Assembly: GCA_016185205.1 (NCBI GenBank)
Contig: JACPOA010000020.1
Location: forward strand, 62,001-126,000
From: Hyphomicrobiales bacterium
GTDB lineage: Bacteria > Pseudomonadota > Alphaproteobacteria > Rhizobiales > Xanthobacteraceae
Direction: 5' to 3'
Length of the DNA: 64,000 nucleotides
The notes below the pieces were generated by a model. It did not search any database, was not told the DNA's origin, and saw only the letters and a program-made list of their open reading frames with translations. This document shows positions 1-64,000 of the stretch, piece after piece (the first letter of the stretch is position 1; each line of letters opens with the position of its first letter). The translations under genes were made by a program, and so were the position numbers.

Positions 1-1040
1 AGGTGGTCGGCGAATTCCCCGAACTGCAAGGCTTGATGGGGAAATACTACGCCGAGGCGCAGGGCGAGGACGAAGCGGTCGCGCATGCTTGCGAGGACCA
101 CTACAAGCCGAAGGGGCCGGACGACCTGGTGCCGGGCGATCCGGTGTCAATTGCCGTAGCTCTTGCCGACAAGCTCGACACGCTGGTCGGCTTCTGGGCG
201 ATCGACGAAAAGCCGACCGGATCGAAAGACTCTTACGCGCTGCGGCGTGCGGCGTTGGGGGTGATCCGCATCGTCATCGAGAACCAGTTGCGGCTGCCGC
301 TGCGCCTGCAGCTCTGGCATCACTTCGGCGCGGTCGGTCGCGACGAGGCCCTAGCCGAAGCGATCGCGGTGCTGCATCCGCTGCAAGAGCAAATCGTGGA
401 ATTGAGCGCGACCGACATCGAATTGGCAGTGAAACTCGAAGTGCTGGTGTCGGAAAAGAGCAAGCGGTTGACCGGGCCGGTGCTGGTGCAGGCCCATTCG
501 CATCTGCGGCAGTCGCGCGACCTGCTCGCATTCTTCGCCGACCGGCTGAAGGTGCAGCTGCGCGAGCAGGGCGCCCGCCACGATCTGGTCGACGCGGTGT
601 TGGCGCTCGAAGGTCAGGACGATCTCTTGATGATCGTCCGCCGGGTCGAGGCCTTGGCGAAATTCCTCGAGACCGACGACGGCCAGAACCTGCTCGCCGG
701 TGTCAAGCGCGCGTCCAACATCCTGCGCATCGAGGAAAAGAAGGACAACAAGAGCTATGCAGGCGCGCCCGACGCCAAGCGGCTTGCCGAGCCGGAAGAG
801 AAAGCGCTGGCCGAGGCCGTCACCATCGCGAAGAAAGAGGCCTCCGCCGCCGTCGCCAAGGAGGACTTCGCCGGCGCCATGAGCGCGATGGCGAAGCTGC
901 GGCCCAAGGTCGACGCCTTCTTCGACAAGGTCACCGTCAATGTCGACGACGGCGCTTTGCGGGAAAACCGCCTCAAGCTGCTCAACGAGATCCGCGAGGC
1001 CACCCGCGCGGTAGCAGATTTCTCCAAGATCGAGGGGTAA
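1..1040 (+). CDS. glyS: Glycyl-tRNA synthetase beta subunit, C-terminal part
   Basis: This is the end of the beta chain of the two-subunit bacterial glycyl-tRNA synthetase, which charges tRNA-Gly in the cytoplasm with the alpha chain GlyQ. About 345 codons are visible, and the start lies outside the window. The segment opens in the conserved GEFPELQG region and runs through the [14 protein letters not shown] stretch typical of GlyS. It ends with the Ala/Lys-rich helical tail (DALRP-like region). The stop codon is TAA at 1038-1040. glyS followed by ppdK is a usual order in Bradyrhizobium-like genomes. Confidence 0.95.
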
Positions 1041-1043
1041 TAC

Positions 1044-1068
1044 GGAACCTTCCGCCCGCCGCGCCGTT
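1044..1068 (+). promoter_or_regulatory. Candidate EcfG-type general stress promoter
   Basis: GGAAC at 1044-1048 is followed after exactly 16 nt by CGTT at 1065-1068. This matches the alphaproteobacterial sigma-EcfG consensus (GGAAC-N16/17-CGTT). It begins 3 nt after the glyS stop and lies 34 nt before the ATG of the small DUF3096 gene, a normal distance for a transcription start near 1075 and a short leader. Function is inferred from motif and position only; one such match per 64 kb on two strands is expected by chance. Confidence 0.6.
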
Positions 1069-1102
1069 GCATCGCTGCACGCAAACCTAGGGGGATACCA
1101 CC

Positions 1103-1246
1103 ATGGTCATCGGCATCGGACATTTGCAGCCCATCGTCGCGCTCATCGCCGGCATCCTCATTCTCATCATGCCGCGCTTGCTTAACTTCATTGTCGCTAT
1201 CTATCTGATCCTGGTCGGGGTGATTGGGCTCGGGCTGATCAAGTAA
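1103..1246 (+). CDS. DUF3096 small membrane protein (47 aa)
   Basis: A 47-residue hydrophobic protein beginning MVIGIGHLQPIVALIAGILI. Almost all of it is two short membrane segments separated by the MPRLLNFIVAIYLI hinge, which is the signature of the DUF3096 family. The function is unknown. It has its own ATG with a GGGG-rich stretch (1090-1094) about 8 nt upstream, and it stands alone between glyS and ppdK. The EcfG-like promoter at 1044-1068 suggests induction by general stress. It is shorter than many gene callers accept. Confidence 0.85.
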   Translation: MVIGIGHLQPIVALIAGILILIMPRLLNFIVAIYLILVGVIGLGLIK

Positions 1247-1333
1247 GCTTGGACTAATTCTCAATCCGGGCTTGCGTCGGCGAGGCTGGGGGTGTTTTTA
1301 GGCGCCACCAGCCCTTCCACTTTTCAATGACCC

Positions 1334-4159
1334 ATGGCCAAAAAAACCACCGCTAGCGCCAGCGCAAAGCGCAAAAAACCCACGTCCCGCAAGGCTTTGA
1401 AAGCCAAGCCCAAGCCTGCGACCAAAGCCACGCGCCCGGGCCAAAAATTGTCGAAAGGCAAGTGGGTCTATTCGTTCGGCGGCGGCAAAGCCGAGGGCAA
1501 GACGAGCATGAAAAACCTGCTCGGTGGCAAGGGCGCAGGCTTGGCCGAAATGGCCAATCTCGGCCTGCCGGTGCCGCCCGGCTTCACCATCACCACCGAG
1601 GTCTGCACCTTCTACTACGCCAACAAGCAGCAATATCCGAAAGAGCTGAAAGCGCAGGTCGAGAAGGCGTTGGCCCAGGTCGGCAAGATCGCCGGCAAGA
1701 CTTTCGGCGACAAGACCAATCCGTTGCTGGTGTCGATCCGTTCCGGCGCACGCGCCTCGATGCCGGGCATGATGGACACCGTGCTCAATCTCGGCCTCAA
1801 CGACGAGACCGTGGAAGCGCTGGCCAAGAAATCCGGCGACCGGCGCTTTGCCTATGACAGCTACCGCCGCTTCATCACCATGTATTCCGACGTGGTGCTC
1901 GGCGTCGGTCACGAGCACTTCGAGGAGCTGCTCGACCACCACAAGGAACGGCAAGGCTACAGTCTCGACACTGACTTGACCGCCGACGACTGGGCCGAAC
2001 TGGTCGAGCGCTACAAGAAGCGCGTCAAGGATGAGCTTGGGCAGGCTTTTCCGCAGGATCCCGAGCAACAGCTGTGGGGCGCGATCGGCGCCGTGTTCGG
2101 CTCCTGGATGAACCAGCGCGCCAACACCTATCGCAAACTGCACAACATTCCGGAAAGCTGGGGCACGCACAACATTCCGGAAAGCTGGGGCACCGCGGTC
2201 AACGTGCAGGCCATGGTGTTCGGCAATATGGGCGACACCTCCGCCACCGGCGTTGCCTTCACGCGCAATCCGTCGACCGGCGAAAAGAAGCTGTACGGCG
2301 AATTCCTCATCAACGCGCAGGGCGAGGACGTGGTCGCCGGCATCCGCACGCCGCAGGAGATCAGCGAGGCCGCGCGCATCGAGGCCGGCTCCGACAAGCC
2401 GTCATTGGAGAAGACGCTGCCCAAGGCCTATGCCGAGCTCACCCGCTTCTACAACGTGCTCGAGCGCCACTACCGCGACATGCAGGACCTGGAGTTTACC
2501 GTCGAGCAGGGCAAGCTGTGGATGCTGCAGACCCGTAACGGCAAGCGCACCGCCAAGGCCGCGCTGCGTATTGCCGTTGAACTGGCTAATGAAGGCCTGA
2601 TCTCCAGGAACGAAGCGGTGCTGCGCGTCGAGCCGCTGACGCTCGACCAGCTCTTGCATCCGACCATCGATCCGCGCGCGCACCGCCGCGTGGTTGCGAC
2701 CGGGTTGCCTGCATCTCCTGGCGCCGCCAGCGGTGAAATCGTGTTTTCGCCCGACGAGGCGGCGCAGCTCAAGGCCGACGGCCGCAAGGTCGTCCTGGTG
2801 CGGGTGGAAACCTCGCCTGAGGACATCCACGGCATGCACGCGGCCGAAGGCATCCTTACCACCCGCGGCGGCATGACCTCGCACGCTGCCGTGGTCGCGC
2901 GCGGCATGGGCAAGCCCTGCGTCTCCGGCGCCGGCTCGCTGCGCGTCGATTACGCCACCGGCACCATGACCGTCGGCGGGCAGACGTTTAAGAAAGGCGA
3001 CTTCATCACCGTTGACGGCTCCACCGGCCAGGTGCTGGCCGGCAAGGTCGACATGGTCCAGCCCGAGTTGTCGGGCGAATTTTCCACGCTGATCGGCTGG
3101 GCCGACAAGGTGCGCCGGCTCGGTGTGCGCGCCAATGCCGACACGCCGGCCGACGCCAAGGCCGCCGTGCGCTTCGGCGCCGAAGGCATCGGGCTGTGCC
3201 GCACCGAGCACATGTTCTTCGACGAGGACCGCATCCAGGCGGTGCGCGAGATGATCCTGGCCGACGACGAGAAATCCCGCCGCGCCGCGCTCGCCAAGCT
3301 ATTGCCGATGCAGCGCGCCGACTTCGTCGAGCTGTTCGAGATCATGGATGGCCGTCCGGTGACCATCCGCCTGCTCGACCCGCCGCTGCATGAGTTCCTG
3401 CCGCACGGCGAGAAGGAAATCGCCGAGGTCGCCGCCGCCATGGGCGCCGATCCCAGACGGCTCGCCGACCGCGCTCGCGAGCTCGCCGAATTCAACCCGA
3501 TGCTCGGCTTCCGCGGTTGCCGCATCGCCATCGCCTATCCGGAAGTCGCCGAGATGCAGGCGCGCGCCATTTTCGAGGCGGCGGTCGAAGCCGCCCAACG
3601 CACCGGCAAGCCGGTGACGCCGGAAGTGATGGTGCCGCTGATCGCCACCAAGGCCGAGCTCGACCTGGTGAAGGCGCGCATCGACGCCATGGCGGTGGCG
3701 GTCGCCAAGGAAAAAGGCGCCAAGCTCGACTACCAGGTCGGGACGATGATTGAATTACCCCGCGCCTGCCTGATGGCCGGCGAGATCGCCGAGAGCGCGG
3801 AATTCTTCTCGTTCGGCACCAACGATCTGACGCAGACAACCTTGGGCATCTCGCGCGACGACGCGGCGAGCTTTCTCGGCATCTATACCGCGCGCGGCAT
3901 CCTGCCGGCCGATCCGTTCGTGTCGATCGATCAACCGGGCGTCGGCGAACTGGTGCGTATCGGCGTCGAGCGCGGCCGCCAGGTGCGCCGCAAGCTGAAG
4001 GTCGGCATCTGCGGCGAACACGGCGGCGATCCGGCCTCGGTGGCGTTCTGCCACGAGGCCAAGCTCGATTACGTGTCATGCTCGCCGTTCCGCGTGCCGA
4101 TCGCGCGATTGGCCGCAGCGCAAGCGGCGCTCGGCAAGACCGCGGCCAGCCAGGCGTAG
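1334..4159 (+). CDS. ppdK: Pyruvate, phosphate dikinase
   Basis: This enzyme interconverts pyruvate, ATP and Pi with phosphoenolpyruvate, AMP and PPi in the cytoplasm. It has 941 residues against about 880-900 usually. Part of the excess is a Lys/Ala-rich N-terminal extension of about 45 residues before the nucleotide-binding domain (LLGGKGAGLAEMANLGLPVP). The central swivelling domain carries the phospho-histidine in TRGGMTSHAAVVARGMGKP (His near 517). The C-terminal barrel has GICGEHGGDP with the catalytic Cys near 893. Residues 270-278 are duplicated as 279-287 by a 27-bp tandem repeat, near the end of the ATP-grasp region; it keeps the frame but may affect folding. All key residues are present. 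Confidence 0.96.
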   Translation: MAKKTTASASAKRKKPTSRKALKAKPKPATKATRPGQKLSKGKWVYSFGGGKAEGKTSMKNLLGGKGAGLAEMANLGLPVPPGFTITTEVCTFYYANKQQYPKELKAQVEKALAQVGKIAGKTFGDKTNPLLVSIRSGARASMPGMMDTVLNLGLNDETVEALAKKSGDRRFAYDSYRRFITMYSDVVLGVGHEHFEELLDHHKERQGYSLDTDLTADDWAELVERYKKRVKDELGQAFPQDPEQQLWGAIGAVFGSWMNQRANTYRKLHNIPESWGTHNIPESWGTAVNVQAMVFGNMGDTSATGVAFTRNPSTGEKKLYGEFLINAQGEDVVAGIRTPQEISEAARIEAGSDKPSLEKTLPKAYAELTRFYNVLERHYRDMQDLEFTVEQGKLWMLQTRNGKRTAKAALRIAVELANEGLISRNEAVLRVEPLTLDQLLHPTIDPRAHRRVVATGLPASPGAASGEIVFSPDEAAQLKADGRKVVLVRVETSPEDIHGMHAAEGILTTRGGMTSHAAVVARGMGKPCVSGAGSLRVDYATGTMTVGGQTFKKGDFITVDGSTGQVLAGKVDMVQPELSGEFSTLIGWADKVRRLGVRANADTPADAKAAVRFGAEGIGLCRTEHMFFDEDRIQAVREMILADDEKSRRAALAKLLPMQRADFVELFEIMDGRPVTIRLLDPPLHEFLPHGEKEIAEVAAAMGADPRRLADRARELAEFNPMLGFRGCRIAIAYPEVAEMQARAIFEAAVEAAQRTGKPVTPEVMVPLIATKAELDLVKARIDAMAVAVAKEKGAKLDYQVGTMIELPRACLMAGEIAESAEFFSFGTNDLTQTTLGISRDDAASFLGIYTARGILPADPFVSIDQPGVGELVRIGVERGRQVRRKLKVGICGEHGGDPASVAFCHEAKLDYVSCSPFRVPIARLAAAQAALGKTAASQA
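2141..2194 (+). repeat. 27-bp tandem duplication inside ppdK
   Basis: Two adjacent copies of a 27-bp unit (2141-2167 and 2168-2194) differ only at the last base (G or C). They encode HNIPESWGT twice in a row. As I know the family, other PPDK proteins have this motif once, followed directly by AVNVQAMVFGNMG. The insertion keeps the reading frame. Confidence 0.97.
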
Positions 4160-4170
4160 TGTCGAGCTTT

Positions 4171-4215
4171 TTGTACCCCCAAAATACTTGACACTGTCTT
4201 TTATTGGGGGTACAA
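4171..4215 (+). promoter_or_regulatory. brnTA promoter with overlapping inverted-repeat operator
   Basis: A perfect 12-bp inverted repeat, TTGTACCCCCAA (4171-4182) and TTGGGGGTACAA (4204-4215), flanks a 21-bp spacer. A consensus -35 box TTGACA lies at 4188-4193, and a -10-like TACAAA at 4211-4216 follows a 17-bp spacing. The right arm therefore covers the -10 box. BrnA antitoxins are known to repress their own operons, so this is the likely BrnA or BrnTA operator. It ends 9 bp before the brnT ATG at 4225. Confidence 0.75.
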
Positions 4216-4224
4216 ATATTTGCT

Positions 4225-4566
4225 ATGAAAATCACCTGCGACCCCGCCAAGCGGGCGCAACGCTGATTGACCGCAACGCTGATTGACCGCAACGCTGATT
4301 GACCGCAACGCTGATTGACCGCAACGCTGATTGACCGCAACGTCGATTTTTTGGACGCGGAACAGGTCTTCGCCGGCCGGACGCTGACGATGCAGGACAT
4401 TCGGCGTGCCTATGGCGAGGCGCGCTTTCAAACCGTCGGGTTTCTCGCGGGCCGCATGGTGATGGTGGTGTGGACGCCGCGTGGCGATGCCCGGCACGTC
4501 ATCTCGATGAGGAAGTGCAATGCCAAGGAACAAAAAAGATATTCGCAGCGATTTGCGGAAGCTTGA
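4225..4566 (+). pseudogene. brnT: BrnT-family toxin, disrupted by tandem repeat
   Basis: BrnT toxins are small RelE-fold ribonucleases that inhibit translation. The ATG at 4225 gives MKITCDPAKRAQ, a normal BrnT start, but the frame meets TGA at 4264-4266 in the first copy of a 16-bp repeat, with further stops at 4300 and 4312. After the repeat the same frame resumes as DRNVDFLDAEQVFAG and continues to [17 protein letters not shown], the conserved BrnT C-terminus. An intact ancestor probably read CAA-ACG-CTG here: loss of one A plus four extra 16-bp units (+64-1 = +63) would restore the frame but leave stops. A truncated product from TTG 4315 is possible but has no visible ribosome site. It overlaps brnA by 47 bp. 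Confidence 0.8.
4256..4342 (+). repeat. Five tandem copies of a 16-bp unit in brnT
   Basis: The unit CGCAACGCTGATTGAC occurs five times without a mismatch at 4256-4271, 4272-4287, 4288-4303, 4304-4319 and 4320-4335. It is followed by a 7-nt partial copy to 4342. The unit is not a multiple of three and contains TGA in two registers, so reading through several copies always meets a stop. Confidence 0.98.
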
Positions 4567-4816
4567 CGCTCACCGCATCCAGCCGGAGGAATATGAAGAT
4601 GCGCCCGAGCTGACCGATGAGCAGCTCGCCGGCGCGACGCTTGAGATCGGCGGCAAGCCGGTGCGCGGGCGGCCGCGGCTGGCAAATCCAAAAACCGCGA
4701 TCAAATTGCGGATCGATACCGATGTTGTTCGCTATTTCCGCAACACCGGTCCGGGTTGGCAGACGCGCATTAACGACACGCTGCGCAGGGCGACGAAGCG
4801 GAAGGTTGCGCGTTAA
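4520..4816 (+). CDS. brnA: BrnA-family antitoxin
   Basis: A 98-residue antitoxin and autorepressor paired with BrnT. The N-terminal half ([20 protein letters not shown]) is the toxin-wrapping region. The C-terminal half carries the BrnA DNA-binding motif, with [20 protein letters not shown] followed by a conserved TRIND. It starts inside the toxin gene (47-bp overlap), the usual toxin-first order of brnTA. The reading frame is intact although the toxin is broken, so it may persist as an orphan regulator acting on the inverted repeat at 4171-4215. It ends convergent with the chemoreceptor gene, overlapping it by 4 bp. Confidence 0.85.
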
Positions 4817-6204
4817 ACTGCTACCTTGGCAAGGAAGTCTTCCACCTCGCGTCGCAGATCGCCGACCGCAGCTTCCACCGTCTGCGAGGCATCGCGCACG
4901 ACTTCCGCCGAGGCGCGCGTCTGCGTCGCGGCAACCGCGACCTCGCCCAGCACCGCCACCACGTGGCCGGTGCCTTGCGCGGCGCTGGCGACGTTGTGCG
5001 AGATTTCCCCGGTCGCCGAATTCTGCTCCTCGACCGCCGCCGCCACCGTCGTGGTGGTGTGGTTGATCTCCTGCATGCGCGCGGCGATCTGGCGGATGGC
5101 GTCGACCGCGCCCGCGGTCGAGGTCTGCACGCTGAGAATGTGGCTGGCGATGTCCTCGGTCGCCTTGGCGGTCTGCACCGCCAGCGACTTGACCTCGGAG
5201 GCCACCACCGCGAAGCCGCGGCCGGCTTCGCCGGCACGCGCGGCCTCGATGGTGGCGTTGAGCGCCAGCAGATTGGTCTGCCCGGCGATATTGCGGATCA
5301 GCTTGACCACGTCGCCGATCTTCTGCGCGCCGGTGGCCAGGCCGGCGATCTCGCCGTCGGTGGCGCGCGCTTCCTCGGTGGCCTGGCCGACGACATTGCT
5401 GGTGTGGCTGAGCTGTCGGCTGATCTCGGCGATGGAACGCGACAATTCGTCGGCCGCGATCGCCGCGGTCTCCACATTTGTTGAGGCTTCGGTGAACGCC
5501 TGCACGGCGCTTTCGGCGCGCTGCGAGGTCTGGTTGGAGGAGCCGAGCAGTGTGCCGGCGGTCGAGCGCATGGCGGTGGCGCTGCCGCTCACGCTGGAGA
5601 GCAGCGTCTCCATCTGCGGCCGGAACGAGGCGATCGCCGTGTCGATGGTTGCGCGCCGCTGCTCCTGATCGCGATTGGCGGCGCGTTCCTGCTCGACCTT
5701 GCGTTGTTCGGTGACATCCTCATGGGTGGAAATCCAGCCGCCGCCCGGCAGCGGCCCGTTCTTGGCCAGCACGATGCGGCCATCGCTGGCTTGCACGTAA
5801 AATTGCAAGCTTTCGCTTTTGCCCATGCTGTCCATGATCTTTTGGCAATAGGCGTCGACGTCGCCGGAAAGCAATCCGGTGTCCTTGCGGTGCTGGATCA
5901 GTTGGCGCAGCGTGCAGCCCGGCCGTACGATCTGCGGCGACAATTTGTACATGTCGATGTAGCGGCGGTTGTGCAGGACGATGCGGCCTTGCGTGTCGAA
6001 CATGCACAGGCCTTGCGACATGTTGTCGATGGCGTTGCGCAGCCGGCGATTTTGCGCCCCCAGGCGCCGGTGCACGATGCCGACCAGCGCCAGCGCGGCA
6101 ACGCCAAAGGCGGCCAGCAGCAGGGTCTGGCCCGCGACAGTCGAGGACAAAGTGGGAAAAAGCATGCCGGCCCGCAGGTAACGCGATGCCTCCATAGTGG
6201 GCAT
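4813..6204 (-). CDS. Methyl-accepting chemotaxis protein with PAS domain
   Basis: A 463-residue chemoreceptor-type signal transducer. One membrane segment at about 22-44 anchors it. A PAS_7-like domain follows at about 55-165, with [10 protein letters not shown] and a [14 protein letters not shown] ending. A long helical signalling domain carries the kinase-control hairpin [20 protein letters not shown] and QTAKATEDI. There is no HAMP domain and no periplasmic domain, so sensing is likely cytoplasmic. It should control CheA through CheW. The PAS domain closely resembles those of the two GGDEF-EAL proteins at 32.9-35.1 kb and 40.9-43.3 kb. Confidence 0.9.
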
Positions 6205-6398
6205 CAGCGATTGCGATATTGTTAATAACGCCTCTCCGTTGACCAGGCGTTTACGACGTCGCCAGCGGGCCTGTGCCCGGGCTCGATTGGTTAACGCCTT
6301 CGCAAGGTTAATCAGTCCATAAAAAAATCGGTCGCATTGTCGCCAGTCCGGCGGCAGGCATAGGCAGCATTTTGTGGCGATGTCGCGTGAGCGGGCAA

Positions 6399-7832
6399 AT
6401 GGTTGTGTCGCGTAGGCGTCGACGGCGAAGACTGGTGCCGAAAGGATTTGTGCCCGTCGGGATCGGCGCGCTGGTCTTGACGCTGCTGCCCAGCACGATC
6501 GCCTTCCAGGATCTGGGCGCGTTGCTGGCGCGCCAGCCGGCGGTAGCGGCGCGCGCGCGCGCGCATCTGATCGCCTCGCCGTTCGGCACCATTCACGCCG
6601 CCATGTTCAGCCTGCCGCGGCCGGTCGGCACCGCGATTCCGGAGCCGCCGCTCTATGCGCTGGCGAATTTCGACCCGACCGACATCACCGGCTCGATCGG
6701 CGCGCAGCCGCTCGGCGATGGCTCGGCGCCGCTGCAATTTCCCAAGGTCAATCGCAAGGCCAAGCGCGACTCAGGCCTGTCGCGTGCGCGCGAGCCGCTG
6801 CCGCCATTGCCGCCGTTGCTGGCGATCAATCCAGTGCCGGAGCCGGAGCCCGATATTGCGCTGAAGAAGGACAGCGACGGGCGCTTCGATCCGTACTCGA
6901 AATATGAATTCAGCGAATTGTCGCCCGCCGGTGCGGCGACGCCCGACGTCGATCTGCCCTATGTCGACCTCCCGCCCGCTCATCTCATTGGAGTCGCGCC
7001 GCAACACGGTAAGGGCAAGGACTCGGCGCTGATATTTTTTGGCGTCAATCCGATCGCGCCGGAACGCGAAGCGATCGCGCCCTATGCGCCCGGCCAGGCG
7101 CCGGTGGTGCTGGCCTCGCGCGCCTCCGGCGACCCCGACATCAAGCAGTCGGCGCTCGGAGCCCCCGAACTCGGCGGCGACGGCAAAACCGGCGAATCGG
7201 TCGCCCGCAAGGGCGAGGTCACCGGCATCGATCAGCGGCCGAGATCGCCGACCGAACGGCTCGCGCTCACCGGCGTGGGCCGCGCCAAGGCCGAGAAATG
7301 TCTCGCCAACGCGGTCTATTTCGAAGCGCGTGGCGAGCCGGTGCGCGGGCAAATTGCCGTGGCACAAGTGGTGATGAACCGTGTGTTCTCGCCGTTCTAT
7401 CCGAACGACGTCTGCGGCGTCGTCTACCAGAACTCGCACCGCCATCTTGCCTGCCAATTCACCTTCGCCTGCGACGGCATTCCCGACATCGTCACCGAAC
7501 CGGATGCCTGGCAGCGCGCCCAGCGCATCGCGCGCGATATGCTCGACGGCAAGCTGTGGATGCCGGAGGTGGCGAAGTCCACCCACTATCACGCCTATTG
7601 GGTGCACCCGAGCTGGGTCGCGGAAATGAAGAAACTGTACAAGCTCGGCGTCCACACCTTCTATCGGCCGCGCAATTGGGGCGACGGTTCCGAGGAACCG
7701 ACCTGGGGCGACGCGGCGACGACGCAAAAAAATGCCGCCCTGGAGGAGCAGATCGCGCCCGTCAATCACAGCCGCGAATGGCTGCGCTCCGAAGAGGGGC
7801 TGGCGGCAACTCGCCAAAACACTCGCAAATAG
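6399..7832 (+). CDS. SleB-type cell wall hydrolase
   Basis: A predicted peptidoglycan hydrolase of the SleB/Hydrolase_2 family (spore cortex lytic enzyme-like). The first ATG (6399) gives an Arg-rich start [16 protein letters not shown] and one membrane segment, a signal anchor. About 250 residues of Pro-rich, low-complexity linker follow. The C-terminal catalytic domain (about 300-410) contains [20 protein letters not shown] and the [10 protein letters not shown] and THYHAYWV motifs. The frame stays open upstream to TTG 6372, but that adds an unlikely soluble tail. This organism is not a spore former; alphaproteobacterial homologues are thought to act in wall remodelling. Confidence 0.88.
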
Positions 7833-7975
7833 CGCCTTCCGCCCTAAGCCATGCGCCGCGCAAATGGCTTGGATCACGAAGATTCGTTTTGGATTGCCCG
7901 GCGGAGCCTCTATGGTCCGCCCCCGTCCGCGCCGCGACGCGGATGACGCAGTAACTCGGCCGGAGCAATCTCACG

Positions 7976-9229
7976 ATGTCGGTGCAATCAACCGCGGACA
8001 AGTCGGCTTTGGGCGGCTGGCGCACGCCGCTCGTCATCCTGGTTTGCGGCTGCCTGATCGGCGCGCTCGGCTTCGGACCGCGCGCCGCGCTCGGCCTGTT
8101 CCTGACGCCGATGTCGTCGGCCTTCAGCTGGAGCCGCGACGTCTTCGCGCTGGCGCTGGCGATCCAGGTGATCGTCTGGGGCACCGCGCAGCCCTTTGTC
8201 GGCGCCATAGCCGACCGCTTCGGGACCATGCGCGTGCTCTCCGCCGGCGCCGTGCTCTACTTTGCCGGCCTCACACTGATGGCCTATTCGACCACGCCGG
8301 GCATGCTCAACCTGACGGCCGGCGTATTGACCGGACTGGGCATCGCCGGCAGCTCGTTCACGGTCGTGATTGCGGCATTCAGCAAGCTAATGCCGCCGCA
8401 TATGCGCACGTTCGCCTTCGGCGCCGGTACCGCCGCCGGCTCGTTCGGGCAATTTTTGTTCTCGCCGCTGGCAGTGGGATTCATCGACTGGTTCGGCTGG
8501 CAGCATGCGCTGGTCGCGTTCGGCATCATCACGCTGCTGGTGATCCCGTGTGCGCTCGCCTTGCGCACGGCGCCGATGGATATGAAGGCCAGACCGGGCG
8601 CCGTCAGTCAGCAGTCGCTGCGCCACGCGCTGGCCGAGGCTTTCGGCCATCGCTCCTACGTCCTGCTGGTGCTCGGCTTCTTCACCTGCGGCTTCCAGTT
8701 GCTGTTCATCACGGTGCATCTGCCCGCCTATCTGGTCGATCGCGGACTGTCGGCCGATGCCGGGGCCTGGACGCTGGGCGCCATCGGCCTGTTCAACATC
8801 GTCGGCTCGCTCACGGCCGGCTGGCTCGGCGACCGCATGCCGAAGCGCTACCTGCTGTCGATCATCTATCTGATGCGCTCGGTGGCGGTGATCGTGTTCA
8901 TCAGCCTGCCGGTGACGCCGGTCTCGGCCATCGTGTTCGGCGCCGTGATGGGATTGCTGTGGCTGTCGACCGTGCCGCCCACCTCGGCGCTGGTGGCGCT
9001 GATGTTCGGCACCCGCTGGATGGCGACGCTGTTCGGCTTTGCCTTCTTCAGCCACCAGGTAGGCGGCTTCCTCGGCGTCTGGCTGGGTGGCATCCTGTTC
9101 GAACGCACCGGTTCCTACAACGTGGTGTGGTGGCTGTCGGTGGTGTTCGGCGTGCTGTCGGCGATCATCAACCTGCCGATCGTCGAGAAGCCGATCGTGC
9201 GTGTCGAGGCGGTGCCGGCGGTTGCTTGA
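7976..9229 (+). CDS. MFS transporter (OFA/monocarboxylate-like)
   Basis: A 417-residue inner-membrane carrier with about 12 hydrophobic segments in two halves. The loop 2-3 signature appears as FVGAIADRFGTMRV, and the matching second-half loop reads TAGWLGDRMPKRY. The short N-terminus and PRAALGLFLTPMSSAFSWSR are typical of oxalate/formate or monocarboxylate-type MFS proteins. The substrate cannot be read from the sequence. It stands alone between the hydrolase and the convergent rlpA. Confidence 0.85.
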   Translation: MSVQSTADKSALGGWRTPLVILVCGCLIGALGFGPRAALGLFLTPMSSAFSWSRDVFALALAIQVIVWGTAQPFVGAIADRFGTMRVLSAGAVLYFAGLTLMAYSTTPGMLNLTAGVLTGLGIAGSSFTVVIAAFSKLMPPHMRTFAFGAGTAAGSFGQFLFSPLAVGFIDWFGWQHALVAFGIITLLVIPCALALRTAPMDMKARPGAVSQQSLRHALAEAFGHRSYVLLVLGFFTCGFQLLFITVHLPAYLVDRGLSADAGAWTLGAIGLFNIVGSLTAGWLGDRMPKRYLLSIIYLMRSVAVIVFISLPVTPVSAIVFGAVMGLLWLSTVPPTSALVALMFGTRWMATLFGFAFFSHQVGGFLGVWLGGILFERTGSYNVVWWLSVVFGVLSAIINLPIVEKPIVRVEAVPAVA

Positions 9230-9245
9230 GCGGCCGACGTCCACG

Positions 9246-9599
9246 CTACGACTGCTTTCGCTCCACCGTCACCGGGGCCAGGCCGGAAAAGCCCAAGGCG
9301 CGCGCGCCAGCGGGCGTCAGATCGATCACGCGGCCGCGCACGAACGGGCCGCGGTCATTGATCCGCACGGTGACGCTGCGTCCGTTGCGCCGGTTGGTCA
9401 CGCGCACCTTGGTGCCGAACGCCAGCGTGCGATGTGCGGCGGTGAGCCCTTCGGGCTTCGCGCGTTCGCCGCTCGCGGTTTTTTCGCCGGCATAGGCATA
9501 GATCGACGCAATTCCAGTTTCGGCCATCGCAGCGGACGAGCAGGCAACAGCAATCACGATGCCGCACAGCGCGGCGCTCAAGCGCACGAACATCAACAC
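9246..9599 (-). CDS. rlpA: RlpA-family septal ring protein (double-psi beta-barrel)
   Basis: A 117-residue exported protein. A signal peptide of about 26 residues (ending AAMAE) precedes a single RlpA domain: [17 protein letters not shown], then [20 protein letters not shown] and [18 protein letters not shown]. RlpA proteins cleave denuded glycan strands and act at the division septum. No lipobox is clear, although Cys20 lies within the signal. There is no SPOR domain, so it is the short form common in Rhizobiales. Confidence 0.9.
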
Positions 9600-9806
9600 A
9601 CTCCTGGATTGGCCCCGCCGAAGGCCGCTCTGCTAGGGGCGCGGTCTGGCCGTTTGAAGGCGAGACTGAGGTCATTTCAGGCAGGATGCTGATTGCGCGC
9701 ACGCCCGCGACAAGACGCGCAAGCGGCCCGTGGGGGCTTGTTCCTGCCAGCCAATTTGTTCCACAAAGGCTCCTTCAGTTTCGGTGGTGACGAAGGAGTG
9801 CTTAAC

Positions 9807-10793
9807 GTGGCGACATTCAAGGCGATCGTGATCGAGAAGGCCGACGGTGCGACCCGGGCCGCGCTGACCGATTTCGACGAAGCCAATCTGATGGACGGCG
9901 ACGTCACCGTCGCGGTCGAATATTCCACGCTCAATTACAAGGACGGGCTCGCCCTCACCGGCAAGGCGCCGGTGGTGCGCCGCTTTCCGATGATCGCCGG
10001 CATCGATTTCGCCGGCACGGTGGAAGCCTCCAGCCATCCCGCCTGGAAGCCGGGCGACAAGGTCATCCTCAACGGCTGGGGCTGCGGCGAGACCCATCTC
10101 GGCGGCTATGGCGCCAAGGCGCGCGTGAAAGGCGACTGGCTGGTGCGGCTGCCGGCCAGCATGAGTGCACGCGAGGCGATGGCGATCGGCACGGCTGGAT
10201 ACACGGCGATGCTGGCGGTGATGGCGCTGGAGCGCCATGGGCTCACCCCGGCGCAGGGGCCGGTGGCGGTCACCGGCGCCGCCGGCGGCGTCGGCTCGGT
10301 GGCCATTGCGCTGCTGGCCAAACGCGGCTTTGCCGTGAGCGCGGTCACCGGCCGCCCTGGCGAAGCCGACTACCTCAAGGGCCTGGGCGCTTCCGAGATT
10401 ATCGACCGTAAGGACCTGGCCGGCCCGCCCAAGCCGCTGGCCAAGGAGCGCTGGGCCGGCGCCATCGACGCGGTCGGCTCCACCACGCTGGCCAATCTGT
10501 TGTCGATGACCCGCTACGGTGGGGCGGTGGCGGCCTGCGGGCTGGCGGGGGGCATGGACCTGCCCGGTTCAGTCGCCCCGTTCATTTTGCGCGGAGTGTG
10601 TCTTTACGGCATCGATTCCGTCATGTGTCCGTTGCCCCGGCGCAACGAGGCGTGGAAAAGGCTCGAAACCGAGCTTGACCGCCCCAAACTGGCCGCGATG
10701 ACTCGTGAAATAGCCCTTTCCGGGGTGCCGGAAGCGGCGGCGGCCCTGCTGGCCGGCCAGGTCCGCGGCCGCATCGTGGTGAAAATCGGGTAA
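9807..10793 (+). CDS. acuI: Acrylyl-CoA reductase family protein (AcuI/YhdH)
   Basis: A 328-residue NADPH-dependent medium-chain reductase. Members reduce acryloyl-CoA to propionyl-CoA and protect against this toxic intermediate. The start is GTG 9807 ([14 protein letters not shown]), chosen because AAGGAG lies 8 nt upstream and the length then matches the family. Family marks are [27 protein letters not shown] and the nucleotide-binding [18 protein letters not shown]. There are no catalytic zinc ligands, as expected. The frame remains open 114 nt upstream, but that extension is not family-like. Confidence 0.9.
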
Positions 10794-10894
10794 CCACGTT
10801 TAGGATTTGGCGACGAACGGCGTGGCATAGTCCGGCAGGCTTTCTGAACCGGCCCTGGTTTTGGTAATCTGTTGCGTCAGTCGGAGTAACGGGG

Positions 10895-11356
10895 ATGTTG
10901 CGTAGTATTGCGTTGACGGTCGGCCTTTTGGCCGCCGTGCCGGCGTTTGCCGGCGAGATGAGTGCCGAGGAAGCGCGCCGCTTCGTGGTCGGCAAGCTGT
11001 TCAACTACACCTGTTTCGAAGGCACGCGCGGCCAGGGCCGCGTCCTGTCCGACGGTTCGGTGGTCGGCTCTATCCAATTCCAGGGTGCCGGTCAGGTGCG
11101 CTACGCGCATATGCCGCCCGGTACGCTCAAGGTGAAGGGCGAGGCGGTGTGCGCCTCGGTGCGCGGGCTGCCGCTGGAGCCGTGCTTCAATCTCCAGCGC
11201 CTCGACGGCAATACGTTCCGCGGTTCGGTCTCGGGGCTGAGCTTCGCCTCCTGCGAATTCACCCGCCACAACACCCGCACCACCGTGACGCATAGCGCGC
11301 ATAATTCGCACCAGCCGCTCGGCCTGCGGCCGTCGTTCACCGCGGATAATCGTTAG
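10895..11356 (+). CDS. Exported hypothetical protein
   Basis: A 153-residue protein with a clear Sec signal peptide (MLRSIALTVGLLAAVPAFAG). The mature part contains four cysteines (near 40, 86, 95 and 118), suggesting disulfides in the periplasm. The C-terminus is His/Thr-rich. The sequence recalls conserved hypothetical proteins of Bradyrhizobium-like bacteria but I assign no function. A purine-rich CGGAG is about 10 nt before the ATG. Confidence 0.75.
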   Translation: MLRSIALTVGLLAAVPAFAGEMSAEEARRFVVGKLFNYTCFEGTRGQGRVLSDGSVVGSIQFQGAGQVRYAHMPPGTLKVKGEAVCASVRGLPLEPCFNLQRLDGNTFRGSVSGLSFASCEFTRHNTRTTVTHSAHNSHQPLGLRPSFTADNR

Positions 11357-11362
11357 CCGCGA

Positions 11363-11851
11363 CTACTCCTTCGCCGGGAAAATCATGCAGGTCGTGGTAG
11401 CGTGGGCATAGAGCTTGCCGGCGCGATCCTTCAGGTCGCCCTCCGAGGTCGCCACCGTGCGGCCGCGATGCACGATGCGGCCTTCCGCGCGCACCGGCCC
11501 GGTGTCTTTGGTGAGCGGCCGCACCAGATTTAATTTCAGCTCCAGCGTGGTCCAGGTATCGCCCTTCGCGAGCGTCGAGAAGATGGCGCAGCCGAGCGCG
11601 GAATCGAGCAGTGTCGCGGCGAAGCCGGCGTGCACCGTGCCGATCGGGTTGTACAGGCGGAATTCCGGCACGCCCTCGAAGACGGCGCGGCCGTATTCGG
11701 CGTCGATCAGGTGAAAGCCCAGTACCTCGCAGATGGGCGCTTGCGGCAGCGTGCCGTCGATGATCGCCTTCACGAAGCCGAGCCCGTCGTAGGTTTTGAC
11801 TGTCTCCGGCGGCACCACGCCGTATTGCGTCCCGCGTTCATTCATTGCCAT
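11363..11851 (-). CDS. PaaI-family thioesterase (hotdog fold)
   Basis: A 162-residue acyl-CoA thioesterase-like protein. The core reads NPIGTVHAGFAATLLDSALG, with the PaaI-type HAGF helix and an Asp in the active-site helix. The LELKLNLVRPL and GRIVHRGRTVATSEGDLKD strands follow. These enzymes hydrolyse aromatic or short acyl-CoA thioesters in the cytoplasm. The start codon lies inside the end of the upstream DUF2339 gene (14-bp overlap), suggesting co-transcription. Confidence 0.88.
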   Translation of the reverse strand: MAMNERGTQYGVVPPETVKTYDGLGFVKAIIDGTLPQAPICEVLGFHLIDAEYGRAVFEGVPEFRLYNPIGTVHAGFAATLLDSALGCAIFSTLAKGDTWTTLELKLNLVRPLTKDTGPVRAEGRIVHRGRTVATSEGDLKDRAGKLYAHATTTCMIFPAKE

Positions 11852-14546
11852 TTCCTGCGCCGGTTGCGTCCGACGTTATAGCCTTGTTCCTCGCTGGAAA
11901 CAGCAACCGCTGGTAAAGCCAGCCGATACCGACCAGTACGGCGCCGAGCCCGATGAACGACAGCGCGCGGAATATGCCGGTCAGCGCCGCCATGTCGATG
12001 ACGAACACCTTGACGATAGTGAACGCGATCACCGCGGCGGAGGCCAGACGCGCCGGCTGCGAGCGCAACATGAATCCCGCGAACAAAAGCAGGATGCCGA
12101 AAACGAGCCAGACCGCGGAATAGGTGTATTGCTCCGCGTCGCTGGTCACCCCGCGCGTGAGAATGGCGCCGTGATACAGCGTGCGCACCTCCAGCCCGAG
12201 GTAAAGCATGGACAGCACGACCGCGCTCGTCGCCGCGATGGTGCGATATCCGAGCGGCCGGCTGTCGCGCGCGACCAGCGCGAGGATCGCCGCCAACAGC
12301 GCAGGGATTCCGTAGCCGAGCAAAATCAGATTGAAGAACGCGCCGCCGACCGGGCGGCCGGTCAACTGCGGATTGAGCGAGACCACGAGGCCGAAGACGA
12401 TTGCCACCAAGGTCAGCAGCGCGATGATCTGCGCGCCGACATCGTGCACGATACTCCTGGTGCGGGCGCGCAGCCGTTCCAGCCCGATCGTCATGGCGAG
12501 GCCGACCGAAACCTGCATGGCAACTTCCGCCAGCGCGGTCGACTGGCGGAATACGTCGCCGTTGTTCATATAGTGGCGGATTTCCAGCAGTGCGAGCAGG
12601 ACGGTGAACAGGATCGCCGCGGAATCGGCCATGCGCGCCGGGACATCGTCGGCCCGCCGCCGCAGCAGATAGCCGGCAGTCCAGAACGAGGCCGCCGGCA
12701 CGCCGTAGCCATAGAGCAGCCAGTTGAGAATCGGCGTGGTGCCGATGTCGTTGCCGACGATGCGCGGCTCATAGCCGACGCGCAGCAGCACCAGCACGAT
12801 CACGGCCGCGGCCAGGTAACGTAACGCCGGCAGCGGGCGCTGCTCGGAAATCCAGGCGATGCCGGGCACCATCAACGCCAGCCCGACGGTGAGCCAGCCC
12901 TTGTCGAGCGCGAGCGTCAGCGCCAGTGCGAGCGAGGCGACCGCGCCGGTGGCGAATACCGCCGCCGATGCGGCAAGGCCGGGGCGCGGCTCGCGTTTGC
13001 TCAGGAGATCGGTGGCGTAGCCATCGAGCGCGGCCAGCAACAGCGCGAGGCCGGCGAAGGGAATCGAGCGCTCGAACTCCGCGATGCGCATGTAGAGCGC
13101 AATCAGGAGCGCGATCGGCGTCACGACCGCGGTTGCGCTCCACAGCAACGCGACCGTCGGATTGTCGGAACGGCCTTGCGCGGCAAAACTCGACAGGCCG
13201 AACAGCGCCGCGAATGCCGCGCCAAGCGCCAGATGCAATCCGGTCGCGGTCGACGGACCGGGAATGGCGCCGCGGGTGACGCCGGGCGCGAGCACCAGCG
13301 TCTCGAACATCGCCGGCACCGCCCAGTGCAACATCATAAAAACGGTCAGTGCTCCCGCCGCCGGCAGCGCCCACAGTGCGGCCTCGCTGCGCCAGGCGAT
13401 GGCGACGGTTGCCGCCGCCAGGATGGTGAAGACCGCGAGCGCCGCGGAATCGTGCGCGCTGCCGATCGCCAGCACGCACACGGCCAGCAGATAGGCGCCG
13501 ATCGCGCCGGAGGAAATCTCGTCGATTTTTCCGGGCGCGGCGGTGGGGCCATAGAGCAAGCCGGAGACGATCAGCGTGGCGACCAGCGCGAAGCCGGCGA
13601 GCGCGTGGAAAAGATGTGCCGCCAGCGCGTCCACGCTCGGATAGTTAACGCCGGGCAGCGTCCAGAGCGCGCCGAGCACCACGGCCGTGATCGCGAGCCA
13701 GCGCCACAGCCGCATGCGCGCCAAGGCAAAGGCGGCGGCGCTGACGATCGCGAGATAGACATAGAGCGCCCAATAGTTCGGCGCGTCCGAGGGCACCAGC
13801 AGCGGGGTGACGAAGGCGCCGGCGACGCCGAGGCCGGCGAGCGCCGGCCCATGCAGCAGCGCCGCCGCCAACGTGGCCAGCGCCACCAGGCCGAGCAGGA
13901 CGAAGGCTGCGGGCGGCGAAAGAAAATCGTAGAGCGCGAAGGCGGCATAGACGGTGGCATAGGCGGTGACGGTGCCGGCGGCGGTGAGGATGCTCGGAAT
14001 GTGCCGGGTTGGAATGGCAATGACGCCGGCGGCGATTTCATTGCGCCGCGCCCATTCGCCGGCGGCGATCAGCAGACCGGCAAATATCGCGGCGAGGAGG
14101 ATGCGCACGCCCGGCCCGAGCAGGCCTTGCTCGATCGAGTAGCGCACCAGGAAGATGGCGCCGAGCGCCAGCGCCAGGCCGCCGATCCACACCACCCACT
14201 GGGTGCCGAGGCGTTCCTCGAGCGTGGTCGACGGTGCCGTTGCTGACGGCATAGGCGTTGCGGACGGCTCCGGTCTGGGCGGCGATGCCGGCGGTGGCAG
14301 ATCGGTGACCGGAGCTTCGATGATCGGCTCGCTGACGGCGAGCGGCGGCTCGACGACGATTGGCTGCGGTTCGGCGGACGGCGCGGGGCGCGCGGCGGGC
14401 GCGCCAGCTTCCAGCGCCATGACACGCAATTCAAGCTGGCGGGCGCGCTCCTTGGCATTCAGCGCATTGACCAAGGCGACGATCGCGAGAACGGGGAATG
14501 CGAGGACAACAACAAGTCCCAGCAAGACCCAAATGACTTCATCCAT
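11838..14546 (-). CDS. DUF2339 large polytopic membrane protein
   Basis: A 902-residue protein. An N-terminal membrane segment is followed by a coiled region (ERARQLELRVMALEAG) and a Pro/Glu-rich linker (about 50-110). About 25 hydrophobic segments then run to the C-terminus. The LEERLGTQWVVWIGGLALAL entry is characteristic of DUF2339. The function is unknown; an envelope role is a guess. It overlaps the thioesterase gene by 14 bp. Confidence 0.88.
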   Translation of the reverse strand: MDEVIWVLLGLVVVLAFPVLAIVALVNALNAKERARQLELRVMALEAGAPAARPAPSAEPQPIVVEPPLAVSEPIIEAPVTDLPPPASPPRPEPSATPMPSATAPSTTLEERLGTQWVVWIGGLALALGAIFLVRYSIEQGLLGPGVRILLAAIFAGLLIAAGEWARRNEIAAGVIAIPTRHIPSILTAAGTVTAYATVYAAFALYDFLSPPAAFVLLGLVALATLAAALLHGPALAGLGVAGAFVTPLLVPSDAPNYWALYVYLAIVSAAAFALARMRLWRWLAITAVVLGALWTLPGVNYPSVDALAAHLFHALAGFALVATLIVSGLLYGPTAAPGKIDEISSGAIGAYLLAVCVLAIGSAHDSAALAVFTILAAATVAIAWRSEAALWALPAAGALTVFMMLHWAVPAMFETLVLAPGVTRGAIPGPSTATGLHLALGAAFAALFGLSSFAAQGRSDNPTVALLWSATAVVTPIALLIALYMRIAEFERSIPFAGLALLLAALDGYATDLLSKREPRPGLAASAAVFATGAVASLALALTLALDKGWLTVGLALMVPGIAWISEQRPLPALRYLAAAVIVLVLLRVGYEPRIVGNDIGTTPILNWLLYGYGVPAASFWTAGYLLRRRADDVPARMADSAAILFTVLLALLEIRHYMNNGDVFRQSTALAEVAMQVSVGLAMTIGLERLRARTRSIVHDVGAQIIALLTLVAIVFGLVVSLNPQLTGRPVGGAFFNLILLGYGIPALLAAILALVARDSRPLGYRTIAATSAVVLSMLYLGLEVRTLYHGAILTRGVTSDAEQYTYSAVWLVFGILLLFAGFMLRSQPARLASAAVIAFTIVKVFVIDMAALTGIFRALSFIGLGAVLVGIGWLYQRLLFPARNKAITSDATGAGNGNE

Positions 14547-14635
14547 GGCACGCCCCCGGGCCGCTTGGCGCGGCCCATGCTAACGGCGCACAAGCCGGGA
14601 GGGAACCAGGCCTGCCGCTCGGTTAGTCTCCCGAC

Positions 14636-15142
14636 TCAGTCGAGATCGAGCCGGAAAGGCTCACCTTCCGCGGCCGATTGGCCGGGGCCGATGGTCTCGA
14701 CCGCGCGCACCATGCGGCCGTCGCGCTTGAGCAGGCGATCGGCGATCGAGACGATGCGCACATTGGGCTGCGCGGTGCGCGAGGCGTGCCTGATGTCCCA
14801 GGCGATCCCAAGTTCGTCGCGCTGCGGATTGAGCGCGCAGGCCGCGACATAGGCGCCGGCGGTCGAGCGGCTGATGCCGGCGAAGCAATGCACCACCAGC
14901 GGCGCCGCGCGATCCCAGGTGCCGACGAAGTCGATCAGCCGTTCGACATGCTCTTGGCCCGGCGCGGTATAGCCTTCCATCGGCGCGGCGATATCGTCGA
15001 CCGCGAGCACCAGATGATTCTCGGGCGCGATGTGGCGCGGCCGCTCGACCCGGTCGGTCAGCCGCAACAACGTGACGATGTGGCGCGCGCCGGTCTCATC
15101 GACGGTGGCGTGCAGGCGGGCGAGCGAACAGACGTGGATCAT
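14636..15142 (-). CDS. Tyrosine phosphatase superfamily protein
   Basis: A 168-residue cytoplasmic protein with the cysteine phosphatase P-loop HCFAGISRS (Cys-X5-Arg). An Asp upstream (LAVDDIAAP) could be the general acid. Such proteins are widespread in Rhizobiales, often listed as dual-specificity or tyrosine phosphatases. The substrate is unknown. It precedes the HD, tag and ygfZ genes on the same strand but is separated from them by 45 bp. Confidence 0.82.
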   Translation of the reverse strand: MIHVCSLARLHATVDETGARHIVTLLRLTDRVERPRHIAPENHLVLAVDDIAAPMEGYTAPGQEHVERLIDFVGTWDRAAPLVVHCFAGISRSTAGAYVAACALNPQRDELGIAWDIRHASRTAQPNVRIVSIADRLLKRDGRMVRAVETIGPGQSAAEGEPFRLDLD

Positions 15143-15187
15143 GATGGCGGCATTGAGCGGGACGTGTTTGTCATATCTATGACTGGT

Positions 15188-15811
15188 CTATTGCAGGCGC
15201 AAAAGCTTTTCGAAGCGCTCGCGAAAGCGCGTTTCGGCGATGCCGGCCGGCCAGGGCGTCAGGTAATCGCGTTCGATCGCGGCGGAAAATTTCGGCGGCT
15301 GGCCGAAGAATTTGCGCGCCTCGTCCTCGGCAAAGCCGGCGAGCCGCGTCGCCTCCAGATAGGCGGCGCACCGGTCGGCCGCCTTGATCAGGCTTTGCAG
15401 CGTCTCCGGCAGTTTCGCCGGCAGCCCGAAGCGCAGATGGATGGCGGCGAGCAGCCGGTGCTCCACCGCCTTGTAGCTGTCGCCGATCACCGCCTTGAAC
15501 GGCGAGATCATGTCGCCGATCACGTATTCGGGCGCGTCGTGCAGCAGCACCGCGAGCCGGCCCTTGGCGTCGAGTCGCGGCACCTTGGCGCGCGCCTGCG
15601 CTTCGACCAGCAGCGAATGCTGGGCGACCGAGTAGATGTGGGCACCCTTGGTCTGGCCGTTCCAGCGCGCGACGCGCGCCAGTCCGTGCGCGATGTCCTC
15701 GATCTCGACGTCGAGCGCCGAGGGGTCGAGCAGATCGAGCCGGCGGCCCGACAGCATGCGCTGCCAGGCGCGCGGCGCTGCCTTTCTCGCGATTTTGCGC
15801 GGTTTGCTCAC
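15188..15811 (-). CDS. HD-domain hydrolase, YfbR-like nucleotidase
   Basis: A 207-residue metal-dependent phosphohydrolase. The HD ligands are visible in IYSVAQHSLLV and LLHDAPEYVIGDMISPFK, with a late Asp in KAADRCAAYLEA. This pattern fits YfbR-type 5'-deoxynucleotidases. The start is taken as GTG 15811, which overlaps the tag stop codon by 4 nt (GTGA), pointing to translational coupling. The frame is open further upstream, but that stretch is only the shadow of tag. Confidence 0.82.
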   Translation of the reverse strand: MSKPRKIARKAAPRAWQRMLSGRRLDLLDPSALDVEIEDIAHGLARVARWNGQTKGAHIYSVAQHSLLVEAQARAKVPRLDAKGRLAVLLHDAPEYVIGDMISPFKAVIGDSYKAVEHRLLAAIHLRFGLPAKLPETLQSLIKAADRCAAYLEATRLAGFAEDEARKFFGQPPKFSAAIERDYLTPWPAGIAETRFRERFEKLLRLQ

Positions 15812-16416
15812 TTGCGCTTGCCAATCTTGGCGCAGGCGGCGTGGCGATGGCAGGTGACCAGATGGTCGTTGACCATGCCGACCGCCTGCATGAAGGCATA
15901 GACGATAGTCGGCCCGACGAACTTGAAGCCGCGGCCGATGAGCTCCTTCGACATCTCGCGCGACAGCGCGGTTTCCGCCGGCACCTGTTTGGTGCTGCGA
16001 AACGTGTTGAGCTTCGGCCTGCCGTCGAGGAAATCCCACAGCAGCGCGGAAAATCCAGGCCCGCTCTCCATGATCTTGAGCCAGGCGCGCGCCGAGCCGA
16101 CCGCGCCCTCGATCTTGGCGCGGTTGCGCACGATGCCGGCGTCCTGCATCAGCCGCTCGATTTTCCTCGGCGTGTAGCGCGCGATTTTCTCCGGCTGGAA
16201 ATCGTCGAAGGCGCGGCGAAAGTTGTCGCGCTTGCGCAGGATGGTGATCCACGACAACCCGGCCTGGAAGCCGTCGAGCACAAGCTTCTCGAACAGCGCG
16301 CGGTCGTCGAATTCCGGCACGCCCCATTCCTCGTCGTGATAGGCGACGTAGAGCGGGTCCTGCTTCGGCCACGGGCAGCGCTTGATCCCGTCGGGATGGA
16401 GAACGGCCGTGCTCAT
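15808..16416 (-). CDS. tag: DNA-3-methyladenine glycosylase I
   Basis: A 202-residue base-excision repair enzyme that removes 3-methyladenine from alkylated DNA. Family marks are KRCPWPKQDPLYVAYHDEEW, GLSWITILRKRDNFR and the zinc ligands: an N-terminal Cys near 14 and His/Cys in CHRHAAC at the end. It overlaps ygfZ upstream by 4 nt and the HD hydrolase downstream by 4 nt, so the three genes form a tight operon. Confidence 0.94.
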   Translation of the reverse strand: MSTAVLHPDGIKRCPWPKQDPLYVAYHDEEWGVPEFDDRALFEKLVLDGFQAGLSWITILRKRDNFRRAFDDFQPEKIARYTPRKIERLMQDAGIVRNRAKIEGAVGSARAWLKIMESGPGFSALLWDFLDGRPKLNTFRSTKQVPAETALSREMSKELIGRGFKFVGPTIVYAFMQAVGMVNDHLVTCHRHAACAKIGKRK

Positions 16417-17303
16417 GACGCAGCCTTACTCTCGCCCGGCCACGCAAACCGCGCCCACGCCGGCTTCACCACGCGGATGGCGATGCCGCCGGCGGTAAGC
16501 TGGGTACCGGCCGCCAGCGCATCGGCGACGCGGTCGAGGCGGAGCAAAGCGAGGCCACGGCCCTTCGCGGTCGAGCCGAGCATGCCTATCTGTTTGTCGC
16601 CCGCCATCACCGGAATGCCGGGCATCGGCGAGTATTCGTCATAGGCGATCGGCACCACGCGGCTGCGCGCAGTGGCGCGATGCTCGACGCGCGAGACGAC
16701 CTCCTGGCCGATATAGCAGCCCTTGTCGAAATCGACGCCGCTAAGCTGATCCATGTCGGCTTCGTGCGGAAAAGTGTCGCCATAGATGAAATCGGTACCG
16801 CCACGCGGCACGCCAAGCGCGATTCGGTGCATGTCGTAGGCGTCCGCGTCGGTGAGGCTGGCGCCGAGATCGGCGGCGGCCTCGGTGGCGAGCTGCGGCG
16901 GCAGCATGATGCGCGTGCCAAGGCCCGGATGGCGCGGATCGGCATAGCAAAGCCCGTATTCGCTGTCGGCGCTGCCCGGCCAGAGCGCCATCACGCCGAG
17001 CGACTGCGACAGGTCCTCGACCGTCACTTTGGCGCGCAGTCGGTAGAAGTTGAGCTTTTCAACCAGCGCCGGCGCCAAGACGCATGGGCAGTCGAGGAAG
17101 AAGCCGCCGCCGTCCTCCGGCGCAGCCTCGACCACGATGAAATCCACGATGATCTTGCCCTGCGGCGTGAGCAGCGCGGCAAACCGGGCCTGGCCGGGGG
17201 CGAGCTTGGCGATATCGTTGGTGGCGAGCCCATTGAGGAAGCGCCGGGCGTCCTCGCCGGCGACCTTGACGACGCCTCGTTCGGGAAGGAGGGCTGCCTG
17301 CAT
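16413..17303 (-). CDS. ygfZ: Folate-binding YgfZ/CAF17-family protein
   Basis: A 296-residue tetrahydrofolate-dependent protein that helps maintain certain iron-sulfur enzymes. The diagnostic motif KGCYIGQEVVSR is present, and GEDARRFLNGLATNDI opens the GcvT-like fold. It is the first gene of the ygfZ-tag-HD operon and is divergent from dihydroorotase, with 103 bp between the starts. Confidence 0.92.
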   Translation of the reverse strand: MQAALLPERGVVKVAGEDARRFLNGLATNDIAKLAPGQARFAALLTPQGKIIVDFIVVEAAPEDGGGFFLDCPCVLAPALVEKLNFYRLRAKVTVEDLSQSLGVMALWPGSADSEYGLCYADPRHPGLGTRIMLPPQLATEAAADLGASLTDADAYDMHRIALGVPRGGTDFIYGDTFPHEADMDQLSGVDFDKGCYIGQEVVSRVEHRATARSRVVPIAYDEYSPMPGIPVMAGDKQIGMLGSTAKGRGLALLRLDRVADALAAGTQLTAGGIAIRVVKPAWARFAWPGESKAAS

Positions 17304-17406
17304 GACGGTTTCTCAAAACCTCTCTGGATAAGTCTCTTGCCAGAACTCACGGCGAAACGTAAGCGCTGTCGGATAAGCCTCAAGTCCCGTTCAGAGCCGA
17401 TCAAAT

Positions 17407-18741
17407 ATGGCCGAACCCTACGACCTGATCCTCAAGGGCGGCACCGTGGTCAATCACGACGGCGAGGCCGCGCGTGACCTCGGGATTCGCGCCGGGCGGT
17501 TCGCCGCCATCGGCGACCTCAGCCGCGCTTCGGCCGGCGAGGTGATCGACTGCCGCGGCCTGCATTTGCTGCCGGGCGCGATCGATACCCAGGTGCATTT
17601 CCGCGAGCCGGGGCTGACCCACAAAGAGGACCTCGAGTCAGGCTCGCTCAGCGCGGTGATGGGCGGGGTCACCGCCGTGTTCGAGATGCCCAATACCGAT
17701 CCGCTGACGGTGAGCGCGGCGGCCTTGGCCGACAAGGTCAAGCGCGGCCATCACCGCATGCATTGCGATTTCGCCTTCTTCGTCGGCGCCACCGCCGAAA
17801 ATACCAGGGAGCTCGCCGAGCTGGAGCGGCTGCCGGGCTGCGCCGGCATCAAAGTGTTCATGGGCTCGTCCACCGGCTCGCTGCTGGTGGCCGACGATGC
17901 CGGACTGCGCGCGGTCTTGAAAGTGATCCGCCGCCGCGCCTCGTTCCACGCCGAGGACGAGCCGCGCCTGAACGAACGCAAGAAGCTGCGCATCGAAGGC
18001 GATGCGCGCTCGCATCCGGTCTGGCGCGACGAGATCGCTGCGCTCAAGGCCACGCAGCGGCTTGTGCGCGCCGCGCACGAGACCGGCGCGCGCGTGCACG
18101 TGCTGCACGTGTCGACCGCGCAGGAGATGGAATTCCTCGCCGGCCACAAGGACGTGGCCTCGGTCGAGACCACGCCGCATCATCTCACGCTGGAAGCGCC
18201 CGGGGCTTACGAGCGGCTCGGCACCAAGGCGCAGATGAATCCGCCGGTGCGCGACGCCGTCCATCGCGCCGGCATCTGGCGCGGCGTCGCACAAGGCGTG
18301 GTCGACGTGCTCGGTTCCGACCATGCGCCGCATACCGCGGCGGAAAAGGCCAAGACCTATCCGGCCAGCCCGTCCGGCATGACCGGCGTGCAGACGCTGG
18401 TGCCGATCATGCTCGACCACGTCAATGCCGGCCGGCTCTCGCTGCTGCGCTTCGTCGACCTCACCAGCGCCGGTCCGGCGCGGCTGTTCGGCATAGCTGG
18501 CAAGGGCCGCATCGCGGCAGGCTATGACGCCGACCTGACAGTGGTCGATCTCAAGCGGCGGCAAACCATCACCGATGAGTGGGTCGCCTCGCGCGCCGGC
18601 TGGACGCCCTACAATGGCGTCGGCGTGACCGGCTGGCCGGTCGGTACCCTGGTGCGCGGCCACAAAGTGATGTGGGAGGGCAGCCTGACCGCTGGGAGCC
18701 AAGGGGAACGCGTGCGGTTCCTGGAAACCTTGGCCAGCTAG
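17407..18741 (+). CDS. pyrC: Dihydroorotase (class I)
   Basis: A 444-residue amidohydrolase for the third step of pyrimidine synthesis, closing carbamoyl-aspartate to dihydroorotate. Metal ligands are visible: VHFREPGLTHKED (HxR), the lysine expected to be carboxylated in GIKVFMGSSTG, His residues in SFHAEDE and HVLHVST, and the catalytic Asp in LGSDHAPHT. The KAQMNPPVR motif supports dihydroorotase over allantoinase, which is the main alternative. Confidence 0.9.
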   Translation: MAEPYDLILKGGTVVNHDGEAARDLGIRAGRFAAIGDLSRASAGEVIDCRGLHLLPGAIDTQVHFREPGLTHKEDLESGSLSAVMGGVTAVFEMPNTDPLTVSAAALADKVKRGHHRMHCDFAFFVGATAENTRELAELERLPGCAGIKVFMGSSTGSLLVADDAGLRAVLKVIRRRASFHAEDEPRLNERKKLRIEGDARSHPVWRDEIAALKATQRLVRAAHETGARVHVLHVSTAQEMEFLAGHKDVASVETTPHHLTLEAPGAYERLGTKAQMNPPVRDAVHRAGIWRGVAQGVVDVLGSDHAPHTAAEKAKTYPASPSGMTGVQTLVPIMLDHVNAGRLSLLRFVDLTSAGPARLFGIAGKGRIAAGYDADLTVVDLKRRQTITDEWVASRAGWTPYNGVGVTGWPVGTLVRGHKVMWEGSLTAGSQGERVRFLETLAS

Positions 18742-18906
18742 CGGCGTTTTCAATGGTGGCCGGGCCTGTCCGGTGACCCGCGAGTTTTCCCCAGCCTTTA
18801 TGCGTTGTGGCTCTGTGGAATTGCAATCGCCGCACGAGAGACTATCACCGGTACCTGCGCACCCCTGTTCGGGCCGCGATTCGCGGGACTTTGGGGTAGG
18901 ACGACA

Positions 18907-19653
18907 ATGAGCGGTGATCTCGTTTCGCTCCGCATGCTGGTGATCGCGGCCGCGCTGCCGGATCAGGAGCTATGGCGACAAGCCGCGGCCATGGCGTCGG
19001 TCCCGGTCGACTTCACGGCACACCCGCCGGCATCTGCCGCCGGTGCGCTCGCCAAAGATGGCGCCGACATCTGCGTGGTCGATGGCGATTTGTCCGATGC
19101 CGAGCAGACCGCGGTGATCGCGGCGGCGCGCGCGCTGCAACCGGCGCCCCTGGTGTTCATGGCGGCGCCGCAAGGCAGCGCCCGCCACGAGCGCGTCGAC
19201 AGCATGCTGAGCAAGCCGTCAAACGTGGACGACGCGCGCACGCTGGTCGAAATCTGTGTCCGCGCGAAAATCCCCAGCCGCGTTCTGATCGTGGACGATT
19301 CCGGCACCATGCGCAGCATCGTGCGCAAGATTCTGTCGGCCAGCCATTTCAAATTGGATATCCACGAGGCGGCGGAAGGCATTGCCGCGCTCAATCAGTT
19401 GCGCGGCGGCAATTTCGGCATGGTGTTTCTCGACTACAACATGCCCGGCCTCAACGGCTTCGAGACGCTGGCGGAGATCAAGCGCGAAGCCCCGAACGTG
19501 GCAGTGGTGATGATGACCTCGACGGCCGACAACGCCATCGCCGACCGCGCGCACGCAGCCGGTGCGCTCGCCTTCCTGAAGAAGCCGTTCTATCCGGCCG
19601 ATATCGACAAGGTGCTGGAACGCTATTACGGCCTGCACGCGCCGCGCGGCTAA
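18907..19653 (+). CDS. Response regulator with degenerate and intact receiver domains
   Basis: A 248-residue protein without a DNA-binding output. Residues about 125-245 form a complete receiver: VLIVDDSGTMRSIVRKIL, the acceptor Asp in MVFLDYNMPGLNG, and the conserved Lys in FLKKPFYP. Residues 1-120 resemble a second receiver-like fold that lacks the acidic pocket. This layout suits CheY-like or adaptor regulators. The start is ATG 18907, with GGTAGGA just upstream; the frame is open from 18805 but without a good start. Confidence 0.82.
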   Translation: MSGDLVSLRMLVIAAALPDQELWRQAAAMASVPVDFTAHPPASAAGALAKDGADICVVDGDLSDAEQTAVIAAARALQPAPLVFMAAPQGSARHERVDSMLSKPSNVDDARTLVEICVRAKIPSRVLIVDDSGTMRSIVRKILSASHFKLDIHEAAEGIAALNQLRGGNFGMVFLDYNMPGLNGFETLAEIKREAPNVAVVMMTSTADNAIADRAHAAGALAFLKKPFYPADIDKVLERYYGLHAPRG

Positions 19654-19695
19654 CTGATCGTTATTTCAGAAAGGAATTTGCGAGCGGAGCCGGCG

Positions 19696-19962
19696 TTATT
19701 GCCGGTGCTGCTCGACCGAGAATTCGCCGTTGCGGATGCGGGTGCCGAGACCTTCCGCGAAGGTGGCCGCCGCTTCCTCGCCATAGGTCGACACGAATTC
19801 GGCCAGCGCGGCGAACAGACAGGCCTGCGCCAGGCAATCGCCGTCGATGCCGTCGAGGCGCGCCTCGGCCCAGGCTTCATGCAGGTAGCCCAAGGCCACG
19901 CGTTTCTGCTCGTGGTCAGGCACCGGCTCGCGCGAGTGAGTGGATCGCCCCGCTGTCGTCAT
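19696..19962 (-). CDS. Conserved hypothetical protein (88 aa)
   Basis: A small soluble, mostly helical protein of about 88 residues. The start is chosen at ATG 19962 because GAAGG lies 5 nt upstream; the frame continues to 20055 without a ribosome site. The sequence (YLHEAWAEARLDGIDGDCLA) recalls small proteins of Rhizobiales with no assigned function. It is convergent with the response regulator. Confidence 0.65.
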   Translation of the reverse strand: MTTAGRSTHSREPVPDHEQKRVALGYLHEAWAEARLDGIDGDCLAQACLFAALAEFVSTYGEEAAATFAEGLGTRIRNGEFSVEQHRQ

Positions 19963-20082
19963 TGTCACCTTCGTCCCAGGGCGCCCCGGCTTAAGGACAC
20001 CAGTCCCAAATCCCGACGGGACGTTAGCATGCGAACGGTCCCGCATAACCGGCAAGTAAAGGAAAGGTTAATAACGGTGGGA

Positions 20083-20457
20083 CTAATTGGCGTATCGCGC
20101 GGTGATTTCGCGTGCGATTTTGGCGCCTTCCTCGAGATAGCGGCGAATGGCGACATCGGCGGCCGGCGTGCAGGTGCGATAAGTCTGCTGGAACCCCCGG
20201 TAACCACGATTGAATCGGGCGACGATCTTGTGCCGGCGCTCGCCGCTGGGGGCCTCGGCGTCGATCAAGGCCTGCATCTCGTTACGCCATTTCTGCCCTT
20301 CATTGGCGCCGCAGACCGCGCGCAGATATTGCAGCGAGCCGAGGATTTCGGCGAGCCGCTCGAGGTCGCCGTCATAGGGGGCGGGACCGTCCTCCACCGC
20401 GCGCGCAGGCAGCGTCAGACAAAGCAGGATCGAGCCGATGGTGAGAAGCTTGTTCAC
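20083..20457 (-). CDS. TIGR02301-family exported protein
   Basis: A 124-residue periplasmic protein. The signal peptide ends near LPARA. The mature part has two cysteines (LRAVCGANEG and YRTCTPAAD), WRNEMQALIDAEAPSGERR, FNRGYRGFQQTYRTC, and ends EEGAKIAREITARYAN. This matches my recollection of the alphaproteobacterial family TIGR02301, whose function is unknown. It is followed on the same strand by no close partner; the NUDIX gene lies 45 bp upstream. Confidence 0.78.
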   Translation of the reverse strand: MNKLLTIGSILLCLTLPARAVEDGPAPYDGDLERLAEILGSLQYLRAVCGANEGQKWRNEMQALIDAEAPSGERRHKIVARFNRGYRGFQQTYRTCTPAADVAIRRYLEEGAKIAREITARYAN

Positions 20458-20502
20458 GCGAGTGATATGCCCGTGCTCAAAGCCAATCGCAAGGCGGGAC
20501 GC

Positions 20503-20952
20503 TCAGGCCTTCCGGTTAAGGATATCGATTGCAGAGCCGACGATCTCGGCTAGACCTTCGGTCGTGCGCAACCCTGTGAGCTCCGCCGGCACAAGCCAGC
20601 GCGCATCGTCGAGTTCGTCGTTGAGTTTAACCTCGCCGGAGCGCCAGCGCGCCGCATAACACATGATGACGAAATGCCGCTCGATGCGGTCTTGCGCGTC
20701 GCGCACGATCACCTCGCGGTGGCCGGCGAGCCCGACTACGTCGATCTCCAGCGCGGTCTCCTCGCGCACTTCGCGCGCCGCCGCTTCGGCCAGCGTCTCG
20801 CCGGTTTCGACCGCGCCGCCGGGCAGGGTGTAGAGGTTGAGCGCCGGATGGCGCGCGCGCCGCACCAGCAGCACCTTGCCGTCGCGCACGATGGCCGCGC
20901 TGACGGCCAAGTAGGGACGTTGCGGATATTTCCGGATGTCGCTTTCGGCCAC
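20503..20952 (-). CDS. NUDIX hydrolase
   Basis: A 149-residue hydrolase of nucleoside-diphosphate-linked compounds. The Nudix box is complete: GGAVETGETLAEAAAREV followed by REETAL. The N-terminal PQRPYLAVSAAIVRDGKVLL is typical of the ADP-ribose or MutT-like branch. The substrate is not readable. It starts 5 bp after the end of the upstream hypothetical gene, so the two are probably one transcript. Confidence 0.9.
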   Translation of the reverse strand: MAESDIRKYPQRPYLAVSAAIVRDGKVLLVRRARHPALNLYTLPGGAVETGETLAEAAAREVREETALEIDVVGLAGHREVIVRDAQDRIERHFVIMCYAARWRSGEVKLNDELDDARWLVPAELTGLRTTEGLAEIVGSAIDILNRKA

Positions 20953-20957
20953 GTGAC

Positions 20958-21479
20958 CTATTTCTTCATCAATCCGTCGACCACCGCCTGCGGCGCGTCC
21001 AGCACACCGGCGTCGGCTTGGCCGTTGATCACCGCCCCGGCGCGCGCGACCAGCGGGCGCAGCCAGGCGGCGGCGTGATCGGCGAGCGCGGCCATGCGCT
21101 CCGGCGGCAGATCGGCGCTCATCGCCGCGCGGGTTGCCTCTAGCACGGCGGTCATGGTGCCGGCCAGCGTATCGAGGCAGCCGCGCAGGTTCGGATCGGC
21201 GGCGTCATAGGCGGCGATCGCCAGTTCGCGGCCCCTGAAGCGGGAGGCCACGAAGTGCTCGCGATAGCTCATCGGTTGCCAGGCGAGGAAGTCGTCGCGG
21301 CAATCGGGGCAGCTCGACAGCAATTCGAGCAGCATGATGGCTTCGTAGAAATGGTTGAGGTAATCGCTGGCGAGCCCGGTCGCCGGATTGATGTTGGCGG
21401 CGGCCAGCCGCGCCTCATAGGCGCCATCGGCCTCCTCGGCCGCTTGCACGGCTTCGACGCAATCCTGATATCTCATCAA
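20958..21479 (-). CDS. Hypothetical protein with CPDC motif
   Basis: A 173-residue soluble helical protein. I do not recognise a named family. Visible features are LSSCPDCRDDFLAW, a thioredoxin-like CxxC although no thioredoxin fold is evident, and an Ala-rich C-terminal half. It probably forms a transcription unit with the NUDIX gene 5 bp downstream and is divergent from yedK. Confidence 0.68.
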   Translation of the reverse strand: MMRYQDCVEAVQAAEEADGAYEARLAAANINPATGLASDYLNHFYEAIMLLELLSSCPDCRDDFLAWQPMSYREHFVASRFRGRELAIAAYDAADPNLRGCLDTLAGTMTAVLEATRAAMSADLPPERMAALADHAAAWLRPLVARAGAVINGQADAGVLDAPQAVVDGLMKK

Positions 21480-21565
21480 GGCCCCGTCGCCCGGAATCCA
21501 CCGGCGAATAGTGTTATTTATGGCGAGTTAAAACGCGATTAAACGCGGTTATGGGGCATTAAAAT

Positions 21566-22318
21566 ATGTGCGGCCGCTACACCGTCACCGCCACGCCGGA
21601 AGTGCTGCGGGCACTGTTCGGCTATCCGGAGCAGCCCAATTTCCCGCCGCGCTTCAATATCGCGCCGACGCAGCCGATCGCCATCGTCCGGCTTGTGGAC
21701 GGCAAGCGCCAGTTCGCGCTGATGCGCTGGGGGCTGCTGCCGTCCTGGGTCAAGGACCCGAAAACCTTCGCGCTGCTGATCAATGCGCGCGGCGAGTCCG
21801 TGCTCGACAAGCCGGCCTTCCGCGCCGCCATGAAGCGCCGGCGCTGCCTGATCCCGGCCGACGGCTTCTACGAATGGTAGGCGGTGGGCGGGCGCAAGCA
21901 GCCGTTCTATGTGCGCGCGAAATCCGGCAAGCCCTTTGCCTTCGCCGGACTGTGGGAAACCTGGACCGGGCCGAACGGCGAGGAGCTCGACACCGCGGCG
22001 ATCGTCACCACCCGCGCCAGCCGCACACTGGCGCCCATCCATGACCGCATGCCGGTGGTGCTGCCGCCGGAGGCGTTCGATCTGTGGCTCGACTGCACGA
22101 AGGTTGACGCCACCACCGCCGCCGCGCTGATCGCGCCGGCGCCGGAGAATTTTTTCGAGGCCTATCCAGTTTCGACCCATGTCAACCGCGTGGCCAACGA
22201 CGATCCGAAGCTGGTCGAGGCGTTGGTTGTGGGCGCGGAGCCGGTGGCCGCGCCGAAGCCGGCCGCCAAGCCCGTCAAGCGGCCGAAGAATGATACAGGG
22301 CAGGGGACGTTGTTTTGA
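21566..22318 (+). pseudogene. yedK: SRAP/YedK-type abasic-site protein, split by an amber codon
   Basis: SRAP proteins crosslink to abasic sites in single-stranded DNA through Cys2 and protect them. The gene begins MCGRYTVTATPEVLRALFG and keeps the catalytic Cys2, RFNIAPTQP, GFYEW and HDRMPVVLPPEAF. However, TAG at 21878-21880 interrupts it directly after GFYEW, where relatives usually have Lys (AAG), a one-base change. The same frame continues intact to TGA at 22316-22318 (about 250 codons in all). The 104-residue front piece lacks the C-terminal half. A sequencing error or suppression is possible; loss by nonsense mutation is simplest. Confidence 0.88.
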
Positions 22319-22324
22319 GGCCGT

Positions 22325-22390
22325 GGCGCAATAGCGACGCGTGTTGCGCCGCATTGTTGGGCAATGGCGGGTACGTTGCGCTAATCCGCC
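22325..22390. repeat. Double-hairpin palindromic element after yedK
   Basis: Two inverted repeats lie just after the yedK stop: GGCGCAA (22325-22331) with TTGCGCC (22344-22350), and GGCGG (22366-22370) with CCGCC (22386-22390). The composition resembles dispersed GC-rich palindromes common in Bradyrhizobium-like genomes. It may also end transcription of yedK. Its copy number elsewhere cannot be judged here. Confidence 0.5.
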
Positions 22391-22476
22391 CGGGCTGCCG
22401 CCGCTCCTGGCCTCTGGGGTGCGCCGCCGGTCCTCCGCAAGCTGCGGATAGTAGACGCCAGCCGGCGATGATGATT

Positions 22477-22490
22477 TATGATATGTCATA
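22477..22490. promoter_or_regulatory. Palindrome upstream of the XRE regulator gene
   Basis: TATGATATGTCATA has 5-bp arms TATGA/TCATA around 4 nt and lies 36 bp before the XRE ATG. A near-identical palindrome recurs at 22815-22828, before the next gene. Paired sites flanking a small helix-turn-helix gene suggest the operator of that regulator. Confidence 0.5.
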
Positions 22491-22525
22491 TGGCACCTTG
22501 ACGTGCGGCTGGCATCGACTGCTGC

Positions 22526-22777
22526 ATGGCAAGGGGTGGATTCTCATCACGTTTTCCTGTGCGAGATACCGCGCCGGCCCGGGCGCTTGCCAAGAACGTG
22601 AAGCGGCTTCGGGAGGCCCGCGACTTGTCGCAAGACGAACTGGCCGACCAAGTCGGGGTCCAGACCCCGGCCATTTCTCATCTTGAAAACCGCCGCGGCA
22701 ATCCGACGCTGATTACGCTCGAAAAGCTCGCCGAGGCCTTGGGTGTTCCGTTTACGGACCTCTTCCGCTCCCGCTGA
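22526..22777 (+). CDS. XRE-family transcriptional regulator
   Basis: An 83-residue single-domain repressor-type protein. The Cro/C1 helix-turn-helix spans about 24-78: LAKNVKRLREARDLSQDELA, then VQTPAISHLENRRGNPTLIT and LEKLAEALGVPFTDLF. It probably represses its own operon through the TATGA-N4-TCATA palindromes at 22477 and 22815. Small lone XRE genes of this kind occur in phage, conjugative and toxin-antitoxin modules. Confidence 0.85.
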   Translation: MARGGFSSRFPVRDTAPARALAKNVKRLREARDLSQDELADQVGVQTPAISHLENRRGNPTLITLEKLAEALGVPFTDLFRSR

Positions 22778-22814
22778 GACTTTCGCGCAGGTTGCACGAG
22801 CTAGAATCATCGCG

Positions 22815-22828
22815 TATGATTTATCATA
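22815..22828. promoter_or_regulatory. Second TATGA/TCATA palindrome, at the start of the next gene
   Basis: TATGATTTATCATA is a perfect palindrome (arms TATGAT/ATCATA around TT) and shares the TATGA-N4-TCATA pattern with 22477-22490. It overlaps the probable start codon of the following gene (ATG 22816 or 22828), so a bound protein could block transcription or initiation there. Confidence 0.5.
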
Positions 22829-23205
22829 TGCTGGCGCACGCGGAAAACTTGATCGAGAGGGCTTTGCTTGTTCGGGCCACTTCGATTCTCGACCTGCTCG
22901 CCGTCGGGTGGCGGCCGGGCTATGACGAACTCGACGCCGCCCGTCACATCGAGCAGTGGACGCTTCTGCCGCGCGGCGAAGGGCGGCCTTACTATCTGAT
23001 CGGCGTCGCGTGGTCGTTGCCGGTGAAACGGCAGGTTACGGTTTCAGCCGTGCTTGCGATTGATCGGGTCGCGCACTGGGCGCGAGTCTGGGATGAGTGG
23101 ATCGCGATAGGAGATCAGATCGACGGCGCGCTGCCGTTCGACGCTGGCGAGGTGCAGCAGGCGGGATATGAGTGGCTGCTAGCTGAGCTTTGGCGCCATG
23201 AATGA
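22816..23205 (+). CDS. Hypothetical protein downstream of XRE regulator
   Basis: About 129 residues if it begins at ATG 22816; ATG 22828 and TTG 22792 are alternatives, none with a good ribosome site. The C-terminal half (EGRPYYLIGVAWSLPV and VAHWARVWDEWIAIG) vaguely recalls DUF6634-type small Rhizobiales proteins, but the match is weak. It overlaps the next small gene by 8 nt. No function is assigned. Confidence 0.6.
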   Translation: MIYHMLAHAENLIERALLVRATSILDLLAVGWRPGYDELDAARHIEQWTLLPRGEGRPYYLIGVAWSLPVKRQVTVSAVLAIDRVAHWARVWDEWIAIGDQIDGALPFDAGEVQQAGYEWLLAELWRHE

Positions 23206-23377
23206 GCTGCTCCCGAAAACTCGGGCCGACGTCGTCCGAGACGTAATCGGCGCCATCGTCGCCGGGCTGGTCAGCGTGGCGATTTTGTGCGTGACCGGCG
23301 TTCGGATTTGGCGCGCGTTCGGCGGCTGGCCACTGGTGTACGCTGTCATCATAAGATCGTCATGGGGCAGCGCGTAG
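23198..23377 (+). CDS. Small membrane protein (59 aa)
   Basis: A short frame starting at ATG 23198 inside the end of the preceding gene (ATGAATGA junction, 8-nt overlap), a sign of translational coupling. It encodes MNELLPKTRADVVRDVIGA, then one membrane helix (IVAGLVSVAILCVTGVRIW) and a short polar tail. No family is recognised. With the XRE gene and its neighbour it may form one small accessory unit. Confidence 0.5.
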   Translation: MNELLPKTRADVVRDVIGAIVAGLVSVAILCVTGVRIWRAFGGWPLVYAVIIRSSWGSA

Positions 23378-23386
23378 GGCTACAGG

Positions 23387-24811
23387 CTACAACACCTTCC
23401 CCGGATTCAATATCCCATTGGGATCGAGCATCCGCTTCAACCCGCGCATCAGGTCGAGCGCCACCGGGTCCTTCACCTTCGGCAGCGAGTTGCGCTTGAG
23501 CACGCCGATGCCGTGCTCGGCCGAGATCGAGCCCTGGTATTTGAGCACGATCTTGTCGACCACCGCGTTGACCTCGCCCCAGCGCGCGAGGAACGCCGCC
23601 TGGTCGGCGCCGACCGGCTGGCTGACGTTGAAATGGATATTGCCGTCGCCGACATGGCCGAACGGCACCGGCCGGCAGCCCGGGATCAGTTTGCGCACCG
23701 CCGCGCTGGCGTCCTCAAGAAAATCCGGCACCGAGGCCACCGGCACCGAAATGTCATGCTTGATCGAGCCGCCTTCCGGCTTCTGCACCTCCGGCAGCAC
23801 GTGGCGCAGATGCCAGAACGCTTTGGCGTGATCGAGGCTGGCGGCGATGGTGGCGTCCTCGATGAGGCCCTGCTGCGCCGCGTCGCCCAGCAGCTCCTCC
23901 AGGCTGGCGCGCAGGCCGTCGCTGTGCTGCGAGGCCACTTCCATCAGCACGTACCAGGGATGCCTGCCGGTGAGCGGATCGCGCACGCTGTGGCCATGCT
24001 TGACTGCGAACTCGATCACTTCGCGCACGATCAGCTCAAAACTGGTCACCGTGCCGCCGACGCGCGCGCGCGCCAGATTGAGCAGCTTCACCGCGGCGGC
24101 GGGCGAGAGCACGCCGATGAAGGCGGTCTCCACCGCGCGCGGGCGCGGGAACAACTTGAGCACGGCGGCGGTGATGATGCCGAGCGTGCCTTCGGCGCCG
24201 ATGAAAATATGCCGCAGGTCGTAGCCGGTGTTGTCCTTCTTGAGCTTCGACAGCAGATGCATGATGCGGCCATCGGCCAGCACCACCTCCAAGCCCATCA
24301 CCAGCTCGCGCGCGATGCCATAGGCGAGCGCGGCGGTGCCGCCGGCATTGGTGGAGAGATTGCCGCCGATGGTGCAGCTGCCTTCGGCGCCGAGCGAAAG
24401 CGGAAACAGACGGTCGACCGCGGCTGCCGCGTTCTGCGCATTCGCCAGCACCACGCCGGCTTCGCAGGTCATGCTGTTGGAGGCGGCATCGACTTCCCTG
24501 ATCTTGTCGAGCCGCGTGAGCGAGAGGATCAGTTCGCCGTCGAACGGGATTTGCGCGCCGACTAAACCGGTATTGCCGCCCTGCGGCACCAGCGGCGTCT
24601 TGGTCTCGTTGGCGAGCTTGAGGATCGCCACCACCTCGTCGACCGAGCCCGGCCGCAGCAGCATCGCGGTGCGGCCATGATAAAGCCCGCGCCCCTCGAC
24701 CAGATGCGGCTCGAGCGCGGCCGCATCGGTGATGGCGTATTTGTCGCCGACGATGGCCGCGAAGCGCGGCAGCAGATCGGGTGAAGGTGCGCGACGGAGT
24801 GGTGAGTTCAT
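23387..24811 (-). CDS. FAD-linked oxidoreductase (D-2-hydroxyacid dehydrogenase, GlcD/D2HGDH-like)
   Basis: A 474-residue flavoprotein. The N-terminal FAD-binding PCMH domain shows PLVPQGGNTGLVGAQIPFDG and GGNLSTNAGGTAALAYG. The C-terminal FAD-oxidase domain shows PFGHVGDGNIHFNV with metal-binding His, and SAEHGIGVLKR. Candidates are D-lactate, glycolate or D-2-hydroxyglutarate; the sequence favours the D2HGDH/D-lactate group but does not decide. It lies 9 bp downstream of tsaC on the same strand. Confidence 0.9.
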   Translation of the reverse strand: MNSPLRRAPSPDLLPRFAAIVGDKYAITDAAALEPHLVEGRGLYHGRTAMLLRPGSVDEVVAILKLANETKTPLVPQGGNTGLVGAQIPFDGELILSLTRLDKIREVDAASNSMTCEAGVVLANAQNAAAAVDRLFPLSLGAEGSCTIGGNLSTNAGGTAALAYGIARELVMGLEVVLADGRIMHLLSKLKKDNTGYDLRHIFIGAEGTLGIITAAVLKLFPRPRAVETAFIGVLSPAAAVKLLNLARARVGGTVTSFELIVREVIEFAVKHGHSVRDPLTGRHPWYVLMEVASQHSDGLRASLEELLGDAAQQGLIEDATIAASLDHAKAFWHLRHVLPEVQKPEGGSIKHDISVPVASVPDFLEDASAAVRKLIPGCRPVPFGHVGDGNIHFNVSQPVGADQAAFLARWGEVNAVVDKIVLKYQGSISAEHGIGVLKRNSLPKVKDPVALDLMRGLKRMLDPNGILNPGKVL

Positions 24812-24820
24812 TGACGTGTC

Positions 24821-25786
24821 CTAGCGTGGCGCGGCGGCGCGCGCCAGCCGATCGTTGATCGCCTCGCCCAGGCCTTCGTGCGGCACCGGCATGACGGCGA
24901 TAGTCGTGGCGCCGCAGGCATCGAGCGCCCGCAAATGCGAAAACAGATTGGTCGCCGCCTCGATCAGATCGCCGCGCGCCGACAGATTGAGCGTGGTGCC
25001 GAAAAACGCCGGCGCCGGCCCGAAGGCGAGCAGTGCTTCGTCCGCGCGCGGTGCCTGCGCGTCGAGGCGCAGCCGCGCCTTCGGCGCATAGTGCGAGGCG
25101 AGCATGCCGGGGGCGAGCGGCGTCTCTTCGGCGACCGCCGGAATGGCTAGCGCCCGATTGAGCGCGCGTTCGATATCTTCACGCGGAAGCCCGCCCGGAC
25201 GCAGCAAAGTCGGCTCGCCCAAGCACGACACGATGGTGGATTCCACGCCGACCGTGCAGGGACCGGAATCAATGATGAGATCGATGCGACCGCGCAGATC
25301 GTGCAGAACGTGCGCCGCGTCGGTCGGCGAGACATGGCCGGAGCGGTTGGCCGACGGCGCCACCACCGGCCCGTTGAACGCCTTGAGCAGGGCGGCCGCC
25401 ACCGGGTGCGCCGGAACGCGCACCGCCACGCTGTCGAGCCCGGCCAGCGCCAGATCGGCCACGCCGCAGTCGGTCCGCTTGGGCAGCACCAGCGTCAGCG
25501 GCCCCGGCCAGAACGCGGCGGCGAGCCGGGTGGCGGCGTCGTCGAAGACGGCGAGCCGGCGCGCCGCCGCGGCGTCGGCGACATGGGCGATCAGCGGATT
25601 GAAGGCCGGGCGGCCCTTGGCGGCATACAGGCGAGCAATGGCCTCGCCATTGCCGGCAGCGGCGCCCAGCCCGTAGACGGTTTCGGTCGGAAACGCCACC
25701 AGCCCGCCTTGCGCAAGGCAGGCGGCTGCCGCCGCGATGGCGTCACGATCGGTCTGCAGGACCCGCGTTCCCGGCTGGGCGGTCAT
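24821..25786 (-). CDS. tsaC: L-threonylcarbamoyladenylate synthase
   Basis: A 321-residue enzyme that makes threonylcarbamoyl-AMP for the t6A37 modification of ANN-decoding tRNAs. The YrdC domain is at the N-terminus (LVAFPTETVYGLGAAAGN, KGRPAFNPLIAHV, VAPSANRSGHVSPT, STIVSC). The extra C-terminal Sua5 domain (LAPGMLASHYAPKARL) identifies the long Sua5 form. The start is ATG 25786; the open frame continues to 26086 but crosses the tRNA-Pro gene on the other strand. Confidence 0.93.
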   Translation of the reverse strand: MTAQPGTRVLQTDRDAIAAAAACLAQGGLVAFPTETVYGLGAAAGNGEAIARLYAAKGRPAFNPLIAHVADAAAARRLAVFDDAATRLAAAFWPGPLTLVLPKRTDCGVADLALAGLDSVAVRVPAHPVAAALLKAFNGPVVAPSANRSGHVSPTDAAHVLHDLRGRIDLIIDSGPCTVGVESTIVSCLGEPTLLRPGGLPREDIERALNRALAIPAVAEETPLAPGMLASHYAPKARLRLDAQAPRADEALLAFGPAPAFFGTTLNLSARGDLIEAATNLFSHLRALDACGATTIAVMPVPHEGLGEAINDRLARAAAPR

Positions 25787-25852
25787 TTGCTTCTCAAGTG
25801 TCTCGCAAGCTTGCGCCTGCAAAGGAGCCGGGGTTATAAGGCCGCCGACAGT

Positions 25853-25929
25853 CGGAGTGTAGCGCAGTCTGGTAGCGCACCTCGTTCGGGACGAGGGGGT
25901 CGCAGGTTCAAATCCTGCCACTCCGACCA
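25853..25929 (+). tRNA. tRNA-Pro (anticodon CGG)
   Basis: A complete 77-nt cloverleaf. The acceptor stem pairs CGGAGTG with CACTCCG, the D stem GCGC/GCGC, the anticodon stem CCTCG/CGAGG around TTCGGGA, and the T stem GCAGG/CCTGC. CCA is encoded. The anticodon CGG at 25887-25889 reads CCG. tRNA genes are common integration sites, but no integrase or direct repeat is visible nearby. Confidence 0.97.
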
Positions 25930-26146
25930 ATAAAATCCCGCCTTTACCCCCAAAAAACCAAGCCGGAACCAGCGCCCCAACGGGCTGGCCGCCTTTGCCG
26001 ATCGAGGCCGTGGGCGGCGCCTCGCCCGCCCTTGTGTGAGGCCGGTGCGCCCGCGTACCCTCCGTCCCGGGAATAAAAATAGCCACCCAAGGTCATAACA
26101 AAGGCCCGCGCGGTTGAAGCGCCGGGCGTGTGGAGAGGGAAGCGCC

Positions 26147-27097
26147 ATGAAAAATTCGATCAAGACGTTCGGCCTGGTATTCGGTCTGGCACTGACACTC
26201 GCCGGTCCCGCCGCGGCGGGCGAGATGAAAATGATGACCGGCCCGCAAGGCGGATCGTGGATCCCGCTCGGCGGCCAGCTCAAGGACATGTGGGAAAAAG
26301 CCGTTCCCGGTCTCGCCGTGCAGGTCATGCCCGGCGCCGGCATTGCCAATGCGCGCGGTGTCGACGAAGGCAAGGCCGATGTCGGCTTCGGCAACTCGAT
26401 CTCGACGGTGGACGGCCTCGCCGGCAAGCCGCCGTTCAATAAGCCGGCGACCAATATCTGCAACCTCGCCACGCTCTATCCACAGTATTATCAGTTCATC
26501 GTCAATGCCGACTCCGGCGTCAATAAGATCGAAGACCTCAAGGGCAAGTCGGTCACCACGCAGCAGCGCGGCAACACCGGCGAGCTGATCACGCGCCAAA
26601 TCCTTGGCGTGCATGGGCTGAAATACGAAGACGTGAAAATCAGCTTCGTCGGTTATTCGGATTCGGTGAATCAGATGAAGGACGGCCATGCCGTCGCCTT
26701 CGCGCTCGGCACGCAAATTCCGGCCGGCGCCGTGATGGACCTCGCCGCGGCGCGCGACATCAAGCTGATCGATCAGGCGGGCAGCCTCGACGGCATGAAG
26801 AAGCTCAATCCGGGCTACACGCTCAACACGATCCCGAAGGGCACCTATCCGAAGCAGGACAAGGACGTGAAGGTGATCGGCTACGCCACCCATGTGTTCG
26901 TGTCGTGCAAGCTGCCGGCGGACGAAGTCTACACCATGGTCAAGACGCTTGCCGCCAACACCAAGACGCTGGCAACGGTCGCCAAGGACATCGCATCGCT
27001 CACGCCCAAGGGCATGGCGGAAGACATCGGCGTGCCGTTCCATCCCGGCGCCGCCAAGTTCTACAAGGAAGCCGGCATCAACGTGCAATCGCACTGA
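26147..27097 (+). CDS. TAXI-family TRAP transporter solute-binding protein
   Basis: A 316-residue periplasmic binding protein. The signal peptide ends near AGPAAAGE. The mature protein begins MKMMTGPQGGSWIPLGGQLK, the TAXI signature, and continues QVMPGAGIANARGVDEGKAD. It hands its ligand to the fused TRAP permease encoded 100 bp downstream. The start is ATG 26147 after GGAGAGGGAAG; the frame extends to 26114 without a signal-like start. The ligand is unknown; the nearby sugar-acid-type dehydratase suggests a hydroxy-acid. Confidence 0.9.
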   Translation: MKNSIKTFGLVFGLALTLAGPAAAGEMKMMTGPQGGSWIPLGGQLKDMWEKAVPGLAVQVMPGAGIANARGVDEGKADVGFGNSISTVDGLAGKPPFNKPATNICNLATLYPQYYQFIVNADSGVNKIEDLKGKSVTTQQRGNTGELITRQILGVHGLKYEDVKISFVGYSDSVNQMKDGHAVAFALGTQIPAGAVMDLAAARDIKLIDQAGSLDGMKKLNPGYTLNTIPKGTYPKQDKDVKVIGYATHVFVSCKLPADEVYTMVKTLAANTKTLATVAKDIASLTPKGMAEDIGVPFHPGAAKFYKEAGINVQSH

Positions 27098-27197
27098 TCG
27101 CGCGCCGCCGGCGGGGGCCATCGAGGTTCCCGCCGGCGCGCCGGCGCGCCGGTTCGCTCCTAGCCCTTCGACACAGCAGACGCCAAAAGCAAACGCC

Positions 27198-29072
27198 ATG
27201 ACAGCCAAGCTCGATCTCAGCTACGGCGGTATCGTCCGTCTTGCCACCACGATCATCGCCGTGCTGATGGTGATCTACCACGTCTGGGCGATCGCCTTCG
27301 GCACGCCCGAGGCGGTGTATTTCCGCGGCACGCATCTGCTGTTCGCGATGACGCTGGTGTTCATCATCCATCGCCGCAGCGGCGCGCCGGAAGGCCTGCC
27401 GAGTCCACTCGACCTGTTGCTACTGGTGCTGGCGGTCGCGCCCATCCTCTATCTGTTCGTCAACTACGATTACGTCGTCAACCGCATCTTCTATGTCGAC
27501 GACTTGAGCGCGATGGACATGATCATGGGCGTACTCATGACCGTGATGGTGCTCGAAGCCACCCGCCGCGTCATCGGCTGGGCGCTGCCGATCACGGCTA
27601 TCGTGTTCCTGGTCTATGGGCTGTTCATCGCGCGGCTCGAGCCGATGCGCATGCTCGACCAGCTCTACATGACCACCGAGGGCATTTTCGGCATCCCGCT
27701 GTCGGTGTCGGCGGCCTATGTGCTGATCTTCGTGCTGTTCGGCTCGTTCATGGAGCGCACCGGCACCGGACAACTGTTCATGGATTTCGCCATGAGCCTG
27801 ACCGGCGCCACAGCCGGCGGCCCCGGCAAGGTGTCCTGCGTGTCGTCGGCGCTGTTCGGCACCATTTCGGGCAGCGCGGTGGCCAACGTCATGGTCGACG
27901 GTCCGATCACCATTCCGCTGATGAAGCGCTCGGGCTTTCCGCCGCAATTCGCCGCCGGCGTCGAAGCGGTGGCCTCCACCGGCGGGCAGATCATGCCGCC
28001 GATCATGGGCGCCGCCGCTTTCGTGATGGCCGAGTTCATCGGCGTGTCCTACGGGCAGGTGGTGATCTGGGCGATCATCCCGGCGGTGCTCTATTATATC
28101 GCCTGCTTCTCGGCGGTACATTTCGAGGCCAAGCGCCGCGGTATTGTCGGCGTGCCGCGCAGCGAACTGCCCAAGCTCGGCGCGGTGATGCGCGAGCGCG
28201 GCCACATGTTCCTGCCGGTGATCGCAATCCTTGTCGTGATGTATAGCGGCTTCAGCGCGCCGATGGCGGCGCTGGCCGGAACGATTGCCTGCTTCCCGGT
28301 GGCGGCGCTGCGCCGATCGACGCGCCACTATGTCACGCTGGGCAATCTGATCGAGGCCTGCGTCGACGGCGCCAAAAATGCGCTGACGGTGGCGATGGCC
28401 TGCGCCGCCGCCGGCGTGGTGATCGCCGTGGTGACGCTGTCCGGGCTCGGCATCGTGTTCACGCAATATGTCGTGAACCTGTCGCAGAACTTCCTGCTGA
28501 TGGCGCTGGTGTTCACCATGATCGCCGGCATCGTGCTCGGCATGGGCATGCCGACCACGCCGGCCTACATCATCATGACCGCGCTGCTGGTGCCGGCGAT
28601 CGTCAAGTTCGGCGTGGTAATCCCGGCCGCGCACATGTTCGCGTTCTATTTCGCCATTCTGTCGGCGATCACGCCGCCGGTGGCGCTGGCGGTGTTCGCC
28701 GCGGCGGGGATTGCGAAGTCCGATCTATGGGCCACCGGCCTCGCCGCCGTGCGCATCGCTGCCACCAGTTTCATCGTGCCGTTCATGTTCGTGTATGAGC
28801 CGGCGCTGCTGATGATCGGCGATTGGCCTACTATCATCTGGGCGAGCCTGACCGCTTCGGTCGGCGTCATGGTTTTCGCCGCCGGGCTGCACGGATATTT
28901 CGTCACCCATTCCACGCATTGGCAGAGCGTGCTGCTGGCGGTCGCCGGATTACTGCTAATTGATCCGCATGTGTTTACCAGCGTGATCGGTGCGGCCATC
29001 ACCGCCGTCGTGGTCGTTGCTCAACTAGCGGCAAAGCGGGCCGCCGCCAAAGCCGAGATTCCGGCGGAATGA
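27198..29072 (+). CDS. Fused TRAP transporter permease (TAXI type)
   Basis: A 624-residue inner-membrane permease in which the DctQ-like small subunit and DctM-like large subunit are joined, as is usual for TAXI systems. An N-terminal four-helix part precedes the large domain with FGTISGSAVANVMVDGPITI, STGGQIMPPIMGAAAFVMAE and LGMGMPTTPAYIIMTALLVP. It drives solute uptake with an ion gradient. The start is ATG 27198; the frame is open upstream but only as a shadow of the binding protein gene. Its stop overlaps the dehydratase start by 4 nt. Confidence 0.92.
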   Translation: MTAKLDLSYGGIVRLATTIIAVLMVIYHVWAIAFGTPEAVYFRGTHLLFAMTLVFIIHRRSGAPEGLPSPLDLLLLVLAVAPILYLFVNYDYVVNRIFYVDDLSAMDMIMGVLMTVMVLEATRRVIGWALPITAIVFLVYGLFIARLEPMRMLDQLYMTTEGIFGIPLSVSAAYVLIFVLFGSFMERTGTGQLFMDFAMSLTGATAGGPGKVSCVSSALFGTISGSAVANVMVDGPITIPLMKRSGFPPQFAAGVEAVASTGGQIMPPIMGAAAFVMAEFIGVSYGQVVIWAIIPAVLYYIACFSAVHFEAKRRGIVGVPRSELPKLGAVMRERGHMFLPVIAILVVMYSGFSAPMAALAGTIACFPVAALRRSTRHYVTLGNLIEACVDGAKNALTVAMACAAAGVVIAVVTLSGLGIVFTQYVVNLSQNFLLMALVFTMIAGIVLGMGMPTTPAYIIMTALLVPAIVKFGVVIPAAHMFAFYFAILSAITPPVALAVFAAAGIAKSDLWATGLAAVRIAATSFIVPFMFVYEPALLMIGDWPTIIWASLTASVGVMVFAAGLHGYFVTHSTHWQSVLLAVAGLLLIDPHVFTSVIGAAITAVVVVAQLAAKRAAAKAEIPAE

Positions 29073-30796
29073 GCGCGCGCAAACGTCCCGAGGAACTGCG
29101 CAGCCACCGTTGGCTCGGCGTCAGCGATCTGCGCTCGTTCGGCCATCGCTCGCGGTTGCGCCAAGGCGGCTTCGACGCGCCCGACTGGGCCGGCAAGCCG
29201 GTGATCGGCATCGTCAACACCTGGAGCGACATCAATTTCTGCCATACCCACCTGCGCGCGCGCGCCGAGGATGTGAAACGCGGCGTGCTGCAGGCCGGCG
29301 GCTTTCCGGTCGAGCTGCCGGCGATGTCGCTGTCGGAGCCGTTCGTCAAGCCGTCGACCATGCTCTACCGCAACCTGCTGGCGATGGAGGCGGAGGAACT
29401 GCTGCGCAGCCATCCGATCGACGGCGCGGTGCTGCTCGGCGGCTGCGACAAGACCACGCCCGGACTGATCATGGGCGCCATCAGCATGGGCCTGCCGGCG
29501 ATCTACGTGCCGGCCGGGCCACAGCTACGGGGAAATTGGCGCGGCCAGCAGCTCGGCTCCGGCTCGGACGCCTGGAAATACTGGGACGAGAAACGCGCCG
29601 GCCGCATCAGCGAAGCCGATTGGGCCGAACTCGAAGGCGGCATCTCGCGCTCTTACGGCACCTGCATGGTGATGGGCACGGCGGCCACCATGATGGCGAT
29701 CGCCGAGGCGCTCGGCCTCACGCTGCCGGGCGCGTCCTCGATCCCGGCGGCGGACTCCGCGCATCCGCGCATGTGCGCGAGCGCGGGACGGCGCATCGTC
29801 GACATGGTGTGGGACGATCTGACGCCGCAGAAGATTCTCACCCCGGCCGCGTTCGACAACGCCATCCGCGTGCACATGGCGATGGGCGGCTCGACCAACG
29901 CCATCATCCATGTGGTGGCGATGGCGCGGCGCGCCGGCCTGGCGCTCGACATGCAACGTTTCGACGAGATTTCGCGCGAGATCCCGGTGCTCGCCAATGT
30001 GCGGCCCTCGGGCGAGTTCCTGATGGAGGATTTCTTCTATGCCGGCGGCTTGCGCGCGCTGATGGCCGAGCTCAAGGATACGCTCGATCTCGGTTGCCTT
30101 ACGGTCACCGGTAAGAGCATCGGCGACAACATCAAAGGTGCAGAAGTCTACAAGCGCGAGGTGATCCATCCGCTCGGCGATCCGGTATCGAGCGAAGGCG
30201 CCACCGCCGTGCTCACCGGCAATCTGGCGCCGCGCGGCTGCGTGATGAAGCCGTCCGCCGCCGACAAGCGGCTGTTGAAGCACCGCGGCAAGGTCATCGC
30301 CTTCGAGGATTACAACCATATGGCGCGCGAGGTCGAGCGCGACGATCTCGATGTGACGCCCGACCACGTGCTGGTGCTCAAGAACGGCGGCCCCATTGGC
30401 GGCCCCGGCATGCCGGAATGGGGCCAGCTGCCGATTCCGACCAAACTGCTGAAGGCCGGCGTGAAGGACATGCTGCGCATTTCCGACGCGCGCATGAGCG
30501 GCACCAGCTACGGCGCCTGCATTTTGCACGTCGCGCCGGAGAGTTTTGTCGGCGGCCCGCTGGCGTTCGTCAAGACCGGCGACGAAATTGAAGTTGATGT
30601 GTCCGCGCGAAGCATCCATCTGCATGTCAGCGACGAGGAGCTGGCGCGCCGCCGCGCTGGCTGGAAGCCACCGGCGCCGCGCTATCCGCGCGGCTACGGC
30701 GCGCTCTATTCCGAGCATATCGGGCAGGCCGACGAGGGCTGCGATTTCGACTTCCTGGCGCCGCTCGGGGCGATCCCCGAGCCGGAAATTCACTGA
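29069..30796 (+). CDS. IlvD/Edd-family dehydratase, aldonate type
   Basis: A 575-residue iron-sulfur dehydratase. Three probable [2Fe-2S] cysteines are present: WSDINFCHTH, LLGGCDKTTPG and SYGTCMVMGTAAT. The catalytic serine region reads DARMSGTSYGA. Length and motifs match L-arabinonate or other aldonic-acid dehydratases (such as the Rhizobium enzyme) better than biosynthetic IlvD or Edd. It would convert an aldonate to a 2-keto-3-deoxy acid. Translation is probably coupled to the TRAP permease (4-nt overlap), so the imported solute is likely its substrate or precursor. Confidence 0.87.
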   Translation: MSARKRPEELRSHRWLGVSDLRSFGHRSRLRQGGFDAPDWAGKPVIGIVNTWSDINFCHTHLRARAEDVKRGVLQAGGFPVELPAMSLSEPFVKPSTMLYRNLLAMEAEELLRSHPIDGAVLLGGCDKTTPGLIMGAISMGLPAIYVPAGPQLRGNWRGQQLGSGSDAWKYWDEKRAGRISEADWAELEGGISRSYGTCMVMGTAATMMAIAEALGLTLPGASSIPAADSAHPRMCASAGRRIVDMVWDDLTPQKILTPAAFDNAIRVHMAMGGSTNAIIHVVAMARRAGLALDMQRFDEISREIPVLANVRPSGEFLMEDFFYAGGLRALMAELKDTLDLGCLTVTGKSIGDNIKGAEVYKREVIHPLGDPVSSEGATAVLTGNLAPRGCVMKPSAADKRLLKHRGKVIAFEDYNHMAREVERDDLDVTPDHVLVLKNGGPIGGPGMPEWGQLPIPTKLLKAGVKDMLRISDARMSGTSYGACILHVAPESFVGGPLAFVKTGDEIEVDVSARSIHLHVSDEELARRRAGWKPPAPRYPRGYGALYSEHIGQADEGCDFDFLAPLGAIPEPEIH

Positions 30797-30824
30797 ACCA
30801 ATAACGACTATCGGGAGGACGATC

Positions 30825-31805
30825 ATGTTGCTAACGATGTCGCGGAAAATTTGCACCGCTGCGCTGACGGCAGGGTTCGTGATGACGGCGCTGCCGGCGC
30901 TGGCGCAGAGCTATCCGAGCGGGCCGATCCATTTCATCGTCGCTTACGCGCCCGGCGGCACCGGCGACGTGGTGGCGCGCATCGTCGCGCCGAAATTATC
31001 GCTCGCGCTCGGGCAGACGGTGGTGGTGGAAAACCGCGCCGGCGCCAGCGGCGCCCTCGGCGCGCGCAGCGTCGTCGCCGCCGCGCCCGACGGGCTCACG
31101 CTGCTGGTCGGGCAGACCGCGGAAGTGGCCATCAATCAGCATTGGCTCAAAGGCCTCAACTACGATCCGGACAAGGACCTGGTGCACGTGGCGCTTATGA
31201 CGGTAGTGCCGCTGGCGCTGGTGGTGCCGGCCAAGGCGCCGTATTCGACCATGGCGGAATACCTGGCGGCCTTGCGCAGCGGCAAACACACTTTCGCCTC
31301 GGCCGGCACCGGCACACCGGGACATTTCGCCGGCGAGCTGCTCAAGGCCAAGACCAAGGCCAATCTCACCCACGTGCCGTACAAGGGCGCCGGTCCCGCG
31401 CTCAACGATCTGGTCGGCGGCCATGTCGATATGTATTTCCCGGGCATACCGGCGGCGATGCCGCTGCTGAAAAACGGTCTGGTCAAGGTGCTCGGCGTGT
31501 CGTCGGCCAAGCGCTCAGGGAGTGCGCCGGACGTGCCGAGCGTGGCCGAGACCGCCGGCTTCAATGATTTCGCCTTTACGCTGTGGCAGGGAATTTTCGC
31601 GCCGCATGGCACGCCGCCGGACGTCATCGCCAAGCTCAACAGCGAGATCAACAAGGTGCTCAACGATCCCGAGACGAGAAAGAAGCTGGTGGAAGCCGGC
31701 GCCGATGTCGAGCCGATGTCGGTCGCGCAGTTCCGCGCCTTCGTCGACGCCGAAAGCAGCAAATATCTCCGCATTATCAAGGAGACCGGCGTCACCGCCG
31801 AGTGA
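30825..31805 (+). CDS. TctC/Bug-family tripartite tricarboxylate binding protein
   Basis: A 326-residue periplasmic binding protein with a signal peptide ending ALPALAQS. Family marks are IHFIVAYAPGGTGDVVARIV, VVVENRAGASGALGARSV and THVPYKGAGPALNDLVGGHV. GGGAGG at 30813-30818 supports ATG 30825. No TctA or TctB is nearby, so it is an orphan of the type abundant in Bradyrhizobium-like bacteria. Being 28 bp after the dehydratase it belongs to the same operon. Confidence 0.9.
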   Translation: MLLTMSRKICTAALTAGFVMTALPALAQSYPSGPIHFIVAYAPGGTGDVVARIVAPKLSLALGQTVVVENRAGASGALGARSVVAAAPDGLTLLVGQTAEVAINQHWLKGLNYDPDKDLVHVALMTVVPLALVVPAKAPYSTMAEYLAALRSGKHTFASAGTGTPGHFAGELLKAKTKANLTHVPYKGAGPALNDLVGGHVDMYFPGIPAAMPLLKNGLVKVLGVSSAKRSGSAPDVPSVAETAGFNDFAFTLWQGIFAPHGTPPDVIAKLNSEINKVLNDPETRKKLVEAGADVEPMSVAQFRAFVDAESSKYLRIIKETGVTAE

Positions 31806-31852
31806 AGCGGGCGTTGTTCGGGCGATGCCAACACCCGTATGTCGAGCGTTTT

Positions 31853-31996
31853 ATTATAATTATAATCATTAGGTGTTTTCGGTGCATCGCCGCATAACAG
31901 CGGCTAGAGCGCCGCAAAAATGGTAGCTCGAAACCACCCGGCGGTAATTTGTAACCGTGCGCTATCGTTTTGTTCACTATTTTGGAAAGAGCGCAC
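31853..31996. promoter_or_regulatory. AT-rich palindrome and inverted repeat before the binding-protein/GGDEF operon
   Basis: ATTATAATTATAAT (31853-31866) is a perfect 14-bp palindrome in otherwise GC-rich DNA. Further on, GTGCGCT (31957-31963) and AGCGCAC (31990-31996) form a 7-bp inverted repeat with a 26-bp spacer. The 256-bp gap has clearly lower GC than its surroundings and probably holds the promoter of the operon at 32062. The protein that binds is unknown. Confidence 0.4.
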
Positions 31997-32061
31997 TCGT
32001 CGTAAAGCCATAAAGAACAATTTATGTGCACTGTCCCACGTTGATCGAAGGGATGTGCCAC

Positions 32062-32880
32062 ATGCGTGCACAATTTTCGAAAATGATGGCTGCTGTATTG
32101 TTCGCCGGCCTATCGCTGGCGGCAAGCGGCGCGACGGCGGAGACGCTGCGGTTGGCCGGGACCGGGGGCATCATCGAGGCGATGCAGCAGATCGCCCCGA
32201 AATTCACAGCCGCGTCCGGTATCCAGTTGGAAGTGATCGTGGGCCTCGGCAGCAGCGGTGCGATGCGCGCGATCGCGGATGGCAAGATCCACGTCGTCGC
32301 CGCCGCCCGCGCGCTCACGCCGGACGAAGCGAAGGGACCGCTGGTCTCGCACCCCTTTGCGCGAACGCCGCTGGTCTTCGTCACATCGCATCCCAAGCCC
32401 AATGGGTTGAAGAGCGGCGATATCGCCGCAATCTTTGCGGCGGAAAATCCGAAATGGCAAGACGGCACTCCCCTCAAAATCATTCTGCGCCCCAAGGTCG
32501 ATGCGGACACGGCGCTGGTCGAGCGGACGATCCCGAACATCGCGGCGGCGATACTGCGCGCGCGGCAGCGGCCCGATGTTCTCGTGGCGGTGACCGATCA
32601 GGACAATGTCAATCTTGCTCGACGTCTCGATGGATCGTTAAGCCCGGCCGGCTACGGCCAGATCGTCGCCGAGCAATCTGACCTGCGCCTGGTTGCGATC
32701 GATGGTGTCATGCCTAGTCTCGACACCCTGGCAAACGGGACCTACCCATACGAAAAAATATTCTACCTCGTGTTTGCGCGGGATCGAAACGCCGGCGCCG
32801 AGCAGCTCCTGCGATTCTTGGGCTCGGACGATGGCCGCAAGGCTTTGCTGGCGACCGGCAACCTTCCCGTTGGCGAATAG
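32062..32880 (+). CDS. PstS-like periplasmic substrate-binding protein
   Basis: A 272-residue exported binding protein. The signal peptide ends near SGATAE. The mature start LRLAGTGGIIEAMQQIAPKF and the glycine-rich VGLGSSGAMRAIADGKIHVV resemble PstS/phosphate-type class II binding proteins. ATG 32062 is chosen because AAGGGA lies 9 nt before it. No ABC permease or ATPase is nearby. It precedes a membrane PAS-GGDEF-EAL gene by 12 bp, so a sensory rather than a transport role is likely. The ligand is unknown. Confidence 0.8.
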   Translation: MRAQFSKMMAAVLFAGLSLAASGATAETLRLAGTGGIIEAMQQIAPKFTAASGIQLEVIVGLGSSGAMRAIADGKIHVVAAARALTPDEAKGPLVSHPFARTPLVFVTSHPKPNGLKSGDIAAIFAAENPKWQDGTPLKIILRPKVDADTALVERTIPNIAAAILRARQRPDVLVAVTDQDNVNLARRLDGSLSPAGYGQIVAEQSDLRLVAIDGVMPSLDTLANGTYPYEKIFYLVFARDRNAGAEQLLRFLGSDDGRKALLATGNLPVGE

Positions 32881-32892
32881 GCGGAGCGCCCC

Positions 32893-35124
32893 ATGAGGAA
32901 CGTCCGCCTGCGCACGCTCGTCGCCACCATCGGCCTGATGGTGACGCTGACGATTTTCGTATCGATTCCCTGCGGATACTTTTATTTGCAGTTTGCGGAC
33001 AGGTCGCACCATCTGGACCACCAGTCTGAGCAGGCTGCCGCGCGCGTCGCCAAATACGTCTATTTGCACCGGACCCTTTGGCAATATCAGGCGCCGCGGA
33101 TCGCCGAGCTGATCGAGCTCACCGAAACGGACGGTAAAAACTATGCCCTGACCGTCCGCGACGAGACCGGCGCCGCCGTTGCCAGTGCGGGTCCGGCATT
33201 GCTCGCGCCCGTCATAGTTCGCAGCCATCCGATCGTCATTTCCGGCGCCGTTATCGGTCGGGCCGAGGCCATGAGCAGCCTGCGTCCCCTGTTGTGGCAA
33301 ACAGGCTTCGCCGCGCTGCTCAGCGCGGTGTTCGGCATCGGCATCTATTTTGCCGTGCGCGTCTTCCCACTCACGGTGCTCGATCGCACCTTGGGGGCGC
33401 TGGAAACCGCCAACGCGACGATCCGGGACAGAAGCAAGCAATTGCAGGTGCAGAACGAACGCTTCGACGCCGCCCTGACCCACATGTCGCAGGGCCTCGT
33501 GATGTTCGATTCATCGGCCCGCCTGGTCGTCTGCAATAAACGTTACCTCGAAATGTTCGGTTTATCGCCGGAGATCGTCAGGCCCGGCTGCACCATTCGG
33601 GAAGTCCTCGGTCAACGGGTCGCAAGCGGGAGCTTTAGCGCCGACGACTTCGAGCCGTATATAGCCGACCTCCTGGCCGCAGTCGCTCAAGGAACGACCT
33701 TCAGCAAGATCACGAACTTGCAAGATGGCCGGATCGTTTCCATCGTAAACCAACCGACCGCGGACGGCGGCTGGGTCGCCACCCACGAGGACATCACCGA
33801 ACGAATCCTCGCCGAGGAGAAAATCAGGCACTTGGCGCACTACGATGCGCTCACCAACCTGCCGAACCGCGTGACGTTCTATGAGCGTATGGAAACGGTT
33901 CTCGGCCATTTGCGGCGCTCCGAAACCATCGCGGTTCTGAGTCTCGATCTCGACCAATTCAAGAACGTCAACGATACGCTCGGACATCCCGTCGGGGACC
34001 GTTTGTTGCAGGCGGTCGCCGAGCGCATACGGAGTTGCGTGCGTGGCGAAGACATTGTGGCCCGATTGGGCGGGGACGAGTTTGCCATCATGCAGGTTCC
34101 ATCGGAACGGCCGGCGGATATCACTGCGCTTGCGACGCGTCTCATCGAGGTCGTCGGGGCTCCTTACGATATCAACGGTCATCAAGTGGTCGTGGGGACC
34201 AGTGTCGGTATCGCAATCGCGCCGGACGACGGTAGCGAGCCGGATGCCCTCATGAAGAACGCCGATTTGGCGCTCTACCGCTCCAAAGCCGATGGCGGGG
34301 GTGTCTACCGCTTTTTCGAAGTCGCAATGGACGCCCGCATGCAAGCGCGCCGCGCGCTCGAGCTCGATCTTCGCAAGGCGATCGTGAACGGCGAATTCGA
34401 GCTTTACTATCAACCTATCGTCAATGTCAAAAGCGGACACGCCACCGGCTGCGAGGCGCTGGTGCGCTGGCATCATCCCGAGCGCGGGATGATTGCGCCG
34501 CTCGAGTTCATTCCGGTCGCGGAACAAACCGGCCTCATCGTGCCATTGGGCGAATGGATATTGCGGCAGGCCTGCGCCGAAGCGGCGCGCTGGCCGCAGC
34601 AGGTGACCATCGCGGTGAACCTCTCGCCGGCCCAGTTCAAGAGCCGCAACTTGGTGCCGACCGTCATCAACGCGCTTGCGACGTCGGGCCTTTCGGCCAG
34701 CCGGCTGGAGCTGGAGATCACTGAGCTGGTTCTCTTGCAGGAAAATGAGGGCGCTTTCGTCGTTCTTCATCAACTCCGCGATCTCGGGATCAAGATCGCG
34801 ATGGATGATTTTGGCACCGGCTATTCGTCGCTCGGCTATCTTCGCAGTTTCCCATTCGACAAGATCAAGATCGACCAATCCTTCATCCGTGATTTGCCTG
34901 GGAAGGAAGACAGCGTCGCGATCGTTCGCGCCGTGGTCGGATTGAGCAGCAGCCTGGGCATAACGACAATCGCCGAGGGCGTGGAGACAAAGGAGCAGCT
35001 CGCGAGCCTGACGGCGGAAGGCTGCAATGAAGTGCAGGGCTTTCTGTTCAGCCCGCCGCGGCCGGCCGCCGACGTCCAACGGACGCTCGGCGAGCTTGGC
35101 CCGCGCGTCGAGGCCGTCGCCTGA
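32893..35124 (+). CDS. Membrane PAS-GGDEF-EAL c-di-GMP enzyme
   Basis: A 743-residue inner-membrane protein. The order is membrane helix 1 (about 8-30), periplasmic domain (31-135), helix 2 (about 136-158), PAS_7-like domain (190-305), GGDEF (310-475) and EAL (485-735). The cyclase motif RLGGDEF (393-397) is intact, with an inhibitory-site RGED at 384-387. The phosphodiesterase motifs CEALVRW (521-523), LEITE and DDFGTGYSS are also intact. Both activities are therefore possible. The 100-residue periplasmic domain could contact the binding protein encoded 12 bp upstream, as MbaA does with NspS in Vibrio (analogy only). Confidence 0.92.
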   Translation: MRNVRLRTLVATIGLMVTLTIFVSIPCGYFYLQFADRSHHLDHQSEQAAARVAKYVYLHRTLWQYQAPRIAELIELTETDGKNYALTVRDETGAAVASAGPALLAPVIVRSHPIVISGAVIGRAEAMSSLRPLLWQTGFAALLSAVFGIGIYFAVRVFPLTVLDRTLGALETANATIRDRSKQLQVQNERFDAALTHMSQGLVMFDSSARLVVCNKRYLEMFGLSPEIVRPGCTIREVLGQRVASGSFSADDFEPYIADLLAAVAQGTTFSKITNLQDGRIVSIVNQPTADGGWVATHEDITERILAEEKIRHLAHYDALTNLPNRVTFYERMETVLGHLRRSETIAVLSLDLDQFKNVNDTLGHPVGDRLLQAVAERIRSCVRGEDIVARLGGDEFAIMQVPSERPADITALATRLIEVVGAPYDINGHQVVVGTSVGIAIAPDDGSEPDALMKNADLALYRSKADGGGVYRFFEVAMDARMQARRALELDLRKAIVNGEFELYYQPIVNVKSGHATGCEALVRWHHPERGMIAPLEFIPVAEQTGLIVPLGEWILRQACAEAARWPQQVTIAVNLSPAQFKSRNLVPTVINALATSGLSASRLELEITELVLLQENEGAFVVLHQLRDLGIKIAMDDFGTGYSSLGYLRSFPFDKIKIDQSFIRDLPGKEDSVAIVRAVVGLSSSLGITTIAEGVETKEQLASLTAEGCNEVQGFLFSPPRPAADVQRTLGELGPRVEAVA

Positions 35125-35194
35125 GGTTTCGTCATAGCCGCCGCCCGCCGCGATCGATTGAAACTTCGGTCGCGGTGCTCTAAGACGCGGCACC

Positions 35195-36112
35195 ATGGCC
35201 GACGACATTCCCTTCGACAAGAATCTCGATCTGGCGCCCGACACGGTGGACCAGCCGATGCCGCTGGTGCGGCGGATCATGGCCGACAATCCGGGCCCGT
35301 TCACCTTCAAGGGCACCATCAGTTACATCATCGGCAAGGGCAAGGTCGCCATCGTCGATCCCGGCCCCGACGATCCGGCTCACATTGGCGCGCTGCTCGA
35401 GGCGGTGCGCAACGAGACGGTGACGCATATTTTCGTCACCCATACCCATCGCGACCATTCGCCGGCGGTGCCGGCGATCAAGCATGCGACCGGCGCCACC
35501 GTCTATGCCGAAGGCCCGCATCGCGCCGCGCGGCCCCTGCATATCGGCGAACAGCGCCGGCTCGATCACAGCGGCGACATGGAATTCCGTCCCGACGTGG
35601 CGCTTAAGGACGGCGAGGTCGTCGCCGGCGACGGCTGGAGCATCGAGGCGGTGGCGACGCCGGGCCACACCGCCAACCACATGGCCTATGCATTCAAGGA
35701 AAACAACGTGTTGTTCGCCGGCGATCACGTGATGGGCTGGGCCACCTCGATCGTGGCGCCGCCCGACGGCGCCATGAGCGACTACATGGCCTCGCTCGCC
35801 AAGCTCGCCAAGCGCAAGGAGGCGATCTATTTCCCCGGCCACGGCCCGGCAATCAAGGATGCCTCAAGGTTCGTGCATTACTACATCCTGCATCGTAAGG
35901 CGCGCGAGGCCTCGATCCTGCATCGGCTGGGCAAGGGCGCCACCGACATCCCGACCATCGTGCGCGCCATCTATATCGGCATCGATCCGCGCCTGACCGG
36001 CGCCGCCGGCCTCTCGGTGCTGGCGCATATGGAAGATCTGGTGACGCGTGGCCTGGTGGAAACCGACGGGCCGCCGTCGATCGATGGGGTGTATCGGTTG
36101 GCGGGCGATTAA
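35195..36112 (+). CDS. MBL-fold metallo-hydrolase (LACTB2-like)
   Basis: A 305-residue cytoplasmic hydrolase. Zinc ligands are in FVTHTHRDHSPAVPA, ATPGHTANHMAY, FAGDHVMGW and YFPGHGPAI. The C-terminal winged-helix-like extension (GAAGLSVLAHMEDLVTRGLV) is typical of the LACTB2/RNase Z-related group. The substrate is unknown. It is followed by a hairpin at 36112-36166 that may end transcription. Confidence 0.88.
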   Translation: MADDIPFDKNLDLAPDTVDQPMPLVRRIMADNPGPFTFKGTISYIIGKGKVAIVDPGPDDPAHIGALLEAVRNETVTHIFVTHTHRDHSPAVPAIKHATGATVYAEGPHRAARPLHIGEQRRLDHSGDMEFRPDVALKDGEVVAGDGWSIEAVATPGHTANHMAYAFKENNVLFAGDHVMGWATSIVAPPDGAMSDYMASLAKLAKRKEAIYFPGHGPAIKDASRFVHYYILHRKAREASILHRLGKGATDIPTIVRAIYIGIDPRLTGAAGLSVLAHMEDLVTRGLVETDGPPSIDGVYRLAGD

Positions 36113-36166
36113 GATTCCACTCATGGCCGCCCCCGCCTGCGTGGGGGCAGGCTCCAGCGGGAATCT
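36112..36166. repeat. Nested palindrome after the MBL hydrolase gene
   Basis: Outer arms AGATTCC (36112-36118) and GGAATCT (36160-36166) enclose inner arms GCCCCC (36129-36134) and GGGGGC (36143-36148). It looks like a dispersed intergenic palindrome of Hyphomicrobiales and could serve as a terminator, although no T-run follows. Copy number cannot be tested here. Confidence 0.5.
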
Positions 36167-36492
36167 CGGCCGTGTATTCATAAAGCACGCTGTTCACCAC
36201 GTCCGCTTGACCCTGCCGCCTCAACCGGTCGACGCGCGGGTTGTGCCAACCCGCAATCGCCGGGGCACGGTCGCGCTCTCAAGCAAGAGTATGATCGCGC
36301 CGGCAGGAAGGAACACCATGCGCTGCCGCGGCGAAGCCTGAATGTCGGTTGTCTCCATTGGTCGCCCTCCGCCCGGAAAGCTGCCCCTGGCACGCGCGGA
36401 TCGGACAGCGTGATCAGAAGGGGCTATTTTCGGCGATGGACCGGTGCAATGATGCTGCCGTAACAAAGCGGAATAACGCCAGGGAGGCATTC
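36167..36492. other. Intergenic stretch before the second TctC gene
   Basis: No convincing gene is seen. A short hairpin, GCGGGTT (36236-36242) with AACCCGC (36248-36254), lies in the left part. The right part is the leader of the following gene and ends with GGGAGG (36482-36487), 5 nt before its GTG. The promoter is not obvious. Confidence 0.5.
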
Positions 36493-37485
36493 GTGACGAC
36501 CATCGGACGGCGTGGCTTCATCAAGGCGGCGGGCGGTCTGGCGCTGGCGGGCGGCTTGCTGCCCAAACTGGCGACACCGGCCATCGCGCAAGCGGCTTGG
36601 CCGAACAAGCCGGTACGCTTCATTGTGCCGCTGGCGCCCGGCGGGGCCATCGATTTCATCGCGCGACAATGCGGCGATGTGCTGTCGCGCAATCTCGGCC
36701 AGCAGTTCGTGGTCGAGAACCGCACCGGTGCGGGCGGCACCCTCGGCATGGACGCGGCGATGAAGAGCCCGCCGGACGGCTATACGTTCCTCATCACCAA
36801 CGACAACGCGGCGAGCGCGCCGCACATTCTCAAGCTCAGCTACGACTACACCAAGGCGCTGATGCCGGTAATCCAGATCGGTCGCCAGCCGCAGATGTTC
36901 GCCGCGCATCCCACGCTCGGCGTGAACTCTGTCGCGGAATATATCGATAACGCCAAGAAAAATCCCGGCGTTGGGTTTGCAACCTCGGGAGTCGGCACGA
37001 ACCAGCATGTGGTCGGCGCCTGGTTCGCTAAGGAGGCTAATATCAAGCTCGACCATGTGCCCTATCGCGGCGCCGGACAGGCGGTGAACGATCTGATCGC
37101 CGGGCATGTGAAGTCGGCCTTCCTCGGGCCGACCGCGCTGGTCTCACATTACCGCGCTGGCAATCTGAAATTCCTGGCGCAGACCTCGGCTAAGCGCGCG
37201 CCGACACTGCCGGAAATCCAAACCCTGGAGGAAGCGGGTTTCAAAGGGCTGGTGTTGGAAGCTTGGTATGCCGCCTTCGCTCCGATCGGCACGCCGCCCG
37301 AGATCGTCGCGGCGCTCAATGCCGCGATCCAGGCGACGTTCGCCGATGCAAAACTCACGCAGAACTTCATCAACGGTTCGGTGGAGCCGGTCGGCGGTAG
37401 CGCGGAGCAGCTCGACAAACTCGCGCGTTCGGATTCGGAAAAATACGCGCGGTTGGTGAAAGAACTCAACATCAGCGCGGGGTAG
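36493..37485 (+). CDS. TctC-family binding protein with twin-arginine signal
   Basis: A 330-residue extracytoplasmic binding protein. GTG 36493 is preferred because GGGAGG lies 5 nt upstream. The N-terminus (TTIGRRGFIKAAGGLALAGG) is a twin-arginine signal, unlike the Sec signal of the TctC protein at 30.8 kb. The mature part shows VRFIVPLAPGGAIDFIARQ, VVENRTGAGGTLGMDAAM and HVPYRGAGQAVNDLIAGHV. No permease gene is near. Tat export suggests folding or cofactor binding before export, but that is inference. Confidence 0.88.
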   Translation: MTTIGRRGFIKAAGGLALAGGLLPKLATPAIAQAAWPNKPVRFIVPLAPGGAIDFIARQCGDVLSRNLGQQFVVENRTGAGGTLGMDAAMKSPPDGYTFLITNDNAASAPHILKLSYDYTKALMPVIQIGRQPQMFAAHPTLGVNSVAEYIDNAKKNPGVGFATSGVGTNQHVVGAWFAKEANIKLDHVPYRGAGQAVNDLIAGHVKSAFLGPTALVSHYRAGNLKFLAQTSAKRAPTLPEIQTLEEAGFKGLVLEAWYAAFAPIGTPPEIVAALNAAIQATFADAKLTQNFINGSVEPVGGSAEQLDKLARSDSEKYARLVKELNISAG

Positions 37486-37636
37486 CTAGAATCTGCGTTC
37501 TTGCTTTAAACGGCTGATGAATTCTGCGACATCCGGCGGCAAGGTTGTGCCGCGCACTCATGGCGGCATTTGGTTTCACATTTATGAGTTACGCCCGAGT
37601 TCTGGATCCGCGCTGTCGTAGGGACAAGCGGAGCGA

Positions 37637-38479
37637 TTACCGCCTGTTGGCCGGCTGACGCTTGGGCGGCGGCGGCTCTTTCTTCGGCGCCTCGGCGCGC
37701 GGCTCCGGCGCGTTACCGGCGGCCTCGTCGATGTCCTCGAGCAGGCTGCGCAGGCGTGCGGCATTGGCGCCGAAATCGTGCGTGCCGTAGCGCGAGGCCG
37801 AGCGCAGATCGACGCGCGCGCCTTGCCCGAGCGGACTGATGCGGATCACCACGTCGTCGCGGAAGCCCATGATCGGCGTGCGCGCCACCGCCTCGATCGT
37901 GCCGTCGCGGCGGCCGGCCGCCGGCGGCCTTGTATCGATCAGCAGCCCTTTGCGCTTGGTGGCGAGTGCGAGCGCGACGTCGTAGGCGGTCTTCGGCGGC
38001 ACCGCCAGTTGCAGCGGCACGATGTCGGGATAGGCCGCGCGTTGGCGCTCGGCGATGGCGGCACCGGGATAATCGATGCGGCCGCGCGGCCGCAGACGCG
38101 CCAGCACATCGAAGCGCGGCGGATTGGCCGGATCGGTGGTGATGTCGTTGATCGCCGGCAGCTTGCTGGCGCGATAGCCGAGATAGCCCGGATAGGCGAG
38201 CAGCAGCAGCCCGAGCAATAGCCCGAGCAAGGAATAGCCGAGGCCGGAAAGACCCTGCCGCCAGATCGCGACGAAGCTCGCGAAGGCCAGCAGGATTGCG
38301 AGCCCAGCGAAGATCAAAGCGGCGGCAAAGGTCGCCAGCGCCGGCACGATCTCCAGCAGGCCGGAACGCAGGATGATGACCGAGAGCGCGGCGACCGCGA
38401 GCGCGAACAGGCCCAGCCGGCCGGACCAGGCAGCCAGTTTCGACACCGGTTCATCGCCGAAGGATGGTCGTCGCGCCAT
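37637..38479 (-). CDS. DUF1499 membrane protein
   Basis: A 280-residue protein with three N-terminal membrane helices (about 15-105), then a soluble DUF1499 domain: YPDIVPLQLAVPPKTAYDVA and ARTPIMGFRDDVVIRI. The tail is Pro/Lys-rich. The function is unknown. It lies 3 bp after the M48 peptidase gene and belongs to a three-gene envelope operon with the M48 and YjgN-like genes. Confidence 0.85.
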   Translation of the reverse strand: MARRPSFGDEPVSKLAAWSGRLGLFALAVAALSVIILRSGLLEIVPALATFAAALIFAGLAILLAFASFVAIWRQGLSGLGYSLLGLLLGLLLLAYPGYLGYRASKLPAINDITTDPANPPRFDVLARLRPRGRIDYPGAAIAERQRAAYPDIVPLQLAVPPKTAYDVALALATKRKGLLIDTRPPAAGRRDGTIEAVARTPIMGFRDDVVIRISPLGQGARVDLRSASRYGTHDFGANAARLRSLLEDIDEAAGNAPEPRAEAPKKEPPPPKRQPANRR

Positions 38480-38482
38480 ATC

Positions 38483-39586
38483 TTACCCCGCGCAAATCCG
38501 TTTCAAGGCCGCCCATTCGCTCGCGTCGAGCAAGGGCGCGGTCGGCCGCGCCGCGGCCAGCCTGTTGATAGCGGCAATGCGCGCCTTGGTCTCCGGGTGG
38601 TCGAGCAGAATTTTCATGCCCGGCTCGGTGGCGCCGCCGATCTTGTCGAGCATGCTGGCGAGCGCGCGCGCATTGCCGCCGGCCTTGTTCATCAGCACGG
38701 CGCCATAGGCGTCGGCGGCGGCTTCCGCCTCGCGCGAATAGGACGACTGCAGCACCGACTTGGCGGCAAACACAACGGCGCCGCCGCCGACGAAATCGCC
38801 GAGCAGCATGCCGAACAGGAACGACAGCCCGCCGGCTTGCAACACCGCCTTGCTGCCGTCGCGGTGCGCGACATGGCCAAGCTCGTGCGCGATCACGCCG
38901 GCCACCTCGTCGGCCGTGTCGGCCTTCTCGATCAGGCCGCGGAACACATAGATTTTGCCGCCTGGCAGCGCCAAGGCGTTTGCCTCGGGCCGACGCACCA
39001 CAAAGCTGCGCGGCGGCAGCGGCAGCGCGGCGGCGGCTTGCAGCCGCTGCATCAGTTTGTCGAAGGCGGCGCGGCCGGGCTTTTCGCTGTCCAGATTGCC
39101 GCATTCGAAGCCGGCGCCGAGGCTGCGGCTGTCGAGCAGCGCGCGCACCTGCAGATCGACGGCGTCGCCGAGCTTACGCTCGATTCCCGCCGGCAGCAGC
39201 GGCGCCAGCCGTTCGGCGATCGCCGGCACGCCGAACCAAGCCACCAGCAGCAGCGACGCGGTGGCGGCCACGCTCCAGCCGATGACGCGGATGCGCTGGC
39301 GGCGCTGGCGCAGGCCGGTGCGGTCGACATGCAGCGCGCGCTCGTCGACGGCGGCGGCGAATTGCGGGTCGGCGATTTCCAGCCGCTCGAGCGTGGCGCT
39401 GCCGCGGCGGCCGAGACGCAGCACGCTGTCGGGCGCAGCCATGCCCTCGATCTGGTCGTAGGGCCATTGCGCCAGCAGGCCACCGTCGCGGCCGGCGATC
39501 TCCAGGCCGGACGCGCCCAGTGTCACGCCCACGTCATGGCGGACGCTGGTCTGGCCGTCGAAATAGATGCCGGCGCCGGACGTCAT
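38483..39586 (-). CDS. M48-family membrane metallopeptidase
   Basis: A 367-residue zinc peptidase. An N-terminal beta-rich domain (about 1-90) and one membrane helix (about 105-125) precede the catalytic part with VIAHELGHVAHRDG (HExxH) and the third ligand in SREAEAAADAYGA. Such proteins act in envelope protein quality control (compare BepA/LoiP). The ATG at 39586 shares one base with the stop of the YjgN-like gene (TGATG), so translation is coupled. Confidence 0.9.
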   Translation of the reverse strand: MTSGAGIYFDGQTSVRHDVGVTLGASGLEIAGRDGGLLAQWPYDQIEGMAAPDSVLRLGRRGSATLERLEIADPQFAAAVDERALHVDRTGLRQRRQRIRVIGWSVAATASLLLVAWFGVPAIAERLAPLLPAGIERKLGDAVDLQVRALLDSRSLGAGFECGNLDSEKPGRAAFDKLMQRLQAAAALPLPPRSFVVRRPEANALALPGGKIYVFRGLIEKADTADEVAGVIAHELGHVAHRDGSKAVLQAGGLSFLFGMLLGDFVGGGAVVFAAKSVLQSSYSREAEAAADAYGAVLMNKAGGNARALASMLDKIGGATEPGMKILLDHPETKARIAAINRLAAARPTAPLLDASEWAALKRICAG

Positions 39587-40848
39587 CAATATCCGCCCAC
39601 ATTGAGTGCATCGGCCAGGCCTTCGCCCAGCGCCGAGCTGGGCGCGCCGCCGGCCTTGACGCGGTCGAGTGCAGAGAGAGCGGATAATTGCAGCGATTCC
39701 ATGCCCAACTGCCAGAGCGACAGCAGGACGGTGGCGCGATAGATGGTCGAAAAGCCGAGCGCCACGATCACATAGCCGACCAGCAGCAGGCCGGTCGCCG
39801 CGATCTCGCCGGCGTTGCCGGTCTGGCCGCCGCCGGCGACGAGGCCGAGCGCCACCAAAGCGACGGTGCCGAGAACCGCCATCACGATGCAGAACAGCAG
39901 GCCGTACCACAGGAAGCGGACATAGGCGCCGTAGACGTGGCGCATGCGCAGCGTCGAGGTCATCGACAGCTCGCCGAAGCGAAGTCCCGACATCCACCAG
40001 CGCAACACCAGCGCCTGGAATGCCGGATAGAGCAGGGCGGCCAGCGTGACGGCGGTGCCCGCCATCAGCATGGCGAACGCAATGACGCCGGCGAGCGCCG
40101 GATTGCTGCCCTCGATGCGGCTCATGATGTCGTCGCCACCGGCGCTCAGCGCATCGCCGAGCGCCTTCCAGTCGACCGCCACGATGAAGGCGCCAACGGT
40201 GAGCGCGAACGGCGCGACCACCGCCAGCCACATCGGCAAGCCACGCAGCAGCAGGCGCAGGCCCGAGCCCGCGAAATGGCCGGTGAGGTCGCCGTAATAC
40301 GTGTTGCGCATCTTGTAGCGTTCCAGGCTGGCGAGCTGGAACGGATAGGCCAGCCCGAACGTGAGCGCGCTCGCGATCCACCACAGCACCGCGCGCAAGG
40401 CAAAGGCCCAGGCCGAGCCGCTCTGGTGGAAGCGCAGACCGCGATAGATCGTGCGGGTCAGGCGGTAGCGCCGCGCGCGATAGACCGCGTATTGCCCGAG
40501 CACGCCCAATGCGGCAAAGGCGATCACGCCCGACAGCTGCCCGATGGTGCCGAGACCGAGCGCCGCCAGGAAGAAGCCGGCATAGACCGGAATGAGGATG
40601 GCGACCGCCATCAGGAAGCCGATCAGCAGCTCGAACGGCGTGCCGGTATATTCCAGCGTCTCGCCGGCGACCTCGGTGTTGGCCCACAGGAAGCGGCGCA
40701 CGTCGGTGGCAAGCCAGAAGCGGTAGATGCCGAGCGTGACCATGAGCAGCAGCGCGCCGCGAATGAGCAGCCGCCAATAGGCGCGGCGCGTGCCGAGAAA
40801 TCGGACGGCGCCATGTGCCGCGGCTGCGCTCGCCTCGAGGCTGGTCAT
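39586..40848 (-). CDS. YjgN-family (DUF898) polytopic membrane protein
   Basis: About 420 residues if ATG 40848 is used; the open frame continues to TTG 40920 with no ribosome site at either. Several helices are visible, with the DUF898 marks TLGIYRFWLATDVRRFLWAN and RNTYYGDLTGHFAGSG. The function is unknown. It is the first gene of the YjgN-M48-DUF1499 unit. In my recollection the YjgN/M48 pairing is common and may mean the peptidase acts on, or with, this protein. Confidence 0.87.
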   Translation of the reverse strand: MTSLEASAAAAHGAVRFLGTRRAYWRLLIRGALLLMVTLGIYRFWLATDVRRFLWANTEVAGETLEYTGTPFELLIGFLMAVAILIPVYAGFFLAALGLGTIGQLSGVIAFAALGVLGQYAVYRARRYRLTRTIYRGLRFHQSGSAWAFALRAVLWWIASALTFGLAYPFQLASLERYKMRNTYYGDLTGHFAGSGLRLLLRGLPMWLAVVAPFALTVGAFIVAVDWKALGDALSAGGDDIMSRIEGSNPALAGVIAFAMLMAGTAVTLAALLYPAFQALVLRWWMSGLRFGELSMTSTLRMRHVYGAYVRFLWYGLLFCIVMAVLGTVALVALGLVAGGGQTGNAGEIAATGLLLVGYVIVALGFSTIYRATVLLSLWQLGMESLQLSALSALDRVKAGGAPSSALGEGLADALNVGGY

Positions 40849-40932
40849 GCGAAGGAGGGATAACGGGAAGCAGCCGGCTGCGCAACGTCCCCGCGTCCTT
40901 GCGGGCGTCAGCCTAGTCAACGCGCCTGACGG

Positions 40933-43275
40933 CTAAGCGACCAACTGCACCACGGTCGCCGGCATCTCCAGCCGGGCGCGGATGGCATCCCCGGACATCG
41001 GCCGGCCGAACAGATAACCCTGGCCTTCGTGGCAGCCTTGCGAACTCACCAGCTTCATCTGCTCTTCCGTTTCGATGCCTTCGGCGACCACGATTTTGTC
41101 AAGGCCGGCGCCGAGGCTGGCGACGGCGCCGATGATGGCGCGGGCGTCGTGCTCGTCGCCAAGATCGACAATGAACGACCGGTCGATCTTGATCTTATGG
41201 AAGGGAAACTTGCGCAGATAGTTGAGCGAGGAATAGCCGGTGCCGAAGTCGTCGAGCGACAGGCTGACGCCGAGATTCTTGAGCTGACGCATGGCAGCGA
41301 GCGTGCCCTCGCTCTCCTCGAGCAGCACACGCTCGGTGACCTCGAGTTCGAGCCGTTGCGCGGACAGTCCCGACTTCGCGAGCGCCGATACCACCTGCAA
41401 GGTGAGGCCGCGCTCCCTGAACTGGATCGGCGACAGGTTGACGGCAACCTTGACGCCGTGCGGCCAGGTCGCCGCCTCGACGCAGGCGCGGTTCAATGCC
41501 CATTCGCCGATGGCAACGATCAGGCCGGTCTCCTCGGCAACGGGGATGAACACGGACGGCGGCACATTTCCGCGCACCGGATGCGTCCAGCGCAGCAGCG
41601 CCTCGCAGGTCGTCACCCGGCCGGTCTTCAGGTCGACCAGCGGCTGGTAGTTCAGGTGGAACTGCTGCAAGGCAAGGGCTTCGCGCAAATCGAGTTCGAG
41701 GGAGCGGCGCTCCTGCGCGGCATCCTCCATCGCCATGGCGAAGAAACAGTGGCTGCCGCCGCCGCCGTTCTTGGCGGCGTAGAGCGCCATGTCGGCCTTC
41801 TTGAGAAGCTGGTCGGCGTCGACGCCGTCATGCGGCGCCATGGCGATGCCGATCGACGCGCCGATGTCGATGCGATGGCCATCGACCTCGAACGGCGCGT
41901 TGAGCGTGCTGGCCAGCCGCATGGCAAGCCGCTTGGCGTCCTGATGGCGCTGGGTGGCCGTTTGCAAAACGACGAATTCATCGCCGCCGAAGCGGGTGAT
42001 CATATCGATCGGGCGGATGACGGTGCTGAGCCGGGCCGCGACTTCCTTGAGCAGCTTGTCGCCGATCGGGTGACCGAGCGTGTCATTGATGGCCTTGAAC
42101 CGGTCGAGATCGATCAGGTGGATGGTGACGTGATTCTCGCCTTCATGCACGGACGCGAGCATGGTGTTGATCCGCTCGTGGAACTGCGTGCGGTTGGCGA
42201 GCCCCGTGAGCTCGTCGAACTGGGCGAGATGCGCGATGCGCTCCTGCGCGCGCTTGCGCTCGGTCACGTCCTCGAGAATGATGACGGAGCCGCCCCCGGA
42301 CTTCATTCGTCGCGACACGGCGATGGTGCGGTCGCCGTCCGGCGAAGTCTGGAACTGGTCGAACTTGTCCTGCCGCAGACCGCCGGCCAGCTCGTGGATG
42401 ACCTGCTTCACGCTCTTGGCTTTGAAGTTGCCGGCGCGGATGCTGTGCCGGATCAGTTGCGGCATCCGCATGCCGACACGGATCGGCGCATTCTGCAGAT
42501 GCAGCAGTTCGATGAACCGCTCGTTCCAGACCTGCAGGCGGTCCTGCTGGTCGAGCATGCACAGGCCGTGCGACATGTTGTTGAGTGCGACGTCGAAGCG
42601 GTTGGCCTGCTCCTCGAAGCGGGCGGCCAGCGCCGCCTCCTTGCGCGTCATGGTCAGCGCTTGGATGATGATGTCGCGAATCGAGAGCGTGATGTCGATC
42701 ATCCCGTAGATGAACATCAGCACCACGACGCCGAGCGCCTTGTGCACCCAGTCGGGATAGAGGAGCAGCGCGATGGCCATTGGCAGCGTGCAGAGCGTGA
42801 GCTGACCGACGGCGATGACCGGCCGCCCGGCGTTGCGGCCCGAAATCGCGGCTCCGTAACCTGCCGTGGTGGTGGTGACGGCCATTTGCAACGCCGCATC
42901 CGACGTATGGGTGATCGTCAGCCAGCACAACAGACCAAGGAGAGCCGCGAACGCCCAGGCGCCGTATTCGTAGACGCGCTCCCACAGCTTTGTCACCTCG
43001 ATCTGCTGGCTATTCTTGTACCTGCGGTAAAACAGCGCGGACGCGACCCGCAGCATGCCGACCGCCAGGATGGCGACCGAATTGGCCATCAGCCACCAAT
43101 CGCCGACGCGCAGCGCGACCGCCGCCCCGATGATCGAGCAGGCGATGGCGCCCACGATCAGCGAGACGATCGGCGCGAACAGCGACTCGACCAAGGCGGC
43201 GCGAATCTCCGTCGGGAGTTTTGCATCCGCTCTGCGGGTCTGGAGCAGTTTTGTAATCAGCATGTGGCTTCGCAC
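40933..43275 (-). CDS. Membrane PAS-GGDEF-EAL c-di-GMP enzyme, divergent from the RpfF-like gene
   Basis: A 780-residue inner-membrane protein (GTG 43275; ATG 43263 is equally possible). About five helices fill residues 32-205 with short loops. A PAS_7-like domain (225-340), GGDEF (345-505) and EAL (520-765) follow. FGGDEF (430-434) has an inhibitory-site RPID at 421-424. CEALLRW (558-560), LEVTE and DDFGTGYSS are intact. The helical N-terminus could sense a lipid-soluble signal. The gene starts 373 bp from, and divergent to, an RpfF-like fatty acid signal synthase, which recalls rpfR/rpfF pairing in Burkholderia, although RpfR is soluble. Confidence 0.92.
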   Translation of the reverse strand: MRSHMLITKLLQTRRADAKLPTEIRAALVESLFAPIVSLIVGAIACSIIGAAVALRVGDWWLMANSVAILAVGMLRVASALFYRRYKNSQQIEVTKLWERVYEYGAWAFAALLGLLCWLTITHTSDAALQMAVTTTTAGYGAAISGRNAGRPVIAVGQLTLCTLPMAIALLLYPDWVHKALGVVVLMFIYGMIDITLSIRDIIIQALTMTRKEAALAARFEEQANRFDVALNNMSHGLCMLDQQDRLQVWNERFIELLHLQNAPIRVGMRMPQLIRHSIRAGNFKAKSVKQVIHELAGGLRQDKFDQFQTSPDGDRTIAVSRRMKSGGGSVIILEDVTERKRAQERIAHLAQFDELTGLANRTQFHERINTMLASVHEGENHVTIHLIDLDRFKAINDTLGHPIGDKLLKEVAARLSTVIRPIDMITRFGGDEFVVLQTATQRHQDAKRLAMRLASTLNAPFEVDGHRIDIGASIGIAMAPHDGVDADQLLKKADMALYAAKNGGGGSHCFFAMAMEDAAQERRSLELDLREALALQQFHLNYQPLVDLKTGRVTTCEALLRWTHPVRGNVPPSVFIPVAEETGLIVAIGEWALNRACVEAATWPHGVKVAVNLSPIQFRERGLTLQVVSALAKSGLSAQRLELEVTERVLLEESEGTLAAMRQLKNLGVSLSLDDFGTGYSSLNYLRKFPFHKIKIDRSFIVDLGDEHDARAIIGAVASLGAGLDKIVVAEGIETEEQMKLVSSQGCHEGQGYLFGRPMSGDAIRARLEMPATVVQLVA

Positions 43276-43648
43276 GGCTTCCGTGAAGCCGACGATCGTA
43301 CGTAACGATGTTCAATATCGTGCAAACGGCCCTGCCAATCGGCGGTATTGATGAACAAGCGGCAAATGGCCGCTTCACGAATTCAATAAAATTGTTCCGA
43401 AGTGCGTGCCCAGTAGCAATGATTATCGAACAGAAGCAACGGTTATCGAAATAGTACTCGGGAGCGCCGCGAGAGAATTTCTTTTGTAGTTAATGTTCAT
43501 TTTGAGGCGAATTTTCCGCGCGTTTCGTTGTGCGCGCGTTCGCAGAACATACGAGTCTTGCGTTCCGCATATGGTTAACGAGTGATTGTTGATTGTCGCG
43601 GGCACAACTTTCTGTTAGGGTAAAAAAATCGTTAACTGGTGCGTTGAA
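43276..43648. other. AT-rich divergent intergenic region (GGDEF-EAL / rpfF-like)
   Basis: No gene is seen. GC content is clearly below that of the neighbours. The sequence holds GGTTAACGA (43573-43581) and TCGTTAAC (43629-43636), an inverted pair around GTTAAC, the second 13 bp before the rpfF-like ATG. These could bind a regulator of the divergent pair. The two TTAA cores are too far apart for a CtrA site. Confidence 0.45.
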
Positions 43649-44626
43649 ATGTCGATGTATGCGTATTCGAACGGCTGTTCACCCGGTCGGGCCATCGCTC
43701 ACGCGAAGTCCTTTGCTGCGATAGCGCCGGCGGTTCCCGTGATCGATCCGAAAGTGATCGATCTTAAGAAAAGCGCCGACGCGCTTCGGCTGTTTGAGTT
43801 GGAACAGCTCGAGGTCACCTGGGAAGAGCAGATCGGCGCGCTGTGGACGTTCATGCGGCCGCGCGGCCGCCCGAGTTATAACACCGATTTGCTGGAAGAC
43901 TTCCACGCCTGGCAACGCGGCATCGTGGCGGCATTTGAGTACCGCCCGGACGAATTGAAGTATCTGCTGCTGGGTTCGCGCACGGCCGGGGTGTTCAATC
44001 TCGGCGGCGACCTCGATCTGTTCGCGGCCAAAATTCGCCAGCGCGACCGCCAGACGCTGGTCGCCTATGGCGAATCCTGCGTGCGCATCCTGCACCGGAA
44101 CATGACGACGCTTGGGCTTCCGATGATCACGATCGGACTGGCGCAGGGCGACGCGCTCGGCGGCGGCTTCGAGTCGCTGCTGTCGTTCAATATCATCATC
44201 GCCGAACGCGGCACCAAGTTCGGCTTCCCCGAAACCATGTTCGGCCTGTTCCCCGGCATGGGCGCCTACAGCCTGGTGGCGCGGCGCACCGGCGCGGCCT
44301 TCGCCGAGGAGATGATGCTCAGCGGCAAGACCTACACCGCCGAGCAGATGAAGGACGCCGGCCTGATCCACATGGTCGTTGAGCCCGGGCAGGGCATCGA
44401 GGCCGCGCGCGATTACATCCAGCGTAACAAGCGGCGGCACGCCGGCGCGCGCGCGGTCTTCCAGGCCGGCCGCGAGGTCAATCCGGTCACGCTCGAGGAA
44501 CTCGACCGCATCGTGCAGATATGGGCCGATGCCTGCCTGCAATTGAGCGAGCGCGATCTCAAGGTCATGCAGCGGCTGGTGAGCGCGCAGGATCGGCTGA
44601 ACCCAAACTTGCAGGCCGCCGAGTAG
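43649..44626 (+). CDS. RpfF-like crotonase (putative DSF signal synthase)
   Basis: A 325-residue crotonase-fold enzyme, longer than RpfF (about 289) by an N-terminal extension. RpfF proteins make diffusible cis-2-unsaturated fatty acid signals from acyl-ACP by dehydration and thioester cleavage. Diagnostic features are GDALGGGFESLLSFNI, AERGTKFGFPETMFG and LFPGMGAYSLVARRTG. The two glutamates at 175 and 195 have the 20-residue spacing of the RpfF pair Glu141/Glu161. Ordinary enoyl-CoA hydratase is the alternative, but LFPGMGAYS strongly favours RpfF. Neighbours are a divergent GGDEF-EAL sensor and a convergent acyl-CoA ligase. Confidence 0.82.
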   Translation: MSMYAYSNGCSPGRAIAHAKSFAAIAPAVPVIDPKVIDLKKSADALRLFELEQLEVTWEEQIGALWTFMRPRGRPSYNTDLLEDFHAWQRGIVAAFEYRPDELKYLLLGSRTAGVFNLGGDLDLFAAKIRQRDRQTLVAYGESCVRILHRNMTTLGLPMITIGLAQGDALGGGFESLLSFNIIIAERGTKFGFPETMFGLFPGMGAYSLVARRTGAAFAEEMMLSGKTYTAEQMKDAGLIHMVVEPGQGIEAARDYIQRNKRRHAGARAVFQAGREVNPVTLEELDRIVQIWADACLQLSERDLKVMQRLVSAQDRLNPNLQAAE

Positions 44627-44786
44627 CAGGCGCGGGCGTACTCTTGATTGAAAAGGGTGCGCGCGCCGGGAACGGGTTAGACGCTACGCGTACCGATGCG
44701 TTGCTGTCGCAGTCAGAAACCGGCAAAATCAACTGCGTCCGTCTTCCCCATTGCGGCCGGTTGCCACCCGGCGCGTGCGTGAAGAA

Positions 44787-44812
44787 AACGCGATCGGTGC
44801 CGTTTCGGTTCC
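44787..44812 (-). promoter_or_regulatory. EcfG-like motif antisense to the rpfF-like gene
   Basis: On the minus strand GGAAC (44812-44808) is followed after 17 nt by CGTT (44790-44787). This matches the stress-sigma consensus and points into the 3' end of the rpfF-like gene. No minus-strand gene lies just downstream, so it would make antisense RNA. A chance match is quite possible. Confidence 0.25.
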
Positions 44813-44830
44813 AGGGTGACGGATCAGCCC

Positions 44831-46471
44831 TCACTCCGCCGCTTGCACGCCCGGCAGCCGGTAATCCTTGAACTGCTGGCGCAGCGTGATCTTCTGGATC
44901 TTGCCGGTGGCGGTGTGCGGAATTTCGTCGACGAACACCACGTCGTCCGGCATCCACCATTTGGCAATCTTGCCCTGCATGAAGCCGAGGATGTCGTCTT
45001 TGCTCGCCGTCTCGCCCTTTTTCAGCACGATGACGAGCAGTGGGCGCTCGTCCCATTTCGGATGCGCGACGCCGATGGCGGCGGCTTCCGCCACTTTCGG
45101 GTGGCCGACCGCAAGGTTCTCCAGGTCGATGGTGGAAATCCATTCGCCGCCCGACTTGATCACGTCCTTGGCGCGGTCGGTGATCTGCATGTAGCCGTAG
45201 CGGTCCATTGTGGCGACGTCGCCGGTGTCGAACCAGCCGCCGGCCTCGAACACCGGATCGTGGTCGACCTTGTAGTAGCTGCGCGCCACCGACGGCCCGC
45301 GCACCTTCAAGCGGCCGAAGGTCTTGCCGTCCCATGGCAGGTTTTTGCCGGCGTCGTCGGTGATCTTCATCTCGACGCCGAACGGCGGGTGGCCCTGCTT
45401 CATCTTCACGTCGAGCCGCGCCTCGCCTTCGAGCGTCGCATGTTCCGGCTTCATGGTGCAGAGCGAGCCGAGCGGGCTCATCTCGGTCATGCCCCAGGCG
45501 TGGATCACCTCGACGCCGTAGACCTCCTGGAAGGTCTTGGTCATGGCGCGCGGGCAGGCCGAGCCGCCGATCACCACGCGCTTCAAGTGCGGCAGCTTGC
45601 CGCCGGTCTTTTCCAGGTCCTGCAGCAGCATCAGCCAGATGGTCGGTACCGCGGCGGTGAAACTCACTTGGTATGTATTGAGCAACTCGTAGATCGAGGC
45701 GCCGTCCATCTTGCCGCCGGGCATCACCAGCGTGGCGCCGACCATCGGCGCGGTCAGCGCCAGCCCCCAGCAATTGGCGTGGAACATCGGCACCACCGGC
45801 AGGATCACGTCGCGCGACGAGCAGCCCATGGCGTCGGGCAGGGCGGCCATCATCGAATGCAGCACATTGGAGCGGTGCGAATAGAGCACGCCCTTGGGAT
45901 GGCCGGTGGTGCCGGAGGTGTAACACATGCCGGCGGCGGTGTTCTCGTCGAACTCGCCCCAAGCGAAATCGCCGTCGACCGCGCCGATCCACTCTTCGTA
46001 AGGCACGGCATTCTGCAGCGTGGTGGCCGGCATATGCGCGGCGTCGGTCAAGATGATGTAACGCTCGATGGTCGGCAGCTTGTCGGCGATCTTCTCCAGC
46101 AGCGGCACGAAAGTGAGATCGGCGATCATCACGCGGTCGGCGGCGTGATTGACGATCCAGACGATCTGCTCGGGGAACAGCCGCGGGTTGACGGTGTGGT
46201 AGATCGCGCCGATGCCGGTGATGCCGTACCAGGCCTCCATGTGGCGCCAGGTATTCCAGGCCAGCGTCGCCACCCGGTCGCCGAGCTTGATGCCGTCGCG
46301 GTCGAGCCGCTGCGCCACTTTCAGCGCGCGGGCGCGCAACGCGCGATAGTTGGTGGTGTGGATCGGACCCTCGACCGAACGGCTGATCACCTTGCGCTCG
46401 CCGTGGAACGTGGCGGCATGATCGATGATGCGATGCATCAGCAGCGGCCAATTTTGCATCAGCCCGAGCAT
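44831..46471 (-). CDS. Fatty-acyl-CoA ligase (ANL superfamily, DmdB/FadD-like)
   Basis: A 546-residue AMP-forming acyl-CoA synthetase. ATG 46471 is preferred over upstream codons because AGGAGG lies just before it. Core motifs are [20 protein letters not shown] (P-loop), [33 protein letters not shown] and the C-terminal [10 protein letters not shown] lysine. It resembles the medium/long-chain or methylthiopropionate ligases of Rhizobiales. It is convergent with the rpfF-like gene; RpfB, the ligase that consumes DSF in Xanthomonas, has the same chemistry, so a role in signal turnover is possible but unproven. Confidence 0.9.
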
Positions 46472-46665
46472 GGCAATCCCCTCCTGAATCAAGCTTTTTG
46501 GACCGGCCCCTCGCCGGTCGCCTGTAAGGTTAGCGGGCGGGCCGGGCGGTTCGCAATGCCTTGGAACGCGACGGAATACGCCGTGACCGCGCGCTCGGAT
46601 CATCGCCCGACCCCAATAAACGCCGCCTTTTGGCGGGTAGCCGGTGCGTTGTGTGGCAAACGCTG

Positions 46666-47793
46666 TCAGCGTGGTCCTAGCTGCGCAGCCTGCAATCGTC
46701 GGGCAAACACCAATGACGGCGTCTGGTCGCCACCAGCGATCCAGCGGCGAACAGGGACCTCAAATCGCCGGTAGATGAGACTCGCAGCGATGACGACCGC
46801 AACGTAAGTGGCGACCGCGCCCACCACTGCAAGCGGCGTTCCTATGGCGTGCACTTTATGCAGGATGAATAGAACGGGTATCTCCGCCAGAATATGGATC
46901 AGATAAACGGAATAGGAAGCGTCGCCAAGACGCGCCATGAAATCTGTCCTCATCAAGGAAGGTCGGTTGCCTCGCTCTGCCATGGCAGCCAAAGGGACAA
47001 CGAGCGCAAGCATTGCGATGGGCACCTCGCGCGGTAGTCCAAACTGTAGGATCGCGATTGAGGACAGAAAAACGATATGAACGACCGGCCAAGGCACGCG
47101 AATAGAAAGCGGAAGGTGTTTCAGCAGAATCGCAAAGATAACGCCGAGAAAAAATGTCGGCAGCGCGCGTAGGGCTCCAAAATCATAGGTCGCCTCGGTC
47201 CAGTCACGCAGGCCCATCGCGCTTCGAAAAAAGCTGATCGCGACAATGCCGACTACGAGCAGCGCAAGGTTGGTAATTAAGGGAAGCCGTCGAGCGGCGA
47301 TGAGCAAGACCGGGAATGCCAGGTAAACGAGCAACTCGGCGCTGATCGACCACGAAGGCGCATTAAAGGACAAATGGCCGACGGTTCCCCAAGCGTGGAG
47401 AAGCAAAGCATTCGCTGGCAGTGCTGTAAGGTCGAGCATTTCCGGATGATTGGCGGTCAGCACGCCTGACTTATGCGCAAGAGCAAAGCCAATGAAAACG
47501 CACAGCACAGCCAGATGAAGGGGAAGGACACGCGCTAGCCGCCGCCGCAAAAAACTGCCGTAGTCGCGAAGACTACTCATTGCCTCGCCGTAGGTTACGG
47601 CAATTACGAATCCGCTTAGCACGAAGAAAAAATCGACCATGACATCGAGAGACCTGACGACCGGCGTCAACTGACCGCGCCCGAGTCCGAAATCGCCGTC
47701 GTAATGAAAGAGAACAATCAGGCTGGCGGCGATGAAACGATAGCCGTCGAGCGCGCGGTAACGTTGAACGGGACCAGGGTTGATCGACGACAT
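46666..47793 (-). CDS. Acyltransferase family 3 (OafA-like) membrane protein
   Basis: A 375-residue membrane O-acyltransferase with about ten helices. The family start RYRALDGYRFIAASLIVLFH carries the catalytic-type His, followed by VDFFFVLSGFVIA and APSWSISAELLVYLAFP. These enzymes acetylate surface polysaccharides or lipids. GC content is visibly lower than in surrounding genes, and the next gene is a broken beta-helix protein, so this pair may be an acquired surface-glycan segment. Confidence 0.88.
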   Translation of the reverse strand: MSSINPGPVQRYRALDGYRFIAASLIVLFHYDGDFGLGRGQLTPVVRSLDVMVDFFFVLSGFVIAVTYGEAMSSLRDYGSFLRRRLARVLPLHLAVLCVFIGFALAHKSGVLTANHPEMLDLTALPANALLLHAWGTVGHLSFNAPSWSISAELLVYLAFPVLLIAARRLPLITNLALLVVGIVAISFFRSAMGLRDWTEATYDFGALRALPTFFLGVIFAILLKHLPLSIRVPWPVVHIVFLSSIAILQFGLPREVPIAMLALVVPLAAMAERGNRPSLMRTDFMARLGDASYSVYLIHILAEIPVLFILHKVHAIGTPLAVVGAVATYVAVVIAASLIYRRFEVPVRRWIAGGDQTPSLVFARRLQAAQLGPR

Positions 47794-48016
47794 ACCCGAG
47801 GCGCTCCGAAGAAAACACGAAAAGCGTGTGCCACAGCTTTCTGACGGGCGGGGCCAAAAAGGTCAAAGGAACGTTGAAATTAAGCTTTATGCGGACGCGG
47901 TGGGGTGTATCAGAACTTCGATCAAATTCTTTTGGCTTGCTTTCACAACGTTAAGTTGTAAGAATTGTGCAAGAGGAAGATCAGCCTGGCATTAACCTTA
48001 AAACGGGAGGAAATCC

Positions 48017-49387
48017 ATGGTCACGGTCACCTCACTAAATGCGGTTGATTACGGAATGGTGCCGAACACCAGCGCCGACCAAACCGCAAACTTCCAGTCG
48101 GCGATCAATGCGGCGCAGAGCCAGCTACTTCCTCTCTTTATTCCTGCCGGTACCTACCTGATCACAGCTGTGAACATCAGCAGCAATATTGAGATTTATT
48201 CGTAAGCCCGATCCGGGTTTCTGCAAGGATATGGCGGTTACTCGCCGCAGATAAATATTGCGCCGATTTCGCCTGCGACATATGTCGACGTGGTCCATAT
48301 TCATGACATCAGCATCGACGGCGGCGGGCAGAGCTTTTCAGGTTCGCCGACCGATGCAGGGCTGATTCAAGCTTTCAATACATTTCACCTGATTATCGAC
48401 GACTGCTACATAAACGCCTCCGCTATCCATGGTATTTACCTCAATGCTACAGGGGGCAAAGTCAGAAATAATCTGATTGGTTCGGCGGCCTCTACCGGTA
48501 TCTTTTCGATCGACGCCGCCACCGGCGGAATGACGATCGAGAACAACGACGTTGTAGATTCGGGAAACAATGGCATCCTGATCTGGCGGTCCTCGATCGC
48601 TGGCGACAATAGTCAGGTGTTCCGCAATACGATTGGGAATACCGGCGCGGCTTCTGGCGGAACTGGCCAATACGGGAATGCGATTAACGTCTTTCGGGCC
48701 AACTTTGTTATCATCGAAAGCAATTCGATTTACGGCTCCACGTTTTCCGCGATCAGGCTAAATAGTTCGAGTTTCTGTCAGGTCTTGAATAATAACAGCT
48801 ACGGATCGGGCGAAAATGCGATTTGGGTAGAATGTCCGGGGGCGGGCAGCAATGGATATGCGGGAGGCGTGATCGCAAGCAACATTATCGATACGACCGG
48901 CGGCGGCATATTCGTTGCGAATACCACTGACGGAGGCCATCGTGTCGTTGTCAGCAACAACCAAGTGTCCAACGTTGTCGTTCAAACAGTAATAACCGGC
49001 TATCAGAGCATTGGCCGCGCGATGCAAGGCGAAGGGGACGTGCTTTTCGTCGGCAATCAGATCGATGGCGCGGCCGACTGGGGGATTACGCTGATCCCAT
49101 TCCAAATCGGCACAACCAAGACTATCGGCCAGGCTGAAAGCAACATGATCAAGAACTGCGCCGGCGGAATAGGTTTCGTAAAGGACAATGCGGGCACGGG
49201 TATCTTCATAGGCGGCAATACAATCTACAAATACACCACCACGACCAAGTATGCGGCTATCGTTGCATGCTCTTATAACGGCTCGACAGGTGCTGTGAGC
49301 AAGCTTGCAGGCGCAACCGATCTCGGGAACGCGACGTCCAGCGGCTTTTCTAATGTTAAGCTGCTGCTCAATTACTCTTTCAACTGA
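48017..49387 (+). pseudogene. TIGR03808-like right-handed beta-helix protein, split by an ochre codon
   Basis: A parallel beta-helix protein of about 456 codons. ATG 48017 has a strong GGGAGG site. The first part (VTSLNAVDYGMVPNTSADQT, then PLFIPAGTYLITAVN) ends at TAA 48203-48205 after 62 residues. The same frame then continues without a stop, with the repeats NNGILIWRS, QYGNAINVFRANFVIIESNS and FSAIRLNSS. The order of motifs matches TIGR03808 Tat-exported repeat proteins, but there is no signal peptide here. One base change (for example GAA to TAA) explains the break. GC content is low for this window. Function is unknown; polysaccharide binding or cleavage is possible. Confidence 0.8.
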
Positions 49388-49506
49388 GTCCTTGCCTCAA
49401 CGCTGCACCCCGGTTCGCATCGCTGACGCGACGCGAACCGACCCTCCCCACCGCCCCGCGGGAGGACGGTACAAGAAATGCCGCAATCCTGCCCGACATC
49501 CGTCCA

Positions 49507-50325
49507 ATGCGGTGGCTGGTGGCAATCCTGTGGCTCGCGGCCTTGGGTGGCGGCATGTATGGCGGCATGGCCGCCGCCGAGGACGTGCCCAACCCCGTGC
49601 CTTTGCCGCGCCCGCGCCCGCCGCTCTGGCTGGAGCCGCGCTCCTTCCTGGAAGCGGCCGGTCCCGGCTTCGACAGCGCCGCCGTCACCGCCGAGCCCTC
49701 CGACTGCCGCAAACGGCTGGCGGCGATTGCCACCATCGCGCCGATGCCGCGGCTGATCGGCCCCGGCGCCTGCGGCGGCGGCGACATGGTCGAGCTCGAC
49801 GCCGTCAAGCTGGCGAGCGGCGGCGCGGTCGGGCTCAATCCGAAGCCGCTGCTGCGCTGTGAGATGGCGGAATCGTTGGCCGGCTGGATTCGCGACGAGG
49901 CCACGCCGCGCCTGGCCAAGGCCGGGGCGAGCCTGCGCCGGGTCGAGACCTATGACGACTTCGAATGCCGCGGCCGCAACCGCGTGCTCGGTGCCAAGCT
50001 CTCCGAGCACGGCAAGGGCAATGCGGTCGACGTGCGCGCCTTTACGCTCGCCGACAACCGGGTGATCGGCCTGACCGACATCGGCGTGCCCAAGGAGTTG
50101 CGCGCCTCCATCCGCGAGAGCGCCTGCGCGCGTTTCACCACCGTGCTCGGGCCCGGCTCCGACGGCTATCACGACTCCCATATTCATCTCGACCTCGCCG
50201 CGCGCCGCAACGGCCACCGCATCTGCCAGTGGGACGTGCGCGAGCCGCCGCCGCCCGCCGAGGTGGTGCCGCTACCGCCGCCGCGGCCCGCGATCGTGGC
50301 CGTTAAGGATGGCCGGAAATTATAG
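49507..50325 (+). CDS. Extensin-like family protein
   Basis: A 272-residue exported protein. A signal peptide (ends near GGMAAAE) and a Pro/Arg-rich linker (PVPLPRPRPPLW) precede an extensin-like C-terminal domain (PF06904-type): CRKRLAAIATIAPMP, LRCEMAESLAGWI, SLRRVETYDDFECRGRN and SEHGKGNAVDVRAFTL. The His/Asp set and GYHDSHIHLDLA resemble LAS-type peptidoglycan peptidases, so a wall role is likely. It lies 35 bp before the metallophosphoesterase gene. Confidence 0.87.
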   Translation: MRWLVAILWLAALGGGMYGGMAAAEDVPNPVPLPRPRPPLWLEPRSFLEAAGPGFDSAAVTAEPSDCRKRLAAIATIAPMPRLIGPGACGGGDMVELDAVKLASGGAVGLNPKPLLRCEMAESLAGWIRDEATPRLAKAGASLRRVETYDDFECRGRNRVLGAKLSEHGKGNAVDVRAFTLADNRVIGLTDIGVPKELRASIRESACARFTTVLGPGSDGYHDSHIHLDLAARRNGHRICQWDVREPPPPAEVVPLPPPRPAIVAVKDGRKL

Positions 50326-50360
50326 CCCCCCATTTACCGATCCGGAGTAGCACTACGCCG

Positions 50361-51299
50361 ATGGCCATCGGCGACCCGCGACGTGTGATGTCACCCGTGC
50401 AGTTGCGCGCGCCCGCACGGGGCCTGACCCGCCGTGGCCTGCTCAAGAGCGGGCTGGGCCTGACCGGCTTTGCCGGCCTGCTGCTGCCGGGCACCGGCGC
50501 CTATGCCGCCCTGCAAGCTGCTGGCGAGCTGGCGATCACCGATTACGCCCCGGTGCCGCGCAACTGGCCGGACCGCCACCGGCTCACCATTACCGTGATC
50601 GCCGACCTGCATGCCGGCGGCCCCAATATGGGCCTCGCGCGTGTGCGCGCGGTGGTCGATGCCGGCATCGCGCTCAAGTCCGATCTGGTGGTGATCCTGG
50701 GCGATTTCTTCGCCACCCATCGCTTTATCACCGAGCACGTGCCGCACGGCGCCTGGGCGGAAGAGCTCGCCCGCCTCAAGGCGCCGCTCGGCACCTATGC
50801 GATCCTCGGCAATCACGACTGGTGGTACGACATCGAGGGGGTGCGCCGCGCGCTCAAGCAGGTGGGCATCCCGGTGCTGGAAAACGACGCCGTACTGCTG
50901 GGCGAGCCGGGCCGCCGCTTCTGGCTGGCCGGGCTCGGCGATCAGCTCGCGTATTGGCTGGGGCCGAGCCGGTTCCGCGGCGTCGACGACTTGCCGGCCA
51001 CGCTTCGCCATGTGCGCAGCGACGATCCCGTGATCCTGCTGGCGCATGAGCCGGATATTTTTCCGCAGGTTCCGGGGCGCGTCGCGCTCACGCTCGCCGG
51101 CCATACCCATGGCGGCCAGATCCGCCTGCCGTTCGTGGAGCCGTTCTGGACGCCCTCGAGCTTTGGCGCGCGTTACGCCTACGGCCACATCGTCGAGCAG
51201 GGCCGTCACATGATCGTGTCGGGCGGGCTCGGCTGCAGCCAGGTGCCGATGCGGCTCGGCGTGCCGCCGGAAGTCGTGCGCGTCACGTTGGGGGCGTGA
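50361..51299 (+). CDS. Metallophosphoesterase with twin-arginine signal
   Basis: A 312-residue protein. TRRGLLKSGLGLTGFAGLLL is a twin-arginine signal (about 23-45), so it is probably periplasmic or membrane-anchored. The calcineurin-like site is complete: VIADLHAGG, VILGDFFA, ILGNHDWW, LLAHEPDIF and LAGHTHGGQI. It is related to the YkuE/YaeI group, some of which cleave lipid A precursors or phospholipids; the substrate here is unknown. A terminator lies at 51346-51371. Confidence 0.88.
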   Translation: MAIGDPRRVMSPVQLRAPARGLTRRGLLKSGLGLTGFAGLLLPGTGAYAALQAAGELAITDYAPVPRNWPDRHRLTITVIADLHAGGPNMGLARVRAVVDAGIALKSDLVVILGDFFATHRFITEHVPHGAWAEELARLKAPLGTYAILGNHDWWYDIEGVRRALKQVGIPVLENDAVLLGEPGRRFWLAGLGDQLAYWLGPSRFRGVDDLPATLRHVRSDDPVILLAHEPDIFPQVPGRVALTLAGHTHGGQIRLPFVEPFWTPSSFGARYAYGHIVEQGRHMIVSGGLGCSQVPMRLGVPPEVVRVTLGA

Positions 51300-51345
51300 G
51301 GCCTCGTGCCCCGCTAATGGGGCTGCGCTGCGCCCGGGACAAGAA

Positions 51346-51371
51346 AAAACGGCGCCTGCGGGCGCCGTTTT
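51346..51371. terminator. Bidirectional intrinsic terminator
   Basis: A perfect 11-bp stem, AAAACGGCGCC (51346-51356) and GGCGCCGTTTT (51361-51371), has a TGCG loop, with an A-tract on the left and a T-tract on the right. It sits between the convergent metallophosphoesterase and L,D-transpeptidase genes and can serve both strands. Confidence 0.88.
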
Positions 51372-51391
51372 CCCCAAGCCCCTTTGTCGTC

Positions 51392-52060
51392 TCAGTTGAA
51401 TAGATTGCCGGTCGAGGCCAGCCGCGGATTGAACGGCGAGTCGCCCTGCTTGGGCGCCAGCACCACCACGATGGTGCCCTGCTTGACCCGCTTGTAGAGG
51501 TCGATGACATCCTCGTTGGTCAGGCGGATGCAGCCCGAGGAAATCGCCTGGCCGATATATTCCGGCTGATTGGTGCCGTGGATGCGGTACATCGTATCCT
51601 TGCTGCCGTCGAACAGATAAAGCGCGCGCGCGCCCATCGGATTCTGCGGGCCCGGACCGACGAAGTTCGGCACGTCCATGCGCTTCTTGATGTCGGCGGT
51701 CGGCGTCCAGGTCGGCCATTCGGACATGCGGCCGATCTTGGCCACGCCGGAAAAGGTCAGCGCCTCTTCGCCGACGGTGACGCCGTAGCGGATCGCCTGG
51801 CCTTCGGGCAGCACATAATAGAGATAGCGCGCATCGGCATCGATCACGATGGTGCCGGGCGCCTCGCGGCGGTGATAAGCGACGATATGGCGCTTGTACG
51901 GCTCGGGGATCGCCACCTTTTCATAGGGCGCCGCCGCCAGCAGCTTCTTGTCGCGCGCAGTCAGATTGGCTTCCGAAGCCGGCTCGATCGTGGACTGCAT
52001 GCAGCCGCCGAGCAAAAGTCCTGCACCGAACAGGACAACCAAGAACCCCCTTGCCGCCAT
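51392..52060 (-). CDS. L,D-transpeptidase (YkuD family) lipoprotein
   Basis: A 222-residue envelope enzyme that forms 3-3 peptidoglycan cross-links or attaches proteins to peptidoglycan. ATG 52060 gives MAARGFLVVLFGAGLLLGGC, a lipoprotein signal with the LLGGC lipobox; the open frame to 52120 adds an unlikely soluble front. The YkuD domain shows IVIDADARYLYYVLPEG, HGTNQPEYIGQAISSGCIRL with the catalytic His and Cys, and TNEDVIDLYKRVK. GAGGAAGA precedes the start. Confidence 0.92.
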   Translation of the reverse strand: MAARGFLVVLFGAGLLLGGCMQSTIEPASEANLTARDKKLLAAAPYEKVAIPEPYKRHIVAYHRREAPGTIVIDADARYLYYVLPEGQAIRYGVTVGEEALTFSGVAKIGRMSEWPTWTPTADIKKRMDVPNFVGPGPQNPMGARALYLFDGSKDTMYRIHGTNQPEYIGQAISSGCIRLTNEDVIDLYKRVKQGTIVVVLAPKQGDSPFNPRLASTGNLFN

Positions 52061-52447
52061 TTTCTTCCTCTTTCCGGTCACGTCCCGTGCAGCGCCCCAG
52101 CCACGATCATCAAATCGCAATTAATCGAAGAGTCTTCGCAATTGCTACGATTTCCGCCTTGTCCCCCATCACCTTCCTGTGGACCTGTGGCAGGAATGCC
52201 GCACTCGACTTTAGGCGGGCCCCGGGTTCCCGCCCGGCCGCCGCCCAGCGGCAAATTCGATTTTGCCTACAACATCTTAAGAGATGGTTTACCATAACTG
52301 TCGCATGTGTGGCGAAACCGACGCGAATACTGGCGGACTTGGGCGAATGTCACGATAGGACACGAATTGCCGCGCAATTCCGCCCCACTCAGGCAGCAGA
52401 TTCAACTCATCGGGGGAACATCCAAGGACGCATCGGAGATAGTGACA
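52061..52447. other. Divergent intergenic region, no gene seen
   Basis: This gap holds the leader of the L,D-transpeptidase gene on the left and that of a 56-residue protein on the right. The middle (about 52270-52330) is AT-richer and probably contains a promoter, but no clear -35/-10 pair was identified. No RNA gene or long repeat was recognised. Confidence 0.45.
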
Positions 52448-52618
52448 ATGAACGCAACCAAAACAACGGGGCTGAGCCAAGACTCCCGGCGCCAAGATGC
52501 CGACATCGACAGCCGCTACGGCAAGATCGGGATTTCCGCGGTCGCCGCGGCGTTGAGCTATCAGGGCGAGCAGCACAACACGACCGAAAGCCACACCACG
52601 TCCTACGGCCGCGACTGA
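52448..52618 (+). CDS. Small hypothetical protein (56 aa)
   Basis: A short polar protein beginning MNATKTTGLSQDSRRQDADI, with RYGKIGISAVAAALSYQGEQ and a Thr/Ser/His-rich end. A GGAG site lies about 10 nt upstream (52435-52438). There is no membrane segment or signal. It resembles small conserved proteins of Rhizobiales but has no known function. Confidence 0.6.
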   Translation: MNATKTTGLSQDSRRQDADIDSRYGKIGISAVAAALSYQGEQHNTTESHTTSYGRD

Positions 52619-52781
52619 GCGCGCGACCGCCGGCTGCGCAAGGCGCGCCGGCCATCACATCAACAACGCTTTCGATCTGACGCGTGCGGCTGGCACACGG
52701 GCCGCGCGTCACGTCATTTATTTCTTGCGTGAAGCCGCGTGATCGGGTCATTGAGAGACGACCCGATCGCACGGAGAAGTC

Positions 52782-53756
52782 ATGCTCTCGGTCTACGTTC
52801 ATCGCGGCACGACGCTCGAGCGAATCGTGGTCGACCCCGGCCAGCCTCCGCCGGAGGAGGCGGTGTGGATCGATCTGGTCACGCCGACCGTTCAGGACGA
52901 CAAACTGGTCGAACAGCTGCTCGGCATCGCGGTGCCGACGCGCGAGGAGATGCAGGAGATCGAGGTCTCCAGCCGGCTCTATGTCGAGAACGGCGCGCGC
53001 TACATGACCGCGACGCTGATGTGTCAGTCCGACTCAGCGACGCCGAAGACCACGCCGGTCACCTTCATCCTGTCGAACCATCGCTTGGCCACCGTGCGCT
53101 ATGACGAGCCGCGCCCGTTCGCCATCGTCGAGCACAAGCTGGCGCGCGCCTGCCCGCCCAAGGTGACGGGCGAGAGCGTGCTCATGGACCTGCTCGACGC
53201 GGTGATCGATCGCGCCGCCGACATCCAGGAGCGCATCGGCGCCGAGGTCGACCAGGTTTCGCATTCGATCTTCGAGCCGGCCGACGAGGCCGAGCCGCCG
53301 TCCTATAAGGACGTGCTCAAGGCGCTCGGCCGCAAGGGCGATCTCACCTCCAAGGTGCGCGAGAGCCTGGTCTCGATCGGCCGTCTGCTGCTGTTCCTGG
53401 CCAACGAAGCCGACGGCATGAAATGGCCGAAGGATACGCGCGCGCAATTGCAATCGATGCAGCGCGACGTGACGTCGCTGTCCGATCACGCCACTTATCT
53501 CGCCAACAAGATCACCTTCCTGCTCGACGCGCTGCTCGGCATCGTCAGCATCCAGCAGAACGACATCATCAAGATTTTTTCGATCGCGGCGGTGGTGTTC
53601 ATGCCGCCGACGCTGGTGGCCTCGATCTACGGCATGAACTTCCATAAGGGCATGATCGAGCTCGACTGGACCTATGGCTATCCCTGGGCGCTCATGCTGA
53701 TCGTGCTGGCGGCGGTGGTGCCGATCTTGTTCTTCAAGTGGAAGAAGTGGTTGTGA
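52782..53756 (+). CDS. corA: CorA-family magnesium/cobalt transporter
   Basis: A 324-residue pentameric channel-type transporter for divalent cations. A long N-terminal cytoplasmic domain (1-260) precedes two C-terminal membrane helices, the first ending in the YGMNF selectivity motif and the second followed by the basic tail FKWKKWL. GGAGAAG before ATG 52782 is a good ribosome site. A palindromic repeat follows the gene. Confidence 0.94.
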   Translation: MLSVYVHRGTTLERIVVDPGQPPPEEAVWIDLVTPTVQDDKLVEQLLGIAVPTREEMQEIEVSSRLYVENGARYMTATLMCQSDSATPKTTPVTFILSNHRLATVRYDEPRPFAIVEHKLARACPPKVTGESVLMDLLDAVIDRAADIQERIGAEVDQVSHSIFEPADEAEPPSYKDVLKALGRKGDLTSKVRESLVSIGRLLLFLANEADGMKWPKDTRAQLQSMQRDVTSLSDHATYLANKITFLLDALLGIVSIQQNDIIKIFSIAAVVFMPPTLVASIYGMNFHKGMIELDWTYGYPWALMLIVLAAVVPILFFKWKKWL

Positions 53757-53766
53757 GCCATTCGTC

Positions 53767-53814
53767 ATTCCGGGGCGTCCGCCGAAGCATAGCGTAGGCG
53801 GACGAACCCGGAAT
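53767..53814. repeat. Intergenic palindromic repeat after corA
   Basis: Outer arms ATTCCGGG (53767-53774) and CCCGGAAT (53807-53814), and inner arms CGTCCGCC (53776-53783) and GGCGGACG (53797-53804), enclose a 13-nt loop. The TCATTCCGGGGCG...CGAACCCGGAATCC type is, as I recall, a common dispersed palindrome in Bradyrhizobium-like genomes. It may end the corA transcript. Confidence 0.75.
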
Positions 53815-53858
53815 CCAGAAGCGGATTTAGATTTTCGAATTACGAACTGAGAGACGCG

Positions 53859-54026
53859 ATGGACGTGACAAATCCATGGGCAGCGGAAGTCCTCGCCGAA
53901 GATGCGCGACGGCTCGAAGAGTTCGAACGCACGCGCGAATGCGTGCCATGGAACGAAGTGCGGGCCTGGATGCAGTCATGGGGTACAGATCGCGAACTGC
54001 CGCCGCCGAAGGTGCGTAAGCTTTGA
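53859..54026 (+). CDS. Antitoxin-like small protein (55 aa), possibly orphan
   Basis: A 55-residue frame starting MDVTNPWAAEVLAEDARRLE, with CVPWNEVRAWMQSWGTDREL. The WNEVRAWMQSWGT segment is like CopG/ParD-type antitoxins paired with RelE/ParE toxins in Rhizobiales. The following TTGAGGCTGGTCGTC would start a ParE-like toxin (MRLVV) but meets TAA at once, so the toxin seems lost. The function is inferred from weak similarity. Confidence 0.5.
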   Translation: MDVTNPWAAEVLAEDARRLEEFERTRECVPWNEVRAWMQSWGTDRELPPPKVRKL

Positions 54027-54634
54027 GGCTGGTCGTCTAAGCGATCAGAGCTTGGCGTAAGCCTTTTCATCCGCTTCGCCGGACCACAAGGTATGCTGTC
54101 CTACAGTTATCCCATCCCATGCCGAGGGGCGTCTGATCAAGCGTCTCCAGATGCGGGGTGGGGAGCGGTGGCCGGGCGGGGGCGTCGGAGATGCGGCGCC
54201 AGTTTCCCCTCCCGGCGGTCCAAGCCGCTTCGTCCTGGCGCACCAGCCGTGCGCCACTGGGCCCCATTTGACGGCGGAGCCAAGCGACTGGCCAAAGGTT
54301 AGCCGCTCCGTCCGGGCCCGCAGCGGTGGATAGGCGCTTTAGCTCAAGAGAGCGCCTGAAAGGTCAGTCCACCGGGGGCGGAGCGGAGCAAGCCTCAAAC
54401 ACCGCGCGCGGGACGCCTTGGGTGTTGGCGGACTTGCGGCTTGCCGCGCCGAAGCTCGCAAGAGCGAAGGCGGGCAATTCGGATTTCGACAAGCCTCGAT
54501 GTCGCGAGGCGTCGAGGTCCGTGGGTCCTCCGGGACCCTGGCGTCCCGCGCGCCCTCGGTACTTTCGGGGTGCGACGGATGGAATTCAGACGACGGCTTG
54601 CCCGGGGCCGAAGAAAACTGGGCGGCGGAGCGTT
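54027..54634. other. Gene-poor region with hairpins
   Basis: No convincing gene is found over about 600 bp; the frames present have no family-like sequence or ribosome site. A hairpin, AGGCGCT (54332-54338) with AGCGCCT (54351-54357), is present. The stretch at 54380-54470 (AACACCGCGCGCGGGACGCC) looks like a sequence I recall as recurrent in Bradyrhizobium intergenic DNA. It may hold toxin-antitoxin debris or a dispersed element. Confidence 0.4.
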
Positions 54635-54686
54635 GGCTTTTTCTTATCCCTTCCCTGCCCGCAAGCGGGGGAGGGATAAGAAAGCC
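54635..54686. repeat. Long imperfect hairpin beside the SDR gene
   Basis: GGCTTT-TT-CTTATCCC (54635-54650) pairs with GGGATAAGAAAGCC (54672-54685). Inside it, CCCGC and GCGGG flank an AA loop. It abuts the stop codon of the minus-strand SDR gene and probably ends that transcript. Similar CCCTCCCC-GCAAGCGGG-type palindromes are dispersed in related genomes. Confidence 0.55.
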
Positions 54687-54687
54687 C

Positions 54688-55440
54688 TCACACATGCTGC
54701 CCGCCATTGATGTGAATCTCGGCGCCGTTAACATACGAGCTCGTCTCCGTGCACAGCACGTAGATGATCTTGGCCACTTCGTCGGGCGTGCCGAGCCGCT
54801 GCAGCGGGATCTGCTCGACGATCTTGTCGGTGCCGGGCGAAAGAATTGGCGTGTCGATCTCGCCGGGCGCGATGGCGTTGACGCGGATGCCGAGCCGGCC
54901 GAAGTCGCTCGCCATCTCGCGCGTGAGCGAAGCCAGCGCCGCCTTCGACGTTGCATAAGCCGCGCCGGCGAACGGATGCACGCGCGAGCCGGCGATCGAG
55001 GTGACGTTCACCACCGAGCCCTTCACCGCTTTGAGTTCATCGACCAGTCCGCGCGCCAGCATGATCGGCGCGAAGAAATTCACCTGGAACACATGGTGCC
55101 AGACGTCGATGACCGTATCGAGCGAACCGAGCCGCGCGCCGGCCTCGGCCTTGGGCGAAATCGCGGCATTGTTGACCAGCGCATGCAACTCGTGGGTGTC
55201 GAGGCGGCGCCTGATCTCCTCGATCGCGGAGAGCGTGTTGGCTTCGTCGGCGAGGTCGACCTGGATGTGATCTTCCGGGCCGGCGTCCCACGGGCAGTTC
55301 TCGGGAAAGCCGTGGCGCGAACAGGTGATCACGCGCCAGCCGGCGGCCGAGAAGCGCTTGACGGTGGCGTGCCCGATGCCGCGGCTCGCCCCGGTCAGGA
55401 GCAGCGTACGGCGCGGCTGGTTCGATGAAGAAGTCGGCAT
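54688..55440 (-). CDS. SDR-family oxidoreductase
   Basis: A 250-residue NAD(P)-dependent short-chain dehydrogenase. The cofactor motif TGASRGIG is at about 16-23, NNAAI follows, and the catalytic Ser/Tyr/Lys set is in VTSIAGSRVHPFAGAAYATSK. The end VNGAEIHINGGQHV is typical of FabG-like enzymes. The substrate is unknown. It lies 14 bp downstream of pdxH on the same strand. Confidence 0.9.
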   Translation of the reverse strand: MPTSSSNQPRRTLLLTGASRGIGHATVKRFSAAGWRVITCSRHGFPENCPWDAGPEDHIQVDLADEANTLSAIEEIRRRLDTHELHALVNNAAISPKAEAGARLGSLDTVIDVWHHVFQVNFFAPIMLARGLVDELKAVKGSVVNVTSIAGSRVHPFAGAAYATSKAALASLTREMASDFGRLGIRVNAIAPGEIDTPILSPGTDKIVEQIPLQRLGTPDEVAKIIYVLCTETSSYVNGAEIHINGGQHV

Positions 55441-55454
55441 TTGATCTTTCTAGC

Positions 55455-56096
55455 TTATGGATAGAGCCGCGTCTTGCTCCAGGGCGCGCCCAGGCGCTGG
55501 CGGCGGAATTCGATGCGGTCGTGCAGGCGGAACGGCCGGTCCTGCCAGAATTCCATGCGCAGCGACACGATCCGGTAGCCCGACCAGTTGGGTGGCCGCG
55601 GCACCGTGCCGATGGCGTATTTGGCGGCATAGAGCGCCACCGCCTTCTCGAAGGCGAGCCGGCTTTCCAGCGGCGACGACTGCTTGCTGGCCCAGGCGCC
55701 GATCTGCGCCTGTTTCGCCCGGCTGGCGAAATAGGCGTCGGCCTCGGCGGTACTGACGCGCTCGACCGGCCCACGCACGCGCACCTGCCGGTTCAGCGAC
55801 TTCCAGTGGAACACCAGCGCGGCCAGCGGCCGGGCGTCCAATTCTCGCCCTTTTGGGCTGTCCATATTGGTATAGAAAACGAATCCGCGTTCATCCACGC
55901 CCTTGAGCAGCACCATGCGGGCATTGGGGGCGCCGTCGGCATCGACGGTGGCCAGCGTCATGGCGGTGGGATCGCGCGGTTCGGCGGCGCTGGCATCCTT
56001 CAGCCAGGCGGTAAACAGCGCCAAAGGCTCGTCGGCGGCGGTGAAATCACCACTCGTTAACCAGCTTGGGTGTTCAATCGGAGTCGTATTGGACAT
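55455..56096 (-). CDS. pdxH: Pyridoxamine 5'-phosphate oxidase
   Basis: A 213-residue FMN enzyme for the last step of pyridoxal phosphate formation. Family marks are [53 protein letters not shown] and ending [13 protein letters not shown] 56096 ([11 protein letters not shown]) is preferred because relatives start there; an upstream ATG at 56135 adds 13 residues. With that choice its start codon abuts the first ATG of the divergent surface-protein gene. Confidence 0.93.
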
Positions 56097-56612
56097 ATGC
56101 GGAGCGCTTGCGTGGTCGGTCTTGTGACCCGTCATTACCAGTGGCGTCTATATAGTGGAACTGGCCGCTCGCGCCTATGGCGTGGGCTGGCGGCGTCCGC
56201 CGCTCTGGCGCTGGCCTTGGCCGTCGGCGGCTGCAGCCTGTCCGGCCAGCTCGATTCGGTGTTCGGCGGCAGCGACAAGTCGGACAGCACCGGCTCGATC
56301 ACGCCGCCGCCCGGCACCAAGGCTGGCGAACTGCCGCCCGACGCCGATCTCGCCTTTGCGCGCATCGCCGTCAGCGAAGTGCTCAATCGCGGCGGCAAGG
56401 ACGCCAGCCAGCCCTGGGAAAATCCGCGCTCGGGCGCGCGCGGCACCGTCACCCCGATCGCCGCGGCCTACACCCAGGACGGCCACACCTGCCGCGATTT
56501 CCTGGCGAGCTATGTGAGCGGCAGTTCGCAGTCTTGGCTGCAGGGCGAAGCCTGCAAGCAAGCCAAGGGCGCCTGGGAAGTGCGCACGCTCAAGCCCTGG
56601 AAGCGGTCGTAA
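56097..56612 (+). CDS. RT0821/Lpp0805-family surface lipoprotein
   Basis: About 171 residues from ATG 56097; GTG 56124 is an alternative and the ribosome site is poor for both. The hydrophobic stretch ending [11 protein letters not shown] is a lipoprotein signal. The domain at the end ([50 protein letters not shown]) matches the 17-kDa surface-antigen type called RT0821/Lpp0805. It is probably an outer-membrane lipoprotein of unknown role. Confidence 0.82.
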
Positions 56613-56748
56613 GCGGCTAACGCTCGCGCACCGAAGCCCGCAAGGGCGTAGGTGCGTTGCATCCGGGCGATTGGAACCCCACATTGATGTCAGCGAGTCG
56701 CCGGTGTTGCGCCGGCGACGTGGGGGTTTTCACGGGAGTTTGGACGCG

Positions 56749-57738
56749 ATGCGCGACCCCTACACCATTCTGGGGGTTTCCAAGGGTGCGAGCGAGGCCG
56801 AGATCAAGAGCGCCTACCGGCGCCTGGCCAAGAAGCTGCATCCCGACGCCAACAAGCACGATCCGAAGGCGGCCTCGCGCTTCGCCGAGCTCAATGCCGC
56901 CTATGAAATTGCCGGCGACGACGACAAGCGCAAGGCCTTCGATCGCGGCGAGATCGACGCCGAGGGCAAGCCGCGCTTCCAGGGGTTTGCCGGCGCGCAG
57001 CCGGGCGGCGGCGGTTTCGGGCAGGGCGGAAGTCAGTTTGAGAGTTTCAGCTACGGCCCCGACGGCTTCCAACGGCGGGGAGCCGGCGGCGGCGGATTTC
57101 AAGGCGGCGGTTTCGAGGACCTGCTGCGCGGCATGTTCGGCAATGCGGGGCGCGGCGGCGCCCGCACGTCGTTCGAGCCGGAGGATTTCGGCGCGGCTAC
57201 GACCGGGCAGGACCTGCTCGCCAGCCTCACCATTTCGCTCGCCGACGCCGCCAAGGGCACCAAGACCCGCGTGCACCTGCCGACCGGCAAGGACGTCGAG
57301 GTCAAGATCCCGGCCGGCCTTGCCGGCGGCCAGCAGATCAGGCTCAAGGGCCAGGGCTGGCCGAGCGCGTCCGGCAGGGCCGGCGATGCGCTGATCACGG
57401 TCAACGTCGCGCCGCATCCGGTGTTCACGCCGGATGGCGCCGATCTGCGGCTCGATCTGCCGATCACGCTCTACGAAGCGGTGCTCGGCGGCAAGGTGCG
57501 CGTGCCCACGCTCGATGGCGCGGTCGAATTGGCGATTCCACCGGGCACCGATTCCGGCCGCACCTTCCGGCTCAAGGGCAAGGGCCTCAAGGCCAAGATT
57601 GACAACGAGGCCGGCGCCGGCGATCTGCTCGCCACCGTGCGCATCGCGCTGCCCGAGCACGCCAGCGATGAGCTCAAGGAGCTGATGCGCAAGCTGCGCG
57701 ACAAGACGCCGTACGATCCGCGCAGCGATCTGGAGTGA
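56749..57738 (+). CDS. DnaJ-family co-chaperone (CbpA-like)
   Basis: A 329-residue J-domain protein that stimulates DnaK. The J domain (1-66) has YTILGVSKGASEAEIKSAYR and the HPD motif in KKLHPDANK. A Gly/Phe-rich linker (80-145) and the two-barrel C-terminal substrate domain follow (VHLPTGKDVEVKIPAGLAGG, LPITLYEAVLGGKVRVPTLD). The zinc-finger domain of true DnaJ is absent, so it is of the CbpA/DjlA-like class. ATG 56749 is chosen by homology. Confidence 0.92.
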   Translation: MRDPYTILGVSKGASEAEIKSAYRRLAKKLHPDANKHDPKAASRFAELNAAYEIAGDDDKRKAFDRGEIDAEGKPRFQGFAGAQPGGGGFGQGGSQFESFSYGPDGFQRRGAGGGGFQGGGFEDLLRGMFGNAGRGGARTSFEPEDFGAATTGQDLLASLTISLADAAKGTKTRVHLPTGKDVEVKIPAGLAGGQQIRLKGQGWPSASGRAGDALITVNVAPHPVFTPDGADLRLDLPITLYEAVLGGKVRVPTLDGAVELAIPPGTDSGRTFRLKGKGLKAKIDNEAGAGDLLATVRIALPEHASDELKELMRKLRDKTPYDPRSDLE

Positions 57739-57741
57739 GCG

Positions 57742-58536
57742 CTAGGACTTCTTGGCGCCGCTCTTGTCGACCTGCTCGTAGACCGTCTTGGTGACCGTCT
57801 CCAGCCGCTCGCGGTCGGCCGGGCCGCTCACCACATAGGCGACCTTGTCGTCCACCCAATAGAACGCGGCGAAGCGATCGATGCTCTTGAAGCGCAGCGC
57901 GGTCTGCGTCGTGGTGGTGTTGGCGCAGTAGATGGTGAAACGCTCGCCTGAGGGGCCCTCATACATGTAGAAGGCGGCCGCACCGGTCGGGCCGGGCAGC
58001 AGCCGGCCGCCGACCAGCTTCAAGCCGATCGATTGCAAGTCGGGAATGCGCAGTTCGGAGCCGAGCCGCTTCGATAGCCATTGCGTCAAATGCGGCCGCT
58101 CGCTGCCGGGCACCTCGACCGGATGACGCACCTCGACCACGTAGAGCTTGTAAGCGTCGAGCGCCTCGGCGGTGAAGGTGTCGAAGCCGGTCGGCGCCGC
58201 GGCCGACGCACCATGCGCGAACCAGCCGACCGCGCCGCCAAACACAAAGGCAATGAGCGCGGCGGCCGTGGCCATCGCCGCCAAATGACGGCCGCTGGCG
58301 CGGTCGCGCCGCAGCACCTGGTCGAGCTTGATGCGGTCCGGCACCGGCTCGTGGGCGACGGCGCCGTAGCGCGCGCGGATACTGTCCGCCTGCGTGCGCC
58401 AGGCGCCGACCTGCGCGGCAGCGTCGGCATGCGTGGCAAGCCAGGCGGTGACGGCCTCCTGGCGGTCGGCCGGCAATTCGCCGTCGACGAAGGCGTGCAG
58501 TTCTTCCTCGGTCACGGATGAATCGCGATCGATCAT
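57742..58536 (-). CDS. Membrane anti-sigma factor
   Basis: A 264-residue inner-membrane regulator paired with the ECF sigma factor encoded 16 bp upstream. The N-terminal helix (TEEELHAFVDGELPADRQEA) is the anti-sigma domain, but the zinc-binding cysteines of the ZAS type are missing. One membrane helix lies at about 85-107, followed by a periplasmic domain (YVVEVRHPVEVPGSERPHLT, FAAFYWVDDKVAYVVSGP). Such factors release the sigma factor on an envelope cue. Confidence 0.86.
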   Translation of the reverse strand: MIDRDSSVTEEELHAFVDGELPADRQEAVTAWLATHADAAAQVGAWRTQADSIRARYGAVAHEPVPDRIKLDQVLRRDRASGRHLAAMATAAALIAFVFGGAVGWFAHGASAAAPTGFDTFTAEALDAYKLYVVEVRHPVEVPGSERPHLTQWLSKRLGSELRIPDLQSIGLKLVGGRLLPGPTGAAAFYMYEGPSGERFTIYCANTTTTQTALRFKSIDRFAAFYWVDDKVAYVVSGPADRERLETVTKTVYEQVDKSGAKKS

Positions 58537-58552
58537 GGCTTCACCCTTTTTC

Positions 58553-59095
58553 TCATTTCACACGACGGAGCGCCGGGCGCCCGTTGTCGAGATAGTTTTT
58601 GATCTGTACGCGCGCACGCGCCAGGCGGGACATCACGGTACCGATCGGCACGCCTTGCACGTCCGCCACTTCGCGGTAGCTGAGGCCCTCCAGCACCACC
58701 AGCAGCAAGGCATTGCGCTGGTCCTCCACCAGCGCGGCGAGCGCGCGTTCGATATCGCGCCCGCCCGCTTCCGGACCTGCCAAGTCCGGTGCGTCGTTAT
58801 CTTCGAGTGGCGACAGCGGCGGCCGCCGCGACAGCGAGCGCAGCCGGTTGCGGTTGAGATTGGTCAGGATCGTGTACAGCCAGCTGCGCACCTCGTCGCC
58901 ATGGAACAGGTGCTCGGAACGCAGCGCCCGCACCAGCGTGTCCTGCACCAGGTCGTCGGCGATGTCGGAATCCCGCGTCAGGGCGCGCGCATAGCGCCGC
59001 AACGCCGGAATGGTCGCCTCGACATTCTGCCGGAACGTGGCCAAGCCTTCCCCCTTTGAATTCCGCAAACCGGATCGGTCCCGAATGATGGGCAT
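58553..59095 (-). CDS. ECF-family RNA polymerase sigma factor
   Basis: A 180-residue sigma-70 group 4 protein. Region 2 shows RRYARALTRDSDIADDLVQD and RSWLYTILTNLNRNRLR; region 4 shows NALLLVVLEGLSYREVADVQ and GVPIGTVMSRLARAR. It is followed 16 bp later by its likely anti-sigma factor. Stress or envelope control is expected; the regulon is unknown. It is not the EcfG general stress sigma, since no phyR or nepR is adjacent. Confidence 0.9.
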   Translation of the reverse strand: MPIIRDRSGLRNSKGEGLATFRQNVEATIPALRRYARALTRDSDIADDLVQDTLVRALRSEHLFHGDEVRSWLYTILTNLNRNRLRSLSRRPPLSPLEDNDAPDLAGPEAGGRDIERALAALVEDQRNALLLVVLEGLSYREVADVQGVPIGTVMSRLARARVQIKNYLDNGRPALRRVK

Positions 59096-59266
59096 CCGAC
59101 CGTCGTGTCGTCACTGCCAGGAAAACCCCTCAATCCCTATCATATTCCAGGCAACGAATTGAATTAACGAAGATAGCCGGTCGCGGCGGCCGCTTTGCTT
59201 GATGGTCCCATGACCCTATGCCATACGAAAGCGGCCGGCGTTCACCGGCCAAGAACGGGGCAGGGA

Positions 59267-60079
59267 ATGGCGGAAACCTCGGGGCTGATGCGCGGCAAGC
59301 GCGGGCTGATCATGGGCGTGGCCAACAACCGCTCGATCGCCTGGGGTATCGCGCGCGCCTGCCGCGATCATGGCGCCGACCTCGCCTTCACCTACCAGGG
59401 CGAGGCGCTGAAAAAGCGCGTGGAGCCGCTGGCCGAGGAGGTTGACGGGCTGGTGGTCGGCCATTGCGACGTCACCGATCCGGCGAGCTTGGACGCGGTG
59501 TTCGCCGCCGTGAAGTCGGCCTGGGGCTCGCTCGATTTCGTGCTGCACGCCATCGCCTTTTCCGACAAGGATCAGCTCGACGGCCGCTACGTCGACCTCA
59601 CCGAGGACAATTTCATCAAGACCATGGTGGTGAGCTGCTACTCGTTCACGGCCATCGCCCAGCGCGCCGAGAAGCTGATGACCAATGGCGGCTCACTGCT
59701 CACGCTGACTTATTACGGCGCCGAGAAATGGATGCCGCATTACAACGTGATGGGGCTGGCCAAGGCCGCGCTCGAATCCTCGGTGCGCTATCTCGCCGCC
59801 GATCTTGGCGCCAAGAACATCCGGGTCAACGCCATCTCGTCCGGCCCGATCAAGACGTTGGCCGCCTCCGGCATCGGCGATTTCCGCTACATCCTGAAGT
59901 GGAACGAATACAACACCCCGATGCGGCGCAATGTAACGCTGGAGGATGTCGGCAAGGCCGGCGTTTATTTCCTCTCCGACATGGCGAGCGGAGTGACCGG
60001 CGAAGTGCATCACGTCGACGCCGGCTACCACATCGTCGGCATCAAGCATCCCGACGCGCCGGATTTCACGGTTAAATAG
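59267..60079 (+). CDS. fabI: Enoyl-[acyl-carrier-protein] reductase (NADH)
   Basis: A 270-residue enzyme for the last reduction in each round of fatty acid elongation. FabI marks are GVANNRSIAWGIA, the catalytic Tyr pair and Lys in TYYGAEKWMPHYNVMGLAKA (Tyr-X6-Lys), and SSGPIKTLAASGI. ATG 59267 follows GCAGGG; the open frame to 59195 adds a non-family extension. It leads the fabI-phosphatase-aroC-ribB operon. Confidence 0.95.
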   Translation: MAETSGLMRGKRGLIMGVANNRSIAWGIARACRDHGADLAFTYQGEALKKRVEPLAEEVDGLVVGHCDVTDPASLDAVFAAVKSAWGSLDFVLHAIAFSDKDQLDGRYVDLTEDNFIKTMVVSCYSFTAIAQRAEKLMTNGGSLLTLTYYGAEKWMPHYNVMGLAKAALESSVRYLAADLGAKNIRVNAISSGPIKTLAASGIGDFRYILKWNEYNTPMRRNVTLEDVGKAGVYFLSDMASGVTGEVHHVDAGYHIVGIKHPDAPDFTVK

Positions 60080-60082
60080 CGC

Positions 60083-60694
60083 ATGATCCCGGCGCGGTCG
60101 CAGCCGACCGTCTATTACATCCGCCACGGCGAAACCGACTGGAACGTCGCCGGCCGCCTGCAAGGCCGCCGCGACGTGCCGCTCAATGCGCGCGGCCGCG
60201 CGCAAGGCACGCAGTGTGGCGAAATCCTACGCGACCTGCTGGCGCGTGACGGCCGCGATGCCGCCGCTCTCGATTACGTATCGAGCCCGCTTCAGCGCGC
60301 CTGTGCAACCATGGAACTGGTGCGCCCGGCGCTCGCTCTGCCGGCTAGCGGCTACCGGATCGAGCCGCGACTCATCGAAATCGCCTTCGGCGACTGGGAA
60401 GGCTTCACCATCGCGCAATTGCACAACCGCGACCCGCAGCGCATCGCGCAGCGCGAGCACGACAAGTGGCACTTCCTGCCGCCGGGCGGGGAGAGCTACG
60501 AGATGGTCTCAGCTCGCATGCGTGACTGGTACGAAAGCCTTGACCGAGACACGGTGGCGACCGCCCATGGCGGCACCGCGCGCGGGCTGATGGCGGTCCT
60601 CGGCATCGCCAAGCCGGCGGCGGCCCCCTTGGTCGATATCGTGCAGGGCGAGGTCTACGTATTCGCGGGCGGCAAGTTGAGCCGATACGCCTGA
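60083..60694 (+). CDS. Histidine phosphatase family protein
   Basis: A 203-residue phosphoglycerate-mutase-like phosphatase. The phospho-His motif YIRHGETDWN, the acid/base region IEIAFGDWEG and the second His in VATAHGGTARGL are present. The specific substrate is unclear. It starts 3 bp after fabI and lies 48 bp before aroC, an arrangement I recall from Bradyrhizobium-like genomes. Confidence 0.9.
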   Translation: MIPARSQPTVYYIRHGETDWNVAGRLQGRRDVPLNARGRAQGTQCGEILRDLLARDGRDAAALDYVSSPLQRACATMELVRPALALPASGYRIEPRLIEIAFGDWEGFTIAQLHNRDPQRIAQREHDKWHFLPPGGESYEMVSARMRDWYESLDRDTVATAHGGTARGLMAVLGIAKPAAAPLVDIVQGEVYVFAGGKLSRYA

Positions 60695-60742
60695 TACGGC
60701 AGCCTATTTGACCGCCGCGGCGGCGCGCGGTACGGAACTGCC

Positions 60743-61864
60743 ATGTCGTTCAATACCTTCGGCCATCTGTTCCGGTTCACCAGCTTCGGCGAAAGCCACG
60801 GGGCGGCGATCGGCTGCGTGGTCGACGGCTGCCCGCCGCGCATTCCGCTGCAGGCCGCCGATATCCAGAAGTATCTCGACAAGCGGCGGCCGGGGCAGTC
60901 GCGCTTCACCACCCAGCGGCAGGAGCCGGACACGGTGAAAATCCTGTCCGGCGTGTTTTCCGACGAGCGCAGCGGCGGTCAGCTGACCACCGGCACCCCG
61001 ATCATGCTGCTGATCGAGAACGTCGACCAGCGTTCGAAGGATTATTCCGAGATCAAGGACAAGTACCGCCCCGGCCACGCCGGCTACACCTACGACGTCA
61101 AATACGGGTTGCACGATTATCGCGGCGGCGGGCGCGCCTCGGCGCGCGAGACCGCGGCGCGCGTCGCGGCCGGCAGCATCGCGCGCAAGATCGTGCCGGG
61201 CCTCTCCGTGCGCGGCGCGCTGGTGCAGATGGGCCCGCACAAGATCGATCGCGCGCGCTGGGACTGGAACGAGGTCGACAACAACCCGTTCTTCTGCCCA
61301 GACCCCGTGCAGGCGAAGTTCTTCGAGGACTATCTCGACGGCGTGCGCAAGGCCGGCTCATCCTGCGGCGCGGTGATCGAGGTCGTGGCGGAAGGCGTGC
61401 CGGCTGGCCTGGGCGCGCCGGTCTATGCCAAGCTCGATGGCGATCTGGCCTCCGCGCTCATGGGCATCAATGCGGTCAAGGGTGTGGAGATTGGCGACGG
61501 CTTCGGCGTTGCCGCGCTCAGCGGCGAGGACAATGCCGACGAGATGCGCATGGGGAATGAAAACAAGCCGGTGTTCCTGTCCAACCACGCCGGCGGCATT
61601 CTCGGCGGCATTTCGAGCGGCCAGCCGATCGTCGTGCGCATGGCGGTCAAGCCGACCTCGTCGATCCTGACGCCGCGCAAGACCGTCGACCGCCACGGCC
61701 GCGATACCGATATCGTCACCAAAGGCCGCCACGATCCTTGCGTCGGCATCCGCGCGGTGCCGATTGGCGAGGCGATGATGGCATGCGTGCTGGCCGACCA
61801 CTATCTGATGCATCGCGGTCAGGTCGGCGAGGGAACGGCGTGGCCGTTCAAGCCCGGTACTTGA
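60743..61864 (+). CDS. aroC: Chorismate synthase
   Basis: A 373-residue FMN-dependent enzyme that makes chorismate from EPSP, the last step of the shikimate pathway. Conserved motifs are [52 protein letters not shown] and [17 protein letters not shown]. The length is usual. It is followed by ribB with a 22-bp gap. Confidence 0.97.
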
Positions 61865-61886
61865 CGCCCCGTTCGAGGTAAAATCA

Positions 61887-62975
61887 GTGTCCGATAGCCA
61901 CAGCAGAGTTGAAACGGCGATCAAGGCCTTCGCCAAGGGCGAGATCGTGGTCGTCACCGACGACGACGACCGCGAGAACGAGGGCGACCTGTTCGTCGCC
62001 GCCTCGCTCTGCACGCCGGAAAAGATGGCGTTCATCATCCGCAACACGTCGGGCATCGTCTGTGCGCCGCTCGGCATCGAGCACGCGCGCCGCCTGCATC
62101 TCGATCCGATGGTGAAGGAAAACGACGCGCCGCTCGGCACCGCCTTCACCGTCACGGTCGACGTGCGGCATGGCCTCACCACCGGCATCTCGGCCGAGGA
62201 GCGCTGCAACACGGTGCGCGCGCTCGCCAACGACAACAGCGGCGCCAACGATTTCGTGCGTCCCGGCCACGTGTTTCCGCTGGCCGCGCGCGAGGGCGGC
62301 GTGTTGATGCGCTCAGGCCATACCGAGGCCTGCGTCGATCTCTGCCGGCTGGCCGGTTTGCCGTCGGTCGGCGTGTTGTCCGAGCTAATGAAGGACGACG
62401 GCACCGTGATGCGCGGGCCGGAGGTCGCCGAATTCGCCGAGAGGCATAAATTGGTGCGAATTTCGATCGCCGAGCTGATTGCCTACCGGCAGAGCCGCGA
62501 CAAGCTGGTCGAGCGGGTCGGCGAATTCCAATTGGCCTCCGAGATCGGCACGCTCAACGGCTATGCTTACGTGACGCCGTTCGATCGCGTGCACCATATG
62601 GCCTTCGTCTATGGCGAGGTCGGCGACGGCAAGGCCGTGCTGGCGCGCCTGCATCGCGCCGACATCATCGGCGACGTATTCGGCGGCGCCAAATCGATTC
62701 GCGCCGCGCTCGCGCGCTTCAAGGCGGAAGGGCGCGGCGTCATCGTCTATCTGCGCGACGGCACCGCCGGCGTGCCGGTGGCGGAAATCCCGCATGGCGA
62801 CACCGGCACCGACGCCGCGCGCTCGCGGCAATGGCGCGAGGTCGGGCTCGGCGCGCAGATATTGAAAGACTTGCGCATTTCCTCGATCCGCCTGCTCACC
62901 TCCAGCAAGCGCACCTATGTGGGACTGGGCGGCTTCGGCATCGAGATCGCGTCGACCGAGCCGATCGAAAGCTGA
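61887..62975 (+). CDS. ribB: RibB with degenerate GTP cyclohydrolase II domain (RibBX-like)
   Basis: A 362-residue riboflavin-pathway protein. Residues 1-205 form an intact 3,4-dihydroxy-2-butanone-4-phosphate synthase (DDDDRENEGDLFVAA, SGHTEACVDLCRLAG, RGPEVAEFAERH). Residues about 215-355 resemble GTP cyclohydrolase II, but the zinc cysteines are gone: the usual CLTGDVF region reads HRADIIGDVFGGAKSIRAAL and there is no CxC. It therefore should make only the butanone phosphate, like RibBX described in Bradyrhizobium. The start is GTG 61887. No FMN riboswitch fits the 22-bp gap. Confidence 0.9.
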   Translation: MSDSHSRVETAIKAFAKGEIVVVTDDDDRENEGDLFVAASLCTPEKMAFIIRNTSGIVCAPLGIEHARRLHLDPMVKENDAPLGTAFTVTVDVRHGLTTGISAEERCNTVRALANDNSGANDFVRPGHVFPLAAREGGVLMRSGHTEACVDLCRLAGLPSVGVLSELMKDDGTVMRGPEVAEFAERHKLVRISIAELIAYRQSRDKLVERVGEFQLASEIGTLNGYAYVTPFDRVHHMAFVYGEVGDGKAVLARLHRADIIGDVFGGAKSIRAALARFKAEGRGVIVYLRDGTAGVPVAEIPHGDTGTDAARSRQWREVGLGAQILKDLRISSIRLLTSSKRTYVGLGGFGIEIASTEPIES

Positions 62976-63036
62976 GCGCAAGCAAAATTCGGCTGGCGGC
63001 CTTTTTTTTGCCGCGGCTCCGTGTCACCATTCTGCG

Positions 63037-63888
63037 ATGGGGCGACGTGGTCTGACCATAGCCATCGCCGGAATGATCGCGGTAGTGGCCGCCGCCGCGG
63101 CGTTTGCCGCCCCCACGCCCCGCCTCGCCGACAAAAGCCCGAACGCCATTACCGTCGACGTCGAATTGGTTATCGCCGTCGACGTGTCCTATTCGATGGA
63201 CCCGGAAGAGCAGGCGCTGCAGCGCGAGGGCTATGTGCAGGCGCTGACCTCGGGCGAGTTCCTGCGCGCGCTGCGCGAGGGCGCCAACGGCAAGATCGCG
63301 GTCACCTATTTCGAATGGGCCGGCCAGTACGACCAGAAAATCGTGATGCCGTGGCGACTGATCGACGGACCGGAGGCGGCCGACGCGGTTGCCGCCGAAA
63401 TCGCGCGGGCGCCCTATCGGCGCGCCTCGCGCACCTCGATTGCCGGCGCGCTGCGCTTCGCCAAGCCGCTGTTCGACAATAGCGGCTATCGCGGCCTGCG
63501 CCGCGTGATCGACGTGTCGGGCGACGGCGCCAACAATGACGGGCCGCTGGTGGCGCCGATGCGCGACGACGTGCTGTCAGCCGGCATCACCATCAACGGG
63601 CTGCCGATCATGCTCAAGCGGCCCAATCCCGGCACGATGGATATCGAGGAGCTCGACATCTATTACGAGGATTGCGTGATCGGCGGACCGGGCGCCTTCG
63701 TGGTGCCGATCCGCGAGCGCGCCAAGTTCATCGAGGCGACCCGCACCAAGCTGGTGCTGGAGATCGCCGGCCTCCAGCCTGCGCCGCGCGTGGTGCCGAC
63801 GTCTGCCGAAGCGCCACGCATCTCCTGCACCATCGGCGAGCGGCGCTGGCAGGACCGCTGGGGCGGCGGCAGATACGATTTTCAGTAG
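63037..63888 (+). CDS. DUF1194 exported von Willebrand A-like protein
   Basis: A 283-residue protein. The signal peptide ends near AAAFAAP. A VWA-type fold follows, with the metal-site motif AVDVSYSMD (DxSxS), a Thr in RASRTSIAGAL and Asp in VIDVSGDGANNDGP. Members of DUF1194 are periplasmic or secreted and have no known role. ATG 63037 is chosen by the signal peptide. It is convergent with a partial methyltransferase gene and abuts it. Confidence 0.88.
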   Translation: MGRRGLTIAIAGMIAVVAAAAAFAAPTPRLADKSPNAITVDVELVIAVDVSYSMDPEEQALQREGYVQALTSGEFLRALREGANGKIAVTYFEWAGQYDQKIVMPWRLIDGPEAADAVAAEIARAPYRRASRTSIAGALRFAKPLFDNSGYRGLRRVIDVSGDGANNDGPLVAPMRDDVLSAGITINGLPIMLKRPNPGTMDIEELDIYYEDCVIGGPGAFVVPIRERAKFIEATRTKLVLEIAGLQPAPRVVPTSAEAPRISCTIGERRWQDRWGGGRYDFQ

Positions 63889-64000
63889 TCAGCGTTCGAA
63901 CTTCGCCACCAGCTCGACATGCGCCGAATAGCGGAACTGATCGACCGGCGTGACGGTGCCGAGCTGGTAGCCGCCCTCGGCCAGAATGCGGGCATCGCGC
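63889..64000 (-). CDS. Class I SAM-dependent RNA methyltransferase, C-terminal end
   Basis: Only the last 36 codons are in the window, ending with TGA at 63891-63889. The visible sequence, [20 protein letters not shown] then ELVAKFER, is the usual C-terminus of TrmA/RlmD-type uracil-C5 RNA methyltransferases, where the VDQFxxSxHVE motif follows the catalytic region. The rest lies beyond position 64000. Confidence 0.75.

Follow-up and report, generated by a model that had tools for sequence, protein, structure and literature searches.

In Burkholderia and Cronobacter, an RpfF-type crotonase is encoded near RpfR, a PAS-GGDEF-EAL protein whose FI domain binds RpfF and whose PAS domain binds a fatty acid, as described in PMC6361424. 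In Xanthomonas, the RpfF-type synthase is paired with a membrane receptor, the hybrid kinase RpfC. Stenotrophomonas maltophilia provides a precedent for matched synthase/sensor variants: the N-termini of synthase and sensor both differ between its rpf-1 and rpf-2 forms, and, according to PMC4517397, the combination is always the same. Here we analyze a window of 64,000 nucleotides from a Hyphomicrobiales bacterium (contig JACPOA010000020.1), in which an earlier note had proposed a three-gene DSF-type circuit composed of an RpfF-like crotonase, a sensor and an acyl-CoA ligase. Features are listed below in window coordinates.

40933..43275, minus strand: sensor, 780 aa; six-helix N-terminal (putative membrane) domain, PAS_7, GGDEF and EAL
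40999..41691, minus strand: EAL domain, sensor residues 529-759 (Pfam)
41758..42225, minus strand: GGDEF domain, sensor residues 351-506 (Pfam; residues 430-434 invariant in 39 aligned sequences)
42241..42585, minus strand: PAS_7 domain, sensor residues 231-345 (Pfam)
42661..43263, minus strand: sensor residues 5-205, the segment tracking A/B type (clustering, trees, window-wise association)
43276..43648, no strand: intergenic region between the divergent genes; taken together with its flanks, closer to the backbone tree than to the A/B type
43649..44626, plus strand: RpfF-like crotonase, 325 aa (Pfam ECH_1, profile scores, tree, Foldseek)
43886..44128, plus strand: crotonase residues 80-160, the segment tracking A/B type (residues 85, 88, 108, 151 and 154 fixed in the first 23 loci)
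44171..44233, plus strand: crotonase residues 175-195, bounded by the two glutamates assigned as catalytic from the RpfF alignment
ends 44831, start used 46471 (listed ORF to 46603), minus strand: AMP-forming acyl-CoA ligase, 546 aa (Pfam AMP-binding)

The crotonase and the divergent sensor

The LFPGMGAYS motif noted earlier is present in the crotonase ORF, and the two glutamates, 20 residues apart, that had been likened to those of RpfF align with Glu141 and Glu161, the catalytic residues in the numbering given in PMC9864630 (mapped by alignment, with the tag offset counted by hand). Both are invariant in all 51 aligned crotonase sequences (window included), as are the oxyanion-hole glycines G119, G120 and G171-G173, while RpfF Phe44 and Phe88 correspond to Tyr77 and Phe125 of the window crotonase (mapped by hand). 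Four RpfF sequences matched the crotonase at 172-194 bits, and the next crotonase at 55 bits. Likewise, the best 12 Foldseek chains, drawn from five PDB entries, were all DSF synthases (RpfF, DfsA or Rpf-1) at 35-40% identity, compared to ~20% beyond them. Phylogeny, which the earlier note had named as a check, placed the window crotonase with RpfF, split from the enoyl-CoA hydratases of its own genome (3 of the 8 fetched were on the tree). The NCBIfam RpfF equivalog model gave 219.6 bits, below its cut-off of 550; PRK08788 was a better fit, passed with 369 bits against a cut-off of 177. As judged from its sequence, the crotonase is a relative of the DSF synthase RpfF and distinct from ordinary hydratases.

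The sensor had been described as a divergent PAS-GGDEF-EAL membrane protein 373 bp from the crotonase, and this gap is correct for a GTG start; the probable start is Met5 at 43263, which is common to most relatives. As in the RpfF/RpfR system, both catalytic glutamates accompany intact GGDEF and EAL motifs, and EAL residues E558, N613, E645, D675, D676, K696, E732 and Q752 are invariant in 39 aligned sensors. In contrast to RpfR, the window sensor has no FI domain, and we take the six long hydrophobic helices at the same N-terminal position to be a membrane domain; five of them passed a hydropathy scan, with helix 127-147 failing. No Pfam match was found for this domain (best E 1.5), and Foldseek with the whole sensor returned GGDEF-EAL structures in the best 50 rows, matches that are uninformative on the membrane domain. 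A second difference from RpfR lies in the PAS domain, which is PAS_7. The RpfR ligand residues S169, N172, Y183, R187 and N202 were found in the RpfR-like L201 and L203, but the window PAS gave no useful alignment (probability 3%) on which to place an RpfR-type pocket. Since three sphingomonad-family sensors scanned with Pfam contained no PAS, the membrane domain is the shared element of these sensors.

A synthase combined with a membrane receptor also recalls RpfF/RpfC. However, RpfC is a hybrid kinase, and two RpfC-like neighbours carry HisKA, HATPase, REC and Hpt, whereas the window sensor is a GGDEF-EAL protein in which a Pfam scan found no kinase domain. The N-terminal helices resemble the RpfC-type input domain by eye, but this assignment was rejected because hhalign gave a probability of only 0.8%.

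Linkage and co-inheritance

The genome of the window contains 14 EAL-domain matches. Allowing two neighbours per gene and ~4,000 genes (an estimate), an EAL gene would lie beside a given gene by chance in <1% of cases. The sensor adjoins the crotonase in 22/22 close orthologue loci fetched, and the arrangement is divergent in 21 of these; linkage between these two genes of the proposed circuit is conserved in relatives. In other loci the two genes converge or share a strand. Ten further proteins of the window served as queries against L044, L047, L048, L049 and L053, where at least 7 kb was read on each side of the pair, and not one of them was found. Asparagine synthase, pirin and AFG1 neighbours were considered as alternative partners at the 24 loci without an adjacent sensor, and were dropped because a membrane-domain protein was encoded elsewhere in 10/10 such genomes tested.

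Co-inheritance extends beyond adjacency. Among 35 genomes of the same genus (Pseudolabrys, as judged from named relatives; the window's own genome excluded), crotonase and sensor were both present in 21 and both absent in 14, of which 6 are at least 94% complete. No sensor match was found in G045, the crotonase of which is distant (39%). In a survey of 199 genomes from the sphingomonad family of G407, the sensor (E <= 1e-30) was found in 67/67 genomes whose crotonase match had E < 1e-120, compared to 11 of the remaining 132; these 11 carry a sensor without a close crotonase, a class that numbers 24 at E <= 1e-12. Only 16 of the 67 pairs lie within 5 kb; in 32 the two genes share a contig but are separated by 70 kb or more, and in 19 they sit on different contigs. 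Based on these genome surveys, the crotonase and the sensor form a genuine pair.

These distributions also bear on whether the two genes might serve ordinary lipid metabolism, with the crotonase acting as a hydratase or thioesterase, the sensor reporting membrane or fatty-acid state, and adjacency arising from shared regulation. PRK08788 is indeed named only 'crotonase/enoyl-CoA hydratase family', and PMC4517397 suggests that S. maltophilia RpfF variants release general fatty acids as well. Nevertheless, we consider this explanation improbable in light of the patchy presence of the pair (21/35 genomes of one genus), its co-inheritance even when the genes are far apart, the coupled types discussed below, and the placement of the crotonase with RpfF by both tree and Foldseek.

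The earlier note had further cast the ligase as an RpfB-like member of the system. The ligase ends only 204 bp from the crotonase, and RpfB is found in many RpfF bacteria according to PMC6361424, which would fit a single system of three genes with the ligase acting as RpfB. However, the ligase was present in 34/35 same-genus genomes, including 13/14 of those without the crotonase-sensor pair, and lay within the fetched stretch in only 11/22 orthologue loci, at 1.3-9.4 kb centre to centre. It exceeded the cut-offs of the long-chain acyl-CoA ligase and 3-(methylthio)propionyl-CoA ligase models, and PMC6361424 also describes bacteria with RpfR as being without RpfB. Since the ligase occurs regardless of the pair and is only loosely linked to it, we place it outside of the system and regard its participation as very improbable indeed. 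Hence, of the proposed circuit, the linked and co-inherited crotonase-sensor pair was retained and the ligase was discarded.

Two matched types of crotonase segment and membrane domain

Within Pseudolabrys and near kin, 26 pairs could be sorted into two types (A and B), one with 8 members and the other with 18. Pseudolabrys sp. Root1462 (L063) is of type A, and the single-contig genomes G004 and G011 carry type B. Blind two-way clustering recovered the same 8/18 split, by two methods, for crotonase residues 80-160 and for the sensor membrane domain, and failed to recover it in the rest of the crotonase or of the sensor. Each segment tree requires one change of type (SH-aLRT 98 and 99), compared to 5 and 6 on the rest-of-protein trees; only 2/5 changes on the rest-of-crotonase tree are forced by well supported branches, while the tree built from the remaining sensor domains implies at least five switches, with an AU test rejecting type B as a single clade there (p 2e-63). 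The independent-pairs result is no evidence of concordance because the two labels are identical, and counts five separate switches only.

Sensor windows spanning residues 1-200 were all associated with crotonase 80-160 (r 0.31-0.57, 0/1000 permutations), in contrast to those spanning residues 201-780 (r -0.19 to 0.16). Against a coupling confined to these segments, type association was also detected for sensor 201-240 (r 0.14, 46/1000 permutations), crotonase 41-80 (r 0.31-0.39, 0/1000) and crotonase 281-300 (r 0.22, 2/1000). The four loci left out when the types were recognised all had matching types. Counting against the pattern, L069 kept 7/9 sensor diagnostic residues. Taken as a whole, these comparisons indicate that crotonase 80-160 changes type jointly with the sensor membrane domain.

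One explanation for this coupling is physical fit, in which the crotonase docks on the sensor and the types represent matched contact surfaces. Docking has precedent in RpfF, which is bound by the RpfR FI domain at the tunnel entrance (PMC6361424) and repressed by RpfC (PMC4517397). However, the nine type-fixed sensor residues all lie within the long N-terminal helices, 8/9 of them in helices that passed the hydropathy scan (the exception being residue 138 in helix 127-147); because the type residues lie in hydrophobic helices, the membrane domain seems an unlikely surface for a soluble enzyme to dock on. In the crotonase, the substitutions at positions 85, 88, 108, 151 and 154 (F/W/L/N/T versus I/L or M/A/F/A) would likewise resemble core repacking. 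We therefore view docking as unlikely.

Alternatively, the two segments may hitch-hike, with single recombination tracts moving both neighbours without any functional match, as they face each other over 373 bp. This possibility was weighed using the DNA that runs between sensor codon 5 and codon 80 of the crotonase, the tree of which required 6 type changes (4 forced) and grouped by backbone the window with L033 and L036 with L043 (each at 100/100), and L069 with L044, L045, L048 and L049 (99/99). Between the window and L033, the intergenic region (87% identity) and crotonase codons 1-60 (91%) exceeded both the membrane domain (80-85%) and codons 80-160 (72-75%); in this clearest switch case, backbone ancestry was retained by the DNA between the two segments. 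The partial r was 0.68 between the segments compared to 0.38 and 0.32 for the intervening DNA versus the types, an association that is weaker, albeit one that hitch-hiking would predict. Hitch-hiking is also favoured by L036/L043, the second close A/B pair, in which the intergenic DNA was 68% identical and no higher than the segments, and by L051/L052/L054, in which the intervening DNA does not join its backbone sister. We judge it rather unlikely that hitch-hiking accounts for the coupling, although it and a functional match can both hold; more generally, the alternatives considered here overlap, and their probabilities need not sum to one.

A candidate sender-receiver pair

The explanation that we favour, and consider likely, is that the crotonase and sensor constitute a synthase and its membrane receptor, a sender-receiver pair with two matched specificities. 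Based on its kinship with RpfF, the crotonase would dehydrate an acyl-ACP substrate and release a 2-enoic fatty acid, and the GGDEF-EAL sensor may detect this acid through its six-helix membrane domain. The signal would then pass via the long last helix, plus PAS where present, to alter c-di-GMP turnover, with a direction of effect that we infer. The simplest reason for the joint switching would be that crotonase 80-160 determines which signal structure is made and the membrane domain recognises it, in which case the coupling of types would be chemical rather than a matter of protein contact. Compared to S. maltophilia rpf-1/rpf-2, in which the sensor, RpfC, spans the membrane ten or five times, the sensor here is a GGDEF-EAL protein, and the segments have apparently been swapped several times among close relatives.

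More tentatively, and at somewhat less than even chances, Pseudolabrys and its near kin may use two interchangeable fatty-acid signal dialects, with recombination swapping the product-shaping part of the synthase and the membrane reader as a matched set, at least sometimes in separate tracts, while the rest of both genes is kept. The pair would then represent a widespread alphaproteobacterial branch of DSF-type systems with its own class of membrane receptor, and genomes possessing only the sensor would listen without speaking. No title among the matches listed described the pair in Pseudolabrys, Sphingomonas, Novosphingobium, Erythrobacter or Methylobacterium, the subscription literature being mostly outside the search.

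If correct, DSF-type signalling would extend to many alphaproteobacteria by way of a receptor class undescribed for DSF among the matches listed, and a fatty-acid signal would be tied to c-di-GMP from the membrane. The naturally matched and switched segments could serve to map signal specificity to a few residues, and would offer a case for studying how signal dialects originate and persist.

The crotonase and its sensor

The pair analysed here, and a second EAL-domain gene in the same window, are as follows.
40933-43275, minus strand: sensor of 780 aa with, from its N-terminus, a membrane domain, PAS_7, GGDEF and EAL
43649-44626, plus strand: RpfF-like crotonase of 325 aa
34366-35058, plus strand: second EAL-domain gene, ~6 kb away from crotonase and sensor, which scores highest among the EAL matches in the genome

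The crotonase, encoded in a genome assembly of 4.38 Mb, passed the NCBIfam PRK08788 model (369 bits vs a cut-off of 177) and failed the NCBIfam RpfF model, with only 219.6 bits vs a cut-off of 550. Its best sequence relatives in the PDB were four RpfF-type proteins (172-194 bits), with the next crotonase at 55 bits. The top twelve Foldseek matches to an AlphaFold2 model (mean pLDDT 88.5) came from five PDB entries, for RpfF, DfsA and Rpf-1 (35-40% identity), and were followed by ordinary hydratases at ~20% identity. Residues Glu175 and Glu195, which align with RpfF Glu141 and Glu161, were invariant in 51 aligned sequences, and an 88-protein tree placed the crotonase inside the RpfF-like group, separate from three hydratases of its own genome. 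These findings bear out the proposal of the earlier note that the crotonase is akin to RpfF rather than to ordinary enoyl-CoA hydratases, and we read it, from sequence, as a relative of DSF synthases with a putative synthase role.

The N-terminal domain of the sensor, which precedes PAS_7, GGDEF and EAL, had no match in a Pfam search. An AlphaFold2 model (mean pLDDT 83) displayed six long N-terminal helices (36-57, 60-89, 92-123, 127-147, 152-172 and 176-232); all except helix 127-147 passed a simple hydropathy scan, and the domain is taken as membrane-spanning. Because pTM was 0.47, the domain arrangement in the model is unreliable. The GGDEF and EAL catalytic residues were invariant in 39 aligned sequences. 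A Pfam scan found no PAS in the sensors of three related loci (L084, L251 and L254), and the window PAS gave no match above 35 bits in Sphingomonas loci; therefore what these sensors have in common is the membrane domain, not PAS.

Linkage and co-inheritance

The sensor adjoins the crotonase in 22/22 close orthologues fetched, divergently in 21 and convergently in L047. Among the best 80 of 402 crotonase loci from named genomes, a membrane-domain sensor was adjacent in 55 (L056-L077 come mostly from the same genomes as L033-L054) and not seen within the stretch covered in 24, the stretches of L080 and L116 being short; in L078 the contig ends beyond the EAL and GGDEF of the neighbouring gene. 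Order and phylum searches added 56 loci, 12 with the membrane-domain sensor. The genus of the window was taken as Pseudolabrys from the nearest named crotonase records (Pseudolabrys and unclassified Hyphomicrobiales MAGs), and of 35 same-genus genomes 21 carried both genes and 14 neither. Among the 24 other genomes of the order from the same draw, the two genes occurred together in G048; G045 had just a distant crotonase, and G040, G052, G054 and G058 just weak matches to the membrane domain.

We also sampled 199 genomes, each at least 90% complete, from the family of G407, called sphingomonad because the tree places the G407 crotonase alongside its Altererythrobacter and Erythrobacter counterparts. 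A crotonase at E ≤ 1e-40 was present in 74; all 67 with a crotonase at E < 1e-120 carried the sensor at E ≤ 1e-30, and none of the 199 had a close crotonase but lacked the sensor. The sensor was absent at that threshold from 121 of the other 132 genomes, including all seven with weaker crotonases (Fisher p 8e-42 for co-occurrence, relatedness ignored). The 67 pairs lay within 5 kb in 16 genomes, separated by 70 kb or more of a single contig in 32, and on different contigs in 19, in each of which a contig break between neighbours is possible. In eleven genomes the membrane-domain sensor occurred at E ≤ 1e-30 with no close crotonase, a count that rises to 24 at E ≤ 1e-12; genera g138, g499, g528 and g537 each mix sensor-only and two-gene genomes. 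GGDEF and EAL motifs were present in 5/5 examples examined in which the sensor lies far from the crotonase or stands alone, and sensor-only genomes are possibly listeners only.

Other receptors also neighbour related crotonases. Two search patterns with overlapping results found RpfC-like kinases in the fetched stretches of 24 and 16 loci, a domain check covering two of them, and RpfR-like proteins lay within 1.5 kb in five (L201-L205). The 88-protein tree grouped broadly by receptor with several partner changes, on labels that are partly pattern-based and, for L216, drawn from a sensor cut by a contig end. Four loci (L221, L230, L236 and L243) hold consecutive genes for an RpfF-like crotonase, an RpfC-like kinase and a GGDEF-EAL protein, the last as if in RpfG's place.

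The convergent AMP-forming acyl-CoA ligase, proposed as an RpfB-like third member, was present in 34/35 same-genus genomes and within only 11/22 fetched stretches around close orthologues, some of them short. It is a core gene with loose linkage, outside the pair. Taken together, the proposed three-gene DSF-type circuit is borne out at the sequence level for crotonase and sensor, more strongly than supposed, and loses the ligase.

Two matched types

In alignments, seven loci that stood apart in one part of the crotonase also did so in the sensor membrane domain. Differences between the types, A and B, that were fixed or almost fixed occupied nine columns in crotonase 85-159 and 17 in sensor 24-185, with two weak differences elsewhere in the sensor (378 and 775). 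Four loci unused in first spotting the types agreed: L069 was B in both proteins, and L059, L066 and L077 were A in both. The type set comprised the window, L033-L054 and these four, with L047 from another family and L059 and L066 lacking a genus name. In L036 (10325-12602) the sensor gene of a MAG is split over two reading frames, by error or decay.

Blind clustering of the 26 pairs with a whole sensor gave an 8/18 partition for both crotonase 80-160 and sensor 5-205 by two methods; the partition was absent from the rest of either protein. The tree of each segment needed one type change (SH-aLRT 98 and 99), compared to five for the remainder of the crotonase, of which branches with good support force two, and six for the remainder of the sensor, of which they force five. 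A careful tree with an AU test also rejected type B as one clade in that remainder of the sensor (p 2e-63). In a type-free sliding scan, every window of sensor 1-200 was associated with crotonase 80-160, residues 201-240 were marginal, and no clear association was found past 240. With outgroups, type B formed one group in both segment trees, a pattern that implies recombinational exchange of the types.

Loci L044, L045, L048 and L049 cluster together in both segment trees and in the rest of both genes, and could represent either a third type or no more than close relatives. Pairs from Sphingobium and Rhizorhapis (L124, L128 and L131) have long branches in crotonase 80-160 and membrane domain alike.

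Recombination tracts and the basis of matching

We examined the closest A/B pair, the window and L033. Identity fell from 92-95% in the sensor body to 80-85% in its membrane domain, was 87% in the intergenic DNA, and, along the crotonase codons, was 91% (1-60), 82% (61-79), 72-75% (80-160), then 95% and 87%, a profile in which a ridge separates two dips. The tree of between-segment DNA followed the backbone for window/L033, for L036/L043 (68% identical there, without a ridge) and for L069 with L044, L045, L048 and L049; it was indecisive for L051/L052/L054. Across 25 loci, association between the segments was 0.68, vs 0.38 and 0.32 for the DNA between them. The plainest reading, limited to the window/L033 switch, is that two tracts were probably exchanged.

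The main rival to a basis in signal chemistry is that contact between the crotonase and sensor proteins lies behind the matched types. According to PMC6361424, when RpfF is in complex with FI, the RpfF-binding N-terminal domain of RpfR, its Phe44 and Phe88 shift into the space that the bound acid takes up; mapped by hand from the alignment, these residues correspond to window Tyr77, just ahead of the crotonase type segment, and Phe125, within it. The Stenotrophomonas variants described in PMC4517397 offer a precedent in a DSF system, resembling the Pseudolabrys types in their matched synthase/sensor pairs. We infer that the pair functions as the earlier note proposed, in DSF-type signalling through a membrane sensor. 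If signal chemistry underlies the types, the synthase segment would set the signal and the membrane domain would read it, and both would be expected to switch as a matched set.
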